DNA from: Fusobacteriaceae bacterium
GTDB taxonomy: Bacteria; Fusobacteriota; Fusobacteriia; Fusobacteriales; Fusobacteriaceae
DNA length: 59,675 nucleotides
Reading direction: 5' to 3'
Assembly (NCBI GenBank): GCA_031272775.1
Contig: JAISTB010000024.1
Span: 1-59,675 of the forward strand
Shown one piece after another: positions 1-59,675 of the stretch. The position numbers and the translations under genes were made by a program. Below the pieces are notes generated by a model, which did no database searches, was not told the DNA's origin, and was given only the letters and a program-made list of their open reading frames with translations. Numbering within the stretch: position 1 is the stretch's first letter; each line of letters begins with the position of its first letter.

Positions 1-131
1 CAAAAAGAAATTTTTGACACGATGAGGCGGACAAGAGGTGCAAAAAATGAAACAACGCGGGTTGCAATAAATTTTAAATTATTTTTGTATATGATTGGGC
101 CGACGCCTGTATATGGGGGGTGGCCGTTGCC

Positions 132-155
132 AGAGACGCAAGGCATTGCGTCTCT
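132..155. repeat. Dispersed palindrome, copy 1 (AGAGACGCAA-GGCA-TTGCGTCTCT)
   Basis: A perfect 10-bp inverted repeat with a 4-nt loop. The same palindrome, with the loop in either orientation, recurs at 54008-54031 and 59073-59098, always between genes. It behaves like a REP-type dispersed repeat. No open frame or transposase is associated with it. Confidence 0.85.
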
Positions 156-183
156 ACGGGGATAACCTGAAAATTTTCGAAAT

Positions 184-211
184 AAAAAAGGCGGAACCGA
201 AATTCCGCCTT
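184..211 (-). terminator. Rho-independent terminator of efp operon
   Basis: Read on the minus strand just past the efp stop codon, AAGGCGGAA pairs with TTCCGCCTT across a 6-nt loop. A run of U residues follows (184-189 on the plus strand are A-rich). It closes the operon running from about 4148 to 218. Confidence 0.85.
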
Positions 212-217
212 CCCCCC

Positions 218-781
218 TTATTTCTTGATTCGCTCCACATACTCGTTCGTCCGGGTATCGATCTTGATCCATTCCCCCTGCTCCACGAAAATGGGCACCT
301 GCACCTCATATCCCGTGTTGATCTTGGCGGGTTTCAGGACCTTGCCCGACGTGTCGCCCCGCAGACCCGGTTCCGTGTAAACGATTTCCTTTTCGATGAA
401 AGTCGGCAGTTCCACTGCCACGGGCGTCGATTCGTAGTAAACGACGTCGAGGGCGATGCCGTCCTCAATGTAGTTGACGGCGTCGCCGAGGTCTTCGGAC
501 CTCAGTTCCATGGTTTCCCAGGTCTCGGGATTCGAAAAGACGTAGGAATCCCCGTCCTGATAGGAGAAGACGGCCTTGACCTTGTCGAGCTTGATGTCGT
601 CCATCTTTTCGTCAGCCTTGTATACGGCGTCTGAAATATTGCCGTTCAACAGATTTTTCATCTTGAATTTTACGACGGCGGCGTTTCTGCCGGATTTGTT
701 ATACTCGGTCTTCAGTATGACAAAGGGATCATTCCCGATTTTGATTGTGCTTCCTGCCCGTAATTCCTGAGCAATTTTCAT
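218..781 (-). CDS. efp: Elongation factor P with Arg32
   Basis: EF-P binds the ribosome between the P and E sites and relieves stalling at polyproline stretches. The 187-residue length and the three-domain sequence (KOW-like N-terminus, then two OB-fold regions) are typical. The residue at the tip of domain I is Arg32, in the motif SGRNAA. That is the class modified by rhamnosylation through EarP in other bacteria, not the Lys class modified by EpmA. The preceding gene encodes an EarP domain and overlaps this start by ATGA, so translation is probably coupled. The Shine-Dalgarno AGGAGG lies 6 nt before the ATG. Identity is certain; modification by the neighbour is inferred from known EarP/EF-P pairs. 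Confidence 0.97.
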   Translation of the reverse strand: MKIAQELRAGSTIKIGNDPFVILKTEYNKSGRNAAVVKFKMKNLLNGNISDAVYKADEKMDDIKLDKVKAVFSYQDGDSYVFSNPETWETMELRSEDLGDAVNYIEDGIALDVVYYESTPVAVELPTFIEKEIVYTEPGLRGDTSGKVLKPAKINTGYEVQVPIFVEQGEWIKIDTRTNEYVERIKK

Positions 782-2967
782 AGTTTACCTCCTGCATATT
801 CTTGTATTATGGTTTTTATTTTTGTCAAAAGATCGCACGAACGGGCCAATTCCGCGGAAAATGCCCCGCAGGCTTCCCCGATGGTCCGCAAATTCTTGAA
901 AAACGCGAGATAGCGTTCCGCCGGAGCGTCCCGCAAAGCGCCGTCTCCGCTGTTGTACGCCCGGAAAAGCTCCGAGGTTTCCCGGGCCGCCTGAGATTCC
1001 GCGCCGCCGGGGAAAAATTTCCCGTAAGTTCGGAGAAAACCCTCCAGCTTGTCCAGTTGAACGTTATCTCTCTGGGGATAAAGCTCCCACAGAAAGGGCT
1101 TGCCCGCCGTGGCCGCCTGGGCCGCGGAATCCTCACCGCGCACGAAATTCACGTCCGCCGCGTTGAGCAATTCCTCGAACTGATCCTGCGTGAAGAATTC
1201 GGCGTACTTCATTTCTATTTTACCACAGATATGGATATTTCCAAAGTCTTTTTTCTGAAATTCCCCGATGAATTTACCGAAAGCCGCCCGGCTCTTGCCG
1301 CCGCAGACAAGAAGCGCCGCGGGTTTGTCCAATTTTCGCAGGGCCTCAAGGAGCCCGGAAAAATCTCTTTCATAGGAAAAGACCACGATCTTCAAGCGCT
1401 TTTGGGGCCCGGAAAATTCGCCGAAATATTTGTTGACAAATTTTTCGGGGGCCAGTCGCACCCGCTCCCGGAATTGGGGACGTTGCAAAAGTCCTCCGCT
1501 TTCGGGCGTAAAGCCCGGAAAATAAAAGAATTTTCTCAGCTTTCCCGGGACCATCGAGGGCTTCAGGTGAAAGTCTTCGGCCCATTTCTCCCCGGTCAGA
1601 TATTGAAGGTCAAGCAGAAGCATCCCTTTTTCCCGGCCTTCGGCGAGATAGGCCTCCGGCGGATCGCAGCCGAAGGCGCCGATTGCGGTCCTGGCGATCC
1701 CGCGCCCGGCCTCCCGGAATTCACGGTCCCGGAAAAAAGCAATCCCTCCGAGTTCCTGTGCTTCAACATCCCGGATTCCCGGGTGTATGGCCGCAAGCGC
1801 GTTCAAATCGTTGACGACGACGCGGATCCGGATATCCGGCCCGCCGCGCCTGCGGAATTCCTTGGCCAGGCGCAGGACGACGCCGATATCGCCGTAATTG
1901 TCGATGACCTCGCAAAATATATCGAGATCGGACGCGTAACCGCCGTGCTTTTGGCCTTTACACGATTCCCGCTCCCGGCTCTCCCGCTCGCAGGCTTTAG
2001 CCATTTTGCGGGCCTTCCAGGACTTGCGGGCCCGGTCCATCCAGCCGGGATTTCCCAGCATGGCCCTGCCTACGGCCGCGAAATCGGCGAGTCCCTGTTC
2101 GATAAGCCAGCTCGCCTGCCGTTCCTCCCGGATCCTGTGCACGACAACGACCGGCAGCGACACCCTCCTTTTGATTTCCGTCCCCATCCAGACCACCCAG
2201 TCGAGGGGGAAATCCGCCGGTACGCCGTCGATCTTCCGCTCCCGGCGGAAGGCGGGGTCGGGTACGCCGGTGGACACATGGAGGAGATCGACGCCCAGGC
2301 CCTCAAGATATCGGGCAAGGGCGACGCCCGACGGAAGGTCAGGCTCGTTTCCGCCCATGCGGTATCCTAAAATAAACTTTTCGTCAAAAAACGCTTTCGT
2401 CTCCGCGATCAGGTCCGCCGCGAAGCGCATTCGCCCCGAGAGATCCCCGCCGTAGCGATCGACGCGCTTGTTCCAGAGGGGGGAGGCCAGCTGCGAGAGC
2501 AGATAGGCGTGGGCCCCGTGGAGCTCCACACCGTCAAAACCGGCCGCTTTGGCGCGCCCTACGGCCGCCTTGAAGTCTTCCCGTATTCTCTCCAGCAGGT
2601 CCCCGGGGACCGCGGCGATTTCCTCCCGGAAGCCCCTGTGATGGAGCTGGATCAGGATTTTCGTATCATATCGGTGAACAGCCCCGGTGATTTTCCGCAA
2701 TCCCGGAATAAAGGCGTTGTCCCAGATCCCGATCTGATTCTCCCGGAGCTTGCCGTCGGCGCTTACCGCCGTCGCTTCCACAATAATGAGCCCCACGCCC
2801 GCCCGGGCCGCCGAGCGGTACCAGTCCACGAGCCGATCGTTGACGAAGCCGTCCCGCCCCACGACGGAAAAGCGCACCATGGGCGGCAGCACGATCCGGT
2901 TGGGGATCGTGAGACCCTTCAAGCGGAAGGGCGTAAAAATATGGACTTTCCTGTCCTCCGCGCTCAA
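778..2967 (-). CDS. earP: Old-yellow-enzyme / EarP fusion (EF-P arginine rhamnosyltransferase)
   Basis: One 729-residue frame carries two enzymes. Residues about 8-310 are an NADH:flavin oxidoreductase barrel of the old yellow enzyme family, with the characteristic ELHGAHAYLLSQ (148-159) and DRYGGDLSGR (170-179) segments. A charged linker of about 35 residues follows. Residues 348-729 match EarP: CEVIDNYGDIG (352-362) holds both catalytic aspartates (356, 360), and VRGEDS (609-614) holds the catalytic glutamate (612). EarP transfers rhamnose from dTDP-rhamnose to Arg32 of EF-P, which is encoded next. The start is TTG, overlapping the stop of the upstream gene (TTGA), with GAGGAG in front. The flavoenzyme substrate is unknown. 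Free-standing EarP is about 370-380 residues, so the EarP half is full length. Confidence 0.88.
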   Translation of the reverse strand: MSAEDRKVHIFTPFRLKGLTIPNRIVLPPMVRFSVVGRDGFVNDRLVDWYRSAARAGVGLIIVEATAVSADGKLRENQIGIWDNAFIPGLRKITGAVHRYDTKILIQLHHRGFREEIAAVPGDLLERIREDFKAAVGRAKAAGFDGVELHGAHAYLLSQLASPLWNKRVDRYGGDLSGRMRFAADLIAETKAFFDEKFILGYRMGGNEPDLPSGVALARYLEGLGVDLLHVSTGVPDPAFRRERKIDGVPADFPLDWVVWMGTEIKRRVSLPVVVVHRIREERQASWLIEQGLADFAAVGRAMLGNPGWMDRARKSWKARKMAKACERESRERESCKGQKHGGYASDLDIFCEVIDNYGDIGVVLRLAKEFRRRGGPDIRIRVVVNDLNALAAIHPGIRDVEAQELGGIAFFRDREFREAGRGIARTAIGAFGCDPPEAYLAEGREKGMLLLDLQYLTGEKWAEDFHLKPSMVPGKLRKFFYFPGFTPESGGLLQRPQFRERVRLAPEKFVNKYFGEFSGPQKRLKIVVFSYERDFSGLLEALRKLDKPAALLVCGGKSRAAFGKFIGEFQKKDFGNIHICGKIEMKYAEFFTQDQFEELLNAADVNFVRGEDSAAQAATAGKPFLWELYPQRDNVQLDKLEGFLRTYGKFFPGGAESQAARETSELFRAYNSGDGALRDAPAERYLAFFKNLRTIGEACGAFSAELARSCDLLTKIKTIIQEYAGGKL

Positions 2968-3650
2968 TCGCCGATCTCCTCGCTGATCTTCCGCTGCTTG
3001 TACTGGTTCATGGCCCCGGCCTTGATCTTGGCCTGCAGATCGTCGCAGTCCTGAATATACTGCTGCCGTTTGCCATAGATCTCAAAATATTTCCAGCCGT
3101 CGAGGCGGCGGTAGAGGTTTTTCGCCGTGGAAACTTCGTTGAAGGCGTGCATATAGTCTCCCTGCAGGGCGTACACGATCCCGAGGCCGTGGTGTCCGGG
3201 CGGAAAATCGGGATTGGTCTGCACAAGGGCCTCGAAGTAAATTCTTGCCGTTTTCAGATCTTTTTTGTCAAGGTAAATGTTGCCCAATTTGTTCCTCGCG
3301 TAATAACCCTTGCGGTTGGCGAGCACCGAGAGCTTGAAATACTTGACGGCGTTGGTCTCGTCCCGCTTCAGCGAGCGGTAGGCTTCCCCCAGCCTGTCGT
3401 AGGCGATATAATTGTCGGGGTTTTCGGCGATTTCGGCCTTGAGCCCCGCGATATACTGGTCCGGCGCGCCCTTTTTGCCCTCGAGCCGGATGAAATTGGC
3501 GGCCTCCTCCCGGGTCAGGCCGATATTGATCAATTCGTTGAATTCCGTTTCCATGGCTCGCTTGGCCAGAACGCCTCCGGCGGCCCCGGCGGTCAGAGAA
3601 AATAACAACAGCAGAATTCCCGTAATCACGCCTTTTTTATGGATTCGCAC
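2964..3650 (-). CDS. Exported or membrane-anchored TPR protein
   Basis: A 228-residue protein with an N-terminal hydrophobic stretch (about residues 8-28) that is a signal anchor or signal peptide. Tetratricopeptide-type helices follow: AYDRLGEAYRSL, ARNKLGNIYLDKKDLKTA and GHHGLGIVYALQGDYMHA are spaced like TPR units. It probably scaffolds protein contacts outside the inner membrane. The start is GTG, 6 nt after the stop of the upstream membrane gene, and the stop overlaps the OYE-EarP start. The specific partner is unknown. Its place in the EF-P operon may be only co-transcription. Confidence 0.75.
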   Translation of the reverse strand: MRIHKKGVITGILLLLFSLTAGAAGGVLAKRAMETEFNELINIGLTREEAANFIRLEGKKGAPDQYIAGLKAEIAENPDNYIAYDRLGEAYRSLKRDETNAVKYFKLSVLANRKGYYARNKLGNIYLDKKDLKTARIYFEALVQTNPDFPPGHHGLGIVYALQGDYMHAFNEVSTAKNLYRRLDGWKYFEIYGKRQQYIQDCDDLQAKIKAGAMNQYKQRKISEEIGD

Positions 3651-3656
3651 GGGCCG

Positions 3657-4064
3657 TCACCGTCCCTCTTTTGTCGCATCGTCGTTTTCCGCGGCGTCCC
3701 GCTTCCCCTTTGCCATGGAAGATGCGTAAAAGCGAAGAGAGAGCAGCGACAACACCGCCAAAAGCGCGGTCAGGACGCCCAGAAAAAGCGGTATGCCCAC
3801 GCCCCTGGCCACAAGGGATTTCAGGATCGTGTCGATGACGATGCCGCCGATAAGAACGATCACGCAGTAGAACAAATAATTCCCCGGATTGAAGCCCTCT
3901 TCGGTCAGGGCCCGGAAGAGCATAATGACGCTGAAAATGCCTCCGATCCAGTATATTCCGTAGTTTCCGGAAAACCATTCCGTGAAATTAAAATACGTCA
4001 GGACAAATCCGGCGCCGTAGACCAAAAATGTACCAATCGGGACGAAGCGCTCCGTCTTTTTCAT
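3657..4064 (-). CDS. Small membrane protein, four predicted helices
   Basis: I do not recognise a family. The 135-residue product has about four hydrophobic segments (roughly residues 8-24, 36-52, 64-82, 90-110) and a charged C-terminal tail rich in Lys, Asp and Glu, presumably cytoplasmic. It is the first gene after the operon promoter at 4120-4148, and a clear GAGGAGG precedes the ATG. It is co-transcribed with the TPR, OYE-EarP and efp genes. No enzymatic motif is visible. Confidence 0.7.
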   Translation of the reverse strand: MKKTERFVPIGTFLVYGAGFVLTYFNFTEWFSGNYGIYWIGGIFSVIMLFRALTEEGFNPGNYLFYCVIVLIGGIVIDTILKSLVARGVGIPLFLGVLTALLAVLSLLSLRFYASSMAKGKRDAAENDDATKEGR

Positions 4065-4092
4065 GGAACCTCCTCTTTCGCGAAATCAAGAT

Positions 4093-4148
4093 AGCGACCG
4101 GATCACTCCGATCGCTATTAGTATAATCCTTTTTCGCTATTTTTTCAA
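4093..4148 (-). promoter_or_regulatory. Promoter of the efp operon with a 5'-end hairpin
   Basis: On the minus strand, TTGAAA (4143-4148) and TATACT (4120-4125) are separated by 17 bp. The -35 lies inside the 3' end of metK. Starting at the expected transcription start there is a 10-bp inverted repeat (4093-4102 with 4107-4116, one U-G pair, loop of 4). It could stabilise the mRNA 5' end or be an operator. It has no U-run, so it is not a classical terminator. Confidence 0.65.
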
Positions 4149-5291
4149 TGCCTTTTTTAAGTCTTCCGCTTTGTCCGTCCGCTCCCAGGGCGTGTCGAGA
4201 TCCGTACGCCCGATATGACCGAAGGCCGCGAGGTCCTGGTACTTGATCTTGCCCGAGCGGAGCTCCAGCGCTTTCTCTATACCCCGGGGCGTCAGGTCGA
4301 ATACGGCCCGGACGGCTTCGGAAAGGTCCGTCTCGTCGGCTTTGCCGGTCCCGAAGGCGTCGACCTTGATCGAAACGGGTTCGGCCACGCCGATGGCGTA
4401 GGAGAGCTGCACTTCGCATTTGTCGGCCAAGCCCGCCGCGACGATGTTCTTGGCGACCCAGCGGGCCGCGTAGGCCCCGGAACGGTCGACCTTGGAGGGA
4501 TCTTTGCCCGAGAAGGCCCCGCCGCCGTGCCGGAAATAACCGCCGTAGGTGTCGACGATGATTTTCCGCCCCGTGAGGCCCGTGTCTCCGCTGGGACCGC
4601 CGATCACGAAACGGCCCGTGGGATTGATGTGGTAGCGTCTGACGGCCGCGGGATCGAGGCCGTAGCGCGTGAGTACCGGCGCGATGACCTTTTCTTTGAC
4701 TTCTTTTTCGATGAAGTCCCGGGTCACGTCGGGTTCATGCTGCACGGAAAGGACAATGGTATCCACGTGATTGACGCGCCCTCCTCTGTCGTAGGCCAAC
4801 GTCACCTGGGACTTGGCGTCGGGCCGGGCCCAGGGAAGGCCCCCCTCCCGGGTGAGTTTCGTGAGCCTGACGATGATCTCCCGGGCCAGTACGATGGCCA
4901 GCGGCATGAGCTCCGGCGTCTCCCTTACCGCGCCTCCGAACATGATGCCCTGATCCCCGGCGCCGCCGGTATCGACGCCCATGGCGATATCGGGCGACTG
5001 GGCGTGGATGCCGTTCAGAACGCCGCAATTGGGGTCAAAACCCAGACCCTCGCGGTAGCCGATCTCCCGGATCTTTTCCCGAATGACTTTCTGAATGTCC
5101 ACATAGGTGGTCGTCGTGATCTCGCCGCCGACAATGACCTGCCCCGTGGTGCAGAAGACCTCGCAGGCCACCCGGGCCGCGGGATCCCGCTCGAGACATT
5201 CGTCCAATATGGCGTCTGAGATCTGGTCGGAAATCTTGTCCGGATGTCCCGGCGACACGAATTCCGAGGTAAAATACGTAAAATTTTCCAT
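4137..5291 (-). CDS. metK: S-adenosylmethionine synthetase
   Basis: Makes S-adenosylmethionine from methionine and ATP in the cytoplasm. The 384-residue product shows the N-terminal GHPDKISDQ (15-23), the [10 protein letters not shown] loop (110-119) and the glycine-rich GGGAFSGKD segment, all family signatures. The frame stays open to 5354, but the ATG at 5291 follows GGAGG by 5 nt. The upstream region is the terminator of a SAM riboswitch, so 5291 is the true start. The gene is therefore switched off when its product is abundant. Confidence 0.97.
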
Positions 5292-5311
5292 GGTTCCTCC
5301 AGGTTTTTTTG

Positions 5312-5448
5312 AAAAAAATCCCTTTCCTGGGGACAGAAAGGGAAGAATCATCACTATTTTTCCATCTGTCAGGAATTAGCACCACGTCCTTCTTTCAGAA
5401 CAGGTTGCTGAGATGTCACAGGGCCCCTCCCTCGATCTCTCTTGATGG
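5312..5448 (-). promoter_or_regulatory. SAM-I (S-box) riboswitch with terminator, controls metK
   Basis: Read on the minus strand, the leader contains the S-box landmarks in order: ATCAAGAGAG at the start of P1, a GGGGCC stem segment, CAGCAACC, then GGTGCTAATTCCTG. CCATC (5444-5448) pairs with GATGG (5362-5366) to close P1. Downstream, CCCTTTC (5336-5342) pairs with GAAAGGG (5320-5326), followed by a run of seven T, a rho-independent terminator just before the metK ribosome-binding site. In known S-boxes, SAM binding favours the terminator. Confidence 0.93.
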
Positions 5449-5471
5449 CGTATGGGTTTTACAACAGAGAT

Positions 5472-5500
5472 ATTATACCCTATCGCGGAAAAAAATGCAA
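5472..5500 (-). promoter_or_regulatory. Promoter of metK
   Basis: Minus-strand TTGCAT (5495-5500) and TATAAT (5472-5477) are 17 bp apart. They lie immediately upstream of the SAM riboswitch aptamer and just after the stop of the EIIA-CBS gene. Confidence 0.8.
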
Positions 5501-5506
5501 GGGTTT

Positions 5507-6436
5507 TTATATGTGCAATACTTTTTTCAGGATGTCCGAGCGCCTGATGACGCCGCAGTATTTCTTTTTCTCGACGACATAAAAGCGCGTGACGCCTTTT
5601 TTCACGATAATCGAGCAGATTTCCAGTATCGGCGTCTTTTTGTCTACGGCGACGACATTTTCAGCCTTGCGGTAGAGGGAACGGATCGTGGCCGTCTTTT
5701 CCTGCCGCATGTATTCCTCGAAGGGTTCCCCCACCGTGAGGAAATTGAGATTGCCGATATACGAAAGATAATCGGGCATCCCAAACTCGATCAGCTCCTT
5801 TTCCGTGATCTCGCCGAGGAAGGTCCCGTCGGCGTCAACGACCGGAAGCCCGCTCAGACGCTCCAGAATCAGGCGTTTGACGATCTTTTCCAGCGTGTCG
5901 TCGGGCCCCGCGGGGATTACGTCGGGGCTCAATACATCTTCGGCCACGATCCGCCGCCCCACCTCGATCCCGGCGTCGTGGATCAGCTTGTGAATGACTT
6001 TGGGGTCCTGTTCCCGCCGAATCCGCTCCAGCACGTCCTTATGCTGCAAAGCCAGCTTCGAGATGGCGCTCATGATCTTCAGGATGTTTTTGTTTTTGAG
6101 CACGTCGCAAAGGACCAGAAACACAATATCCACGGCGTCTTTTTTGCCGGTCAGGCCCACTTCCATGCCCACGGGCTTTTTCAAAACCGCCAGGGACACG
6201 AAGAGGTCGTTAAAGTTTTCCAGGCGCCCGTGGGGGACGGCGATCCCGTTTCCCACGCAGGTGGAGATCTCGTTTTCCCGCTTCAGCGCGCTGTAGGTCA
6301 GCTCTTCCTGCCGGGCCGCCACCGTGGGGGAATGTTCGGCCATTTTTTCAATCATATGGGCGATGGCCTCCTTGATCCCCGTCACGTCCATATCGGTAAA
6401 AATCATTTTCGGATCCAGATAACTGGAAAATTTCAT
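5507..6436 (-). CDS. PTS EIIA-like domain fused to two CBS domains
   Basis: A 309-residue cytoplasmic protein. The first 150 residues resemble the fructose/mannitol type IIA phosphocarrier domain, with the likely phospho-histidine in the motif AVPHGR. The second half carries a pair of CBS repeats (around ERLSGLPVVDADGTFLGEI and KGVTRFYVVEKKKYCGVIRRSD), which usually bind adenosine nucleotides. No EIIB or EIIC is near, so it is more likely a regulator than a sugar phosphotransferase. The start at 6436 follows a GGAGG-type site; the upstream transporter ends 35 bp earlier, suggesting one operon and control of that transporter by phosphorylation or energy state (inference). Confidence 0.82.
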   Translation of the reverse strand: MKFSSYLDPKMIFTDMDVTGIKEAIAHMIEKMAEHSPTVAARQEELTYSALKRENEISTCVGNGIAVPHGRLENFNDLFVSLAVLKKPVGMEVGLTGKKDAVDIVFLVLCDVLKNKNILKIMSAISKLALQHKDVLERIRREQDPKVIHKLIHDAGIEVGRRIVAEDVLSPDVIPAGPDDTLEKIVKRLILERLSGLPVVDADGTFLGEITEKELIEFGMPDYLSYIGNLNFLTVGEPFEEYMRQEKTATIRSLYRKAENVVAVDKKTPILEICSIIVKKGVTRFYVVEKKKYCGVIRRSDILKKVLHI

Positions 6437-6471
6437 GATATTCCTCCCTCGTTTCGGAAAATTTCGGGCGC

Positions 6472-7743
6472 TCAGTAGCGGATCGCCACATAGATCAACG
6501 ACAGAATCAGGGATTCCCCGACAACAATGAGCCCGTATTTCAAGAATTGCAGAAAACTGATCCGGATATTGGATTTTTCGGCGATGGAAAGGCCTACAAT
6601 ATTGGCCGCGGCGCCGATGGCGGTCAGATTTCCCCCGAGACAGGCCCCCAGGACGAGAGCCCACCACCAGACGGCCGGATGTCCCGCGCTTTGGCCCATG
6701 TCGGCCACGACTCGGGAAAAGGACACCGAATAGGGAACCGCGCCCAAAATCGGCGATAGGAACGTCGAGAGGATCGTGATCACAAAGGCCGTCACTTTTG
6801 TGTCGCCCGCGGTCAGTTGCGTGATCCCCCGGCCGATCAGGGCGATCAGTCCCGTTTTATTGATGCCGTCAATGAGGACGAAGAGCCCCCCGAAGAAAAA
6901 GAGCGTGTCCCACTCGATTTTTTCATAGATCTCGGCGGGTTTTTTCCCGCTCAGCAAAAGAAGCGCGACGGAGCAGGAAATGGCAATGACCGCGAGACCG
7001 ATATTCGTCACGACGTTCGTGAGAAAACCCGCCAGGATAACCGAGAAAAGCGCGAGAGACTTGACCATAAGGCCCTTGTCCGTAATGGCCCGTCCCGGTT
7101 CGAGATCCATGATTCCCGCCTTGAGCTCGTTGGACACCCGGAGGTTTTTCCGGAAAAGGATCAGGGCCGTAGCCAAAAGGACCGCCAGATTGACGAGAAC
7201 AACGGGGGCCGCGTGGATCAGGAAATCGTTGAAGCGCAGTCCCGCCGCCGCCGCGATAATCAGGTTCGGCGGATCGCCGATCATCGTGGCCGTCCCTCCG
7301 ATGTTGCAGGAAAAAATCGGGAAGAGCACGAAGGGGAGCACGTCCACCTTGAGCCGCCGGGCCAGCAATATGGCGATCGGCAGCATCAGGAGAATCGTCG
7401 TCACATTGTCCAGAAAGGCCGAACATACAGCGGTCACCAGGGACAGCAGCACGAGAATTCTCACGGGCTCCCCCTTTGCCGCCTGGGCCACCTTGATGGC
7501 CAGCCACTGGAAGATCCCGCTCTCGGACATGATCTCGACGACCATCATCATGCCCATCAAGAGCAAAAGGATCTCAAAATTGCCCGCGATGGCCGAAAGG
7601 GCCTCCTCCTGATCGAGAATCCGGATCAGGACCATGAGGCTGCCGCCCAGGATGGAGACCACGGATTTCGAAAGCTTCGTAAAAATAATACAATAAAACG
7701 TACCCAGAAATACCAAGACCGCCGCAATAAACTTTACTTCCAA
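6472..7743 (-). CDS. ArsB/NhaD-type ion transporter (IT superfamily)
   Basis: A 423-residue protein with about 11-12 hydrophobic segments. It contains the signatures FLDNVTTILLMLPIAI and GGTATMIGDPPNLI that mark the ArsB/NhaD/SLC13-like group of anion or Na+/H+ transporters. The substrate cannot be told from sequence; annotators often name such genes arsenical pump, but no ars genes are nearby. The start is TTG, preceded by GGGAGGG. It has its own promoter at 7803-7831 and is followed by the EIIA-CBS gene, a probable regulatory partner. Confidence 0.85.
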   Translation of the reverse strand: MEVKFIAAVLVFLGTFYCIIFTKLSKSVVSILGGSLMVLIRILDQEEALSAIAGNFEILLLLMGMMMVVEIMSESGIFQWLAIKVAQAAKGEPVRILVLLSLVTAVCSAFLDNVTTILLMLPIAILLARRLKVDVLPFVLFPIFSCNIGGTATMIGDPPNLIIAAAAGLRFNDFLIHAAPVVLVNLAVLLATALILFRKNLRVSNELKAGIMDLEPGRAITDKGLMVKSLALFSVILAGFLTNVVTNIGLAVIAISCSVALLLLSGKKPAEIYEKIEWDTLFFFGGLFVLIDGINKTGLIALIGRGITQLTAGDTKVTAFVITILSTFLSPILGAVPYSVSFSRVVADMGQSAGHPAVWWWALVLGACLGGNLTAIGAAANIVGLSIAEKSNIRISFLQFLKYGLIVVGESLILSLIYVAIRY

Positions 7744-7802
7744 AATGTTCCCTCCCTTTTTGCAGCGAAAAATCCCAAACGCGTTCAGTCAAACCATGAC
7801 TT

Positions 7803-7831
7803 GTTTTAGCATGATTTCCAGAAAAAGTCAA
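7803..7831 (-). promoter_or_regulatory. Promoter of the ArsB/NhaD-type operon
   Basis: Minus-strand TTGACT (7826-7831) and TAAAAC (7803-7808) are 17 bp apart, with a TG one base before the -10 (extended -10 form). The divergent region 7744-8022 holds this promoter and the mscS promoter and no other gene. Confidence 0.55.
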
Positions 7832-7905
7832 CTCCCCAAAACAAAAAACATCTGTTTTTCCCGGAATCGCACAAAATGTCCCGGATAAATTTTTGTAATT
7901 TTGAC

Positions 7906-7934
7906 TTGTACAAAACATAAAAAAATATTATAAT
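7906..7934 (+). promoter_or_regulatory. Promoter of mscS
   Basis: TTGTAC (7906-7911) and TATAAT (7929-7934) with 17 bp between them, about 90 bp before the mscS start. Confidence 0.75.
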
Positions 7935-8022
7935 AGGTAAAATAAGGTAACGCGTTTTTCTCACAGCATTACCGTTTTTCCGGCATATCCGGAAAAAAAC
8001 GCAAGCTTTTGGGGGGATCGTC

Positions 8023-8856
8023 TTGAATGATATTTTACTGATGGAAAACTCTGTGAAATCCTGGTTGAGTTATGTGGCGTCGGCCGCGCCTTCCTTCGCG
8101 GTCAAGGTGATTTTCCTCGTCATCTGCATCTTTGTCGGCAGGAAGGTCATCCAGCTCGTCAGCCGGAGTTTCGAGAAAATCATGGAACTCAGGGGCGCCG
8201 ATCCCCTACTCGCCAGTTTTACCCAGTCTTTTCTCAAGTATTTTCTCCACATCGTGCTGTTTTTTGTGGCCATCGGCATCCTCGGAATCCGCGCCACATC
8301 TCTGATGGCGCTGCTCGGTACCGCCGGTCTCGCCGTGGGCCTCGCCCTGCAGGGAAGTCTCAGCGACCTGGCCGGGGGCGTTTTGATTCTGATCTTCAAA
8401 CCCTTCTCCAAGGGAGATTTCATCTCCAACAACGCCGGGATCGAAGGGGTCGTGGATCAGATTTTCATTTTGCATACGGTCCTGACGACCGTTGACAACA
8501 AAAACATCGTTGTACCCAACGGACAGCTGGCCCACGCCAGCATCACCAATTTTTCCCAGAACCCCATCCGCAGGCTGGACATGATCTTTTCCGTCTCCTA
8601 TGACGCGCCGACCGAGAAGGTCAAGGCCGTCTTGAACGACGTGGCCGACAAGCATCCGAAGATCCTGCAGGACAAGCCCCGGACCATCCGGCTGAGCGCC
8701 TTCAACGACAGTTCCATCAGCTTTGTGTTCCGGGTCTGGGTCAGCAACAAAGACTACTGGGACGTATATTTCGACTGCAACGAGACCGTAAGACAGCGCT
8801 TCGCCGAAAACGGCATTGAGATCCCCTACCCGAAATTGGACGTCTACCAAAAGTAA
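8023..8856 (+). CDS. mscS: Small-conductance mechanosensitive channel MscS family
   Basis: Opens under membrane tension to release solutes after osmotic downshock. The 277-residue length is that of the minimal MscS type. Two or three transmembrane segments precede the glycine/alanine-rich pore helix (GTAGLAVGLALQGSLSDLAGG), followed by the beta domain (PFSKGDFI ... VPNGQLAHASITNFS) and a mixed C-terminal domain. The start is TTG, 6 nt after GGGGGG; an in-frame ATG lies 18 bp downstream. The same window encodes MscL at 51462. Confidence 0.92.
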   Translation: MNDILLMENSVKSWLSYVASAAPSFAVKVIFLVICIFVGRKVIQLVSRSFEKIMELRGADPLLASFTQSFLKYFLHIVLFFVAIGILGIRATSLMALLGTAGLAVGLALQGSLSDLAGGVLILIFKPFSKGDFISNNAGIEGVVDQIFILHTVLTTVDNKNIVVPNGQLAHASITNFSQNPIRRLDMIFSVSYDAPTEKVKAVLNDVADKHPKILQDKPRTIRLSAFNDSSISFVFRVWVSNKDYWDVYFDCNETVRQRFAENGIEIPYPKLDVYQK

Positions 8857-8916
8857 GCCCTTTTTTGACCGACAGAACACCAGATACGATACCATACAGA
8901 AGACAAGGAGTTGTTT

Positions 8917-10371
8917 ATGGAAACAAAAATTCTCAAAGAAGCCATCACCTTCGATGATGTGCTGCTGGTTCCGGGCAGGTCCGCGGTCCTTCCCCACGAA
9001 GTCAGCCTCAAGACAAACCTGACGGAGGACATCGTCCTCAATGTCCCCATTGTCAGCGCGGCCATGGATACGGTCACGGAATCGGACCTCGCCATCGCCC
9101 TTGCCCGTCAGGGCGGCTTGGGCTTTGTCCACAAGAACATGTCCATCACGGACCAGGCTTCGGAGGTGGACCGGGTAAAACGCATCGAGAGCGGCATGAT
9201 CAAAAATCCCGTGACCCTTTCGATCGACAACACCGTCGGCAACGCCGAGGCGCTGATGAAGCGCTACAAGATCTCGGGACTCCCCGTCATCAACGAGAGC
9301 GGGAAGCTGATCGGGATCATCACCAATCGCGATATCAAATACCATCGGGATATGACCCAACCCGTGGGCGAGGTCATGACGAAGAACAATCTCGTCACGG
9401 CCCCCATCGGCACGACCCTGGACCAGGCCAAGGAAATCCTTCTGGCCCACCGGATCGAAAAACTGCCGATCACCGACGACGCTGGCTATCTCAAGGGACT
9501 CATCACCATAAAAGACATCGACAATCTCGTCGAATACCCCAACGCCTGTAAGGACAGCCACGGGACGCTCAGAGTCGGGGGCGCCGTAGGCATCGGCGCC
9601 GACACCATGGAACGGGTCGAGGCCCTGATCAAGGCGGGCGTCGACGTCATCGCCGTGGATTCCGCCCACGGACATTCCGAGGGGGTCCTGCGGACCATCA
9701 AAGAGATCCGCAACGCCTGGCCCGAGCTGGCTCTGATCGGCGGCAATATCGTCACGGCGGAGGCGGCCCTGGACTTGATCGAAGCCGGCGTCAACACCGT
9801 GAAAGTAGGGATCGGCCCCGGTTCCATCTGCACGACCCGGGTCGTGGCCGGCGTGGGCGTCCCGCAACTGACGGCCATCTATGACGTCTACGAGGCCTGC
9901 AAGGGGAAAAAGGTCCGGGTCATCGCCGACGGCGGCATCAAGTTTTCTGGCGACATCGTCAAGGCTCTGGCCTGCGGCGCGGACTGCGTCATGCTGGGCG
10001 GGCTTCTCGCGGGAACGGCCGAAGCCCCCGGCGAGGAAATCTTCCTCGAGGGGAGAAAATACAAGATCTACGTCGGCATGGGCTCCATCGCCGCCATGAA
10101 GCGGGGCTCCAAAGACCGCTATTTCCAGACCGACGCCCAAAAATTGGTGCCCGAGGGCATCGAAGGCTGCATCGCCTTCCGGGGGAGCCTCAAAGACGTG
10201 GTGTTCCAGCTCTGCGGCGGGCTCCGGGCCGGCATGGGCTATTGCGGGACCCCTACGATCCCCGATTTGCAGGAAAAGGGAAAATTCGTCAAAATCACGG
10301 GAGCGGGTCTCAAGGAAAGCCATCCCCACGATATCGTCATCACCAAGGAAGCGCCCAATTACACGAAATAG
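8917..10371 (+). CDS. guaB: Inosine-5'-monophosphate dehydrogenase
   Basis: Oxidises IMP to XMP, the committed step of GMP synthesis. The 484-residue protein has the TIM barrel interrupted by two CBS domains (about residues 90-200). It carries the catalytic loop GSICTTR with Cys305, and the NAD/IMP-binding [13 protein letters not shown] and GMGSIAAM segments. The ATG at 8917 is favoured over the TTG at 8911 because AAGGAG lies 6 nt before it. It follows mscS by 60 bp without a clear terminator between them. Confidence 0.97.
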
Positions 10372-10416
10372 CCTACTGAGCCAAATTTACGCATTTTGTG
10401 ATGCAGGGAGAACAAC

Positions 10417-11436
10417 ATGAAAAAACCGAAAACCACGATCCTGATTTTGCTCGCCCTGGCGGTCTCGGGCGTCATGTCCTACGGCAAAGGAAAATTCCGG
10501 GAAATCCAGCCCCTTTTGCCCAACAATACCGGCGTCGGCGGCAATACGAAGCCCGTGGGCCGGGCGGGGCCGGAGCTCGTCGAGGAGGATATCGTGATCC
10601 AGCAGGGGACGCCGCAAATTCCCGAAGAAAACAGCGGCGACAGCGACGGGAGCCGGAAATCCTGGCAACCCGTGGACGGATCCGACAAAAAGCCCGCGGA
10701 AAATACCCCCTACGAGCTGATCCCGATCAAAATCGGCATCGATCCCGCCGACTCAAAGAACGATATTTTGGATCAGAGCGAAAAGAAGCCCGAAACGCAG
10801 GGAACAACCGCCGGGACACAGCCCGCGGTCACGCCGGAAACGGCCGAAACGGGACAGCAGGCCGTGACGCCTACGGGACCGGCCGGGAAAGTCCCCGACC
10901 GCAAGATCATCCCGCCGCCTTCGGACCGGAACCTCGATTTTTCCAACAAAGACACGATCAACGAAATCGTGTACGCCAAGGGCGAGGACGAGCCCTTTAC
11001 GGGCGTATTCACGGCTTATATCGGAAACGTCATCGAATACAGCGAGACCTACGTCAAGGGCGTCCTCGACGGGGAGGAAATCTGGTATTCCAACGGGAAG
11101 CCCAACATGGTCTATGTCTACAAGGGCGGCAAACTCAACGGCGATTCCTACATGTACTATGAGGACGGCCTCGTCAAAAATGTCCAGAGCTACAAAAACG
11201 GCAATATCGTGTCCCTGGTCTCCTACGACAGGAACGGGCGGGTCCTGCACAAATCGGCCTTCCCCGACGGGACCGGCAACTGGAAGATTTTCTGGGACAA
11301 CGGGAACGTCCTTGAGGAAGGCAACTACAAAGGCTGGAAGAAAGACGGCCAGTGGAAGCGCTACCAGTCCGACGGGACCGTGGACAACATCAAGAAATAC
11401 CAGAACGGAAAACTCACCGGCGAAAGCTGGAACTGA
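10417..11436 (+). CDS. Exported YwqK/MORN_2 repeat protein
   Basis: A 339-residue protein with a cleavable-looking signal peptide (residues 1-21). A long low-complexity linker rich in Pro, Thr, Glu and Gly follows to about residue 165. Its C-terminal half has repeats of the type YxNGKPxxxYxYKGGKLNGDxxxYYEDG, which are MORN_2/YwqK units. Databases often label such proteins YwqK-family antitoxin, but no toxin gene is adjacent. The likely location is the periplasm or cell surface. Two other YwqK-type genes occur in the window (27252-28562 and 50899-51444). Function unknown. Confidence 0.85.
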   Translation: MKKPKTTILILLALAVSGVMSYGKGKFREIQPLLPNNTGVGGNTKPVGRAGPELVEEDIVIQQGTPQIPEENSGDSDGSRKSWQPVDGSDKKPAENTPYELIPIKIGIDPADSKNDILDQSEKKPETQGTTAGTQPAVTPETAETGQQAVTPTGPAGKVPDRKIIPPPSDRNLDFSNKDTINEIVYAKGEDEPFTGVFTAYIGNVIEYSETYVKGVLDGEEIWYSNGKPNMVYVYKGGKLNGDSYMYYEDGLVKNVQSYKNGNIVSLVSYDRNGRVLHKSAFPDGTGNWKIFWDNGNVLEEGNYKGWKKDGQWKRYQSDGTVDNIKKYQNGKLTGESWN

Positions 11437-11487
11437 ACGCGCTAAGAGCCCCTCGGGATTTATTTTCGCCCTTTCGACAAAAAACGC

Positions 11488-11516
11488 TTGCAAATTTTGT
11501 CTTTTTGGTGTATACT
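11488..11516 (+). promoter_or_regulatory. Promoter of the leucine operon
   Basis: TTGCAA (11488-11493) and TATACT (11511-11516), spacing 17 bp, give a start near 11523, about 33 nt before the leader peptide ATG. Confidence 0.85.
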
Positions 11517-11555
11517 AAGCACAACATGTTCTTCATTTCAAACTCAGGAGATCAA

Positions 11556-11693
11556 ATGTTTACAAATCATCTGCTTCTAAACCTGCTTATCCTCGCCCTA
11601 TTGCTTCTCAGCGTTGCAATGGATTTTATCATGCGTCGATCTGTCGGTAAAGCGGAACTCCTGAAGCCCCGTGTCCTATGCCGGATGTGTTGA
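11556..11693 (+). CDS. leuL: Leucine operon leader peptide
   Basis: A 45-residue reading frame with AGGAG 5 nt before its ATG, lying between the operon promoter and an attenuator terminator. Ten of residues 6-18 are leucine, using five different Leu codons (CTG, CTT, CTA, CTC, TTG). This is the layout of ribosome-mediated attenuation: when charged Leu-tRNA is scarce the ribosome stalls here and the downstream terminator should not form. I saw no T-box consensus in the leader. The peptide itself probably has no further role, although its hydrophobic N-half followed by Arg/Lys could pass for a membrane peptide. Confidence 0.85.
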   Translation: MFTNHLLLNLLILALLLLSVAMDFIMRRSVGKAELLKPRVLCRMC

Positions 11694-11756
11694 ACCCGGT
11701 CCGGACAAAGTGAATGTGCAAAGTGAATGTACATGGTGAATAAGGAAATTCAGTTC

Positions 11757-11785
11757 AAGCAGCCTGACAAGGGCTGCTTTTTTTA
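11757..11785 (+). terminator. Attenuator terminator before leuA
   Basis: AAGCAGCC pairs with GGCTGCTT across a 7-nt loop, followed by a run of T. It ends 16 bp before the leuA start and must be read through to express the operon. TTGAAC at the leader stop codon (11690-11695) can pair with GTTCAA just before the hairpin, a possible part of an antiterminator. The stretch 11694-11756 also repeats AAAGTGAATGT twice. Confidence 0.85.
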
Positions 11786-11800
11786 TCAGGAGGGTGTATC

Positions 11801-13243
11801 GTGTTTCAAGCCGAAAAATACAAAATCGCATATTATCCGGTTCCTCAGGCCCGCATGAAATGGGCGGAAAAAGACCACATCGAAAAAGCGCCGCAGTGGT
11901 GCAGCGTCGATCTCAGAGACGGCAACCAGTCTCTGATCATTCCCATGAACCTCCGGGAAAAATTGGAGTTCTTCGAGCTTCTCGTGCAAATGGGCTTCAA
12001 GGAAATCGAAGTGGGCTTTCCGGCCGCCTCGGAAACGGAATATCAGTTCCTGCGGACGCTGATCGAGGAAAAGCGCATCCCCGACGACGTGACGATCCAG
12101 GTATTGACCCAGGCCCGCGAGGCCATTATGCAAAAGACCATAGACGCCGTGCGGGGCGTCCGGAACGTCATCATCCACCTCTACAACTCCACGTCCCGGG
12201 CCCAGCGGGAGCAGGTCTTCAAAGCAAGCAAACGGGAAATCATCGATATCGCCGTCAAGGGCGCGACTTATCTCCGGGATCATTCGCGAAATCTTGACGC
12301 CAACGTCCGCTTCGAGTATTCGCCCGAGAGCTTTACGGGGACGGAAATGCCCTTTGCCCTCGAGATCTGCAACGCCGTCCTCGACGTATGGCAACCGACG
12401 CCCGAACGGAAGGCCGTCATCAACCTGCCGGTCACCGTGGCCCATTCCATGCCCCATGTCTATGCCAACCAGATCGAATTCATCAGCGACAACCTCAAAT
12501 ACCGGGAAAATGTAGTCCTGTCGCTCCATCCCCACAACGACCGGGGCACGGCCGTGGCCGATACGGAACTGGCCCTCTTGGCCGGGGCGGACCGGGTCGA
12601 AGGAACGCTCTTCGGAAACGGCGAACGGACGGGAAACGTGGATATCGTCACCGTGGCCCTCAACATGTATACCCACGGCGTCGATCCGGGCCTTGATTTT
12701 TCCGATATGCCGAAGATCTGCCGGATCTACGAGAAAGTGACGAAAATGAAAGTCCACGCCCGGCAACCCTACGGCGGGGCTCTGGTCTTCGCGGCCTTTT
12801 CGGGCTCCCATCAGGACGCCATCGCCAAGGGAATGCGCTGGCGGAAGGAAAAGCGCCTGCGGCAATGGACCGTCCCCTATCTGCCCATTGACCCCGAAGA
12901 CCTGAACCGGGTCTACGAGACCGACGTGATCCGGATCAACAGCCAGTCGGGCAAGGGCGGCATCGGCTATATCCTCGAAGAAACCTACGGTCTGGACATC
13001 CCCGAGACCTGGCGGGAAGCCTTCGGCTACTATGTCAAGGCCATCTCGGACCGGGAACAGCGGGAATTGGCCCCGCCGGAAATCTACGAAGCCTTTCTCA
13101 AATTTACCAAAATACAGGATCAAAAAGGAGAGACACATGCACATGACGATGACACAAAAGATTTTGGCCGCAAAGGCGGGTTTGAACGAAGTCGCGGCGG
13201 GTCAGCTCATCAACGCGAAGCTGGACTTGGCGCTGGGAAATGA
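11801..13243 (+). CDS. leuA: 2-isopropylmalate synthase lacking the regulatory domain
   Basis: Condenses acetyl-CoA with 2-oxoisovalerate, the first committed step to leucine. The sequence is the long LeuA type: [14 protein letters not shown] with the catalytic Asp near the N-terminus, the metal-binding HPHNDRGTA, and the GNGERTGN loop. The start is GTG after AGGAGG. Catalytic and linker regions end near residue 440. The leucine-binding C-terminal domain of about 110 residues, usual in this type (about 550-560 residues), is absent: the frame instead runs 107 bp into leuC out of frame and stops, giving a 480-residue product with a low-complexity basic tail. Feedback inhibition by leucine is therefore probably lost. 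Confidence 0.93.
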
Positions 13244-14402
13244 CATCACGGCGCCGGTCGCCATTAACGAATTCGAAAAAGCGGGATTTACCGATGTCTT
13301 CGACAAAGAAAAGGTCGTTCTGGTCATGGACCACTTCGTGCCCAACAAAGACATCAAATCGGCCGAACAATGCAAGCAATGCCGGACTTTTGCGGGCGCG
13401 CAATCCCTGAAAAACTTTTTTGACGTCGGGGAAATGGGCGTCGAGCACGCGCTCCTGCCCGAAAAAGGCCTTGTGGTTCCCGGCGATTGCGTCGTCGGCG
13501 CCGATTCCCACACCTGCACTTACGGGGCTCTCGGGGCCTTCTCGACGGGCGTGGGCTCCACGGATCTCGCGGCCGCCATGGCCACGGGGGAACTCTGGTT
13601 CAAAGTCCCGCCGGCGCTCAAATTCACTCTTGTCGGAAAACCGGGGCCCTGGGTCGGCGGAAAGGACGTGATCCTCCATATCATCGGCATGATCGGCGTC
13701 GACGGGGCCCGCTACAAGTCCATGGAATTTTCGGGCCCGGGCCTCGTGAATCTCAGCATGGACGACCGCTTCTGCATGGCCAACATGGCCATCGAGGCCG
13801 GCGGAAAAAACGGAATCTTCGCGGTGGACGAAAAGACCCTCGAATACCTCGCGGGCAGAGCAACACGGGACCCGCTTGTGGTGACGGCCGATCCCGACGC
13901 GATCTACGAGGCCGAATATACGATTGATCTGTCGCGGATCAAGCCCACGGTGGCCTTCCCGCATCTGCCGGAAAACACCAAAACCGCCGAAGAAGCGGGG
14001 GATATCCCGATCGATCAGGTCGTCATCGGATCCTGTACCAACGGGCGGCTTTCCGATATGAAGACGGCCGCCGAAATCCTCAAGGGGCGGCATGTGGCGA
14101 AAAATGTCCGGACCATCATTATTCCGGCGACGCCGACCATTTACAAACAATGTATCCAGGCGGGTTACCTCAATATCTTTGTGGACGCGGGCTGCGTGGT
14201 CTCGACGCCGACCTGCGGGCCCTGCCTCGGCGGCTACATGGGCATACTCGCCGAAGGAGAGCGCTGCGTCGCCACCACAAACCGGAATTTTGTCGGAAGA
14301 ATGGGCCATACGGGCTCGGAAGTTTATCTCGCGGGGCCGGCCGTGGCCGCGGCCAGCGCAATTACCGGAAAAATCACGAATCCTCAGGAGGTCATGAAAT
14401 GA
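13137..14402 (+). CDS. leuC: 3-isopropylmalate dehydratase large subunit
   Basis: Isomerises 2- to 3-isopropylmalate together with LeuD, using a 4Fe-4S cluster. The 421-residue, aconitase-type protein shows [11 protein letters not shown], the cluster cysteine motif GSCTNGR, and TCGPCLGG with the other two cysteines. The ATG at 13137 follows AAGGAG by 6 nt and lies inside the 3' end of leuA in another frame. The stop overlaps the leuD start (ATGA). Confidence 0.97.
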
Positions 14403-14887
14403 ACGCGAAAGGAAGAGCGCAAAAATACGGCGACAACGTCGACACCGACGTCATTATTCCCGCAAGGTACCTGAATACCCAGGACCCGGCGGAATTGGCC
14501 TCTTACTGCATGATCGACATCGATCCCGCCTTCCGGGGCCGGATCGAGCCCGGAGATATCCTCGCGGGCGGCGGCAATTTCGGCTGCGGATCGAGCCGTG
14601 AACACGCCCCGATTGCCATCAAGGCCAGCGGGATTTCCTGCGTCATCGCCAAGAGCTTCGCCCGGATCTTCTACCGGAACGCCATCAACATCGGCCTGCC
14701 GATCCTCGAATGTCCCGAAGCCGGCGACAAGATCCGCCAGGGCGACGAGATCGCCGTGGATTTTGATTCGGGCGTCATCACGAATCTCACGCGGAATGAA
14801 CGCTATCAAGCCCAGCCCTTTCCGGAATTCATCAAGGACATCATCGCGAAAAACGGCTTGATGAACGCCATCGGCAAGAGGGGGTAG
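14399..14887 (+). CDS. leuD: 3-isopropylmalate dehydratase small subunit
   Basis: The swivelling domain partner of LeuC. The 162-residue product has the typical [14 protein letters not shown] start, [15 protein letters not shown], and [18 protein letters not shown]. This short form is that of the archaeal/anaerobe LeuCD type, matching the about 420-residue LeuC. Start coupled to leuC by ATGA. Confidence 0.96.
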
Positions 14888-14891
14888 GGAA

Positions 14892-15965
14892 ATGCGGAAA
14901 ACCATCGCCCTGATCCGGGGAGACGGCATCGGACCCGAGATCGTCGGGGAAGCCCGGCGGGTTCTGGAAACCGTCGCCGAAAAATACGGCCGTGAATTTA
15001 TTTTTACGGAAGTGGACGGAGGAGGGGCCGCCATCGAGCGCTACGGGGAACCCATGCCGGAACGCTCCCTCGAGGCCTGTCTCGCGGCGGACGCGGTCCT
15101 GCTGGGGGCCCTCGGGCATCCGAAATATGACGGGGTTGCCCCCGCCATCCGGCCCGAAAAGGGCTTGCTGAAACTGCGGCAGGCGCTGGGGCTCTTCGCC
15201 AATATCCGGCCCGCGAAACTGATCCCGGCCTTGAAGGAGGCCTCGCCGCTCCGGGCGGATATCCGCGATCGGGGCATCGATTTTCTCATTGTGCGGGAAC
15301 TGATCGGGGGGATCTATTTCGGGAAACGCAAGACCGAAGAGATCGATGGCGTCATGACCGCCACCGATACGCTCCGCTACAGCAAACCCGAAATCGAGCG
15401 GATCGCCCGGGTGGCCTTCGAATTGGCCGCCAAAAGAAAAAGACGGGTCTTATCCGTCGACAAGGAAAACGTATTGGACAGCTCAAAGCTCTGGCGGAAG
15501 ACCGTCGCGGACGTCGCGGCGGCCTATCCGGGCGTCGCCCTTTCCCATATGCTGGTGGATAACGCCGCCATGCAAATCGTCAAAGATCCCGCGCAGTTTG
15601 ACGTTGTCGTGACCGAAAACATGTTCGGGGATATTCTCTCCGACGAGGCCAGCATGATCACGGGCTCCATCGGACTCATCCCGTCCTGGAGCACAGGGGA
15701 AGGCAAGCGCGGCCTCTATGAGCCCATCCACGGGAGCGCTCCCGACATCGCGGGAAAGAATCTCGCCAATCCCATCGGGACCATCCTTTCGGCGGCGCAG
15801 TTGCTGCGCCATTCCCTCGATCTCGAGGAAGAGGCCCGGGCCGTGGAAGCGGCCGTGGAAAGGGTCCTCGCCGCCGGATACCGGACCGCCGATATCGCGG
15901 GGCCGGGGGAGAAGTATCTCGCGTGCGCGGAAATGGGGGAGCGGATACGGAGGGAGATATCTTGA
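14892..15965 (+). CDS. leuB: 3-isopropylmalate dehydrogenase
   Basis: Oxidatively decarboxylates 3-isopropylmalate with NAD+ to the keto acid precursor of leucine. The 357-residue protein shows the family features IRGDGIGPEI at the N-terminus, the substrate-binding RELIGGIYFG segment, VDKENVLDSSKLWR, and the DEASMITGSIGLIPS and EPIHGSAPDIAGKN motifs of the cofactor site. It is the last gene of the leucine operon and starts 4 bp after leuD. No strong terminator is visible before the convergent gene that ends at 16004. Confidence 0.97.
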   Translation: MRKTIALIRGDGIGPEIVGEARRVLETVAEKYGREFIFTEVDGGGAAIERYGEPMPERSLEACLAADAVLLGALGHPKYDGVAPAIRPEKGLLKLRQALGLFANIRPAKLIPALKEASPLRADIRDRGIDFLIVRELIGGIYFGKRKTEEIDGVMTATDTLRYSKPEIERIARVAFELAAKRKRRVLSVDKENVLDSSKLWRKTVADVAAAYPGVALSHMLVDNAAMQIVKDPAQFDVVVTENMFGDILSDEASMITGSIGLIPSWSTGEGKRGLYEPIHGSAPDIAGKNLANPIGTILSAAQLLRHSLDLEEEARAVEAAVERVLAAGYRTADIAGPGEKYLACAEMGERIRREIS

Positions 15966-16003
15966 AAAACATGATTTCGCACAAAGGCACAAAGACGCAA
16001 CGA

Positions 16004-16519
16004 TCAGAACAACACAGGCTGTTTCACAAAAGTAACCTCAGTCGGCTTGGGGGTTAGTTTCAGGCAATTCGCAAAAAGACGCTGGAGACTATCATCGTTG
16101 TAAACAGAATAAAACTCTCCGTTCAGATACACAACAGAGGATTTGCCCGCCTGCAGCAGGCGAAGAATATTGTTCATGGTTCCCCGGCTTTGGCCGTTCC
16201 AAATCATGAACCCATAGTCGGTGGCAGCTGTCATGGCGATATCTTTTTGCGCGAAATATTCCGCGCTTTTGAGATCACGATTCGCCGGAATACCCTCCAC
16301 CGGCCAGACGCCGATGTTGTTGCGGGTTTTCCCGTTGCAGGCAAAAATCGTGACATTGGGATATCCGACCGACGCGTAAAAAGATTGCACGAGGCTGTCA
16401 ACACCAGGGGCGTCACCGATCAGCACATCATAATTTTTGGAGCGTATGGATTCAAGCTTTTCCTTGACAGCGTCGTCGAGGAATTTGATTTGTCTTGCGC
16501 CGGCAATGAAAATTTTCAT
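16004..16519 (-). CDS. SLOG-fold (DprA/LOG-like) nucleotide-binding protein
   Basis: A 171-residue protein with a Rossmann-like N-terminus (MKIFIAGARQI). It also has GDAPGVDSLVQ, the usual SLOG signature close to GGARGID of DprA and LOG proteins, and IWNGQSRGTMNN, the second phosphate-binding motif of this fold. Such proteins bind or cleave nucleotide ligands. The frame extends upstream, but the ATG at 16519 overlaps the stop of the phosphoribosyltransferase gene (ATGA), indicating coupling. The pair is lower in GC than the genes around it and lies between the leucine operon and thyA-folA, a sign of acquisition. Function is not known; DUF2493-type proteins are a possible relative. Confidence 0.7.
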   Translation of the reverse strand: MKIFIAGARQIKFLDDAVKEKLESIRSKNYDVLIGDAPGVDSLVQSFYASVGYPNVTIFACNGKTRNNIGVWPVEGIPANRDLKSAEYFAQKDIAMTAATDYGFMIWNGQSRGTMNNILRLLQAGKSSVVYLNGEFYSVYNDDSLQRLFANCLKLTPKPTEVTFVKQPVLF

Positions 16520-17085
16520 TTTGCGCCTCCAGTGTGCGTTATGGTGAGGACAAAAACATTGACAACCAGTGCGTCCCGTTTCAGCGCGCGGGTGCATTCC
16601 GTCAGCGTTTTGCCGCTCGAATAGAGATCGTCAATAAGCAGGACATTACATTTGCGTTTGGCGGGTTTCAGCAATCGAATCTGCGGTTGGGCGTTTCGGT
16701 CTTTCATTTGGACCGGATTGTCGTTGGCAAGCACTTCCGTGGAATATGGGATATCATAATGAGCTGCAACGGCCTCGGCAATTAAAAACAGGGGCTGAAT
16801 ATCCCGATTTTTTGTCGGCGGAACCGGAAGGAGGATGTCCGCATTGATGTCCGGCAGCCATCGATCCAAAAATGGGGCGGCCAATTGAAGAATTTGAGCG
16901 GATGTGTCGAGCCGGCCGTTATACTTCAGCTGATACAGCAACTTTCCGATTTCTGAATATTCGTTCTTGAACTGTTTGTGGCCGAAAGCGTCTTCGCCAA
17001 GATATCTGCTTGATTGGATGTGTTTATCCAGCGCGTAGCCTTCCGTCCATTCGCCAATCAATTTTATCGGATGAATTGAAGCCAT
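16516..17085 (-). CDS. ComF-like phosphoribosyltransferase
   Basis: A 189-residue protein ending in a type I phosphoribosyltransferase domain. ILLPVPPTKNRD resembles the ComFC entry segment, and VLLIDDLYSSGKTLTEC is the PRPP-binding loop with its two acidic residues. The N-terminal part (about 85 residues) is helical and has no cysteine-rich zinc motif, unlike classical ComFC. It is coupled to the SLOG gene by ATGA, so the two products probably act together on a nucleotide or ribose-phosphate substrate (inference). The ribosome-binding site GGAGG directly follows a palindromic repeat at 17099-17117. Confidence 0.78.
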   Translation of the reverse strand: MASIHPIKLIGEWTEGYALDKHIQSSRYLGEDAFGHKQFKNEYSEIGKLLYQLKYNGRLDTSAQILQLAAPFLDRWLPDINADILLPVPPTKNRDIQPLFLIAEAVAAHYDIPYSTEVLANDNPVQMKDRNAQPQIRLLKPAKRKCNVLLIDDLYSSGKTLTECTRALKRDALVVNVFVLTITHTGGAK

Positions 17086-17098
17086 TTGCCGTACCTCC

Positions 17099-17122
17099 GG
17101 GCGCGCGCTGCGCGCCCCTACG
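17099..17122. repeat. GC-rich palindrome with CCTACG end
   Basis: GGGCGCGC pairs with GCGCGCCC over a 3-nt loop, followed by CCTACG. The unit CGTAGGGG plus palindrome is of the same style as GGGGCGA...TCGCCCCCACG at the right window edge (59652-59675). It sits in the 56-bp gap between folA and the phosphoribosyltransferase gene. Confidence 0.7.
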
Positions 17123-17141
17123 TTTCGTTAATATGATTTTT

Positions 17142-17642
17142 TTATTTTAAAACCCAGCTTTCCGCGAAAAAATCCTCATGCTCGACGGATTCGGCGAGCT
17201 TGTATCCGAAAGCGGCCGGATCGGGGAAATAGAGCGGGCTTTTCGCCGCAGCCACAGGCACGTGGGGCTTCAGGCGGGAAATATACAGATGGTCGAGGAC
17301 GTAATTTTCCAGAAATAGTATGTAAATGCTGTAGCCGCCGCAAATAAAAACGGATTTTCCGGAGTCCGCGTACTTCGCGAGGATGCCGTCGATATCCATG
17401 CCGAAATCCAGGACCTCCACGGTCCTGTTTTTCTTCATCAACTCAAGGGGTACGTACTGCGCTGTCGTGAGCCCGAAAAGGACTACGTTTCCGACGGTTC
17501 GGGATTTGTAGTAGCGCAATTCTTCGGCAGAGTGCCAGAGCAGCCCGTTACCTGCGGGGTTGGCGTCTCCGAGGAGGTTGTCTTTGCCGAGGCAGACGAT
17601 CAGGTTCAATTCCACCGGGGCGGTTTTAAATGGCGATTTCAT
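17142..17642 (-). CDS. folA: Dihydrofolate reductase, divergent
   Basis: Reduces dihydrofolate to tetrahydrofolate with NADPH, recycling the product of thymidylate synthase. The 166-residue protein has LIVCLGKDNLLG at the N-terminus, LLWHSAEELRYYKSRT (the acidic catalytic position being one of the two Glu), and the cofactor-binding SVFICGGYSIY. It is clearly divergent from common FolA proteins, so trimethoprim response cannot be guessed. The ATG at 17642 lies 17 bp inside the end of thyA and has GGAGAG in front; an alternative start at 17702 would lie further inside thyA and is less likely. Confidence 0.85.
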   Translation of the reverse strand: MKSPFKTAPVELNLIVCLGKDNLLGDANPAGNGLLWHSAEELRYYKSRTVGNVVLFGLTTAQYVPLELMKKNRTVEVLDFGMDIDGILAKYADSGKSVFICGGYSIYILFLENYVLDHLYISRLKPHVPVAAAKSPLYFPDPAAFGYKLAESVEHEDFFAESWVLK

Positions 17643-18450
17643 AAGAAATTTTCTCTCCGTACTGATAATTTTCCACGACGACGTCGTCGGGTTTGAATTC
17701 ATAGATCGAGGTAAAATTGGCGATCCGGGCGGTGGCGCCGTCGTAAACCGGGCGTTTGACCTGCTCGAGGATCTTCTCCATATGTCTGTCGTAAATGTGC
17801 ATATTATGGATGTTCCAAATGATCTCCGCCGGTTTCAGCCCGCACTCAAGGGCCACAAGCTTGTGGAGAATCGAATACTGGTACACATTGGCCACGAGCC
17901 CCAGGGCCACATCGCAACTCCGCTGCCGGACCTCAAGGTAGAGTTTCCCGTCCACGACGCTCCATTGGGTCAGATGCACACAGGGCGTGAGGGCCATATC
18001 CGCCAGGTCCTCCGGGACCCAGATCTCCGTCATGATCCGGCGGCTGGCGGGATTGTGTTTCAATTCCCCCAGCACGTAGTCCAGCTGATTGCGGTACTTG
18101 AAGACCGGGCGGCCGATCTCGTAGCCGTAAGCCTTGCCGATGGTCCCGTCGGGGCGCTTCCATTCGTCCCAATACTTGCATTTGAGCGCGTTCAGAGTAT
18201 TGACGTCGTTGGATTGCAGGATCCAGATCCAGTAAAGTTCCCGGATCGGGTCCTTCGTCGGCGCGAAGCGCGTCGTAATCAGGCAGAGTTCGTCGGTCCC
18301 GTTGTCGATCCGGAACTGATAGCCGATAAAGCTCTTGTAGTGGGCCGGACTGCCGTCGGCGTATTTTGTCCGCACCGCGCCTTTACTCCACGTCCCTTCC
18401 CGGTCGATGGTTTCGACGATTTTATGATAAACAAGATCGAATGTGCTCAT
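17626..18450 (-). CDS. thyA: Thymidylate synthase ThyA, divergent
   Basis: Methylates dUMP to dTMP using methylene-tetrahydrofolate. The 274-residue protein keeps the catalytic Cys (LTPCVHLTQW), the phosphate-binding QRSCDVALG, the Asn of the nucleotide site (VANVYQYS) and the His/Tyr pair (NMHIYDRHM). The residue after the catalytic Cys is Val rather than the usual His. Its ATG overlaps the stop of the upstream antitoxin-like gene (ATGA), and the folA start lies within its 3' end. The dTMP cycle is thus a tight dinJ-thyA-folA unit. Confidence 0.94.
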   Translation of the reverse strand: MSTFDLVYHKIVETIDREGTWSKGAVRTKYADGSPAHYKSFIGYQFRIDNGTDELCLITTRFAPTKDPIRELYWIWILQSNDVNTLNALKCKYWDEWKRPDGTIGKAYGYEIGRPVFKYRNQLDYVLGELKHNPASRRIMTEIWVPEDLADMALTPCVHLTQWSVVDGKLYLEVRQRSCDVALGLVANVYQYSILHKLVALECGLKPAEIIWNIHNMHIYDRHMEKILEQVKRPVYDGATARIANFTSIYEFKPDDVVVENYQYGEKISYEIAI

Positions 18451-18746
18451 GCTTCCTCCGCGATTTCCTGTTGGATTTCTTCCAGTATCTCAGAGAAAGT
18501 ATCGTAGCTTTTGGTACTTTCAGGATGCTTCATAATTTCTTCTTCTTCCTTGAATGCCTCCAATGTTGCCTTATTCGGTCTTCGCTTCACGGGAAACGGG
18601 ATACCATGCTGTTCAATAGATTTTTTCAAAAAAATCGTGTATGCCGTTGTCATGTTCAATCCAATTCCTCGAAATAAATCCTCAGCCTCTTTTTTCAAGT
18701 TCCTGTCAATCCGGAATGTTATACTTGTAGAATCCTTATTCTCCAT
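18447..18746 (-). CDS. RelB/DinJ-family antitoxin-like protein, orphan
   Basis: A 99-residue protein with an N-terminal ribbon-helix-helix region (SITFRIDRNLKKEAEDLFRGIGLNMTTAYTIFLKK) matching DinJ/RelB antitoxins, which bind their own promoter. The C-terminus is acidic and would normally wrap a RelE/YafQ toxin. No toxin gene follows: the next gene, coupled by ATGA, is thyA. It may be the survivor of a degraded toxin-antitoxin module or a repressor of the thyA-folA operon. Codon use and base composition look lower in GC than thyA. Confidence 0.82.
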   Translation of the reverse strand: MENKDSTSITFRIDRNLKKEAEDLFRGIGLNMTTAYTIFLKKSIEQHGIPFPVKRRPNKATLEAFKEEEEIMKHPESTKSYDTFSEILEEIQQEIAEEA

Positions 18747-18765
18747 CGATACATCACCTCAACTA

Positions 18766-18794
18766 ATTATAACAAAATTTATGTTCACCGTCAA
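18766..18794 (-). promoter_or_regulatory. Promoter of dinJ-thyA-folA
   Basis: Minus-strand TTGACG (18789-18794) and TATAAT (18766-18771), spacing 17 bp, 20 bp before the start codon of the antitoxin-like gene. Confidence 0.82.
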
Positions 18795-18949
18795 TACATT
18801 GCATGAAAATCTTGAAAAGTTTTGCAAAGATGAATTGAAGCGGCGCGCGCAAAACGCAATCCTGTTTTCACACAAATCATATGCTTTTTGTCTCATCGTC
18901 CTCTTTTGATACATTCACTCTGCTCAGATAAAGCAATTTTGTCCATTTC

Positions 18950-18978
18950 TTGACAGAAGCGCCCAAATTCTGTACAAT
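18950..18978 (+). promoter_or_regulatory. Promoter of the YfcC-type transporter
   Basis: TTGACA (18950-18955) and TACAAT (18973-18978) with 17 bp between them. Together with the minus-strand promoter at 18766 it accounts for the gap 18747-19037, in which I see no gene. Confidence 0.85.
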
Positions 18979-19037
18979 ATGGAATAATCGCAACGATGGG
19001 CTACTTGATGAAATCATATTTCATAGGAGGGCAAAGT

Positions 19038-20438
19038 ATGGCAGAGTCAAAAGCGGTAAAAAAATTCAAGTTCCCTGATTCTTTCGTTCTGATCGGGATC
19101 CTGATCCTCATCACGGCAATCCTCACCTATGTCGTCCCCTCGGGCGTCTACGACATGGTCAAAAACGAAGCCGGCACCAGCGTGGTGGATCCCAATTCCT
19201 TTCACTTTGTAGAGCGGACGCCGACGACGATCATCCAACTGTTCAAGGCCTTTTATGTCGGACTCAGCCGGAATTACGCGACCATTTTCCTCGTTATGCT
19301 CGTCGGCGGCTATTTCAAGGTCATCAACGAGACCAAGGCCATTTCCAACGGCCTTTCGATCCTCTTCGGAAAAATGAAGGACCGGGCCCTGCTGATCCTG
19401 CCCTTCGTGCTGATTTGCTTCCACATTCTGGGGACAACTGGCGTCGTGGTCAACTCCGTCGTGGCCTTTATCCCGCTGGGACTCCTCGTCGCGAGCCAGA
19501 TGGGTCTTGACCGGATCGCGGCCGTCGGCATTATCTACGCGGCCTGCTACGGCGGCTGGGGAACTTCCTTTATGGGAGCGACCTCCGTGCAACTGGCCCA
19601 GTCCATCGCGGGAATCCCCATCTTGTCCGGCGTGGGCCTGCGCCTTGTGGTCACGGCCATTACCGGCGTCGCCACCGTGATCTATGTGATGCGCTACTGC
19701 TCCAAAGTAAAAAAAGATCCCGAAGCCAGCTATCTTTACGGTACGGAGTGGGCCGATTTCGGCGCGATGAAACATGTCGACGGCGTGTATACCTTCGGGG
19801 TCAAAGAGGCCATTATCCTTGTCCTGACCTTCGGCGGAATCATCATCTATGTAATCGGCACCGTAAAATACGGCTGGGGCAACGACTGGTTCATGGCTAT
19901 TCTACTCTTTGTGGCCATCGTTTCGGGAAAACTCGTAGGCATGTCTTTGAATGAAATCGCCCAAACTTTCATGAAAGGACTCCGGGAAATGTCCTACGGC
20001 GCCATCCTCATCGGCTGGGCCAGCATCATTTCCGTGCTCCTCACTGACGGAAAGATTATTCACACGCTGATCTGGGCGGCCTCGCTGCCTCTCAGAGCCA
20101 TGCCGGGAACCATCGGCGCCGTCATGATGTTCTTGATCAATTCCGTCTTCAATTTCTTCGTACCCTCGGCCTCGGGGCAGGCGGCTATCGTTATGCCCAT
20201 TATGGGGCCTTTGGCCGATGTGGTGGGCCTGAGCCGCCAGATTTCAGTACTCGCCTATCAATACGGGGACGGGCTCTCCAATACCATCGTGCCCACCTCA
20301 GGCGTCCTCATGGGCGTTCTGGGCGTCGCGGAGATTCCTTTCCAGAAATGGCTCAAATTTATGATTCCCCTGTTTTTGATTTGGACAGTCATCTGTGCCC
20401 TTGCCATGGTGGCGTCCGTAATGATCGGCTATCATTGA
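19038..20438 (+). CDS. YfcC/DcuC-family transporter (peptide or amino-acid carrier)
   Basis: A 466-residue membrane protein with about 12 hydrophobic segments. The family motifs VPSGVYDM near the N-terminus and FFVPSASGQAAIVMPIMGPL near the C-terminus place it in the YfcC/C4-dicarboxylate anaerobic carrier group (UIT3-type). Several members carry basic or other amino acids. The ATG at 19038 is chosen because AGGAGG lies 7 nt upstream; the frame opens 42 bp earlier. The M20 peptidase 16 bp downstream suggests uptake of a peptide or acyl-amino acid followed by hydrolysis. Confidence 0.85.
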   Translation: MAESKAVKKFKFPDSFVLIGILILITAILTYVVPSGVYDMVKNEAGTSVVDPNSFHFVERTPTTIIQLFKAFYVGLSRNYATIFLVMLVGGYFKVINETKAISNGLSILFGKMKDRALLILPFVLICFHILGTTGVVVNSVVAFIPLGLLVASQMGLDRIAAVGIIYAACYGGWGTSFMGATSVQLAQSIAGIPILSGVGLRLVVTAITGVATVIYVMRYCSKVKKDPEASYLYGTEWADFGAMKHVDGVYTFGVKEAIILVLTFGGIIIYVIGTVKYGWGNDWFMAILLFVAIVSGKLVGMSLNEIAQTFMKGLREMSYGAILIGWASIISVLLTDGKIIHTLIWAASLPLRAMPGTIGAVMMFLINSVFNFFVPSASGQAAIVMPIMGPLADVVGLSRQISVLAYQYGDGLSNTIVPTSGVLMGVLGVAEIPFQKWLKFMIPLFLIWTVICALAMVASVMIGYH

Positions 20439-20454
20439 TCGGAGGTGTATACTT

Positions 20455-21579
20455 ATGGCCAATCAGATTTATTCTTACCTGAAATCCCATGAACGGGAAA
20501 TTTTTGACGATCTCAAGGAACTGGTCCGGGCGGAAGCCACTTCCGCCGACCTTGAGGAACTGAAGACCGTGAGGGCGGTCCTGATCCGCCTGATCCGGGA
20601 GCGGACCGGCGTGACGCCGGAAGTTCACCGGACGCCCGGCGGGCATGATCCCCTTTCATTTGCCTGGGGAAAAGGAGAGAAAGACATCCTCCTCGTCGGG
20701 CACTTCGATACCGTGATCCCTATCGGCTCCTACGCGCTCCGCGAAGAAGACGGCAAGCTCTACGGGGCGGGGGTCCTCGACATGAAAGCGGGTCTCGTCT
20801 CCATCCTCTGGATCGTCAAAGCCTACCGGGATCTGGGCATAGCGCCCGCGAAGAGGCTCAAAGTCCTTATGAACTGCGATGAGGAAATCGGAAGCGCGGA
20901 TTCCGCGCCCCTCATTATGGAAATGGCCCGGGACAACAGCGCCGCGGCCCTGATTCTCGAGCCCTGCGCCTCAAGCGGGGATCTCAAGACCGGCCGCAAA
21001 GGAGGCGGCGGATTTACCGTCAAGACCTACGGGAAGGCCTCCCACGCGGGGCTGGAGCATAAGCTGGGCATAAACGCCATTGAGGAACTGGCCCGGGAAA
21101 TCCAGTATATCCACTCGCTGACCGATTACGAAAAGGGCAGCACCCTCAGCGCCGATGTCGTCACCGGCGGGACCAAACGCAACGTCGTGGCCGATTTCGC
21201 GCAGGCGGACGTCGATTTCCGCTACTCGTCCCCGGCGGAATACGAGCGGATCCGGCAATTGATCGCCGATTACCAGCCGACGGTGGCGGGCGCGACCCGG
21301 GAGGTCGTATTCGGCAAATGCGTCCCGCCCATGGAGCAGACGCCGGAAAACTTGAAACTTTTCGCGCTGGCGGAGGAGGCCGGAAAAGAAGTCGGGCTCG
21401 CCTTTTCCCATGTCTTTGTGGGCGGCATCAGCGACGGCAACCCCATCGCCCCTTACCTTCCGATATTGGACGGTCTCGGCCCCCACGGCGACGGCGCCCA
21501 CACGCTGACGGAATTTATCTATATCGATCAGCTGATCCCCCGGATCGCCATGGTCGGAAACTTGATCCTCAAGATCTGA
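20455..21579 (+). CDS. M20 metallopeptidase, glutamate carboxypeptidase-like
   Basis: A 374-residue zinc hydrolase of the carboxypeptidase G2 type. It has the metal ligands in GHFDTV, GVLDMKAG and CDEEIGS, the histidine in TYGKASHAG of the dimerisation lid, and DGLGPHGDGAH near the C-terminus. Known relatives remove C-terminal glutamate from folate-like or dipeptide substrates. It lacks a signal peptide, so it acts in the cytoplasm, probably on what the preceding transporter brings in. AGGTG precedes the ATG. Confidence 0.9.
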   Translation: MANQIYSYLKSHEREIFDDLKELVRAEATSADLEELKTVRAVLIRLIRERTGVTPEVHRTPGGHDPLSFAWGKGEKDILLVGHFDTVIPIGSYALREEDGKLYGAGVLDMKAGLVSILWIVKAYRDLGIAPAKRLKVLMNCDEEIGSADSAPLIMEMARDNSAAALILEPCASSGDLKTGRKGGGGFTVKTYGKASHAGLEHKLGINAIEELAREIQYIHSLTDYEKGSTLSADVVTGGTKRNVVADFAQADVDFRYSSPAEYERIRQLIADYQPTVAGATREVVFGKCVPPMEQTPENLKLFALAEEAGKEVGLAFSHVFVGGISDGNPIAPYLPILDGLGPHGDGAHTLTEFIYIDQLIPRIAMVGNLILKI

Positions 21580-21624
21580 CGTCCCGGGATAACTCAAAAA
21601 CTCAGAAAAAATATCCGGAACCCA

Positions 21625-21653
21625 TTGAAAAAAAGCCGGTTCTATGATACAAT
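21625..21653 (+). promoter_or_regulatory. Promoter of the EamA transporter
   Basis: TTGAAA (21625-21630) and TACAAT (21648-21653), spacing 17 bp. It overlaps the most upstream possible start of the next gene and so decides in favour of a later start. Confidence 0.75.
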
Positions 21654-21705
21654 GGCTTATTCGGTCGCCCGCGGGCATCCCGGGCGGCCATTCTCAACGG
21701 GGGTT

Positions 21706-22566
21706 TTGAAATTGACAGACAGAAAAAGGGGCTTTATGCTCCTCATCATTGCGTCGGTCCTGTGGTCCACAGGGGGTATGCTGCTGAAACTCGTCACCTG
21801 GAACGGCTTCGCGGTGGGGGGCTTCCGCTCCCTGGTCTCGGCGGTTTTCATCTCGTTCTTCGCCAAGGGGATCAACCTGAAATTTACCAAATGGCGCGTG
21901 ATCGGCATGATCGCCTACGCTTCCACGGTCATCCTCTTCGCGGTGGCGAACAAAATGACGACGGCCGCCAACGCCATTATGCTCCAGTACACGGCCCCGG
22001 TCTACGCGGCCATATTCGGCGCGAAAATTCTCGGCGAGAAGCTCCGGAAGCGGGATATTCTCTCGATTGTCGTGGTCCTCTCGGGCATGGTTCTCTTCGC
22101 GGCGGAAGGCTTGCAGGGCGGGCATTTGTTCGGGGATGCGCTGGCCATTCTCTCAGGCGTCACCTTCGCCATGGTGGCCGTGGCCCTCAAGGTCGAAAAA
22201 GACGTCGATCCCGTCCAGAATATCTTCTGGGGGAACGTGCTGGCCTTCGCGATCTCCGCGCCCTTTATGCGCAATATATCGCTGACCTTTTACAACATTT
22301 CCGGTGTAATCCTGCTGGGCGTCTTTCAACTGGGCGCGGCCTATGTGCTCTACGCCAAAGGCATGCGCTATGTGACGGCCCTCGAAGGGTCCATTATCCC
22401 CATGTTTGAGCCCATATTGAACCCCGTCTGGGTCTTTCTCACGATCGGGGAGACGCCGGGGCGCCTGGCCGTCCTCGGCGGCGCCGTCATCATCTTCGGC
22501 ATCTTTATGCGGGAAATTATTGATTTCACGCAAAAACGGATCATAAAAAAAATCCCCTCGTCCTGA
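21706..22566 (+). CDS. EamA/DMT-family transporter
   Basis: A drug/metabolite transporter of about 286 residues with ten hydrophobic helices in two EamA halves (each about 130 residues). The second half carries the usual GxxxxxxAYVLYAKGMRYVTALEGS and PILNPVWVFLTIGE region. The start is uncertain: TTG at 21706 follows GGGGG, lies after the promoter and is preferred to 21625; the ATG at 21736 would trim the first helix. Substrate unknown; amino-acid export is common in the family. A terminator follows immediately. Confidence 0.85.
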   Translation: MKLTDRKRGFMLLIIASVLWSTGGMLLKLVTWNGFAVGGFRSLVSAVFISFFAKGINLKFTKWRVIGMIAYASTVILFAVANKMTTAANAIMLQYTAPVYAAIFGAKILGEKLRKRDILSIVVVLSGMVLFAAEGLQGGHLFGDALAILSGVTFAMVAVALKVEKDVDPVQNIFWGNVLAFAISAPFMRNISLTFYNISGVILLGVFQLGAAYVLYAKGMRYVTALEGSIIPMFEPILNPVWVFLTIGETPGRLAVLGGAVIIFGIFMREIIDFTQKRIIKKIPSS

Positions 22567-22577
22567 GGGGGTTTTTT
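22551..22577. terminator. Bidirectional terminator between EamA and amidohydrolase genes
   Basis: CCCCTC pairs with GAGGGG, with A-rich sequence on the left and TTTTTT on the right. It can therefore stop transcription from both converging genes. It overlaps the stop codon of the EamA gene. Confidence 0.85.
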
Positions 22578-23385
22578 ACATCGTATAGATTCTCTTGGCG
22601 TTTTCGTAAAATACCGCGTTCCAATATTTTTCCGGTACGATATATTTCACAAAGTCAATATACGCGCCCATATTCGTCAAAGGCCAGTCGGTCCCGTACA
22701 TGAGCTTGTCGTAGCGGTTGAGGATCGCGAGCCATTTTTTGACTTCCTCCACAAAATAATAATCGGTCTTCACATACTCTCCGATCTCAAAATTTCCCTC
22801 GATCAAGCCCGAGAGATCGCCGTACACATTCTCGTTTTTCTCGAGGACCGCTTCCATTTCCGCGAGAAAAGGATAGCCCACATGGCACATGACAAAGCGG
22901 GTGTCCTGGAATTGCGCCGCGGTCTCGTCCACCACCAGCGGGTGGGAATACTTGAGGACGCCCTTGTCGTTGGCCGTAAGCCCCGTGTGGATCGCGACGG
23001 CCTTGCCGTAACGGGCGACCAGCTCGTAAATCCCGTGGTAATGCTTCTCGTAGATATATTCGTGGGTATAACCGGGGTAGAGCTTGACGCCGACGCAGGT
23101 CTTCCGCTTGAGATTTTCCTCGATGTTTCCCAAAATGCGCGGATCAGTCAGTTCCGCCGCCGTCATGTGGTTGACGCCCACGGCGTAATAAAAAATATCG
23201 GGGTAATGATTCGCCTCGGGATCTGTCCCGTAATTCCCCATAACCACGGCCCGTTCGATGTTGTACTGCCGGAAAACAGCCCGCAAATGCGCCTCGCTGT
23301 TCTCATGCCCCGCCTGTTTCGCCAACTCCGTGAAATGACCCTCGGGGTCCACCCGGAAATGAATATGGCTGTCGATGATTTTCAT
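22576..23385 (-). CDS. Amidohydrolase of the COG2159 (TIM-barrel decarboxylase/hydrolase) type
   Basis: A 269-residue metal-dependent hydrolase. DSHIHF at the N-terminus gives the HxH metal pair, IHTG and CHVGYP supply further histidines, and YGTDWPL the catalytic aspartate. This is the ACMSD/uronate-isomerase-like amidohydrolase branch. The substrate cannot be assigned. Its own promoter lies at 23431-23458. Confidence 0.85.
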   Translation of the reverse strand: MKIIDSHIHFRVDPEGHFTELAKQAGHENSEAHLRAVFRQYNIERAVVMGNYGTDPEANHYPDIFYYAVGVNHMTAAELTDPRILGNIEENLKRKTCVGVKLYPGYTHEYIYEKHYHGIYELVARYGKAVAIHTGLTANDKGVLKYSHPLVVDETAAQFQDTRFVMCHVGYPFLAEMEAVLEKNENVYGDLSGLIEGNFEIGEYVKTDYYFVEEVKKWLAILNRYDKLMYGTDWPLTNMGAYIDFVKYIVPEKYWNAVFYENAKRIYTM

Positions 23386-23430
23386 TTTTTCGTTTTCCTC
23401 CCGCCCGTATTGTATTTTGCGCTATAGCAT

Positions 23431-23458
23431 ATCATACCGCATCGAGATGTATTTTGCA
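23431..23458 (-). promoter_or_regulatory. Promoter of the amidohydrolase gene
   Basis: Minus-strand TTGCAA (about 23454-23458) and TATGAT (23431-23436), spacing about 17 bp, 46 bp before the start codon. Confidence 0.7.
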
Positions 23459-23492
23459 AGCCTTTTTTTCCGAAGGCTCGCGGACGCCCGAT

Positions 23493-23588
23493 CCGCAAAA
23501 AAGAAAACCGGACCGCTACAGATGGCTGTATGTCCAGGTCGGTTTTCTTTTACGCTAACTTTAAAATATTTAGGAAAGAATATTGCAC
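23493..23588 (-). ncRNA. Candidate small RNA with terminal hairpin
   Basis: On the minus strand a near-consensus promoter (TTGACA, 23618-23623; TATGAT, 23595-23600; spacing 17) should start a transcript near 23588. After about 40 nt it meets a long hairpin: 11 bp (23541-23551 with 23499-23509), then 4 bp (23537-23540 with 23511-23514), then an inner TACAG/CTGTA stem, followed by TTTTTT. No reading frame fits inside. The unit of about 95 nt has the layout of an independent small RNA. The downstream amidohydrolase has its own promoter, but an attenuated leader for that gene is the alternative. Confidence 0.5.
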
Positions 23589-23594
23589 ACCGAT

Positions 23595-23623
23595 ATCATA
23601 GCATAAGAAGCGGCGGATGTCAA
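23595..23623 (-). promoter_or_regulatory. Promoter of the candidate small RNA
   Basis: TTGACA-17-TATGAT on the minus strand, among the best matches to the sigma70 consensus in the window. The gap 23386-23776 holds this promoter, the hairpin unit, the amidohydrolase promoter and, on the plus strand, a TATAAT at about 23739-23744 that probably serves the MATE gene. Confidence 0.8.
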
Positions 23624-23776
23624 CAAAAATATTTTGATTTTTAAACTTTTCTAAATAAAAATTACGCTGTGAGTCAGAAATAGGGAGTTGAAACGCTTTC
23701 GTCAAAAAAAGTCCTTTTCATTTTGAGCATTTTCCTGTATAATAGTGTATCGGAATCTATCCGAAAGGGGGAAAAC

Positions 23777-25153
23777 ATGCCAGTACAATCAGCAACGGCG
23801 ACGATTTCGACGCCGCCGGAAAACAAATTGGGTACCATGAAAATCAGCCGTCTGATCCTCAGTATGTCCATCCCGATCATGATCTCCATGCTCGTGCAGG
23901 CCATGTACAACATCGTGGACAGCATCTATGTGGCGCGCTACGATGTGGACGCCCTGACGGCGCTCTCCATGGCCTTTCCGGTGCAAAACCTCATGATCGC
24001 CGTGGGGGTCGGCGCCTCCATCGGGACAAACGCCTGCCTTTCCCAGGCTCTCGGCGCGAAAAAATTCGTCCGGGTCAACCGGGTCGCCATGCAAGCCATC
24101 CTGCTGGCCCTCCTGGGTTCCCTGGTCTTCATCTGCGTAGGGCTTGCGGGCATCGGACCCTTTATGCGATCTCAAACCACTATCGGGCCCATTATCCGGC
24201 ACGGCAGCGATTACCTTTTCGTCGTTACGGTCTTTTCTCAGGGGCTGTTCATGCAGATCATGATGGAAAAATTGCTCCAGTCCACCGGAAAAAGCATATA
24301 TTTTATGATTACGCAACTGACCGGGGCCGTCATCAACATTATCCTGGACCCGATCATGATCTTCGGCTATCTGGGCTGCCCGGCCATGGGGGTCACGGGA
24401 GCCGCCGCCGCTACGGTAATCGGCCAGTATTGCGCGTCTTTGCTGGGTCTGTGGTTCAACCTGCGGGTCAATACGGAAATCGAGTTCCGCCTCGCGAATT
24501 TGCGGCCCGACTGGCGGATACTGGGGAAAATTCTCTCGATCGGGATCCCCTCCATGCTCATGACGTCCATCCTGTCCTTTACGACGGTCTTTCTCAACAG
24601 GATCCTGATCTCCTTCACCAAATACGCCGTGGCCGTATTCGGAGCGTATTTCAAGCTCCAGAGTTTCGTTTTTATGCCGATTTTCGGCTTGAATAACGGG
24701 ATCATTCCGATTGTGGCCTACAATTACGGGGCCAGGCGCAAGGACAGAATCAAAGAAGCCATCTTCAAGGCGGCGCTCTACGCCACGATCATCATGCTCG
24801 CGGGGCTCGCGGTCTTTCATCTTTTCCCGCGGGAATTGCTGGGGCTCTTCAACGCCAACGACGAAATGATCGCAATCGGGGTGCCGGCGCTGCGGATTTT
24901 GAGTCTCTGCTTTATTTTCGCGGGTTTTTGTATCATCTCCATGTCGGTCTTTACGGCGCTGGGAAAGGCCATGTACAGCCTGATCACGACCCTTGTGCGG
25001 CAGGTGTTCTTCCTGATCCCGGCGGCCTGGTTGCTGTCGCTTTTGGGGAATCTGGATTTGATCTGGTTTTCCTTTACGATCGCGGAAGTGGCGTCTGTTT
25101 TGGCGATCTTATATTTTCACGTGCGGGTGCATCGGATGCTCGAGAAAATTTGA
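23777..25153 (+). CDS. MATE-family multidrug/solute antiporter
   Basis: A 458-residue, twelve-helix antiporter of the MatE family (DinF/NorM group). Helix 1 has SIPIMISMLVQAMYNIVDSI, a hallmark of the family, and the second MatE repeat begins near residue 240 (SIGIPSMLMTSILSF). It likely exports cationic compounds using Na+ or H+. The ATG follows GGGGG. It converges with the serine-hydrolase gene, whose stop is only 2 bp away. Confidence 0.93.
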   Translation: MPVQSATATISTPPENKLGTMKISRLILSMSIPIMISMLVQAMYNIVDSIYVARYDVDALTALSMAFPVQNLMIAVGVGASIGTNACLSQALGAKKFVRVNRVAMQAILLALLGSLVFICVGLAGIGPFMRSQTTIGPIIRHGSDYLFVVTVFSQGLFMQIMMEKLLQSTGKSIYFMITQLTGAVINIILDPIMIFGYLGCPAMGVTGAAAATVIGQYCASLLGLWFNLRVNTEIEFRLANLRPDWRILGKILSIGIPSMLMTSILSFTTVFLNRILISFTKYAVAVFGAYFKLQSFVFMPIFGLNNGIIPIVAYNYGARRKDRIKEAIFKAALYATIIMLAGLAVFHLFPRELLGLFNANDEMIAIGVPALRILSLCFIFAGFCIISMSVFTALGKAMYSLITTLVRQVFFLIPAAWLLSLLGNLDLIWFSFTIAEVASVLAILYFHVRVHRMLEKI

Positions 25154-25155
25154 GG

Positions 25156-25893
25156 TTACCCGCGCCGATAATGCGCAAATACAAGCTTCCCGATCTCGCT
25201 GTTGATCCGGACGCCGTCTTCCTTGCTTTGCAGTTCCTTCGTAAAGACGAGGACGTCCACCCAACCGTCCGGGAAAAACATCCTGCCCGCGTCGTGCTCA
25301 ATGCCGTCCAAATCGCCTGTTTTGTGGGCGAAGGGAATCGCGCCGTTGAAAAAGAGGGGGAGCTTGTTGTTGCAGGCCTGGGCTTTCAGGATCGCCAGTT
25401 TGTCGGAGTCTCCGCAGAGGATATCCAACACTGTCGCCGTGTCTTTTGGCGTCGTAAAATTCTCAATCCCCCTGTCCCTCGCGGCGTAGTCGAACATTTT
25501 GCGTCCGAGGACGGTCCCTGTGGCCCCGATCTCCCGGATATAGCGGTTGACGGCCTCGAGGCCGGTAAAATCGATCAGCATGTTGGTCGCCGTGTTGTCG
25601 CTCAGGGCAATCATGAAGAAAGCCAGATCCCGGGCGGAGAACGCAAGCCCTTCGCCAAGATATTGCAAAATCCCGAAGCCGCCGACTTTGTCGGCGCTTT
25701 TCAGCACAAGTTTTTCGGAAAAATCCGCTTTTTTGAGCGCGCCTAAAATGTAGAGCTTGATGATGCTCGCGGCCGGAAACACAAGGTTTTCGTTGACCCG
25801 CATGCGGATTCCGCCCGCGTCTCTCAGCATAAAGCCTTTGACGCCGCTGTATTTTTCCAGGATTTCCTGTATTTTTCCCTTCAGACGGTCCAT
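25156..25893 (-). CDS. Class A beta-lactamase-like serine hydrolase, cytoplasmic
   Basis: A 245-residue protein with the three active-site boxes of the penicillin-recognising fold: S43-x-x-K46 (AASIIKLYIL), S98-D99-N100 and K191-T192-G193. No signal peptide is present and the omega-loop glutamate motif (ExxLN) is replaced by RGIENFTTPKD, so it is unlikely to be an exported resistance enzyme. Proteins of this type (beta-lactamase2, PF13354) are common hydrolases of unknown substrate. It shares a direction with the AAA gene upstream, 9 bp away. Confidence 0.85.
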   Translation of the reverse strand: MDRLKGKIQEILEKYSGVKGFMLRDAGGIRMRVNENLVFPAASIIKLYILGALKKADFSEKLVLKSADKVGGFGILQYLGEGLAFSARDLAFFMIALSDNTATNMLIDFTGLEAVNRYIREIGATGTVLGRKMFDYAARDRGIENFTTPKDTATVLDILCGDSDKLAILKAQACNNKLPLFFNGAIPFAHKTGDLDGIEHDAGRMFFPDGWVDVLVFTKELQSKEDGVRINSEIGKLVFAHYRRG

Positions 25894-25902
25894 GCGCTTC
25901 TC

Positions 25903-27099
25903 CTATGACGGGGGTAAACCCTCCGTCAGCCATTTTGCCAAATGGATATGCCGGAACCCGTTGTAACTCATATCCACTTCATCAAGAGACAAGACGATCC
26001 GGGGCCATCCCGAGTCAAGCCCTTTGAACGCGCCGAATTCCCTTTCCCGCGTTTCCGGAGAAGCCAGCAGATAGCAAACTTGCACGTACAGCCGCTCTTC
26101 CCCTTTACCGGCCACAAAATCAATCTCCTGTCGCCCGTTTTTCCCGACCGCAACCTGATAGCCGCGCCGCAGAAGTTCCAGGTACACGATGTTTTCCAAC
26201 ACAAAGGCGATATCGTCCCGGTTCCGGCCATAGAGGGCCTGCCGCAGTCCGTGATCGGCCACATAGTATTTGCCTTGCAGCTTCAGGACATCTTTCCCGC
26301 GCAGGTCTTCCTCTTTGACATGATAAAATAAGAAAGCGTTCTCACAGGCTTTGATATAGTTGAGAATCGTGTCGGTACTGACCGGGCGATGTTCATTCTT
26401 GAAATATTTCGAAAGACTTGTGGCGGAAAATTCCCTGCCGATACTGCCCATAACATAGGCCACAATCCGTTGCAGCAGATCCACGTCCCTGATCTTGTTA
26501 CGCCTCACGACGTCCTTCAAAATGATGGAGTTGTAAATGTCCCGCAGATAGATCCCGTATGAGGGCCCGGACAGCGGGAGATTATCGAGAAAAGGAAACC
26601 CGCCCCAGGTGAGGTATTGCTCAAAGGTATGCTCGGGAGAAAGCTGCAGAAATTCCGCGTAGGAAAAGGGATAGATCACAAATTCCACATACCGCCCGCC
26701 AAGAAAACTCGAAAGCTCTCCGGAAAGCAGCTTCGCGTTGGATCCCGTAATATAGATGTCCGCGTCGTACGTGACGCGCAGCGAGCGGATGGCCTTCTCC
26801 CATTCGGCCACATCCTGAATTTCATCAAAAAACAGACGCCATTTCTCTTTGCTGTCGCCGATGACGCCGTCCACATAGGCATGCAGCGCCTGATAAGTCA
26901 AAAGAGGCGCATTTTTGAATTCTTCAAAATTCAAAAATATCGTGTGCGCCTCATCGTTGATTTCTTCCCGGATCAGATCGAGCATTACGGATTTGCCGCA
27001 ACGCCGGATACCGGTAATGACTTTGACGAGATCGGTCCCCATGAAGGGCCTGATCTTCGCCAGATATTGCTCGCGTTTAATTCTATGCGTCGTCTCCAT
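25903..27099 (-). CDS. AAA_14 ATPase with DUF4143 domain
   Basis: A 398-residue protein. Residues 25-130 form the ATPase: Walker A GIRRCGKS (30-37), Walker B LFFDEIQD (89-96) and the sensor segment ITGSNAKLL. The C-terminal half is the DUF4143 module, with a winged-helix part (FSATSLSKYF) and a restriction-endonuclease-like core (RQEIDFVAGKGEERLYVQV). The cellular role of this large family is unknown. Three evenly spaced palindromes lie directly upstream of its start. Downstream is the serine hydrolase gene. Confidence 0.88.
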   Translation of the reverse strand: METTHRIKREQYLAKIRPFMGTDLVKVITGIRRCGKSVMLDLIREEINDEAHTIFLNFEEFKNAPLLTYQALHAYVDGVIGDSKEKWRLFFDEIQDVAEWEKAIRSLRVTYDADIYITGSNAKLLSGELSSFLGGRYVEFVIYPFSYAEFLQLSPEHTFEQYLTWGGFPFLDNLPLSGPSYGIYLRDIYNSIILKDVVRRNKIRDVDLLQRIVAYVMGSIGREFSATSLSKYFKNEHRPVSTDTILNYIKACENAFLFYHVKEEDLRGKDVLKLQGKYYVADHGLRQALYGRNRDDIAFVLENIVYLELLRRGYQVAVGKNGRQEIDFVAGKGEERLYVQVCYLLASPETREREFGAFKGLDSGWPRIVLSLDEVDMSYNGFRHIHLAKWLTEGLPPS

Positions 27100-27147
27100 A
27101 AGAATATTATATCTTATTTATGGGCGACAGTAAAGTTTTTTTTGATT

Positions 27148-27244
27148 TTTATCGATTACAATCGATAAATTTATATTTTTTTCCGTTTTATCGACTATAA
27201 TCGATAAAACTGAATTTTTTCAATTTTATCGATCATGGTCGACG
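27148..27244. repeat. Three palindromic boxes TATCGA-N6-TCGATA upstream of the AAA gene
   Basis: Boxes centred at about 27158, 27197 and 27235 each read TTATCGA, six bases, TCGATAA (the third ends TCGAC). Their spacing is 39 and 38 bp. They fill the 152-bp gap between the AAA gene start and the next gene's stop. Equal spacing of a long palindrome suggests binding sites for a regulator of the AAA gene or a recognition site of its product. The middle box contains TATAAT. Confidence 0.8.
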
Positions 27245-27251
27245 GATGTCA

Positions 27252-28562
27252 TCACTGCAAGTATTGCGCCAGCTTCCCCATAATCAGCAGGAAGTTGTCG
27301 GGATTCCATTCCCCCTGCCCCTTGACGGCGCCGTTCTCGTCAAATTCCGCATACGTGCCGGAAACCCCCAGCGCCTTCAGCGCGGCGGGCGGGTTCTGGG
27401 CGTTGATGGCCGGCAGATTGATCCGCGCAATATCGGGAATGACTGCCGTCAACTCAACTCGGGGCTTTCCGTCGGACGTGAGCCGCCGCAAAAGGGCCCC
27501 CAGCTTCCCCTTTTCCAACGTAAGCGTGACTTCAAACCGTATGCCCTGCTGGGTCATGTCGATGTAATAGCTCAGCTTGCCGATTTTGGCGGCTTCTTTC
27601 AGCATCACGGCGACCGTGGCAAGCTTGTCGGGGCTCCCCGCGACGGCCATGATTTCATTCACATCGACGTCCATGACGTCTGAAATATGGGCCTTCAACA
27701 CAAAGGGTCCGCCGTCTCCGGTGATCACGTTCAGGTCGAGGTCAAAGCCCCTGAGGTTCCCGTGGGCATCCATCCGCATGCTTCCGCTGCCCTGAAAGTT
27801 CTTCATGTCCATCTCAAAATCGACGTTTTCCAGTTTCGCCCACTCCTGCGCGATGGCGTTGAAATCCACCATCCGGAGCCGCAGCAACATCTGCTCGGGT
27901 TCTTTGACTTTATTGGCGTCCGACAGTGGCTCGTAGAGCTTGACGAGTTTTTCGACGTCGAGCTTGCGGAAATCTCCGGTCCGGAACCTGTACTCAATGT
28001 CTCCCGTGTCGGCGTCCGGTACGACGCCCTTGCCTTTCCCCTCGAGGAAGCCCTCCTTGTAGGTCAGGTCAAAATTGACGAGCTCCCGGTTCGTGTCGCC
28101 GGGCAGATTCTCGACGTAGTGCACGATCATTTCGCCGCTTTGGGCGTATTCGGAAAGGAGCGTCCAGGGGTTGATCGTCGCGTCGGTCAGTGACATAAGC
28201 GCTTGCTGCGCGCTTTTGTCGCCCCCGCTCTGAATGATCTTGAACGTGACCGTACCTCTATTCCCGCCGTCGGGATGATAGGTCCTGACATCGCCCGTGA
28301 GTTCCTGTCCCACGCATTTACCCGAAAAATACGGATTGCCATCCTCGTACCAGGCCTCGAAACTCTCGATGAGCCCGTCTTTTACCCGGATATCCTGTTG
28401 TTTTTTGCCGTCGGGGAACGTTTCCTTGACGGTCCCCGTAAAGGGCGTCGTTTCTCCTTTGTAATAGAGCAGGCGGTCCTTCGGTTCCAGTTCCCCTTCC
28501 CTGACTTCGCGTCCGAACGCCAGCGCCGCCAACATCAAGCATACGCATAAGATTTTTTTCAT
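27252..28562 (-). CDS. Exported protein with N-terminal YwqK/MORN_2-like repeats
   Basis: A 436-residue protein with a signal peptide (about residues 1-17). The N-terminal 110 residues contain YwqK-type repeats (LLYYKGETTPFTGTVKETFPDG, WYEDGNPYFSGKC). A beta-rich region of about 300 residues without a family I recognise follows, and a last MORN-like unit sits near the C-terminus (YAEFDENGAVKGQGEW). Probably periplasmic or surface located. It is the last gene of the leftward operon behind the nucleoside kinase, with GAGGAGG ahead of the ATG. Confidence 0.75.
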   Translation of the reverse strand: MKKILCVCLMLAALAFGREVREGELEPKDRLLYYKGETTPFTGTVKETFPDGKKQQDIRVKDGLIESFEAWYEDGNPYFSGKCVGQELTGDVRTYHPDGGNRGTVTFKIIQSGGDKSAQQALMSLTDATINPWTLLSEYAQSGEMIVHYVENLPGDTNRELVNFDLTYKEGFLEGKGKGVVPDADTGDIEYRFRTGDFRKLDVEKLVKLYEPLSDANKVKEPEQMLLRLRMVDFNAIAQEWAKLENVDFEMDMKNFQGSGSMRMDAHGNLRGFDLDLNVITGDGGPFVLKAHISDVMDVDVNEIMAVAGSPDKLATVAVMLKEAAKIGKLSYYIDMTQQGIRFEVTLTLEKGKLGALLRRLTSDGKPRVELTAVIPDIARINLPAINAQNPPAALKALGVSGTYAEFDENGAVKGQGEWNPDNFLLIMGKLAQYLQ

Positions 28563-28598
28563 CCCTTACCTCCTCGAAATCGTCATTTACCGCATGGA

Positions 28599-30104
28599 TC
28601 AGCTGTATTTTCCGTAATTGGCCTCAATAAAGGCGCTCCCGCCCACGAATTCCCGCAGCAGCGAGTCGTCGGGCACAAGGTTGGCGCTCACGTCAAGGAA
28701 GCAGTTGAGGATGCTCAAGAGACGCTTGGCCAGCTGATAGGAGCGCGTCCCCACCTTGATCTTGATCAATTCTTTGATCGCGTAGCTTTTCAATACCGCC
28801 AGTTCATAGACGAGGCAGGAATTGAAGATGACGTCGGCCTCTTCCTGAAAGGGGAAAATGTGCTTTTGCTCGCCCAGACGCACGGCGTGCCACATGGAGA
28901 GCGTCTCCTCCACATGGATATCGCGGGAAAAACTGTCCCGGGTCAATCTGCGAATCAGTCTCACGTCGCTGGTGGAGATCCGGTTGTGGTCGTCGATATT
29001 GAGCTGGGCCAGACAACTGACATAAATTTTGTATTTATTGTGCTTGGGAATCGCCGCGCTCATGCGCTCATTGAGACCGTGGATGCCTTCGATGATGATG
29101 ACGCCCCGCTCCGGCAGGCGCAAGGTCCGGCCCTCGGGTTCCCGGGCCCCGGTTTTAAAGCTGTATCTGGGCACAAGGGCTTCCCGCCCGGCGATGAGAT
29201 CGCTCAAATTCTCATTGAGGAGCTTCAGATCCAGCGCGTCGATGGTCTCGTAGTCGTTGTTGCCGTTTTCGTCCAAGGGTACTTTCTCACGGCCGAGATA
29301 GTAGTCGTCGAGGGAAATGAGAATGGGATTGACGCCGTTTGCCCGCAAGTGCACATAGAGGCGCTTGGAAAACGTCGTCTTGCCCGAGGATGAGGGCCCC
29401 GCGATCGTGACGAGCTTGACCTCGGGATTTTCCGAGATGGCTTCGGCAATCTTGGCGAGGTTCTTGTGATGCAGGGCCTCATTGACCCGGATCACTTCCT
29501 CAATGCCGCCGTTCTGGATTTTTTCGTTCAGATAGCCGATGGTCGTGACGCCGAGGATCTTTTCCCATTCCCCGGTCTCCTGAAAGACTTTGGCCATCTT
29601 GGGGTTGTCGATCCGCGGCAGCAGTTTCCCCTCCTCCGCAATCGGATAGCGCAGGATAAAGCCGCCGTTGTAGCGCTCAAGGTCAAAGACCGGCACGTCT
29701 CCGGTGTAATTATAGGGCTTGACCGAAGTATAGAGATAATCGTAATAGCCGTTGACTTCGTAGAGCCCGATGGAGATCAGTCCGCTGTTGTCCAGAAGCT
29801 TCCGGACGTCCTCCCTCGCCAGGGAACCCGATTCGAGCTTCAATTTTTCGCAGTCGTCGGTGACGAGCCTGATCGGATAATTTTTATCGACGATCTCCCG
29901 CATTTTTTTCTTGATCCGCTCGTAATCCTCAACCGTGCAGCCGCCTTCCCTGGCCAAAGTCCCGTAGACGCCGTTATTGAGCGAATGGTCGAGATAGACC
30001 TTCGCCCCCGGATGGACCCGGGCTTCTGGAAAAAGCTCCGCCACGGCCTTCAGCAGGACCAGTTTCAATGTCTGTTCATACTTTCGATAATCAAATACCG
30101 CCAT
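28599..30104 (-). CDS. udk: Nucleoside kinase (uridine kinase-like) with ThrRS-like N-terminal domain
   Basis: A 501-residue protein of the family in which a threonyl-tRNA-synthetase-like editing (SAD) domain (about residues 30-220, with LDHSLNNGVYGTL) precedes a uridine-kinase P-loop domain. Walker A is GPSSSGKTT (near residue 240), followed by ISLDDYYLGRE and RTLRLPERGVIIIEGIHG. Relatives often also carry a TGS domain at the N-terminus, which is absent here. It probably salvages uridine/cytidine; relatives can have other nucleoside substrates. Confidence 0.85.
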   Translation of the reverse strand: MAVFDYRKYEQTLKLVLLKAVAELFPEARVHPGAKVYLDHSLNNGVYGTLAREGGCTVEDYERIKKKMREIVDKNYPIRLVTDDCEKLKLESGSLAREDVRKLLDNSGLISIGLYEVNGYYDYLYTSVKPYNYTGDVPVFDLERYNGGFILRYPIAEEGKLLPRIDNPKMAKVFQETGEWEKILGVTTIGYLNEKIQNGGIEEVIRVNEALHHKNLAKIAEAISENPEVKLVTIAGPSSSGKTTFSKRLYVHLRANGVNPILISLDDYYLGREKVPLDENGNNDYETIDALDLKLLNENLSDLIAGREALVPRYSFKTGAREPEGRTLRLPERGVIIIEGIHGLNERMSAAIPKHNKYKIYVSCLAQLNIDDHNRISTSDVRLIRRLTRDSFSRDIHVEETLSMWHAVRLGEQKHIFPFQEEADVIFNSCLVYELAVLKSYAIKELIKIKVGTRSYQLAKRLLSILNCFLDVSANLVPDDSLLREFVGGSAFIEANYGKYS

Positions 30105-30119
30105 AATTCCCCCCTTGCG

Positions 30120-30605
30120 TTATGAAGCCGCGGCGCCCGCCCGGTAGCGCCACGAGAGCAAAGCCGCCAAGAGCACCATGGCAACCCCGCTCACCAACAC
30201 GCAGGCGACGGCGTAAACAAGCTTCCGTTTTCCCGAGATATCGTCCCGCAGATACATGTTCCGCAGGTACACAAATGAGATCAACTCAATCAATAATTTC
30301 AACGACAGGACCAGGGGATACTTGAAAAAAATCAGGGCCTCCGTCAGCGCAAACGTATAGGTCAGCGGCGGAATATTCCTGAAAAGCGGGAATTTTTCAC
30401 CGTCAAGCTTCACCGTGGGCGGCCCGAAGATCACGTCCGTATACTTCAAAAACCGCTGCTTCCCCTTGTCGTCAATAACCGGAAAGCCCATGCCCCGGGC
30501 GAGCTTTACGGGAATATCGTTCTGCAGGCATTGCACCCGCAGATACCCGATCGAGAATTTGACTTTTTTCCGGACAAAATCCGGATGGTTGAACTGCGTA
30601 ATCAT
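30120..30605 (-). CDS. Membrane protein of unknown function
   Basis: I recognise no family. The 161-residue product has a mixed soluble N-terminal half (about 80 residues, KVKFSIGYLRVQCLQNDIPV) and two or three hydrophobic helices (about 84-118 and 128-150). The start overlaps the ClC stop by ATGA and the stop lies 15 bp before the nucleoside kinase, so it belongs to the folate/ClC operon. Confidence 0.7.
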   Translation of the reverse strand: MITQFNHPDFVRKKVKFSIGYLRVQCLQNDIPVKLARGMGFPVIDDKGKQRFLKYTDVIFGPPTVKLDGEKFPLFRNIPPLTYTFALTEALIFFKYPLVLSLKLLIELISFVYLRNMYLRDDISGKRKLVYAVACVLVSGVAMVLLAALLSWRYRAGAAAS

Positions 30606-31933
30606 GATGTCGCTCCTCCTTTTGCCGCGTGTTTTCTGTCCTTGCCCATGCGTTCGTACAAAATGTCATAGACCGGCGCCAGGCGCAGCTGTTCCGTCAC
30701 GTAATAGGAAATGGCCGCCACAAGGGCAAGCGCCAGCAAATGATCGAAGGTCCCGGTCATTTCCAGAATCAAAACCGTCCCCGTCAGCGGCGCGCGGACG
30801 ACAGCCACGAAAAAGGCCGCCATGCCCAGTACGATAAAATGGGGGATGTGCTCGGGTCCCAGGCCCAAAAAGCGGATCAGGACAATGGCGTAAATTTTTC
30901 CGAGGATTGCCCCCAAAACCAGCATGGGGAGAAAGATGCCTCCCGCAAAGCCCGTGGAATAGGACATGGCCGTAAACAAAAATTTCACCGCAAACAGGAA
31001 CACGAGAAAAATCAGCGACTCCCGGGTCCCCTCAAGGGATTCCACGAGGGCGTGCCCTCCGCCCGCCACTTCCGGCAGCGCCAGACACAGCAGGAAGGAC
31101 GTCGTCATCACGATGGAAATCTTGACTCTTCTTGTCAAATTGATGTAGCGGAATCCGTCCTGAAAGCGCGTCAGCGTCCGGGTGAACAATTTGCCGAACC
31201 AGGCCGCGATCACCGCGAAGACGATCATGATCCCGAAATGGAAAAAGGGATTGATGGCCGTCGGATAGCGGGCCGTGATGTTGAAGGCCGTCTGCATCCC
31301 GAAAAAGCGCCTGCCTATAAAATCGGCGGCCACGGCCCCGATAAACGTCGAAATCAAAAGTTTCGGCGTAATGACCCGGTGCAATTCCTCGAGGGAAAAC
31401 ATCACCCCCGCCAAAGGCGCGCCGAAGGCCCCGGCAAGTCCGGCGCCGGCTCCGCAGGTGACGAGATGGCGCTCTTCGGTCTCATCCTGCCCGAAGAGCT
31501 TCGTGACGCCGTAGCCCACATAGGAGCCCAGTTGCACCGAAGGGCCCTCCCGGCCCAGGGACAGGCCGCAGCCGATTCCCAGGATTCCCGTGACGAATTT
31601 GAAGAACAATTCCCGTTTCCAGCGGGCATAGGAGATCGTGCGCAAAAGGACCCCCTTGACCTGGGGGATGCCGCTCCCCGAGATCTTCGGGAAGGCCAGC
31701 CCGATAAGCCCCAGTAGCTGCCCCACGGCGATAAAGACCGCTAAGATCAAGAGCATCATCAAGGGATTCCTGAGGCCGTAAGCCTCAAAAAAGCGCTCCC
31801 GTAGGCGGTTCACGCCGTTCAGGCCCCAGCGGTACAGGGAGGCCGTCAATCCCGTGAGCGCTCCGGTCAGGAGGCTCAGCAGGAATAAATTTCTCGCTTT
31901 TCGCAAATTTTTTCGGTCATCGTTTTCGTTCAT
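30602..31933 (-). CDS. ClC-family chloride channel or H+/Cl- exchanger
   Basis: A 443-residue membrane protein with the three ClC anion-path motifs: GSGIPQ, GREGPS (including the gating glutamate) and GGIFLP. It may move chloride or fluoride-like anions or aid acid resistance; there is no C-terminal CBS pair. The start at 31933 (MNENDD) lies 17 bp inside the end of folP and is preferred to 32002, which would put 86 bp within folP. Confidence 0.9.
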   Translation of the reverse strand: MNENDDRKNLRKARNLFLLSLLTGALTGLTASLYRWGLNGVNRLRERFFEAYGLRNPLMMLLILAVFIAVGQLLGLIGLAFPKISGSGIPQVKGVLLRTISYARWKRELFFKFVTGILGIGCGLSLGREGPSVQLGSYVGYGVTKLFGQDETEERHLVTCGAGAGLAGAFGAPLAGVMFSLEELHRVITPKLLISTFIGAVAADFIGRRFFGMQTAFNITARYPTAINPFFHFGIMIVFAVIAAWFGKLFTRTLTRFQDGFRYINLTRRVKISIVMTTSFLLCLALPEVAGGGHALVESLEGTRESLIFLVFLFAVKFLFTAMSYSTGFAGGIFLPMLVLGAILGKIYAIVLIRFLGLGPEHIPHFIVLGMAAFFVAVVRAPLTGTVLILEMTGTFDHLLALALVAAISYYVTEQLRLAPVYDILYERMGKDRKHAAKGGATS

Positions 31934-32762
31934 TCTGTATACCAGTCCTTCTGTAAATGTGATCGGCAAGGTCGACTGCCACTTTGTTTCCTTTAATATC
32001 ATGAACTCGCAGAATATCGACGCCCAAGGAGACAGCGGCTACCGAAAGGGCCGCCGTGGCCCCGTCCCTTTCCCGGGGCGGAACGTCGCCTGTAAGGGTC
32101 GTCAAAAAGCGCTTGCGGGACGCGCCCGCCAAGAGCGGACCCCAGTCCCGGAACGCCCCCAAATTGCGGAGGATTTCCCAATTTTGCGCAGCGTCTTTAC
32201 CGAAGCCGATCCCGGGGTCAAAAATCAGCCTGTCCCGGGGGATGCCGGCCGCGTCGGCGATATTTACTGATTTCCGGAAAAAGGCGTGGATCCCTTCGAT
32301 CAAGCCCTCGGGATAGACATTTTCCCGCCGGTTGTGCATGATCACCAGGCCCGCCCCGTAATGAGCGACGACTCGCGCCATTTCCCCCTTGTCGTATTGC
32401 AAGCCCCAGATGTCGTTTACGAGATGAGCCCCCGCCGCCAGAGCCGCTTCGGCGACCGGGTATTTATAGGTATCGACGGAAACGACGGCCTCCGTCTCCC
32501 GGACCAGGGCCTCAATCAACGGGATGATCCGCGCGATTTCTTCCCCGGGGCTGATCGGGAGGTAACCGGGCCGGGTCGATTCCCCGCCGACGTCGATGAT
32601 GTCGGCCCCTTCGGCGAGCATTTGCTTCGCCCGGGCAAGGGCCTCGCCGACGTTCCCGCAGCTGCCGCCGTCGGAAAAGGAATCGGGCGTCAGATTGAGT
32701 ATCCCCATGAGAAGCGTTTTCTCCCCCAATTCCAGCGATTTTCCCCGCATGCGCATGATCAT
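31917..32762 (-). CDS. folP: Dihydropteroate synthase
   Basis: Joins p-aminobenzoate to dihydropterin pyrophosphate, the sulfonamide target. The 281-residue TIM barrel carries MGILNLTPDSFSDGG, the DVGGESTRPG loop, DPGIGFGKD and the closing RVHDIKG. The start chosen (32762, after GGGG) is 1 bp beyond the folBK stop. Folate genes stand in the order folE, folBK, folP. Confidence 0.95.
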   Translation of the reverse strand: MIMRMRGKSLELGEKTLLMGILNLTPDSFSDGGSCGNVGEALARAKQMLAEGADIIDVGGESTRPGYLPISPGEEIARIIPLIEALVRETEAVVSVDTYKYPVAEAALAAGAHLVNDIWGLQYDKGEMARVVAHYGAGLVIMHNRRENVYPEGLIEGIHAFFRKSVNIADAAGIPRDRLIFDPGIGFGKDAAQNWEILRNLGAFRDWGPLLAGASRKRFLTTLTGDVPPRERDGATAALSVAAVSLGVDILRVHDIKGNKVAVDLADHIYRRTGIQNERKR

Positions 32763-32763
32763 A

Positions 32764-33606
32764 TCAATTCCCCTTGTCTTCCCGGGTCCGGTCAAGGGCC
32801 CGTTTCATGGCGGCCACGGTCAGCCCTGTCAGCGGGTGGATGACATTGGGCGCGATTTCCGCCAGGGGCGTCAGCACAAAATCCCGTTCCGCCAGCCAGG
32901 GATGGGGGATCGCCAGATCTTCGTCGGCCATGATCTCCTCCCCGTAGAGCAGAATATCGATATCGATGGGCCGCGGTCCCCAGTGGATCTCATGGGCACG
33001 GTCCCGGCCCAGTTCCCTTTCGATGGCCTGGGTCTCCTTTAAAAATTCCCGGGGCGTCAAAAGCGTCGTCATTTTCACGGCGCAGTTGAAAAAATCCGCT
33101 TGGTCGGCATAGCCGAAGGGTTTCGTCTCATAAAAGCCGCTGACGGCCGCGACTTCGCTGTGGGGAATCTCCCGCAGACGCTCAAGGGCCAGCGTCAGTT
33201 GTTTCTTTCTGTCGCCGAGGTTGGCCCCCAGCGAAAGATACAGGTCGTAACGCTTGCGGGTTATCGTCGCGGACACATATTCAAAGTGCATTTTCAAAGG
33301 CGCCCAGGGCTTTTTGATCGTAATCCGGACCGCCTTGATCTGCCGGTATTTTTCGAGCAGGAACGCGGCGATGCTTTCGGCGCAGGTTTCGAGCAGATCA
33401 AAACTCTTTTCGGTAAAGTTTTTTTCCACGTCCCGGGCGATCTGCCCGTAATGGATCGTATGCTCCAGTTTCCCGCTGATCCCTGCCTTGCGCAGGTCAC
33501 AGGACATTTCGACCGTCACGAGAAACTTCTGTCCCAACTTTTTTTCTTCCTGATAAACGCCGTGATAGGCGATAAATTCCAGATTGGCAATCGTGATTTT
33601 GTCCAT
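32764..33606 (-). CDS. folBK: Bifunctional dihydroneopterin aldolase / HPPK
   Basis: Residues 1-118 are dihydroneopterin aldolase (FIAYHGVYQEEKKLGQKF). Residues 120-280 are 6-hydroxymethyl-dihydropterin pyrophosphokinase (YLSLGANLGDRKKQL, then the metal-binding GPRPIDIDILLYG). The fusion gives two consecutive steps of folate synthesis between FolE and FolP and occurs in other bacteria. Confidence 0.95.
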   Translation of the reverse strand: MDKITIANLEFIAYHGVYQEEKKLGQKFLVTVEMSCDLRKAGISGKLEHTIHYGQIARDVEKNFTEKSFDLLETCAESIAAFLLEKYRQIKAVRITIKKPWAPLKMHFEYVSATITRKRYDLYLSLGANLGDRKKQLTLALERLREIPHSEVAAVSGFYETKPFGYADQADFFNCAVKMTTLLTPREFLKETQAIERELGRDRAHEIHWGPRPIDIDILLYGEEIMADEDLAIPHPWLAERDFVLTPLAEIAPNVIHPLTGLTVAAMKRALDRTREDKGN

Positions 33607-33615
33607 GGCGCCTCC

Positions 33616-34191
33616 CTATCCCAAAAGCGGCAACAGGCCGGAGGCTTCGCCCCGGGTCGCCAGCGTAACGATGGAACTGCCGTTTTTCTTTGTCCCGATC
33701 ATGGACATGCACAGATGACGGGCCTCGATCCTAACGGCGATTCCCGCAGGACAAAGGGCCGAATTCAGCGCGTCGGCAATCTCCGCAGTCAGTCGTTCCT
33801 GAATCTGCGGACGGCGCGACAGCACTTCGGTCACGCGGATGATCGCGCCGAAACCGGCGATCAGTTCCCCCGGCGCATAGGCGATCGTGATCGCTCCGAA
33901 AAAGGGCAGGAAATGGTGCTCGCACATGGAGGCGAAGGCAATGTCCCGCAAAACCACGGGATCGGCGCCGACGGCCCGGTATTTGTTTTTGAGCTCGGCC
34001 AGGGGATCCCGACCGATGCCGGCAAAGATTTCCCGCCAGCTCCCGGCGATTTTTCCGGGGGTATCCGAAAGGGCCGCGCGCCTTTCGGGATGCTTTTCCA
34101 AAATGTCGAGTATTTCAGTCAATTTTTCTGAAATCGCGGTAATATCTGCGTTAGTTAGCATTTCGTTCCCTTCGGGAAGCGTTTCCCTCAT
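33616..34191 (-). CDS. folE: GTP cyclohydrolase I
   Basis: Converts GTP to dihydroneopterin triphosphate. The 191-residue product has the zinc-binding CEHHFLPFFG and the second zinc Cys in EARHLCMSMIG, the substrate-binding VTEVLSRRPQIQE segment, and the helical N-terminus. The final loop reads MIGTKKNGS instead of the common RGV form. The ATG at 34191 follows GAGGAG by 6 nt, 20 bp after the upstream stop. Confidence 0.94.
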   Translation of the reverse strand: MRETLPEGNEMLTNADITAISEKLTEILDILEKHPERRAALSDTPGKIAGSWREIFAGIGRDPLAELKNKYRAVGADPVVLRDIAFASMCEHHFLPFFGAITIAYAPGELIAGFGAIIRVTEVLSRRPQIQERLTAEIADALNSALCPAGIAVRIEARHLCMSMIGTKKNGSSIVTLATRGEASGLLPLLG

Positions 34192-34211
34192 GATTTGCTC
34201 CTCTGACTTTT

Positions 34212-35234
34212 CTACAGATCCAGTTTCAGGTCCCCCTGCTTGATCCAGCCCTTTTTCCGCATGATTTCCGCGAAGAAGAGCGTAATCAGGGCCGGCAGGA
34301 GAAAATGCAGCGTCAGAACGCCCGTATAGAGCGAAATACCGCCGCGGCCCAGTTCCGTCATCCGCGTGATCGTGCAAAACTGTCCCACGAGGCCCGAAGT
34401 GCCCATGCCGGCCCCGATCGGGACGTTTTCATAGCGGTAGAGCAGGGTGGCCACGGGGCCCAGCACGGCCGAGGCCAGCGTCGGCGGTATCCAGATTTTC
34501 CAATTTTTGGCGATGTTTCCGATTTGCAGCATACTGGTGCCCAGGCCTTGAGCCACGAGACCGCCCCAGCGGTTTTCCCGGAAGGACATGACCGCGAAGC
34601 CGATCATCTGGGCGCTGCATCCGACGGTGGCCGCTCCGGCGGCGATGCCCGAAAGGCCGATCGTCATACAAAGGGCCGCCGAACTGATCGGCAGCGTGAG
34701 GACGATCCCCACCGTGGCCGAAACGACGATCCCCATCAGGAAGGGATGAAGCTCCGTGGCGTACATGACGAAGGCGCCCAGGCCCGTCATGAGCTTCGAC
34801 AGGGCCGGTCCCGCCAGCGTCGCCACGAAGACCCCCGTAAGGATAGTCGCGGCGGGCGTGACGATGATATCGATCTTCGTCTCTTTGGAGACGAGTTTTC
34901 CGAATTCCGCGCCCACCACCGCGCCGATATAGGCGCCGATGGGGCCGCCCAGCTTCATACCGAGGCCACCGGTGATCGTCGAGGCGAAAAGCGCCATATG
35001 GGGGGCTTTTAATCCATAGGCGACGGCGACGCCGATGGCGGGACCCGTCATGGAGGCGGCCCATTCCCAGACGACGCCGGTCAGAAATTTGATCCCCAGC
35101 CTGCCGCCGATGGTATTGAGGATAGTGCCGATCAAAAGCGTCGAGAACAGGCCCAGGGCCATAAAACTTGACGCGTCCACAAGATAGGTTTTCAAAGACA
35201 GACTGATGTTTTTGCGTTTCAAAAATTCGCGCAT
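34212..35234 (-). CDS. PfoR-family membrane protein (PTS EIIC-like)
   Basis: A 340-residue protein of about nine hydrophobic helices, similar to PfoR and the PTS_EIIC_2 family (ITGGLGMKLGGPIGAYIGAVVG and PIGAGMGTSGLVGQ). No EIIA or EIIB partner is fused or adjacent. Members are regulators or transporters of unclear substrate. It opens the folate operon, a curious position. Confidence 0.78.
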   Translation of the reverse strand: MREFLKRKNISLSLKTYLVDASSFMALGLFSTLLIGTILNTIGGRLGIKFLTGVVWEWAASMTGPAIGVAVAYGLKAPHMALFASTITGGLGMKLGGPIGAYIGAVVGAEFGKLVSKETKIDIIVTPAATILTGVFVATLAGPALSKLMTGLGAFVMYATELHPFLMGIVVSATVGIVLTLPISSAALCMTIGLSGIAAGAATVGCSAQMIGFAVMSFRENRWGGLVAQGLGTSMLQIGNIAKNWKIWIPPTLASAVLGPVATLLYRYENVPIGAGMGTSGLVGQFCTITRMTELGRGGISLYTGVLTLHFLLPALITLFFAEIMRKKGWIKQGDLKLDL

Positions 35235-35318
35235 GCGTACCTCCCGAAAAATAAAAGTGAGCGCGGTCGAAACCGCAGTCGGGGAACTTTTCCCCCAGAT
35301 GAACTATGCTTTACCCAG

Positions 35319-35348
35319 ATTTTATTTTTCAAGATACCCGCTTTTCAA
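35319..35348 (-). promoter_or_regulatory. Promoter of the pfoR-folate operon
   Basis: Minus-strand TTGAAA (35343-35348) and TAAAAT (35319-35324), spacing 18 bp. The leader that follows contains two small hairpins (GGGGAA/TTCCCC near 35280-35296 and GCGGT-TTCG-ACCGC near 35262-35275). Confidence 0.55.
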
Positions 35349-35368
35349 GTGTACAATTTTTATGTTTG

Positions 35369-37441
35369 TTATTTTTCTTCGATTAAATTGAGATCCGCTA
35401 CCTTGCTAAAAATATCGGCAAGGGTTTTGACCTGGGACAGCCGGTTGTTGCGGATCGTCTCGTCTTCGGCGTTGACCATGACCTGCTCAAAGTAGGCGTT
35501 GACGACGTCCTTTCCGGTCAAAAGGCTCGCGAAGTAGGCGGCGTAATCGCCTTTGGCCAGGTTTTGCGCCGTTTGCTCCCGCAGATTCTCCGTGAATGCG
35601 TACAGATCCATCTCGATATCCTTTTCAAACCAGGCCGGATTGACCTTGGCGGGATTCCCGAAATCCCTGGAAATATTCCCGACCCGTTTGAGAATCGGCA
35701 GAAAAGCGCCGAAATCGGGGCTTTTCACAAAGGAATCCAGCGTTTCGACCTTTTCCAGCTCCCGCACGAGATCGTCGCAGGTAACGGTCAAAACAGCCGA
35801 AATGACGTCCTTGCCATAGCGCAATTCCGAGAAGATGTTGACGGCCCGCTGGGCGAAAAACTCGAGGACTTCCGCCAGCACTTCGTCGCTCTCCCGTTTG
35901 AGGACGCCCGTTTCCGCCAGGACCTTGAGCGCAAAAGCGCAGAGTTCCCGCAGAGACAAGCGCATTTTGGCGTTCAGGATGATGTTGACGATGCCCAAAG
36001 CCGCCCGGCGCAGCGCGAAGGGATCCTTGGATCCGCTGGGAATGACCCCGACGCCGAAGCAGCCCGCGAGGGTGTCCAGCCTGTCCACCAGACCCGTGAC
36101 GGCGCCCTCGACTCCCTCGGGCAGTCTGTCGCCCGTAAAGCGCGGATAATAATGCTCTTCGATTCCGGTCGCGACCTTGTCGCCCTCGCCGGATTTCCGG
36201 GCGTAATCGGCCCCCATAAAGCCCTGCAACTTCGTGAATTCCTTCTCGCCGATCATATCGGACACGAGATCCGCCTTGGCGAGGTAAATGGTCCGCAGAA
36301 TGTCTTTGGACGAAACCTCAAGGCCCAATTTTTCGATTACATAGCGTCCGGTCTTTTCCATCCGGACAATCTTGTCCCAGATCGTGCCGAGGTCCTTCTG
36401 AAAGACCACGGTTTTCAATTTTTCGACATTGTCGGAAAGGGGGCGCTTCAGGTCTTCCGTATAGAAAAACCGCGCGTCGGCCAGCCGCGCCGACAGCACT
36501 TTTTCGTTGCCCTTGCGGACTTCCGCCGAGTCTCCGACGCCGTTGCGGATCACGATAAATTTCGGCAGCAGCTTGCCCTTCTCGTCTAAAATCGGGAAAT
36601 AGCGCTGGTGGACCTCCATGGAAATGATCAAAACCTCCTGGGGCACTTCCAAAAAGTCCGAATTGAAGCTTCCTACGATGGCGTAAGGCGCCTCCACGAG
36701 GTTGGTGACTTCTTCCAGAAGATCATCCTCGATAACGACCTGTTCCTTCTTGACGCAGGCCCCCTTGACCATCTCCCGGATCATGCGCTTGCGTTCGTCG
36801 ATATCGATGATCACGTGGTTTTCCCGGATCTTTTTGAAGTAGTCGTCAATGTCGGCGGCCTCAAAGGCCCGGCCGAAAAAGCGGTGACCTCGCGATTTAT
36901 TGTCGCTTTCAATGCCCTCGATGGAAAATTTGACCACCTCGTTGTCCAGTAAGGCCAAAAACCACTGGATGGGCCGGGCGAAGCGGATTTTCTTGTCGGC
37001 CCAGCGCATGGACTTCGGAAAAGTCAGGCTCAGCACAAGATTTTTCAAAATCTCCGGCAGGAGTTCCCGGACCGGCTTTCCCTTGACGAACTTCCGCGCG
37101 CCTATGTATTCGCCCTTGGGCGTCGTGATGATCTCGATCTCCGAGACTTTCAACCCCTGGGATTTGACGAAGCCCAGGCCCGCCTTGGAAATGGCGCCGT
37201 TGGAATCGTAGGCGATATGCCTGGCCGGGCCCAGATTGACCGTATCGAGATCGCTCTGCAGCTCCGCGAGACCCGTCACTTCCAGCACGAGCCGTCTCGG
37301 CGTCCCGTAAGTCCTGGCCTCCTCAAAGGCGATCCGCTCCGCCTTCAGCGTATCGCTCAATTTCGTTTTCATTTCTTTCAACGCGTCCCGCAAAAAGCGC
37401 GCGGGGATTTCTTCCATGCCGAGTTCAAACAACAGCCTCAT
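35369..37441 (-). CDS. glyS: Glycyl-tRNA synthetase beta subunit
   Basis: The tRNA-binding subunit of the alpha2beta2 glycyl-tRNA synthetase. The 690-residue length is normal. It has the expected start [14 protein letters not shown], the HD-like domain ([16 protein letters not shown]), and the C-terminal anticodon-binding DALR-like region ending [14 protein letters not shown]. Coupled to glyQ by ATGA. Last gene of the leftward operon. Confidence 0.96.
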
Positions 37442-38343
37442 TTGGACGCCTCCTTACCGGATACCGCCGCTTCCGTTTTTTTCAGCAGCGGATAGCCCAG
37501 ATCTTTCCGGTTTTTCACATAGACCTCGGCGCAACCCCGGGCCAGATTTCTGACCCGCAGAATGTAGGCCATGCGTTCAGTCGTGGAAATGACGCCCCGG
37601 GAATCGAGGATATTGAAGACGTGGGAGCACTTGAGCACATAGTCGTAAGCCGGCAGCACCAAGCCCGCGTCGAGGGCCCTTTTGGCCTCCCCCTCGAACT
37701 GGTCGAACCACTGGAAATGCAGGTCCGTATCGGCCACCTCGAAGGCGTACTTCGAGTTTTCATATTCGTACTGGAAGCGCATGTCGCCGTACTTGATGCC
37801 GGGCGCCCATTCGAGGTCGAAGATGCTCTCTTTGTTCTGGATGTACAGCGCGATCCGCTCGAGACCGTAGGTGATCTCCACGGGAATGGGGTCGAGCTCA
37901 AGGCCGCCCACTTGCTGGAAATACGTGAACTGCGTGACTTCCATGCCGTCGAGCCACACTTCCCAGCCGAGGCCCCAGGCTCCCAGGGTCGGAGATTCCC
38001 AGTCGTCTTCCACAAAACGGATATCGTGCTTTTCGGGCTCGATCCCCAGATTGCGCAGACTGTCGATGTAGAGATCCTGAATGTCCAGAGGCGAGGGCTT
38101 CATGATCACCTGAAACTGGTGATGCTGATAGACCCGGTTGGGATTTTCCCCGTAACGCCCGTCCTTGGGCCGCCGTGAAGGCTCCACATAGGCGACGTTC
38201 CAGGGTTCAGGCCCCAGAGACATCAGGAAGGTGTTGGGATTGAAGGTCCCCGCGCCGGTCTCGATGTCGTAGGGATAGCCCGATACGCACCCTTTGGAAC
38301 TCCAGTAGGTTGAAAGCGCAAAAATCAAATCTTGAAACGTCAT
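37438..38343 (-). CDS. glyQ: Glycyl-tRNA synthetase alpha subunit
   Basis: The catalytic subunit of the tetrameric glycyl-tRNA synthetase. The 301-residue product shows the near-invariant [55 protein letters not shown] and [14 protein letters not shown] precedes the ATG. No T-box leader is present in the 29-bp gap to lspA, so expression depends on the upstream operon. Confidence 0.97.
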
Positions 38344-38372
38344 TTTCCCTCCAAAAATAGATAATCCCTTTT

Positions 38373-38840
38373 TTATGATGACTTTTTTCGTTTTTTCCGA
38401 CAGGCGTCCAGCAAAAAATCAATGATGATGAAGGCGACGCCGAGGTTGATCCAGATGTCCGCCACATTGAAGACATAGACCCAGATCCCGCGGAAATCAA
38501 TCATGTCGACGACGTAGCCCCGGATGAGCCTGTCCGTCAGGTTCCCGAGGGCCCCCGCCGTGATCAGAATGAAGCCGCCCCGTTCCCAAAAGCTCTGGGC
38601 TTTGCGGTTCTTGATCAAGTGCAGGACCATGAGCGCAATGGCCGCGGCCGTAATCACCGTGACCAGGACAGCCTTTCCCTGCATGAGTCCAAAGGCCACG
38701 CCCCGGTTTCGGACGCTGGTGATGTGGAAAAACCCTGCGATCAGCGGGATGGTCCGTCCCTCGGGCATCAGTTTGTCCACAAAAAACTTTACGCCCTGGT
38801 CGGCGGCCGCCAGAAGCAGAATCAGAATAAACGCTGTCAT
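38373..38840 (-). CDS. lspA: Lipoprotein signal peptidase
   Basis: Cleaves prolipoprotein signal peptides in the inner membrane. The 155-residue, four-helix protein has the catalytic aspartates in VVDMIDF and FNVADIWI and the conserved [13 protein letters not shown]. It lies between ileS and glyQ; the ileS-lspA order is common in many bacteria. Confidence 0.95.
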
Positions 38841-38855
38841 GGCGCGTCCTTTTTC

Positions 38856-41669
38856 CTACCGTTTGCCCTGCAAAACGGCCGCGCAGCGCGGGCAGAGCGC
38901 CGGCCAGGCGGGATCTTGCCCGATTTCGTCGGAATATTTCCAGCAGCGGGGGCATTTGCCGCCCGTGGCGTGAATGACCTTCGTGTAAATCTCCTTGGCG
39001 TCCTCACCTTGTACGAAATCGCCGTCTTTGGCCGCGGAAAGCTCCAGCTGGGAAACGATCAGGACCGTCGTCAGCAGATCCCGGTTTTCCGCGAGGAAGG
39101 CCGCCAGGTCTTTATCTTCCGTGTACAGGAAAACCTTGGCGTCAAGGGAGTTGCCGATGATGCGGTTCTCGCCCTGTCGCGCCTTTTCGAGGCATTTGTT
39201 GACTTCTTTCCGGATCCGGATGATCTTGTCCCATTTGGCTTCGAGGGCTTTGTCGAAATTGCCCGCCTCGGCCTTGTACCAGTCGGTCAGATGCACCGAT
39301 TCCTTTTCTTTGGCCGATTCGGGCAGCATGCCCCAGATCTCCTCGGCCGTAAAAGCCAAAACCGGCGCGATCATCTTCGTCAGCGCGACAAGGATCTTCG
39401 TCATGGCCGTCTGGGCCGAACGCCGCAGTTTGCTGTCCTTGCCCTCCGTATAAAGCCTGTCCTTGATGATGTCGAGGTAGAAGGCCGACATATCCACGCC
39501 CGCGAAGTAGTGAATGGCCTGGAAGAGATTGTAAAATTCGTATTTGTCGTAGTTTTCGGTCACATAGGCCTTGAGGGCCTCGAGCTTGTGCAGCGCCCAG
39601 CGGTCGATTTCTTCCAATTCCCCGTAGGGCACGGCGTTGGCGACCGCGTCAAAATCGCCGATGTTGCCCAGGATATAGCGGGCCGTATTGCGGATCCGGC
39701 GATAGGATTCCACGACGTTTTTCAAGATGTTGTCGGACACCCGGATATCTTCCCGGTAGTCGGCGGAAGCGGTCCAAAGGCGCAAAATATCGGCTCCGTA
39801 TACTTTGATGACCTCATAGGGATCCACGGCGTTGCCCAGGGACTTGGAAAACTTGATGCCCTTTTCGTCGACGACGAAGCCGTGAGTCAGGATGCTCCGG
39901 AAGGGCGAAGCGCCCCGGGAGGCCACGGAGTTGATGAAGGACGTCTGGAACCAGCCCCTATGCTGGTCGGAACCCTCAAGATACATATCGGCGGGCCAGC
40001 GCTGGTCCGTCCAGCGGGAATTTTCCAGAACCGCCGCGTGGGACGAGCCCGAATCGAACCAGACGTCAAGGATATTGGCGTCTTTCCGCAATTTCTTTCC
40101 TTTGAGGCCGTACTTGACGAGGTTTTCCTCGCCGATCAGCTCTTCGGCCGTATGAGTCCACCAGGCGTTTGTCCCTTCCACGCGGACAATGTCCGCCACG
40201 TGCGTCAGGATATCCCGGTTGTAGATCTCGGCGCCGGTCTCGTCGTCATAGAAGACGGGAATCGGCACGCCCCAGATCCGCTGCCGGGAAATACACCAGT
40301 CGGGTCTCGTTTCGAGCATGGATCCGATGCGGTTCCTGCCCCAGGCCGGAATAAACGTCACGCTGTCCAGCGTGTCGAGGAGCTTTTCCCGCAGCCCCGA
40401 GCCCTCCACCTGGATAAACCATTGTTCCGTGGCCCGGAAGACCACGGGTTTCTTGGAGCGCCAGTCGTGGGGGTAGGAGTGGGTGATTTCCTTGACTTTG
40501 AGGATATGGCCCGTTTCCGTCAGGTATTTGATGATCTCGCGGTTGGCGTCGTCGTAATAGAGCCCCGCGAATCTGCCCGCTTCTTCGGTCAGACAGCCGT
40601 AGTTGTCCATGGGGGAAATGACCGGGAGACCGTAGCGCAGACAGGCCACATAGTCTTCCTGCCCGTGTCCCGGCGCGGCGTGCACGGCGCCGGTGCCGTC
40701 CTCGGCCGTAACGAAGGTCCCCAGAATCATGAGCCCGGTCCGGTCGAGATACGTATGCTTGAACGTCGTATTTTCGAGGAGGGTCCCCGGAAATTCCTTG
40801 ATCAGCTCGTAATCTTTGACGTCGATTTCCGCGAAAGCCCGCTGAGCCAGATCCTTGGCGAGAATCAGATTTCCCTTCGGCGTCTTGTACAGGCCGTAAA
40901 TGAAATCCGGATGCAGAGCGATGGCCTCATTGGCGGGAAGGGTCCAGGGCGTCGTCGTCCAGATCAATACCCAGGCCTGTCCGTCAAAGCCCAGTTTGTC
41001 GGTCAGATCCTTGTTGGCCTCCATGCGCACGTAAATCGAGGGCGAAGTCACGTCGTAATATTCGATTTCCGCCTCGGCCAGGGCCGTTTCGGTGGCCGTA
41101 GACCAGTAGACGGGTTTCAGCCCCCGGAAAATATAGCCTTTCTCATAAATATCGCCGAAGACTTCCAGTTCCTTGGCCTCAAAGCGCGGATCCAGCGTCA
41201 GGTAGGGATCGGCCCAGTTGCCGAAAACGCCGAGGCGGATAAAACCCTCCTTCTGGATATCGATAAATTTGTACGCGTAATCCCGGCAGGCGGAGCGGAT
41301 CTCGGCCTTCGTCATTTCCTTGGCCTTGTCGCCCAGCATTTCCAGAACTCTGAACTCGATGGGCATGCCGTGGGTATCCCAGCCCGGGATATAGGGCGTG
41401 TGAAAGCCGCTGAAGCGCTTGTAGCGGACGATGATGTCCTTCAGGACCTTGTTCAGGGCCGTGCCCAGATGCAGATACCCGTTGGCGTAGGGCGGCCCGT
41501 CGTGAAGGATGAATTTCTCCTTTCCTTCGTTTTGCGCGACCCCCCGCTCGTAAATCTTGTTTTCGTCCCAGTATTCCAGTATTTTGACTTCCTTGACCGG
41601 AAGGTTGGCCTTCATCTGAAAGGGTGTTTTCGGTAGATTTAACGTACTGCCGTATTCTTTTTCTTCCAT
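38856..41669 (-). CDS. ileS: Isoleucyl-tRNA synthetase
   Basis: Charges tRNA-Ile. The 937-residue bacterial-type enzyme has the class I signature [15 protein letters not shown] (HIGH box as HLGT), the editing domain ([17 protein letters not shown]), and the KMSKS box as KFSKS. The C-terminal zinc finger is CPRCWKYS...CPRCAA. The Shine-Dalgarno lies within the end of the upstream kinase gene, only 2 bp away, so the two are co-transcribed. Confidence 0.98.
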
Positions 41670-41671
41670 GG

Positions 41672-43384
41672 CTATAGTATTTCCTCCTTATATGAATTCA
41701 ACGTAATTTTGACCTCTGTGCCCTCGTTTTTTTTGGAGTAGATCTTGATGACGCCCGAATGGTTCCGGATAATCCGGGATACGATGGACAATCCCAGTCC
41801 CGGCGAGTTCGTATAGCTCACGAAGGGATCGAAGGCGTGCGCCAGCTGTTCTTCGTTCATGCCGACGCCGTTGTCTTTGATGCAAATGCGGACTTTTTCC
41901 GTATGCTTGTCGCGGTTGACGACGATGTTGATCTTCTTGTCGGGCCCGTCCTTGTAATTGAGGGCGTCCTGGGCATTCCGGATCAGTTCCGTAAATACTT
42001 TTTCGATTTTTTTCGGATTCCCGAGAATGCTTTCGCTGTGGCTGGAAAATACCGAAAGCGTGATGCCGTCACGGACGAGAGACTCGTTCAGGCCCCTGAC
42101 GGCGTTTCGTATGGGGATTTCGAGCAAGAAAGGCTCAAATTCGCTTTTCTCTTCACCGTAATCGCTGTAGTCGCGCAAGGTATCGATTTCTTTCGTAATC
42201 TTGTAAAGCTCTTCTTTGAGCTCCACGAGGACTTCCTTGAGCTGGCTGTCCTCGATGTTGTACTGATCCATTTTCTCCACGATGGAAAAAAGCTTTTCCG
42301 TCGCGATTTTGCGGCGGTTCAAAAATTTTTCCGACAGCTTCCCCACCGTCATGACCCGCTCTTTGTCGAGCTTCTCCTCCTCGAGGTTCTTGTTGGAGAG
42401 CTTCATGGAAATATTGATCATCAAAAGCGTCATCAGCTCGATGTCTTCCTTGGTGATCTTCTTGTCGCGGCCGAAATGGTCCACAAGGACACAGCCGTAA
42501 TTGCGGCTCTTGTCGATGATCGGGAATATGAGAAAATTGCTGATGCCGAGGCTCCGGAAGAGGTCGCTGCCGAAGTTGAACTTGTAGCCCTTTTCGTTGT
42601 GGGAAATGACCCTGCGCTCGACGATGGCTTTTTTCAGAAGGCTGTCTTCCTTGAAGGGCGCCTTGATCAGACGCACGAGTTTTTCGATTTCGTTGATCTG
42701 GAACTGAAAGCCCGCCATTTTGGCGTCGATGGCCTCACATTCCTTTTTCAGCGTGCTGTTGACCTTGGAGAGCTCGCCCACGAGGGCGTCCATTTCCCGG
42801 CTGTAGCGAAAATAGGCGGCCCGGCTGTAGCCGAGACCGATGTCGGATGTGATGGCCGCCAGGATGTCCCGCATGGTGACGAGGATGTCGTCTTCGGTAT
42901 TGACGGCCATAATGATCTTTTCCACGGTGTCGAGGTTGTGGAGGTTGTCCTGCAGCTTGGCGTTTTTTTCCCTGAGGTCCGCCTCTTTGTTTTTGATGAC
43001 CCGGACCATTTTCTCGAAGGTTTCCGAGAGGGAATTGATCTCGTCGGCGCCGCTGAAGCGGCTGAGATCGACGTTGTAGTTGCCGGCCGAGATGTTGTCG
43101 GCGGCCTTGGCGATCTTGGAGAGGGGCTTCAGCAAGCGGTAAAAGATCCGCCTGCAGAAAAGGACGCTGATCCAGGTCAGGAGCGCCATCAAGGCGGCGA
43201 TGCCCGCCAGGATCGCGATCTGTTGCGGCATGTTCCCCGCTCTGCCGCGAAAAATATGGGGTCCGCCTCCGATCTTCGCCGAGAGAAAAATCAAAAACAC
43301 CGTGATGACCAGAGAGCTCATGGTCACCGCGAAAATATTGTATTGAATGATTTTTCTGATCAGCGAGTCTTTTTTGATTTTCAT
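41672..43384 (-). CDS. Histidine-kinase-like protein without phosphoacceptor histidine
   Basis: A 570-residue membrane protein with two transmembrane helices (about 14-35 and 56-78), then a HAMP domain (80-132), coiled coil, a GAF-like sensor region (150-325) and a GHKL ATPase domain (430-565). The ATPase boxes are intact: N box [11 protein letters not shown] (465-475), DNGVGM (504-509) and SPGLGLSIV (527-535). Where the H box should stand (about 344-366) the sequence is [16 protein letters not shown], with no histidine. No response regulator is adjacent. It precedes ileS in one transcript. It may be a sensor ATPase or phosphatase rather than a kinase. Confidence 0.8.
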
Positions 43385-43480
43385 GAATAACCCCGATGTC
43401 GCCAGCCGATGTTTTCGCTATTTGTCACGTTTGAATGTCCCGCCTTCGTCAACCTGCCCCCGCAAGCGTAAGGTCCGCCC

Positions 43481-43744
43481 TTACTTTTTCTTGGATTCTT
43501 CAAATTTCGCCCATATGCCCGCTTTGGTCAGAAGGGATTTGACGGTCCGCGTCGGCTGCGCGCCGTTTCCCAGAAATTTGAGAATTTCTTCTTCTTTCAG
43601 CGTAACTTTGCTGTCTTCGAGGGGATAATAATTGCCGAGATAGGCCAGGGCCTTCCCGTCCCGTTTGGACAATCCCTCGGTGGCTATCAGCCGGTAGCTC
43701 GGTACTTTCTTTGCGCCCAATCTTGTCAGTCTCAGTTTTAACAT
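43481..43744 (-). CDS. rpsP: 30S ribosomal protein S16
   Basis: An 87-residue S16, matching the family start LKLRLTRLGAKKVPSYRLI and the NYYPLEDSKVTLKEE segment. It stands after ffh as in Firmicutes and Fusobacteria. rimM and trmD, often next, are not here; the kinase-like gene follows after 96 bp that include a GTAAGG/CCTTAC hairpin without a U-run. Confidence 0.95.
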   Translation of the reverse strand: MLKLRLTRLGAKKVPSYRLIATEGLSKRDGKALAYLGNYYPLEDSKVTLKEEEILKFLGNGAQPTRTVKSLLTKAGIWAKFEESKKK

Positions 43745-43822
43745 GTTTACGTTCTCCTTTGTATGATAGATTTATATGATTTTTTTTGCTTGCTTGATTT
43801 ATGGATCCGCTCCGGGGCCCGT

Positions 43823-45154
43823 TCAGCGTCCGAAGGGCCCGCCGCCCATGCCGGGGATGTTGGGGAAACGCCCGTTGTTGAAGAGCTTCATCATGCCCTT
43901 GAGGTTCTCGAACTGCTTCAGCAGCCGGTTCACGTCGGAAACTTCCGTGCCGCTCCCTTTGGCGATCCGGATTTTCCGGCCGGCTTTGAGGAGGTCGGGA
44001 TTTTTCCGCTCCGCCCGGGTCATGGACTGGATGATGCATTCGGTCTTTTTCATTTCGTTCTCGGCGGGGCTCAAATCGTCTATTTTCGGCATGCCCGGGA
44101 GCATTTTGAGGATGCCGCCCAGGGGACCGAGGCGTTTGATCATTTTGAGCATCCGCAGAAAGTCCTCAAAGTTGAATTTCTGGTTTTTGATTTTCTCCGC
44201 CAGGGACATGGCCTCGTCTTCGTCGATATTTTCCTGGGCCTTCTCCACAAGCGTCACGACGTCCCCCATGCCGAGGATACGGGAAGCCAGCCGGTCAGGG
44301 TGAAAGCGCTCGATGTCGCCGGGCTTTTCCCCTGTGGAGGCGAATTTGATGGGCTTTCCGACGACGGATTTGACCGAGAGGGCGGCTCCGCCCCGGGCGT
44401 CGCCGTCCAGTTTCGTCAGTACGACCCCGTCGATGTTGAGGGCCTCGTGAAAGGATTTGGCGAGATTGACGGCGTCCTGACCCGTCATGGCGTCCACCAC
44501 CAGGAGGATTTCCTGGGGCCGGAGGGCCTTTTTGACGTCTCTGAGCTCCGTCATCAGCGTCTCGTCGATATAGAGCCGTCCCGCCGTATCGAGGATAAGC
44601 CAGGCGCAGTCCTCTTCCCGGGCTTTTTCGAGGGCCCTTTCGCAAATGGCGACGACGTTTTTTTCGTTTTCATCGGCGTAGACCGGAATGTCCGTCTGTT
44701 GACCCAATACCCGCAACTGCTCAATGGCCGCCGGTCGGTAGACGTCGGCCGCCGCCAGCATCACGCGATCGCCCTGCTTTTTCAGGTACAGACCCAGTTT
44801 CGCGGCGAATGTGGTCTTTCCCGCCCCCTGCAGGCCCGCCAGCATGAGGATCGTGGGGTTTCTCACGCTTTTCGTGAGTTGCGCGTTCGTTCCGCCCAGG
44901 AGCTCCACAAGCTCGTCATGGACGATCTTCACAAACTGCTGACCGGGATTGACGCCGCGCAGGACCTCGGTTCCGACGGATTTTTCCAGGATGCGGTTCG
45001 TAAAGTCCTTGACGACCCGATAGTTGACGTCGGCTTCCAGCAAAGACATCCGGACTTCCCGCAGGGCCTCTTTGACATTTTCCTCGCTGAGCCTGCCGTG
45101 ACCCCGGATCTTTTTGAAAATCTCCTGAAAGCGCGCGCCCAGATTTTCCAGCAT
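43823..45154 (-). CDS. ffh: Signal recognition particle protein Ffh
   Basis: The GTPase that, with 4.5S RNA, targets membrane proteins to FtsY and Sec. The 443-residue protein has the N domain, the G domain (P-loop GLQGAGKTT, DTAGRL, TKLDGDARGG) and the methionine-rich M domain (MLKMIKRLGPLGGILKMLPG), ending in a glycine-rich tail. It starts 13 bp after ylxM. The SRP RNA gene is not in the window. Confidence 0.97.
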   Translation of the reverse strand: MLENLGARFQEIFKKIRGHGRLSEENVKEALREVRMSLLEADVNYRVVKDFTNRILEKSVGTEVLRGVNPGQQFVKIVHDELVELLGGTNAQLTKSVRNPTILMLAGLQGAGKTTFAAKLGLYLKKQGDRVMLAAADVYRPAAIEQLRVLGQQTDIPVYADENEKNVVAICERALEKAREEDCAWLILDTAGRLYIDETLMTELRDVKKALRPQEILLVVDAMTGQDAVNLAKSFHEALNIDGVVLTKLDGDARGGAALSVKSVVGKPIKFASTGEKPGDIERFHPDRLASRILGMGDVVTLVEKAQENIDEDEAMSLAEKIKNQKFNFEDFLRMLKMIKRLGPLGGILKMLPGMPKIDDLSPAENEMKKTECIIQSMTRAERKNPDLLKAGRKIRIAKGSGTEVSDVNRLLKQFENLKGMMKLFNNGRFPNIPGMGGGPFGR

Positions 45155-45167
45155 GATAATCCCTTCC

Positions 45168-45479
45168 TTAAAACAGCCGCTTCAAAATTTTGTCCAGTCG
45201 CTCGGCCGAATATTTTTTCCTGAGGGCCAGCAAATCCTCATAAATGGCCCTTTCTTTGCGGTAAAAGCCCAGTTTTTCCTCATAGCCGCGCAAAAGCGCC
45301 ACTCCGCGCTTGATGTTGTCCGAGACCGCCTGTCTCGTCACGCCGTGATTCTTGGCGATTTCCGACAGCGACAGATCCCGGGTGAAGTGGTCCAGAAGAT
45401 ATTCCTTCTGCTTGCCCCGCAGCAAGTTTTGATAGTATTCCAGCAAATTGGACAATTCCAAAAATTCTTCGAGCTCCAT
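45168..45479 (-). CDS. ylxM: YlxM-family helix-turn-helix protein
   Basis: A 103-residue protein with a sigma-4-like helix-turn-helix (LSLSEIAKNHGVTRQAVSDNIKR). It is the usual partner gene of ffh and modulates the SRP pathway in some streptococci. The ATG at 45479 lies only 10 nt after the -10 hexamer, so its mRNA has almost no 5' leader; longer starts would lie in the promoter. Confidence 0.92.
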   Translation of the reverse strand: MELEEFLELSNLLEYYQNLLRGKQKEYLLDHFTRDLSLSEIAKNHGVTRQAVSDNIKRGVALLRGYEEKLGFYRKERAIYEDLLALRKKYSAERLDKILKRLF

Positions 45480-45489
45480 GGTAATTAGT

Positions 45490-45518
45490 ATTGTATCGCA
45501 TATGGTCACGTTTGTCAA
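45490..45518 (-). promoter_or_regulatory. Promoter of the ylxM-ffh-rpsP operon, near-leaderless
   Basis: Minus-strand TTGACA (45513-45518) and TACAAT (45490-45495), spacing 17 bp. The first codon of ylxM follows the -10 by 10 nt. Confidence 0.85.
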
Positions 45519-45534
45519 GGTTTTTTTCTTGACA

Positions 45535-45565
45535 GAAAAAACAAACGGACCCGCTTCAGGTCCGT
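45535..45565 (-). terminator. Terminator of the L,D-transpeptidase gene
   Basis: ACGGACC (45559-45565) pairs with GGTCCGT (45545-45551) on the minus strand, followed by TTGTTTTTTC. The stem includes the stop codon of the gene. Confidence 0.85.
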
Positions 45566-46626
45566 CTGCGCTTTCTTGTCTTATGAATTTGATCGATCAA
45601 TTTCGGCGTGACCTCGGGCGCCGTCGCCTCCGATTGTTCCGCGATCTCCGTCCCGTCGGCGACCTGCCCTTCCGTTACGGGCTGCCGACCGCCCGACACC
45701 GGCGTTCCACCTTCGGCCAGCGTGACGGGTTCCGTCTGCTCCGGCGCAATATTTTCCGGCGCTTGTTCTCCGTCTACCGGAGGATCCCGGAAAAGGGGCC
45801 TGTCGTCCCGGTCTTTCTGCACGACGCCGAGTTTGGCCAGTTCGTCGGAAAATCCGATCCAGACCGGCGTCTTCATGGGAATCGTTTCATAGAGCCATTT
45901 GGCCTCGGAATTGATGAGCCGCATACAGCCCGAAGAGGCCAGGGTTCCCGGCGTCAGGGTCCCTTTGCGGAAACGGGACGTGCCGTGGATTCCGATCGAA
46001 TGCTGACCTTTTTTATTGATATACGAAATGGCCATCCAGTATTCGCCCAGGGGATTATTGGGATCAGAAGCGGTCATGGGCTCCTCGCCGTTGCCGCCCC
46101 AGGCGGGATTCAGCAGTTTTACGGCCACATGCCATTTGCCCGAGGGCGTCGCGTTGGGATCCCTGCCCACGGCCACGGGCATTTTTTTCACGACCTGCCG
46201 GTCTTTGTACAGCGTCGCCGACAAGAGCGTCTTGTTGATCACGATGAAATACCCCGAAGGCGTCGTCTCGGCCAGGATGTCGACGGGCTGCGGCCGCAGG
46301 GCCAGTTTTCTCCAGATTTCCTCGGACTGTCTGCCGACGCAGGGGATGTTGAGCCAGGCCTCGGCCCGCTTGATCGCGTTGATTTCGTTCAACGCGTAGT
46401 CGTCCAGAGGGATTTCCTCCCCTTCGGAGGGATTCCCCTTTTTCGGGAGAAAATACGTCTCCTCGACGAACCAGCCCCTGCGCACAAGCTCGTTATGGAG
46501 CTTGCCCGGGCTGTAGTACCAGGGGGAATGATATTCTTTTTCCGTGAGCTTTTTCGTCTTGCCGAAGGCAAAAACGCTGAGCAAAAGCAACAACAGCAAA
46601 CCGATTTTTCTACCGCTTTTCATCAT
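45556..46626 (-). CDS. Exported L,D-transpeptidase (YkuD domain)
   Basis: A 356-residue protein with a signal peptide (residues about 8-22). A central YkuD catalytic domain has the motif HGTSRFRKGT...ASSGCMRL containing the catalytic Cys. A low-complexity Pro/Glu/Thr-rich C-terminal tail ends in basic residues (KTRKRRR). Such enzymes make 3-3 cross-links in peptidoglycan or attach proteins to it. ATG at 46626 chosen after GGAGG and AAGGAAA. Confidence 0.9.
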   Translation of the reverse strand: MMKSGRKIGLLLLLLLSVFAFGKTKKLTEKEYHSPWYYSPGKLHNELVRRGWFVEETYFLPKKGNPSEGEEIPLDDYALNEINAIKRAEAWLNIPCVGRQSEEIWRKLALRPQPVDILAETTPSGYFIVINKTLLSATLYKDRQVVKKMPVAVGRDPNATPSGKWHVAVKLLNPAWGGNGEEPMTASDPNNPLGEYWMAISYINKKGQHSIGIHGTSRFRKGTLTPGTLASSGCMRLINSEAKWLYETIPMKTPVWIGFSDELAKLGVVQKDRDDRPLFRDPPVDGEQAPENIAPEQTEPVTLAEGGTPVSGGRQPVTEGQVADGTEIAEQSEATAPEVTPKLIDQIHKTRKRRRT

Positions 46627-46702
46627 TTTCCTTTCCTCCACCGCTTTCCCTTCCCCTTTCCGTTCCCCGGGCCGGAAGCCTTTTTCCGGCGTAATTTTTC
46701 GT

Positions 46703-47641
46703 CTATAACGTTTCTCTGATCACGCGAAGCGCGTTTTTCCAGGTGATTTTTTCGATTTCCCCGGCCGTGAAGCCGTTTTTCCCGAGGGCCGCGACAAGTT
46801 TGGGGAAGCGGGACGCGTCTTCGATCTCACAGCCGCCGTCAAAGCCGTCAAAGTCGCTTCCGAGGGCAATGCAGTCGATGCCGCCGACATTCTTGATATG
46901 CTTGATGTGGGCGATGATTTCGGCCAGAGTCCCCGGCGTTTTGTCGCCTAAAAATTTGCCGTAAAAATTGATGCCCGTGACGCCGCCGGAATCGGCCAGC
47001 GTCCGGATCATGTCGTCCGTGAGGTTGCGGCGGTTGGGGCAGAGGGCCCGGGCGTTGCTGTGGGAAGCCACCAGGGGCTTGCGGGAATAATGGGCCACAT
47101 CCCGGAACCCGCCGTCCGAGAGATGGGAGACGTCGACGATCATGCCGAGATCGTTCATTTTTTCGACGACCTCAAGGCCGAAGGGCTTGAGGCCCGCTTC
47201 CATGATCTCCGTCTCTTCGGAATTGGGATAGCCGATGCAGTTTTCAAAATTCCAGGTCAGGGTAATGAGCCGTACGCCCATCTTGTAGAGTTCGTCGACT
47301 CTTTCGACGCGTCCGCCCAGGATGCCGCCCTCTTCGACGGTCAAGACCGCCGCGGGGACGTCGTTTTTCCCCGAGAGCTCCACGCCCGAGGTGATCTGCC
47401 GAATCGCGCCGGCGTTTTTCGCCATTTCCTCCCGGAACACGGCGTAAAGCTGCAACATGCGTTCCCAGGCCCCGTCGACCGATGGAAACTCCGTCATCCG
47501 GATAAACATGGCGAAGAATTGGCAGATGACATCTGATTTCCTCATCTTTTCGAGATCAACGCAAAGATCATTGACGGCGAGGGCTTTTTTCCGCCGCGCC
47601 AGTTCCAAAACCGTATCGCAGTGCAGATCAATTATCGGCAT
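46703..47641 (-). CDS. Membrane (renal-type) dipeptidase, M19 family
   Basis: A 312-residue zinc dipeptidase. DLHCDT at the N-terminus gives the first metal ligands, TVEEGG supplies the bridging Glu, and VSHLSDGGF, SHSNAR and LGSDFDGFDG are further family motifs. It has no signal peptide, so it hydrolyses imported dipeptides in the cytoplasm. GGAGG precedes the ATG. The frame opens 69 bp earlier, inside the promoter region. Confidence 0.93.
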   Translation of the reverse strand: MPIIDLHCDTVLELARRKKALAVNDLCVDLEKMRKSDVICQFFAMFIRMTEFPSVDGAWERMLQLYAVFREEMAKNAGAIRQITSGVELSGKNDVPAAVLTVEEGGILGGRVERVDELYKMGVRLITLTWNFENCIGYPNSEETEIMEAGLKPFGLEVVEKMNDLGMIVDVSHLSDGGFRDVAHYSRKPLVASHSNARALCPNRRNLTDDMIRTLADSGGVTGINFYGKFLGDKTPGTLAEIIAHIKHIKNVGGIDCIALGSDFDGFDGGCEIEDASRFPKLVAALGKNGFTAGEIEKITWKNALRVIRETL

Positions 47642-47681
47642 TTTTCCTCCGGAGTTTTTCCCTGTTGTTGACATATACCAT

Positions 47682-47710
47682 ATCATAGCGCATTTTCGGG
47701 GAATTGGCAA
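47682..47710 (-). promoter_or_regulatory. Proximal promoter of the dipeptidase gene
   Basis: Minus-strand TTGCCA (47705-47710) and TATGAT (47682-47687), spacing 17 bp, about 41 bp before the ATG. Confidence 0.75.
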
Positions 47711-47805
47711 GCATTTTTTCCGATGTTTTCAGGAATCATTCTATTCAACAAGCGATTTTACAATAATTTGGCGTGATTTTTTGGTTATTTTCCAAATTTA
47801 TTATG

Positions 47806-47834
47806 ATTTTAATTATTGAACCGGTTTTTGTCAA
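47806..47834 (-). promoter_or_regulatory. Possible distal promoter of the dipeptidase gene
   Basis: Minus-strand TTGACA (47829-47834) and TAAAAT (47806-47811), spacing 17 bp. With the hairpin at 47842-47877 and a CTCCCT/AGGGAG inverted repeat near 47970-47998, these are the only structures I see in the AT-rich gap 47642-48019. No gene is apparent there. Confidence 0.55.
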
Positions 47835-47841
47835 CAAAAAC

Positions 47842-47877
47842 TGCGGTCAAAAAAGATTTTCAGCCTTTTTGACCGCA
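47842..47877 (-). terminator. Hairpin, probable terminator downstream of panE
   Basis: A perfect 12-bp inverted repeat TGCGGTCAAAAA/TTTTTGACCGCA with a 12-nt loop, followed on the minus strand by GTTTTTG. It lies 140 bp past the panE stop and immediately before the distal dipeptidase promoter. Confidence 0.55.
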
Positions 47878-48019
47878 AAAAAAATTACATATCAACACAA
47901 CAAATCCGACACACAATCATGCTATTATACAAGTGATATAAATCTTTCCCCGAGATATTTTATATAAATGCTCCCTTGCTTGTGTTGAAGTGAGGGAGTT
48001 TCCCTTTATTGGGGCATTT

Positions 48020-48964
48020 TCAGATCCGCTCTTTGATCAGTCCCTCGTTTTTCTCCTCCAGGACCTTGATCGCGTGATACAAAAATTCGTTGACAGGGGC
48101 CTCTTCGCCCACTTCTTTGGCGATCCGGCACAGGGTCCCGCCGAACATGTCGATCTCCGTCTTCCGTTTCTCCTCCAGATCCCTGAGCGTCGAGGACTTG
48201 TTGTTGTAGGGCATGGCCTTGAGCTTCTCGCCCTGAATCCGGATCTCCTCTTCGGTCAGAATAATCCCCTTTTTCGCCGCTACCCGCGCCACTTCCCGCA
48301 TGACCATTTCCCGGAGAGCCGTCGCGTGGACGCTCTGCCCGTTCCAGGCCCCGAAGGGGACGTGAAGCAGGGCCGAGACTTGATTTTCGGCCAGATTGCA
48401 CATGTATTTGTGCCAGATGGCCCGGATCATGTCGGGCTGGATTTTGGGCTTGACGCCAGCTTTCGCGAACAAATCCGCCACGGCCTGTACCCTCGGGCTC
48501 ACGCTTTCATTGGTCTTTTCGCCAAACTCGATGCGGGCCTGCTTCGGATCAAAGCTGACCGTATTTCCCACCATGAGGACGCTGACCCGGGTCAGGGAAT
48601 ACAAAAGCCTGTCCCAACCGTAGACCGAGGCCACGATTTCTTCCTTTTCGACGCCGTTTAAGGGCGCCATCAGGATCGAGTCGGGCCCCACGTGGTTCCG
48701 AATGTCTTCGAGGGCCTGCCGGAGACCCGTCATTTTCGTAATGATGATCACAAGATCGGCCGGATCCGCCGGCGTCGCGGGATCGACCACATTGAAGTAA
48801 TATTGCGTTCCGTTGGCGATAATGCCGTTTTTGCGAATCCGCTGGCCCCGCTCGCCGCCCGCCACGATCCGCAGATTGTCGCCAAGGACCGTTTGCAGGT
48901 TGCAGGCAAAATAGCTGCCGATGGCCCCCAGGCCGATCAGGGATACGGTTTTGATTGCTTTCAT
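48020..48964 (-). CDS. panE: Ketopantoate reductase (2-dehydropantoate 2-reductase)
   Basis: Reduces ketopantoate to pantoate with NADPH for coenzyme A synthesis. The 314-residue protein has the Rossmann GLGAIGSYFA, the active-site NGVEKEE segment, and the ApbA C-terminal domain with the catalytic Lys in WHKYMCNLAEN. Some such homologues act on other 2-keto acids, and no panB/panC lie nearby. Its ATG overlaps the proC stop (ATGA). Confidence 0.88.
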   Translation of the reverse strand: MKAIKTVSLIGLGAIGSYFACNLQTVLGDNLRIVAGGERGQRIRKNGIIANGTQYYFNVVDPATPADPADLVIIITKMTGLRQALEDIRNHVGPDSILMAPLNGVEKEEIVASVYGWDRLLYSLTRVSVLMVGNTVSFDPKQARIEFGEKTNESVSPRVQAVADLFAKAGVKPKIQPDMIRAIWHKYMCNLAENQVSALLHVPFGAWNGQSVHATALREMVMREVARVAAKKGIILTEEEIRIQGEKLKAMPYNNKSSTLRDLEEKRKTEIDMFGGTLCRIAKEVGEEAPVNEFLYHAIKVLEEKNEGLIKERI

Positions 48965-49764
48965 TTTTTTTCCCCCATTTTTTTTGTTTTTTCGATCGTG
49001 GCAATGGCGGCCTTGGTGATGGCCCCGCGGAATCCGTTTTCCTCCAGTTTCATGATGCCCTCGATGGTCGTGCCGCCCGGGGAGCAGACCGCGTCTTTCC
49101 ATTCGCCGGGGTGTTTGCCGGTCGCGAGGAGCATTTTGGCAGATCCGGCCACGGTCTGGGACACAAGCCGGTAGGCGTCGGCTCTCGCGAGTCCCGCCGC
49201 CACCGCGGCGTCGGCCAGGGCCTCGATAAAGACGAAGACAAAGGCCGGAGACGAGCCGGAAGCGCCGGTAACTGCGTCGTAAAGCTCCTCTTTAATCTCG
49301 ATGGACACGCCGATTTTTCCGAAGAGCTCCGTGAAAAAGGCCTTTTCGGCGGCAGTGACCTCAGCCCCGAACGTATAGGCGATGCAGCCTTCGCCGATCA
49401 TCAGCGGCAGGTTTGGCATGGTCCGGATCACCCGGACGCCCTTGTGGGGCAGCATTCTTTCCGCCATGGTCCCGAGGGTAACGCCGGGCGCCATGGTCAC
49501 GATCAGTTTTGAGGCCAGGGCCTCTTTGGCCTCTTCGATCACATAGGGATAAATATTGGGCTTGACCGCCAGAAACACCGCGTCGGCCTTTTCCGCGACT
49601 TCGGGGCCGCTCCCGCAGACATTGACGCCGTAGGTTTTCGCCACGGCCGCGTCTTTCAATTGGTCAAAGACATAGATGTCGGCGGCCGAAAGGAGCCCCG
49701 ATCCCATGACGCCGCGCAAAAAGGCTTCGCCCATATTGCCGCAACCGATAAATCCGATTTTCAT
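48961..49764 (-). CDS. proC: Pyrroline-5-carboxylate reductase
   Basis: Last step of proline synthesis. The 267-residue protein has the dinucleotide-binding IGFIGCGNMGEAFL, the AVKPN and RTMPNLP motifs, and the C-terminal signature DAVCSPGGTTIEGIMKLEE. Start at 49764 with GGAGG ahead; a GTG 6 bp upstream is the alternative. Confidence 0.95.
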   Translation of the reverse strand: MKIGFIGCGNMGEAFLRGVMGSGLLSAADIYVFDQLKDAAVAKTYGVNVCGSGPEVAEKADAVFLAVKPNIYPYVIEEAKEALASKLIVTMAPGVTLGTMAERMLPHKGVRVIRTMPNLPLMIGEGCIAYTFGAEVTAAEKAFFTELFGKIGVSIEIKEELYDAVTGASGSSPAFVFVFIEALADAAVAAGLARADAYRLVSQTVAGSAKMLLATGKHPGEWKDAVCSPGGTTIEGIMKLEENGFRGAITKAAIATIEKTKKMGEKK

Positions 49765-49820
49765 AACCACATCCTCCGTTTGCTGTCCGCGGGAACGGAT
49801 CTCCCCTTCCCCGCGAAGTT

Positions 49821-50672
49821 TTATTTGTCGGTATATAAATTGAACCGGTCCGTGATGACCTTGAGCCGGTCCAGTTTTTCCATGATTTCTTTTTTGTTTT
49901 GGACGCCCAGTTTCAAAAGCAGGGCCTGCAGCATAATGAGCCCCGGGATCAGGGAATTTTCCTGCTCGATGCTCTTGGTGGTCAGCACGAGATCCGAGAG
50001 GTTTCCCAGGGAAGAGTCCTCCTTGTCGGTGACCGTGATGATCTTGTTGCCGTTTTCTTTGAAAAATTCCGTGACCTGGATCGTAAAATGCGTGTACGGA
50101 TAAAAGGAAATCGAGAGCAGCACGTCCTCGGGCCGGATATAGAGCAATTTGTCGGTGAAATCCGTCGCGCCCAGCGTGATCAGGTCCACCCCTTCTTTAA
50201 ATTCCTTCAGCATAAAATAAAAGTAGTAGGCGAGGGAATAGGAGCCCCTGGCCCCCAAAATATAGATCTTGCGGCAGCTGCCGAGCCACTTGACCGCCTG
50301 CTCCAGCTCGAGGTCCATGCGCCGGACGTCTATGCCTTGCAAGAGCTCGATGTTGTGGGCAATCAGGTTCGCCAGCACATTGTCCCCGCTCCCCGTGTCG
50401 CTGAGCGTCGTTTTCAGCTCCTTCATATAAGAGGTCTGGCGCTCCAGCTCGTTCTGAAAGATCGCCTGAAATTCGGGATAGCCCTTGAAGCCCAGTTTTC
50501 TCGTAAAGCGCGTGATCGTGGCCGGACTCGTGCCGGTTTTTTCGGCGAGGTCATTGATCGAGATAAAGGACGCGATACTCTGGTTGTGGGCCACGTAGTC
50601 GGCGATTTTCTTGAAGCTTTTGCTGAATTGATCATGGTGTTCCGCTATCCAGGACAGGACTTTCTTTCTCAT
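49821..50672 (-). CDS. RpiR-family transcriptional regulator
   Basis: A 283-residue regulator with an N-terminal helix-turn-helix (INDLAEKTGTSPATITRFTRKLGFKGYPEFQ) and a C-terminal SIS domain that normally senses sugar phosphates (YILGARGSYSLAYYFYFML). It lies 56 bp upstream of proC in the same direction; its targets are unknown. An extended -10 (TGGTATAAT, 50711-50719) precedes it. Confidence 0.9.
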   Translation of the reverse strand: MRKKVLSWIAEHHDQFSKSFKKIADYVAHNQSIASFISINDLAEKTGTSPATITRFTRKLGFKGYPEFQAIFQNELERQTSYMKELKTTLSDTGSGDNVLANLIAHNIELLQGIDVRRMDLELEQAVKWLGSCRKIYILGARGSYSLAYYFYFMLKEFKEGVDLITLGATDFTDKLLYIRPEDVLLSISFYPYTHFTIQVTEFFKENGNKIITVTDKEDSSLGNLSDLVLTTKSIEQENSLIPGLIMLQALLLKLGVQNKKEIMEKLDRLKVITDRFNLYTDK

Positions 50673-50710
50673 GGCTCTCCTCTTTGCCCCTTGGAATCGT
50701 TGCCTAACAT

Positions 50711-50719
50711 ATTATACCA
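50711..50719 (-). promoter_or_regulatory. Extended -10 promoter of the rpiR gene
   Basis: Minus-strand TGGTATAAT with no good -35, about 40 bp before the start codon. The rest of the gap to 50815 is AT-rich with no gene. Confidence 0.55.
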
Positions 50720-50814
50720 GAGTCCGGCCGCTTTTTCTCTAAAAATTTTCTTTTTTTTCCCGCGGGCTATATTTTCTCTTCTTTTCGGAGAAAATCATTT
50801 TCCTCTTTCAACCC

Positions 50815-50843
50815 TTTACAAATCTCCAAAACTATAGTATACT
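50815..50843 (+). promoter_or_regulatory. Promoter of ywqK-mscL
   Basis: TTTACA (50815-50820) and TATACT (50838-50843), spacing 17 bp. Confidence 0.8.
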
Positions 50844-50898
50844 CTTACTATAAAACAAAGGGTTCAATCAACATTTTTAAAAAAAGAGGTGGTTTCCA

Positions 50899-51444
50899 AT
50901 GGCTAATGAATTCAACAAAGAGGGAAAAAAAGAAGGTCTTTGGGTAAAGACGTACGACAACGGAACGATCCAGGAAGAACGCAACTACATCAACGGGGTC
51001 CGGGAGGGCGAATACAAGTCCTACTATACCAACGGACAGGTTGAAGTCAGGAAGTTCTACAAAAACGGCAATATACACGGGATTTATGAGACATTTTACC
51101 GGGACGGCCAACTGAGCTCCGTCAGGAACCACAAAGACGGCGAGCTGATCGGCGAAGTCCGGGAATATTACGAAAACGGGCAGTTGAAGAAAGAAGCGGT
51201 GCATACGGGCACGTCCACCACGACCAAAAACGTCCTGTACTACCCCAACGGCCAAATCAAAAAGGAGGGGAATATCAAGAACGGAAAAAAGTACGGCCCC
51301 TTCGCGGAATATTATGACAACGGAAAAAAACACATCGAATGTATCTACAACGAAAAGGAAAAACTCGATGGTCCATATAAAGAATACGACCCGGAAGGAA
51401 ACCTCATCAAAAGCGAATACTACACAAACGGCGTAAAAAAATAA
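50899..51444 (+). CDS. Cytoplasmic YwqK/MORN_2 repeat protein
   Basis: A 181-residue protein made almost entirely of about seven repeats of roughly 22 residues of the form YYxNGQxxxxxxYKNGxxxG. It has no signal peptide. The family is abundant in fusobacteria and is annotated as YwqK-family antitoxin on weak grounds. It is co-transcribed with mscL, 17 bp downstream. Function unknown. Confidence 0.88.
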
Positions 51445-51461
51445 AGCATAGGGGGAGAGCC

Positions 51462-51869
51462 ATGTGGAAAGAGTTTAAAGAATTCGCGTTCAAAGGAAAT
51501 GTGCTGGATATGGCGGTCGGCGTCATCGTCGGCGGCGCTTTCGGCAAAATCGTGTCATCGGTCGTCAACGATCTCCTGATGCCGGTATTGGGAAAAATCC
51601 TCGGCGGTTTCAATTTTTCGGACATCAAGATCGTCCTGACCGCGGCCGTCGCCAACGAAAAGGGGGAGATCGTCACGCCGGAAAACGCCATTCTGTTCGG
51701 AAAATTCGCGCAGAACGTCATCGATTTTCTCATCATCGCCTTTTGCGTATTCCTCTTTGTAAAAATGATCAATTCGCTGAAAAAGAAAGAAGAACCCGCG
51801 CCGGCTGCGCCCGCAGGTCCCTCGACCGAAGAGCTGTTGACCGAAATCAGGGATATCCTGAAAAAATAA
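51462..51869 (+). CDS. mscL: Large-conductance mechanosensitive channel
   Basis: The 135-residue channel opens at near-lytic membrane tension. It has the typical N-terminal amphipathic helix and pore helix ([25 protein letters not shown]), a second helix ([16 protein letters not shown]) and the C-terminal bundle helix ending TEIRDILKK. Confidence 0.97.
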
Positions 51870-51878
51870 AAAGCGGAA

Positions 51879-51930
51879 GGCTGTCGCCCGATGAAAAGCC
51901 ATTCATCGGCGGCAGCCCTTTTTCATTTTT
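51879..51930 (+). terminator. Terminator of ywqK-mscL
   Basis: A long imperfect hairpin: GGCTGTCGCCCGATGAA faces TTCATCGGCGGCAGCC, followed by CTTTTTCATTTTTT. Confidence 0.8.
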
Positions 51931-51985
51931 TACGTCCTCCCGCGGTCCGGCCCCGGGCCTTTCCGGAAAACCCGCGGCAGCGTTC

Positions 51986-52633
51986 TCATTTATAGATTTT
52001 GGGAAGGTTCCAGTTTTTCTTGACGGCCAGCCAGCGGACGACGCCGGTCAGGAAGGCCCCGGCCAGCATGGCGGTTCCGTTGCCCAGGGGGCGGCGCAGG
52101 GCGACGCAGAGAATGGCCCCGGCCAGAGACGCGCAGGCGTAGACATGGCGGACGAGCACATAGGGCGTTTCCCCGGCCAGCACATCCCGGATCATGCCGC
52201 CGCCGACGCCGGTAATGGCCCCGAGAAAGACCAGCAGAAACCGGCTGTCTCCGAAGGAGGCCCCCACGGCCACGTCGATGCCGATCACCGTAAACGTGCT
52301 CAAGCCGATGGTGTCCATGACGACCATGACCTGCTCATAGCGGCGCATATGCCGGCTGTTCAGGAGATTTTTCCGGAAATAGATCACGATAAAGAGGACG
52401 CAGGACGTGACGACGGCCGTCAACGCGTAGGAAGGGTCCCGAAACATGTTGGGAGGCGTGATCCCCAGGATCAGATCCCGGATCAGACCGCCGCCCAGGG
52501 CCGTCACGAGCCCCAACACATTCACCCCGAAAATATCCATATTCTTCCGGATGCCCACCATGGCCCCCGACGAGGCGAAGGCCACCGTGCCCACAATTTC
52601 CAAAAACCAGACGATTCCGCCGTATGTATCCAT
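51986..52633 (-). CDS. UPF0126 (TRIC-like) membrane protein
   Basis: A 215-residue protein of seven hydrophobic helices made of two related halves. Each half has the glycine-rich turn of the family (ALGGGLIRDLILG and GVGGGMIRDVLAG). Bacterial homologues of trimeric intracellular cation channels belong here; the ion is not known. The ATG at 52633 with AGGAG ahead is preferred to 52696. Confidence 0.9.
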   Translation of the reverse strand: MDTYGGIVWFLEIVGTVAFASSGAMVGIRKNMDIFGVNVLGLVTALGGGLIRDLILGITPPNMFRDPSYALTAVVTSCVLFIVIYFRKNLLNSRHMRRYEQVMVVMDTIGLSTFTVIGIDVAVGASFGDSRFLLVFLGAITGVGGGMIRDVLAGETPYVLVRHVYACASLAGAILCVALRRPLGNGTAMLAGAFLTGVVRWLAVKKNWNLPKIYK

Positions 52634-52722
52634 ATCGCGCTCCTTTGGCAGTTTTGCTCTTTTGTTCCACCTCATTATACCGCATTTTTCAGGCAATGAA
52701 AAGGAGATTTTTCAAAAAAATA

Positions 52723-52751
52723 TTGACAGGGCGCGAAAAAGGATTTATCAT
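52723..52751 (+). promoter_or_regulatory. Promoter of the bactofilin gene
   Basis: TTGACA (52723-52728) and TATCAT (52746-52751), spacing 17 bp, 45 bp before the start. Confidence 0.8.
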
Positions 52752-52796
52752 ATAGTTGTAGCACAAACCAAATTTTGAAAATTTAAAGGGGGAACC

Positions 52797-53225
52797 ATGG
52801 CACTTTTCAGTAAAGACGAGCGGCCCGCGGATGTAGATTTCTCTTCGAAGGGCGTGACAACCATATCCCAGGGCACCATTATCACCGGCGATATTGACAC
52901 CCAGTGTAATTTGCATGTTGACGGAAAAATCATCGGAGATACCAAATCGGCATCCATGGTTACCATCAGCACCCACGGTGAAGTCGAAGGCAAAATTATG
53001 GCGTCCAAAATCATTATCAGCGGCATATTCAAAGGCGAGCTCGAAGCCGACAGCGTCGAACTCCTCGCCAACAGCATTATTCAGGGCGACATCACCAGCG
53101 ACAGACTCGTGATGGAAGACGGGGCGAACTTTGAAGGATCCAAGAAACGGAAGAAGAAGATCGAAGCCATCCCCGCGGCCGAAGACGCCCTTGACGATCT
53201 CGACGATCTCAAGATGGAAGACTAA
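52797..53225 (+). CDS. Bactofilin (polymer-forming cytoskeletal protein)
   Basis: A 142-residue protein with the bactofilin beta-helix core (about residues 20-110) of repeating turns (GDIDTQCNLHVDGKIIGD, SKIIISGIFKGELEADSVEL). The N-terminus is a short tail, and an acidic C-terminal tail follows KKRKKK. Bactofilins form filaments that guide cell shape or localise wall enzymes. The usual neighbouring M23 peptidase is absent. Confidence 0.92.
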   Translation: MALFSKDERPADVDFSSKGVTTISQGTIITGDIDTQCNLHVDGKIIGDTKSASMVTISTHGEVEGKIMASKIIISGIFKGELEADSVELLANSIIQGDITSDRLVMEDGANFEGSKKRKKKIEAIPAAEDALDDLDDLKMED

Positions 53226-53237
53226 GCGCGTTAGCGA

Positions 53238-53265
53238 AGACCGCCGGAAATCCGGCGGTTTTTTC
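53238..53265 (+). terminator. Terminator of the bactofilin gene
   Basis: ACCGCCGGA pairs with TCCGGCGGT over a 2-nt apparent loop, followed by TTTTTC. Confidence 0.9.
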
Positions 53266-53304
53266 ATAGGGGAAGAAAGCGGAAAATCCCCTCAAAAAAG
53301 TTTC

Positions 53305-53333
53305 TTTACAAAAACGCTCAAAAACTGTATAAT
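53305..53333 (+). promoter_or_regulatory. Promoter of ruvC
   Basis: TTTACA (53305-53310) and TATAAT (53328-53333), spacing 17 bp. Confidence 0.82.
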
Positions 53334-53413
53334 AAAACAACGCGGGCAAAAGGCCGGAGGAAGCGGACAGAGGAAAAAGGCCCGAAGGGGCGGAAAAAAC
53401 AGGGAGGCAAGGG

Positions 53414-53986
53414 ATGCGCGTGATCGGGATTGATCCCGGGACGGCCATTGTGGGCTACGGGATTCTGGATTATGAAGGCAACAAATTTACGCCGGTGGAC
53501 TACGGCTGTATCTACACGGACAAGGACACGCCCATGCCGGACCGGCTCGTCCTCATCTACGACGGGCTGCGGGCCCTTCTCGAAAAATACCGGCCGCAGG
53601 AGCTGGCCATCGAAGAGCTGTTCTACTTCCGCAACACGACAACCGTGATTCCCGTGGGGCAGGCCCGGGGGGTCATTCTCCTGGCCGCGCGGCAAATGGG
53701 GATCAGCGTCAAAGGCTATACGCCGCCACAAGTCAAGATGGGCGTGACGGGCTACGGAAAGGCCGAAAAAAAGCAGGTCCAACTGATGGTTCAGCGCCTG
53801 CTGGGCTTGAAAGAGCTCCCGAAACCCGACGACGCCGCCGACGCGCTGGCCCTGGCGGTCACCCACATCAACGCCCTGGGCAGCCTCGCCTACGGCCTCA
53901 CCGTCACAAAGGCCCTTTCGGGCAAAGCCGTCAAAAAAGACAAAATGAGCGCCGCGGAATTGCGAAAATTATTGGGGATAAATTGA
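53414..53986 (+). CDS. ruvC: Holliday junction resolvase RuvC
   Basis: Cuts Holliday junctions during recombination. The 190-residue protein has the catalytic Asp7 in GIDPGTAIVGYG, the Glu in AIEELFYFRNTTT and the C-terminal acidic pair in DDAADALALA. A C-terminal extension (SGKAVKKDKMSAAELRKLL) adds about 20 residues. ruvA and ruvB are not adjacent. GGGAGG precedes the ATG. Confidence 0.96.
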   Translation: MRVIGIDPGTAIVGYGILDYEGNKFTPVDYGCIYTDKDTPMPDRLVLIYDGLRALLEKYRPQELAIEELFYFRNTTTVIPVGQARGVILLAARQMGISVKGYTPPQVKMGVTGYGKAEKKQVQLMVQRLLGLKELPKPDDAADALALAVTHINALGSLAYGLTVTKALSGKAVKKDKMSAAELRKLLGIN

Positions 53987-54007
53987 ACCGGCATTCCGGT
54001 CCCGCCG

Positions 54008-54031
54008 TAGAGACGCAATGCCTTGCGTCTC
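54008..54031. repeat. Dispersed palindrome, copy 2
   Basis: GAGACGCAA-TGCC-TTGCGTCTC preceded by GTA, the same element as at 132 and 59073 with the loop in the other orientation. It sits in the 119-bp gap between ruvC and ybaK. Confidence 0.85.
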
Positions 54032-54105
54032 CATAAAAAACGTCTATCAATAATATATCAAATTAGTATTTAAAATATATCTACACCAAAATTTCAGGGG
54101 GTTAT

Positions 54106-54591
54106 ATGTCTATTGAAACGGTAAGGAATTATTTCAAACAGTTCGGCATCGAAAACAACATCATCGAATTCGACGTGTCCAGCGCCACGGTGGAACTGGC
54201 CGCCAAAGCCATCGGCTGTACCGAGGGTGAAATCGCCAAGACCCTGGCCTTCAAAAACAAAAAAAGCGGCGAAGGCTTTATTATCGTCGTGACTTCGGGG
54301 GACGTCAAGATCGACAACACAAAATTCAAGCAGACCTTTTCCATGAAGGCGACGCTGATCCCGCCGCCGGAAGTGGCCGAGATCACAAGCCATGAAGTGG
54401 GCGGCGTCTGCCCCTTCGCGATCCCCGACGGGATCCCGGTCTATCTCGACGAATCGCTCAAAAAATACGAGACGATCTACCCGGCCTGCGGCAGCCACAA
54501 CAGCGCGATCAAGCTGACCTGGCGGGAAATCGAAAAATACGCCTCGGGCGACCACCAGTGGGTCCATGTCACCAAGGAGCGCGACGCGTAA
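54106..54591 (+). CDS. ybaK: YbaK/EbsC-type aminoacyl-tRNA deacylase
   Basis: A 161-residue protein of the YbaK/ProRS editing-domain family. It has the family-typical CTEGEIAKTLAFKN, the conserved Lys, and GGVCPFAIPDGIPVYLDESL. Relatives hydrolyse mischarged Cys- or Ala-tRNAPro; some are of unknown role. GGGGG precedes the ATG. It converges with etfA, 7 bp between stops. Confidence 0.92.
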   Translation: MSIETVRNYFKQFGIENNIIEFDVSSATVELAAKAIGCTEGEIAKTLAFKNKKSGEGFIIVVTSGDVKIDNTKFKQTFSMKATLIPPPEVAEITSHEVGGVCPFAIPDGIPVYLDESLKKYETIYPACGSHNSAIKLTWREIEKYASGDHQWVHVTKERDA

Positions 54592-54598
54592 GGAAAAC

Positions 54599-55591
54599 TC
54601 AGCCCTTGACCTTGCGGATTTCTTCGGTCAACGCGGGCACGATCTCAAAGAGATCGCCCACAAGGGCGTAATTGGCTATATTGAATATGGGCGCCGCCGG
54701 GTCGGAATTGACGGCAATGATGACCCCGGCGTTTTTCATGCCCGCCGTATGGGCGTTGGCGCCCGAAATTCCGCAGGCGATATAGATCCTCGGGCTGACG
54801 ACATGCCCCGTGATCCCCACCTGCCGGTCCACATCGATCCACTTGTTGTCGACGGCGATCTTGGACGCGCCCACGGACCCGCCCAGGACAGCGGCCAGCT
54901 CATAGAGAGGCTTGAAGCCTTCGGCGGAACCGAGACCGGCGCCTCCCGCCACGATGATCTGCGCGTTGTCGAGGCTGTCCTCAGCCAAAGCGGCGTCGGC
55001 CACGACTTCAAGGATCTTCGTCCGGATGGCTTCCGCGGGGGTCGGGATGTTTTCCTCAATAACTTCGGGCGAATTGGCCGGATCGGGGGCCCCCGACGCG
55101 AAGATGCCCGCCCCGATACTCCCCAACTGCGGCCTTGTCTCCATGGTGATCTTCGTCTGCAATTTGCCCGAAAAGGCCGGTCGGCCCCAGGCGAGCTTGC
55201 CGCCTTCCTCGACAAGGACGTCGGTACACTCGGAGACGAGACCCGTCCTGAAGCGCGTCGAGAGCTTGCCGCCGAGGTCCTTGCAATGGTTGTCGCCGCC
55301 AAGGAGAATGGCCTCGGGATCGTATTTCCGGATCAGCGCCGTAAAGGCCGCGCCGTAGGCGTCGGCTGAAAACTTGGCGTATTCCGGCCCCGTGACGCTG
55401 ATCACGCGCGCGGCCCCGTACAGGCCCGCCATGCGGACGGCTTCTCGGTTATCGGCCCCGACGGCAACCGCCGTCAGGGTTCCACCCAATTTTTCAGCGA
55501 TTTCCCTTCCCTTTCCCAAAAGCTCGAGACTGCCCTTTTTGACCCCGTTCTCATCGGTCTGCACAAAGACCCAGATATCGTGATTCGTCAT
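54599..55591 (-). CDS. etfA: Electron transfer flavoprotein alpha subunit
   Basis: A 330-residue EtfA: an N-terminal domain, then the FAD-binding C-terminal domain with GGAGLGSAEGFKPLYELAAVLGG, YIACGISGANAHTAGMKN, and NSDPAAPIFNIANYALVGDL. With EtfB it carries electrons from acyl-CoA or other dehydrogenases. No dehydrogenase or FixCX-like partner is next to it, so the donor is unknown. It starts 16 bp after etfB. Confidence 0.95.
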   Translation of the reverse strand: MTNHDIWVFVQTDENGVKKGSLELLGKGREIAEKLGGTLTAVAVGADNREAVRMAGLYGAARVISVTGPEYAKFSADAYGAAFTALIRKYDPEAILLGGDNHCKDLGGKLSTRFRTGLVSECTDVLVEEGGKLAWGRPAFSGKLQTKITMETRPQLGSIGAGIFASGAPDPANSPEVIEENIPTPAEAIRTKILEVVADAALAEDSLDNAQIIVAGGAGLGSAEGFKPLYELAAVLGGSVGASKIAVDNKWIDVDRQVGITGHVVSPRIYIACGISGANAHTAGMKNAGVIIAVNSDPAAPIFNIANYALVGDLFEIVPALTEEIRKVKG

Positions 55592-55607
55592 ATTTTCCTC
55601 CCTGTGT

Positions 55608-56393
55608 TCAGATCAATTTTTCCGCCAAAAGTTCGCGGACGAGGTTTTGTCCCATTTCCCTGGCGTTTGCGCCTTTGATCGAGATCCCTTTCTTGCGTTC
55701 GGGCGTCGCGAAGGAGCCCGCCACCTTCGTGGGGGAACCGGCCGCTCCGATCCGCTCGGGTTGCAATTGCAACAGGGCGTTTCCGACCTCCTCAAGGAGG
55801 ACTTTTTTCGCTTTGAATTTGGCCGCCGTTCCCGCTTCCCGGGGTTCGTTGACTTTTGTGGTAAGCGACGCCACAAGCGGCAGGGTGCTTTCCACGGTCT
55901 CCGTAAACAAGCCGATCCGCCTTTTGATCACGACGGTATTTTCCGTCAGGGAAAACCCGTCGGCAAAGGTCAGGGCCGGCAGATCAAGGAGCTCCGCCAG
56001 CTTGGCCGCGATCTGGCCCGTGCTGCCGTCGGAGGACTGGGATCCGCAGAGGATCAGGTCAAAGGGCCCGTAATGCCGGGCCGCTCCAGCTAATACTTCC
56101 GCCGTCGCCAGCGTATCGGCGCCGCCGAAGGCCCGATCCGTCAAAAGGATCCCCCGGTCGGCCCCCATGGCGATCCCTTCGGTCAGGATGTCCTTCGCCT
56201 GGGGGAGCCCCATGGTAAAGAGCGTCACGGTCCCGCCGAGCCGTTCTTTGAGGGATACGGCGAGCTCCACGGCGTTTCTGTCCGGCGCGTTCATCACGGC
56301 GGGAACCCCTTCCCGGACGAGATTGCCGGTCGTCCGGTCAATGGTGATTTTGTTGTTTTCAGGCACTTGTTTGATAAACACAAAAATAGTCAT
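55608..56393 (-). CDS. etfB: Electron transfer flavoprotein beta subunit
   Basis: A 261-residue EtfB with the N-terminal FIKQVPENN, the AMGADRGILLTD region and the nucleotide-binding LCGSQSSDGSTGQIAAKLAELL. The ATG overlaps the dapF stop (ATGA), which links electron transfer to the wall/lysine gene only by transcription as far as I can tell. Confidence 0.95.
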   Translation of the reverse strand: MTIFVFIKQVPENNKITIDRTTGNLVREGVPAVMNAPDRNAVELAVSLKERLGGTVTLFTMGLPQAKDILTEGIAMGADRGILLTDRAFGGADTLATAEVLAGAARHYGPFDLILCGSQSSDGSTGQIAAKLAELLDLPALTFADGFSLTENTVVIKRRIGLFTETVESTLPLVASLTTKVNEPREAGTAAKFKAKKVLLEEVGNALLQLQPERIGAAGSPTKVAGSFATPERKKGISIKGANAREMGQNLVRELLAEKLI

Positions 56394-57244
56394 AATTTCC
56401 TCCCGAAACAGGATATTTCTTTTTCATATTCCCCTTCGAAGGCCTTGACGGCGGGGCCCGAAAGCGTCACTTGGCCGCCGTCGTGAAGCGTGACCCGGAC
56501 CCAGCCCCCCTCGAGGATCAAGGCGATGTCGGGCCCTTCGACGAGGTTCAGTTTTTTGGCCAATACGCCCGTCGCGCAGGCGCCGGTCCCGCAGGCCAGC
56601 GTGTGTCCGGCCCCTCTCTCCCAGGTCAGCATGGTGATTTCGTTGTCGCCGGTGATTTGGGCAAAATTGACGTTGGTCTTCCGGGGAAAATCAGGATGGC
56701 GCTCGATCAGGGGGCCGATCCGTTCCAGCGCCGCGATGTCGGGCAGAGGGCCGAAGATCGTCATATGGGGAACCCCCATCAACATGGCCGAATAGAGGAA
56801 GCCCCGTCCGTCGACGGTAAGCCCCTCGTTGAGGCGAATGTCCGAGCCGCTGCCCATGCCCGCGGAAGCCTCATGGACAAGACCGTCGGCCGACACGTTC
56901 AGCGAAAGCTGCCGGACGCCGTCGTCGGTCTCCACGGTAAAGCGGTCTTTTTTCAATATTCCCCGCTCATATACATACTTGGCGAAGCAGCGAATGCCGT
57001 TCCCGCACATTTCCCCCCGGGAACCGTCCGAATTGTAGTAATAATAGCGAATATCGGCGATGTCGCTCTTTCCGGCGAACTGAACGCCGTCGGCCCCGAT
57101 CCCGAAGTGCCGGTCACAGAGAATGACCGCCAATTCCCCCCAGGCCAGAGACATGGGAGAGCCGATATCCCCGGGAGAAGGGAAGGCGTCTGCGTCAAAG
57201 AGCACAAAGTCGTTGCCGGCCCCGTGCATTTTCCAGAATTTCAT
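56390..57244 (-). CDS. dapF: Diaminopimelate epimerase
   Basis: Converts LL- to meso-diaminopimelate for peptidoglycan and lysine. The 284-residue protein has both catalytic cysteines (Cys80 in EMCGNGIRC; the second in ACGTGACA) and the N-terminal KMHGAGNDFV. It starts 14 bp after the M20D gene. Confidence 0.96.
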   Translation of the reverse strand: MKFWKMHGAGNDFVLFDADAFPSPGDIGSPMSLAWGELAVILCDRHFGIGADGVQFAGKSDIADIRYYYYNSDGSRGEMCGNGIRCFAKYVYERGILKKDRFTVETDDGVRQLSLNVSADGLVHEASAGMGSGSDIRLNEGLTVDGRGFLYSAMLMGVPHMTIFGPLPDIAALERIGPLIERHPDFPRKTNVNFAQITGDNEITMLTWERGAGHTLACGTGACATGVLAKKLNLVEGPDIALILEGGWVRVTLHDGGQVTLSGPAVKAFEGEYEKEISCFGRKL

Positions 57245-57258
57245 GGCGACCTCCCGTT

Positions 57259-58470
57259 TCAGTCAGCGAGCAGTTTTTCGTAGGTATTGAAAATATTGAG
57301 GATTCCCATTTTGACGCCGATCTCAATCGCGTCTTCGTCGACGTTGAATTTATCGTTGTGGATGGATTCCGTGACGCCCAGTTTTTCGTTGCGGACGCCC
57401 AGATGCCAGAAGGCCCCCGGGATCTCCCGCACATAGTAGGCAAAGTCCTCGACGCCCATATTGGGGACCTTTTCCGCGAAGACGTTCTCGGGCCCCAGCA
57501 GGTGGACCGCGTTATCCCGCACGATGTCGACGTACTGATCGTGATTGATCAGGGAGGCGTAGCCGTCTTCGATGGAAATCGTCGCCCGGGCCCCGAAGCC
57601 TTCGGCGATGTCCTCAACCAAGGCGGTAATTCTGCGTTTGGCGTTTTCCTTGACCTCGTCGGTCAGGGAGCGCATGGTCCCCTTGAGGACCACTTCCTGG
57701 GCGATGATGTTTTCCTTCGTACCGCCGTTTACGGTCCCGAAGGTCAAAACCAGCGCGTCCCGGGCGTCGGTCGTGCGGCTCACCACCGTTTGCAGCGCCG
57801 TCAGGATATGAGCCATGACGACAATGGCGTCCACGGCCAGGGAGGGATAGGCCCCGTGGCCTGATTTGCCACGCACCGTCAGCAATACGTCGGAAGAGCA
57901 GGCGTACATGGCCCCGTACTGATAGCCCATTTGCCCCGCGTCCTTGGCCACGTCCACGTGCAGGCCGTAAATACAATTGACGCCGGCGAGCGCCCCTTCC
58001 CGGATCAGGGGCAGCGCCCCTCCCGTGGTCTCCTCGGCCGGCTGGAAAATGGCCCGTACGTTGCAGGGGAGATCGTCCCGGCGTTCAGACAGGGTTTTCA
58101 GGATCCCGAGAACAATCGTCGCGTGGACGTCGTGGCCGCAGGCGTGCATCTTGCCGGGGTGTTTTGAGGGATAGGGGCAATTTGACGCTTCCAGAATCGG
58201 CAGCGCGTCGATATCGGCTCTGAGCGCCACGGTTTTCGCTGTGTCCTTCCCCGGTAAATCCGCGATTATGGCCGAACCGCCCACGGCCTTGCGCCAGGTC
58301 ACGCCGGGCATGGCGTCAAGCAAGCTTCCGATTTTGGCGACGGTCTCTGGGAGCTCAAAGTCGAGCTCGGGGATTTGGTGCAGCTCGTGGCGTACGTTTT
58401 TCGCCCATTCTGTGTTGTTTTCAACCGTTTTCATGATGCTTTCTTCTAATTTTAGGTCCAAGACGCTCAC
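57259..58470 (-). CDS. M20D amidohydrolase (N-acyl amino acid deacylase)
   Basis: A 403-residue zinc hydrolase of the hippurate/IAA-amino acid hydrolase group. It has MHACGHDVHATIVLG with metal ligands, QPAEETTGGALPLI with the catalytic Glu, and GHGAYPS in the lid domain. Adjacency to dapF makes N-acetyl-diaminopimelate deacetylase a reasonable guess, but general N-acyl amino acid hydrolysis is equally possible. Its GTG start overlaps the upstream stop (GTGA). Confidence 0.88.
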   Translation of the reverse strand: MSVLDLKLEESIMKTVENNTEWAKNVRHELHQIPELDFELPETVAKIGSLLDAMPGVTWRKAVGGSAIIADLPGKDTAKTVALRADIDALPILEASNCPYPSKHPGKMHACGHDVHATIVLGILKTLSERRDDLPCNVRAIFQPAEETTGGALPLIREGALAGVNCIYGLHVDVAKDAGQMGYQYGAMYACSSDVLLTVRGKSGHGAYPSLAVDAIVVMAHILTALQTVVSRTTDARDALVLTFGTVNGGTKENIIAQEVVLKGTMRSLTDEVKENAKRRITALVEDIAEGFGARATISIEDGYASLINHDQYVDIVRDNAVHLLGPENVFAEKVPNMGVEDFAYYVREIPGAFWHLGVRNEKLGVTESIHNDKFNVDEDAIEIGVKMGILNIFNTYEKLLAD

Positions 58471-58976
58471 TCCTCGTTGGTTTTGTCCTGATGATATAAC
58501 ACTGTCCCTTCGGGTCCCGCTTCTTCCCGGGCAATGACCGGCGCCAGGGACTGGGGACTCTGGGGCGTAGGTATTTCCGCTATCCCGGGCGTTTCCTCCG
58601 CGTCGGCTTTTTTCTTTTCCGTTTTTTCTTTAGCTGCTTTTTCTTTGGCCGCTTTTTCCCGCTTTGCCCGCTCTTTCTCTTCTTTTTTCTCTTTTTCCGC
58701 CAGTTTGGCGATCGGGTCTTTCTTTTTGCCGATCAGGCCGAACAGGCCTTTGCGCTTCCCGGGCTTCTCGTCGGCGCGGACGCCCAGCATCGTGTAGGGG
58801 ACCCCGGCCTCATAGGTCAAAATCAGCTCAAGGATCCTGCCTTCTTCGTCTGTCACGGGATTTGTGGCGATGACCCGGACGCCGTCCCCGACTTTCGCGA
58901 GCCAGTCGTTGGCGTTTTCTATGGGCGACTTTCGCGTGAACACGCCCTTCTTGCGAAAAGAGATGATTTGAAACAT
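58467..58976 (-). CDS. Highly charged protein with coiled-coil tail
   Basis: I do not recognise a family. The 169-residue product has an N-terminal domain of about 80 residues (FQIISFRKKGVFTRKS ... ELILTYEAGVPYT). A Lys/Glu/Ala-rich helical stretch (about 86-125) and a Pro-rich tail follow. No signal peptide or membrane helix. It is first in the operon with the M20D, dapF and etf genes. Confidence 0.65.
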   Translation of the reverse strand: MFQIISFRKKGVFTRKSPIENANDWLAKVGDGVRVIATNPVTDEEGRILELILTYEAGVPYTMLGVRADEKPGKRKGLFGLIGKKKDPIAKLAEKEKKEEKERAKREKAAKEKAAKEKTEKKKADAEETPGIAEIPTPQSPQSLAPVIAREEAGPEGTVLYHQDKTNEE

Positions 58977-59005
58977 GGCTTCCCCCCTCTCATGATTGAT
59001 GACTT

Positions 59006-59034
59006 ATTATAACATTTTTATGGATTTTTTTCCA
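59006..59034 (-). promoter_or_regulatory. Promoter of the M20D-dapF-etfBA operon
   Basis: Minus-strand TGGAAA (59029-59034) and TATAAT (59006-59011), spacing 17 bp, 29 bp before the first start codon. Confidence 0.7.
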
Positions 59035-59072
59035 CAGAAAAAGAGAGATCGGGGGAGGGGCGCCAATCCACA

Positions 59073-59098
59073 TAGAGACGCAAGGCATTGCGTCTCTA
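59073..59098. repeat. Dispersed palindrome, copy 3
   Basis: TAGAGACGCAA-GGCA-TTGCGTCTCTA, 11-bp arms, the longest of the three copies, with the same loop as copy 1. Confidence 0.85.
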
Positions 59099-59177
59099 CA
59101 GGGAATATACGTACAATTATTATGACAACCACGTACAATGTGACTCGATATGCGCCGTTTTGGAAAATTCAACGAAA

Positions 59178-59246
59178 AATAAAAGAGACGAATATCCGAC
59201 TTCGTCTCTTTCGGTGGTTTGCTAAAAGCCTTCGCTTTATCAATCC
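59178..59246 (-). ncRNA. Candidate short RNA with terminator
   Basis: On the minus strand TTGCAT (59275-59280) and TATAAT (59253-59258), spacing 16 bp, would start a transcript near 59246. It contains a small AAAGC/GCTTT hairpin and ends in an 11-bp stem (AAAGAGACGAA with TTCGTCTCTTT, 59182-59192 with 59201-59211) followed by TTTTATTTTTC. No reading frame is present in the about 68 nt. It could instead be the tail of a longer unit starting beyond 59400. Confidence 0.4.
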
Positions 59247-59281
59247 TAATTAATTATACCATATTTTTACCAAAATGCAAT

Positions 59282-59306
59282 AAAAAAATTACCCGACGGC
59301 GTCGGG
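59282..59306 (-). terminator. Terminator of a short minus-strand unit
   Basis: CCCGAC-GCC-GTCGGG followed by TAATTTTTTT on the minus strand. Confidence 0.65.
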
Positions 59307-59329
59307 ACCGCCGGGGGTGGTTCGTTCTC

Positions 59330-59443
59330 TTACTGCAATTTCCGGCTAAAAAGCAAGAAAAGGCAGACAAAAAGAACAAGGATGATAAAACGATGCTTTA
59401 TAGCGATCGCCCCCTTTCCGGGGAAGATTTCCACCAAATTCAT
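59330..59443 (-). CDS. Possible 37-residue single-helix membrane peptide
   Basis: A short minus-strand frame: a polar N-terminus (MNLVEIFPGKGAIAIKHR), a hydrophobic helix (FIILVLFVCLFLLF), and a basic end (SRKLQ). A possible promoter (TTTCAA, 59464-59469; TATTAT, 59442-59447) overlaps its ATG, so translation would have to begin at a later codon such as GTG, and no ribosome-binding site is seen. A terminator follows at 59282. Weak evidence. Confidence 0.25.
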   Translation of the reverse strand: MNLVEIFPGKGAIAIKHRFIILVLFVCLFLLFSRKLQ

Positions 59444-59510
59444 AATATCATATTTTTTGTAAATTGAAAAGCATTTTTAACGAACATGGATCGTAATCGT
59501 CTACGGCAAC

Positions 59511-59675
59511 CGGGCCGATGGCAATCGGCCCGAAAATGGGGACATATCTCCCCCGAACGCGAAAGAGAGAAGCCGGAGGCTTCTCTCTTTCACATCTGGA
59601 TTTCCCATTTGGGAAGCATGGTTATGACGTGGGACGGACCGGCCGGCGGCCGGGGCGATTTGTGTCGCCCCCACG
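59511..59675. repeat. Row of consecutive hairpins at the window edge
   Basis: Five or six inverted repeats follow one another: CGGGCCGAT/ATCGGCCCG (59511-59532), GGGGA/TCCCC (59538-59553), a perfect 14-bp stem with GGA loop (59561-59591), TTCCCA/TGGGAA (59602-59615), a CCGGCCGG-rich stretch (59637-59652) and GGGGCGA/TCGCCCC (59652-59671). The last unit ends CCACG and runs off the window. The plus strand is open from 59486 to the edge but reads as repeat-derived sequence. Either a composite REP cluster or a structured RNA. Confidence 0.6.

Follow-up and report, generated by a model that had tools for sequence, protein, structure and literature searches.

We found that the window, i.e. the whole stretch of 59,675 nucleotides analyzed here (contig JAISTB010000024.1, assembly GCA_031272775.1, from a Fusobacteriaceae bacterium), carries a gene in which an old yellow enzyme (OYE) barrel and the EF-P rhamnosyltransferase EarP are joined in one protein, and that this fusion is real and conserved within the genus. 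With a probability of roughly 0.6, it would be a bifunctional fusion that ensures co-production of an Arg32 rhamnosyltransferase and an independently acting FMN reductase, and not a pair of domains sharing one reaction. As far as the literature shows, the fusion places a known enzyme in a new domain arrangement: in its searchable part, nothing relevant was found on EarP with a flavin oxidoreductase or on natural EarP fusions, which is weak evidence of absence.

The fused gene occupies positions 778-2967 of the minus strand (stop codon at 778-780) as a single open frame of 729 codons, whose sole possible start is a TTG with AGGAG on its 5' side. Upstream, the gene for a TPR protein (2964-3650, minus strand) overlaps the start of the fusion by TTGA, and a homologue of this gene is also located upstream of the fusion in one congener (G002). 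Downstream, the stop of the fusion and the start of efp overlap by ATGA (read at 781-778, minus strand). The efp product (218-781, minus strand; NF001810 and TIGR00038 above cut-off) has the loop NKSGRN with Arg at residue 32, which was invariant in 19 EarP-linked EF-Ps. These readings agreed with the first-pass annotation of this DNA, which had proposed OYE and EarP in one frame, coupled by ATGA to a directly downstream gene for an Arg32 EF-P.

The same unbroken two-domain frame was present in all three genomes of the genus, each representing one species, and full-length identities to the window's fused protein were 50% and 58% in the two congeners (G001 and G002). Thus, the fusion is neither a chance event nor a slip of assembly. 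Two checks had been named in advance, a stop or frameshift between the domains and the occurrence of the same architecture elsewhere; the frame was uninterrupted in the window and both congeners, and so the domains are not split in all close relatives. An assembly or frameshift artefact was given a negligible probability and dropped, because three divergent genomes share the architecture; moreover, the original EarP start has been lost in the window and G001. In G002, the first ATG, GTG or TTG codon after residue 296, which is inside the barrel, is a GTG within the catalytic motif of EarP; therefore, functional EarP in that species must be made as a fusion. A candidate for an independent EarP start inside the fusion, ATG322 of the window with GGAAGG upstream, was rejected since it was not conserved and had no counterpart in G002.

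The EarP half (residues 348-719; 811-1926, minus strand) matched PF10093 with an E-value of 1.6e-82 (278 bits versus a Pfam gathering threshold of 25), and its best solved structure was TDP-rhamnose-bound Pseudomonas aeruginosa EarP (6j7k; Z 44.5 over 373 residues). It scored below the NCBIfam equivalog cut-off of TIGR03837 (269.2 versus 347.05 bits), which we treated as a calibration limit and not as a defining trait, because the Ilyobacter relative carries the EarP annotation in the public record. Alignment to P. putida EarP (5nv8) matched D356 and D360 (1888-1902, minus strand) with D13 and D17, and E612 (1132-1134, minus strand) with E273, and the numbers given earlier for these three catalytic residues were exact. 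Each of D13, D17 and E273 is essential in P. putida EarP (PMC5615199). Of ten additional residues probed by mutation in that study, nine were identical (F191, Y193, F252, Q255, F258, R271, D274, S275 and Y291), and the tenth, R278 of P. putida, is replaced by Q617. The fused protein therefore resembles the EarPs of P. putida, P. aeruginosa and N. meningitidis in fold, in the three essential residues and in nearly all tested pocket residues, as well as in its site directly before an Arg32 efp, but differs from them in its N-terminal OYE barrel, the Arg-to-Gln replacement and the score below the equivalog cut-off. From these features, we infer that the EarP half is probably enzymatically active and would rhamnosylate Arg32.

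The OYE half (residues 10-329; 1981-2940, minus strand) matched PF00724 in two stretches (E-value 8e-50; 170.5 bits versus a Pfam gathering threshold of 27), and its best solved structure was YqjM (1z41; Z 40.3, rmsd 2.0 over 301 residues). The alignment to YqjM revealed the active-site motif H150-G-A-H153 (2509-2520, minus strand; H164/H167 in YqjM), followed by Y155 (Y169 in YqjM), i.e. both the substrate-binding His pair and the proton-donor Tyr. These three residues, together with Q107 and R301, were invariant in 17 aligned homologues and were not among the six otherwise invariant positions at which the window OYE deviates, and the active-site residues were intact in all three fused proteins. 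In the alignment, R203 is a possible equivalent of YqjM R215. Like YqjM/NamA-type OYEs, the fused protein has the barrel fold, the HxxH motif with the active-site Tyr and the GR motif at the FMN phosphate end. However, besides having EarP attached, it lacks a YqjM loop of about 20 residues and contains V31 and F33 in place of Cys26 and Tyr28, the Val and Phe being common to all 17 aligned homologues. On account of these two replacements, it was classed as an OYE and not as a member of the YqjM class, and its score was far below the NamA equivalog cut-off (189 versus 431 bits). The earlier description of the barrel as intact thus held for the fold, which was predicted with high confidence, but not for the missing loop and the Cys26/Tyr28 positions. 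The OYE half is apparently divergent but maintained, and these conserved residues suggest that it is probably active and binds FMN.

An AlphaFold2 model of the whole fusion had a mean pLDDT of 91.7, with complete folding predicted for each half. The sole stretch below 50 was residues 337-344, within a charged linker (residues 330-347; 1927-1980, minus strand) whose length and sequence vary among the three species of the genus. Confident packing of the OYE half against the EarP half was absent (pTM 0.62), so the model does not fix the relative placement of the two halves. This bears on the idea that the OYE half might be a module for redox or flavin sensing, or for scaffolding, which tunes or oligomerizes EarP, such that EF-P activation would follow the redox state. 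YqjM-type OYEs are oligomers. The covalent connection through a short linker would suit such a module, and the replacement of Tyr28 and Cys26 of YqjM leaves room for a changed role. However, the OYE catalytic residues are conserved, also in family members without EarP, and together with the lack of confident domain packing this makes a sensing or scaffolding role appear improbable.

Besides the three genomes with the fusion, 93 genomes of the order were searched, and both domains in one unbroken frame were found in none of these 93. Among 61 Fusobacteriaceae genomes, EarP was detected in 50 and the OYE clade in 57. Among the 50 EarP-containing genomes, three had the fusion and 35, spanning five genera (g2, g4, g8, g11 and g13), had a separate OYE gene immediately before earP, and in the remainder OYE was within 3 kb upstream (4/50), elsewhere or on another contig (7/50), or not found (1/50). 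At most of the adjacent loci that were read, the two genes abutted or overlapped by up to about 20 bases (TAATG, TGATG or longer), with a short gap at one locus (L027). At two of the adjacent loci (L008 and L025), one stop codon is all that separates OYE and earP within a shared frame, so that loss of this stop would yield a fusion. Because the separate genes abut or overlap in so many EarP-containing genomes, the fusion appears to have arisen by joining a pre-existing operon pair. In the OYE tree, the Fusobacteriaceae proteins formed one monophyletic clade (100/99) that included the copies from genomes without EarP, and the fused clade within it had modest support (87/36).

Beyond these adjacent pairs, OYE was about 2.9 kb before earP-efp in Fusobacterium vincentii and away from earP in several genera, including Ilyobacter. 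The OYE of Ilyobacter polytropus (WP_013388899.1, NADH:flavin oxidoreductase) is 57% identical and belongs to the same clade, and its EarP is of the same family, but unlike in the fusion, the two are encoded separately on the megaplasmid pILYOP01, about 154 kb from each other. Where OYE is apart from earP, it adjoins unrelated genes, such as an ABC-F ATPase gene in g5 and g14. Such a gene was observed in divergent orientation beside OYE in g2, g5, g11 and g14, regardless of whether earP was present (L133, L134, L135, L148, L149 and L152). Several other loci are also worth recording: in G069 (C2:809625-810760), the EarP match was split in two, the second part containing a TGA, and lay beside an intact OYE and an Arg32 EF-P; G005 had an additional, more distant member of the OYE clade beside an outer-membrane efflux gene (L147:4857-5819, plus strand), and such second copies also occurred in G064 and G067.

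This distribution is relevant to the view that OYE is a passenger, its gene order and fusion having come about by drift with no benefit and its OYE half possibly being partly impaired. Such a view could draw on the restriction of the fusion to one genus, the linkers that are unrelated between species and the six deviating positions of the window OYE. On the other hand, adjacency has persisted over five genera, and the fusion in three species with identities of 50-58%, with OYE catalytic positions unchanged, and we therefore regard a passenger origin as doubtful.

Outside the family, EarP was found near none of the 80 best non-fusobacterial relatives of OYE in the surrounding DNA examined. In a sample of 398 pseudomonadotal genomes, 59 of which contained EarP, no OYE was present near EarP at the 12 loci with long open frames that were read, and the remaining EarP frames, being at most 447 amino acids long, have no room for an OYE domain; the OYE-EarP fusion was thus not found in the 59 sampled pseudomonadotal EarPs. 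A different arrangement was seen in one pseudomonadotal genome (G443; L172:2880-4622, minus strand), where a single open frame of 581 codons encodes EarP followed by EF-P, both families being above cut-off. It may represent an enzyme-substrate fusion, and the EF-P has retained its own ATG.

The first-pass annotation had offered two interpretations of the fusion, a redox step in EF-P modification and a tethering of unrelated enzymes, and the second agrees better with the observations. First, the same OYE clade was present in eight Fusobacteriaceae genomes without EarP (seven in g12 and one in g5; the g5 profile match has a TAG close to its end, which leaves its final residues uncertain). EF-P was read in six of them (five in g12 and one in g5), and all six had a QSTSGKRQR loop with Lys at the tip. 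Retention of OYE without EarP makes a shared chemical step unlikely. Second, G004 and families f2 and f3 had EarP but not OYE. Thus, together with the lack of EarP beside the outside relatives, it appears that the function of OYE does not need EarP. In Fusobacteriales, the type of EF-P tracked EarP: EarP-less genomes had Lys-type loops (STSGKRQR or STSGKKAR) and EarP-containing genomes had the SGR type, as noted for L156, L158, L159, L160, L162 and L163, and for the f4 loci L157, L161 and L164.

Finally, rmlC and rmlD were found together on contig C23 of the window's genome, above their equivalog cut-offs, and the sugar donor is thus probably plain dTDP-rhamnose. The possibility that OYE stands in for a missing enzyme of the rhamnose pathway was ruled out for rmlC and rmlD, as both are present in this genome. 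We also noted that rmlC was not found in the EarP-containing G001, G004 and G008, an absence that is unsure as these assemblies are 90-93% complete.

If the OYE half carried out a redox step, with the sugar nucleotide, an intermediate or the sugar once attached as its target, the modification on Arg32 would differ from plain rhamnose. Such a step would be in line with the conservation of the OYE-earP-efp operon in five genera, the fusion itself and the retained active site in the three fused proteins. However, the OYE in genomes without EarP and with Lys-loop EF-Ps, its distance from earP in Ilyobacter and others, the EarPs without OYE in G004, f2, f3 and at the 12 pseudomonadotal loci, and the normal rmlC and rmlD all argue against such a step, and we consider it unlikely. 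A more specific proposal, that the Fusobacteriaceae OYE, fused or operon-encoded, alters rhamnose or its donor to give a new reduced sugar on Arg32, with the fusion channeling this step, appears slightly less likely still. An added or lineage-specific redox role in the fused genus is possible.

Co-production of two independent enzymes by a bifunctional fusion is thus the reading that we prefer. Two neighbors of an old OYE-earP-efp operon would have been joined once the intervening stop was lost. The C-terminal half would act as a normal EarP, binding EF-P and transferring L-rhamnose from dTDP-rhamnose to Arg32, and the N-terminal half would be a reductase of the YqjM-like branch that uses FMN and NAD(P)H and has its own, separate substrate. 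The gain from the fusion may be a fixed co-production and co-localization of proteins that were already tightly coupled. We infer that the two half-reactions are probably independent of each other; however, the OYE-earP linkage has been kept over five genera, which is more than mere independence needs. A functional link is what tight linkage and fusion usually indicate.

In the searchable papers, EarP appears only as a free-standing enzyme. The presence of an OYE-earP-efp operon in Fusobacteriaceae, fused in one genus, suggests that the activation of EF-P in these bacteria is tied to a flavin enzyme, at least in expression.
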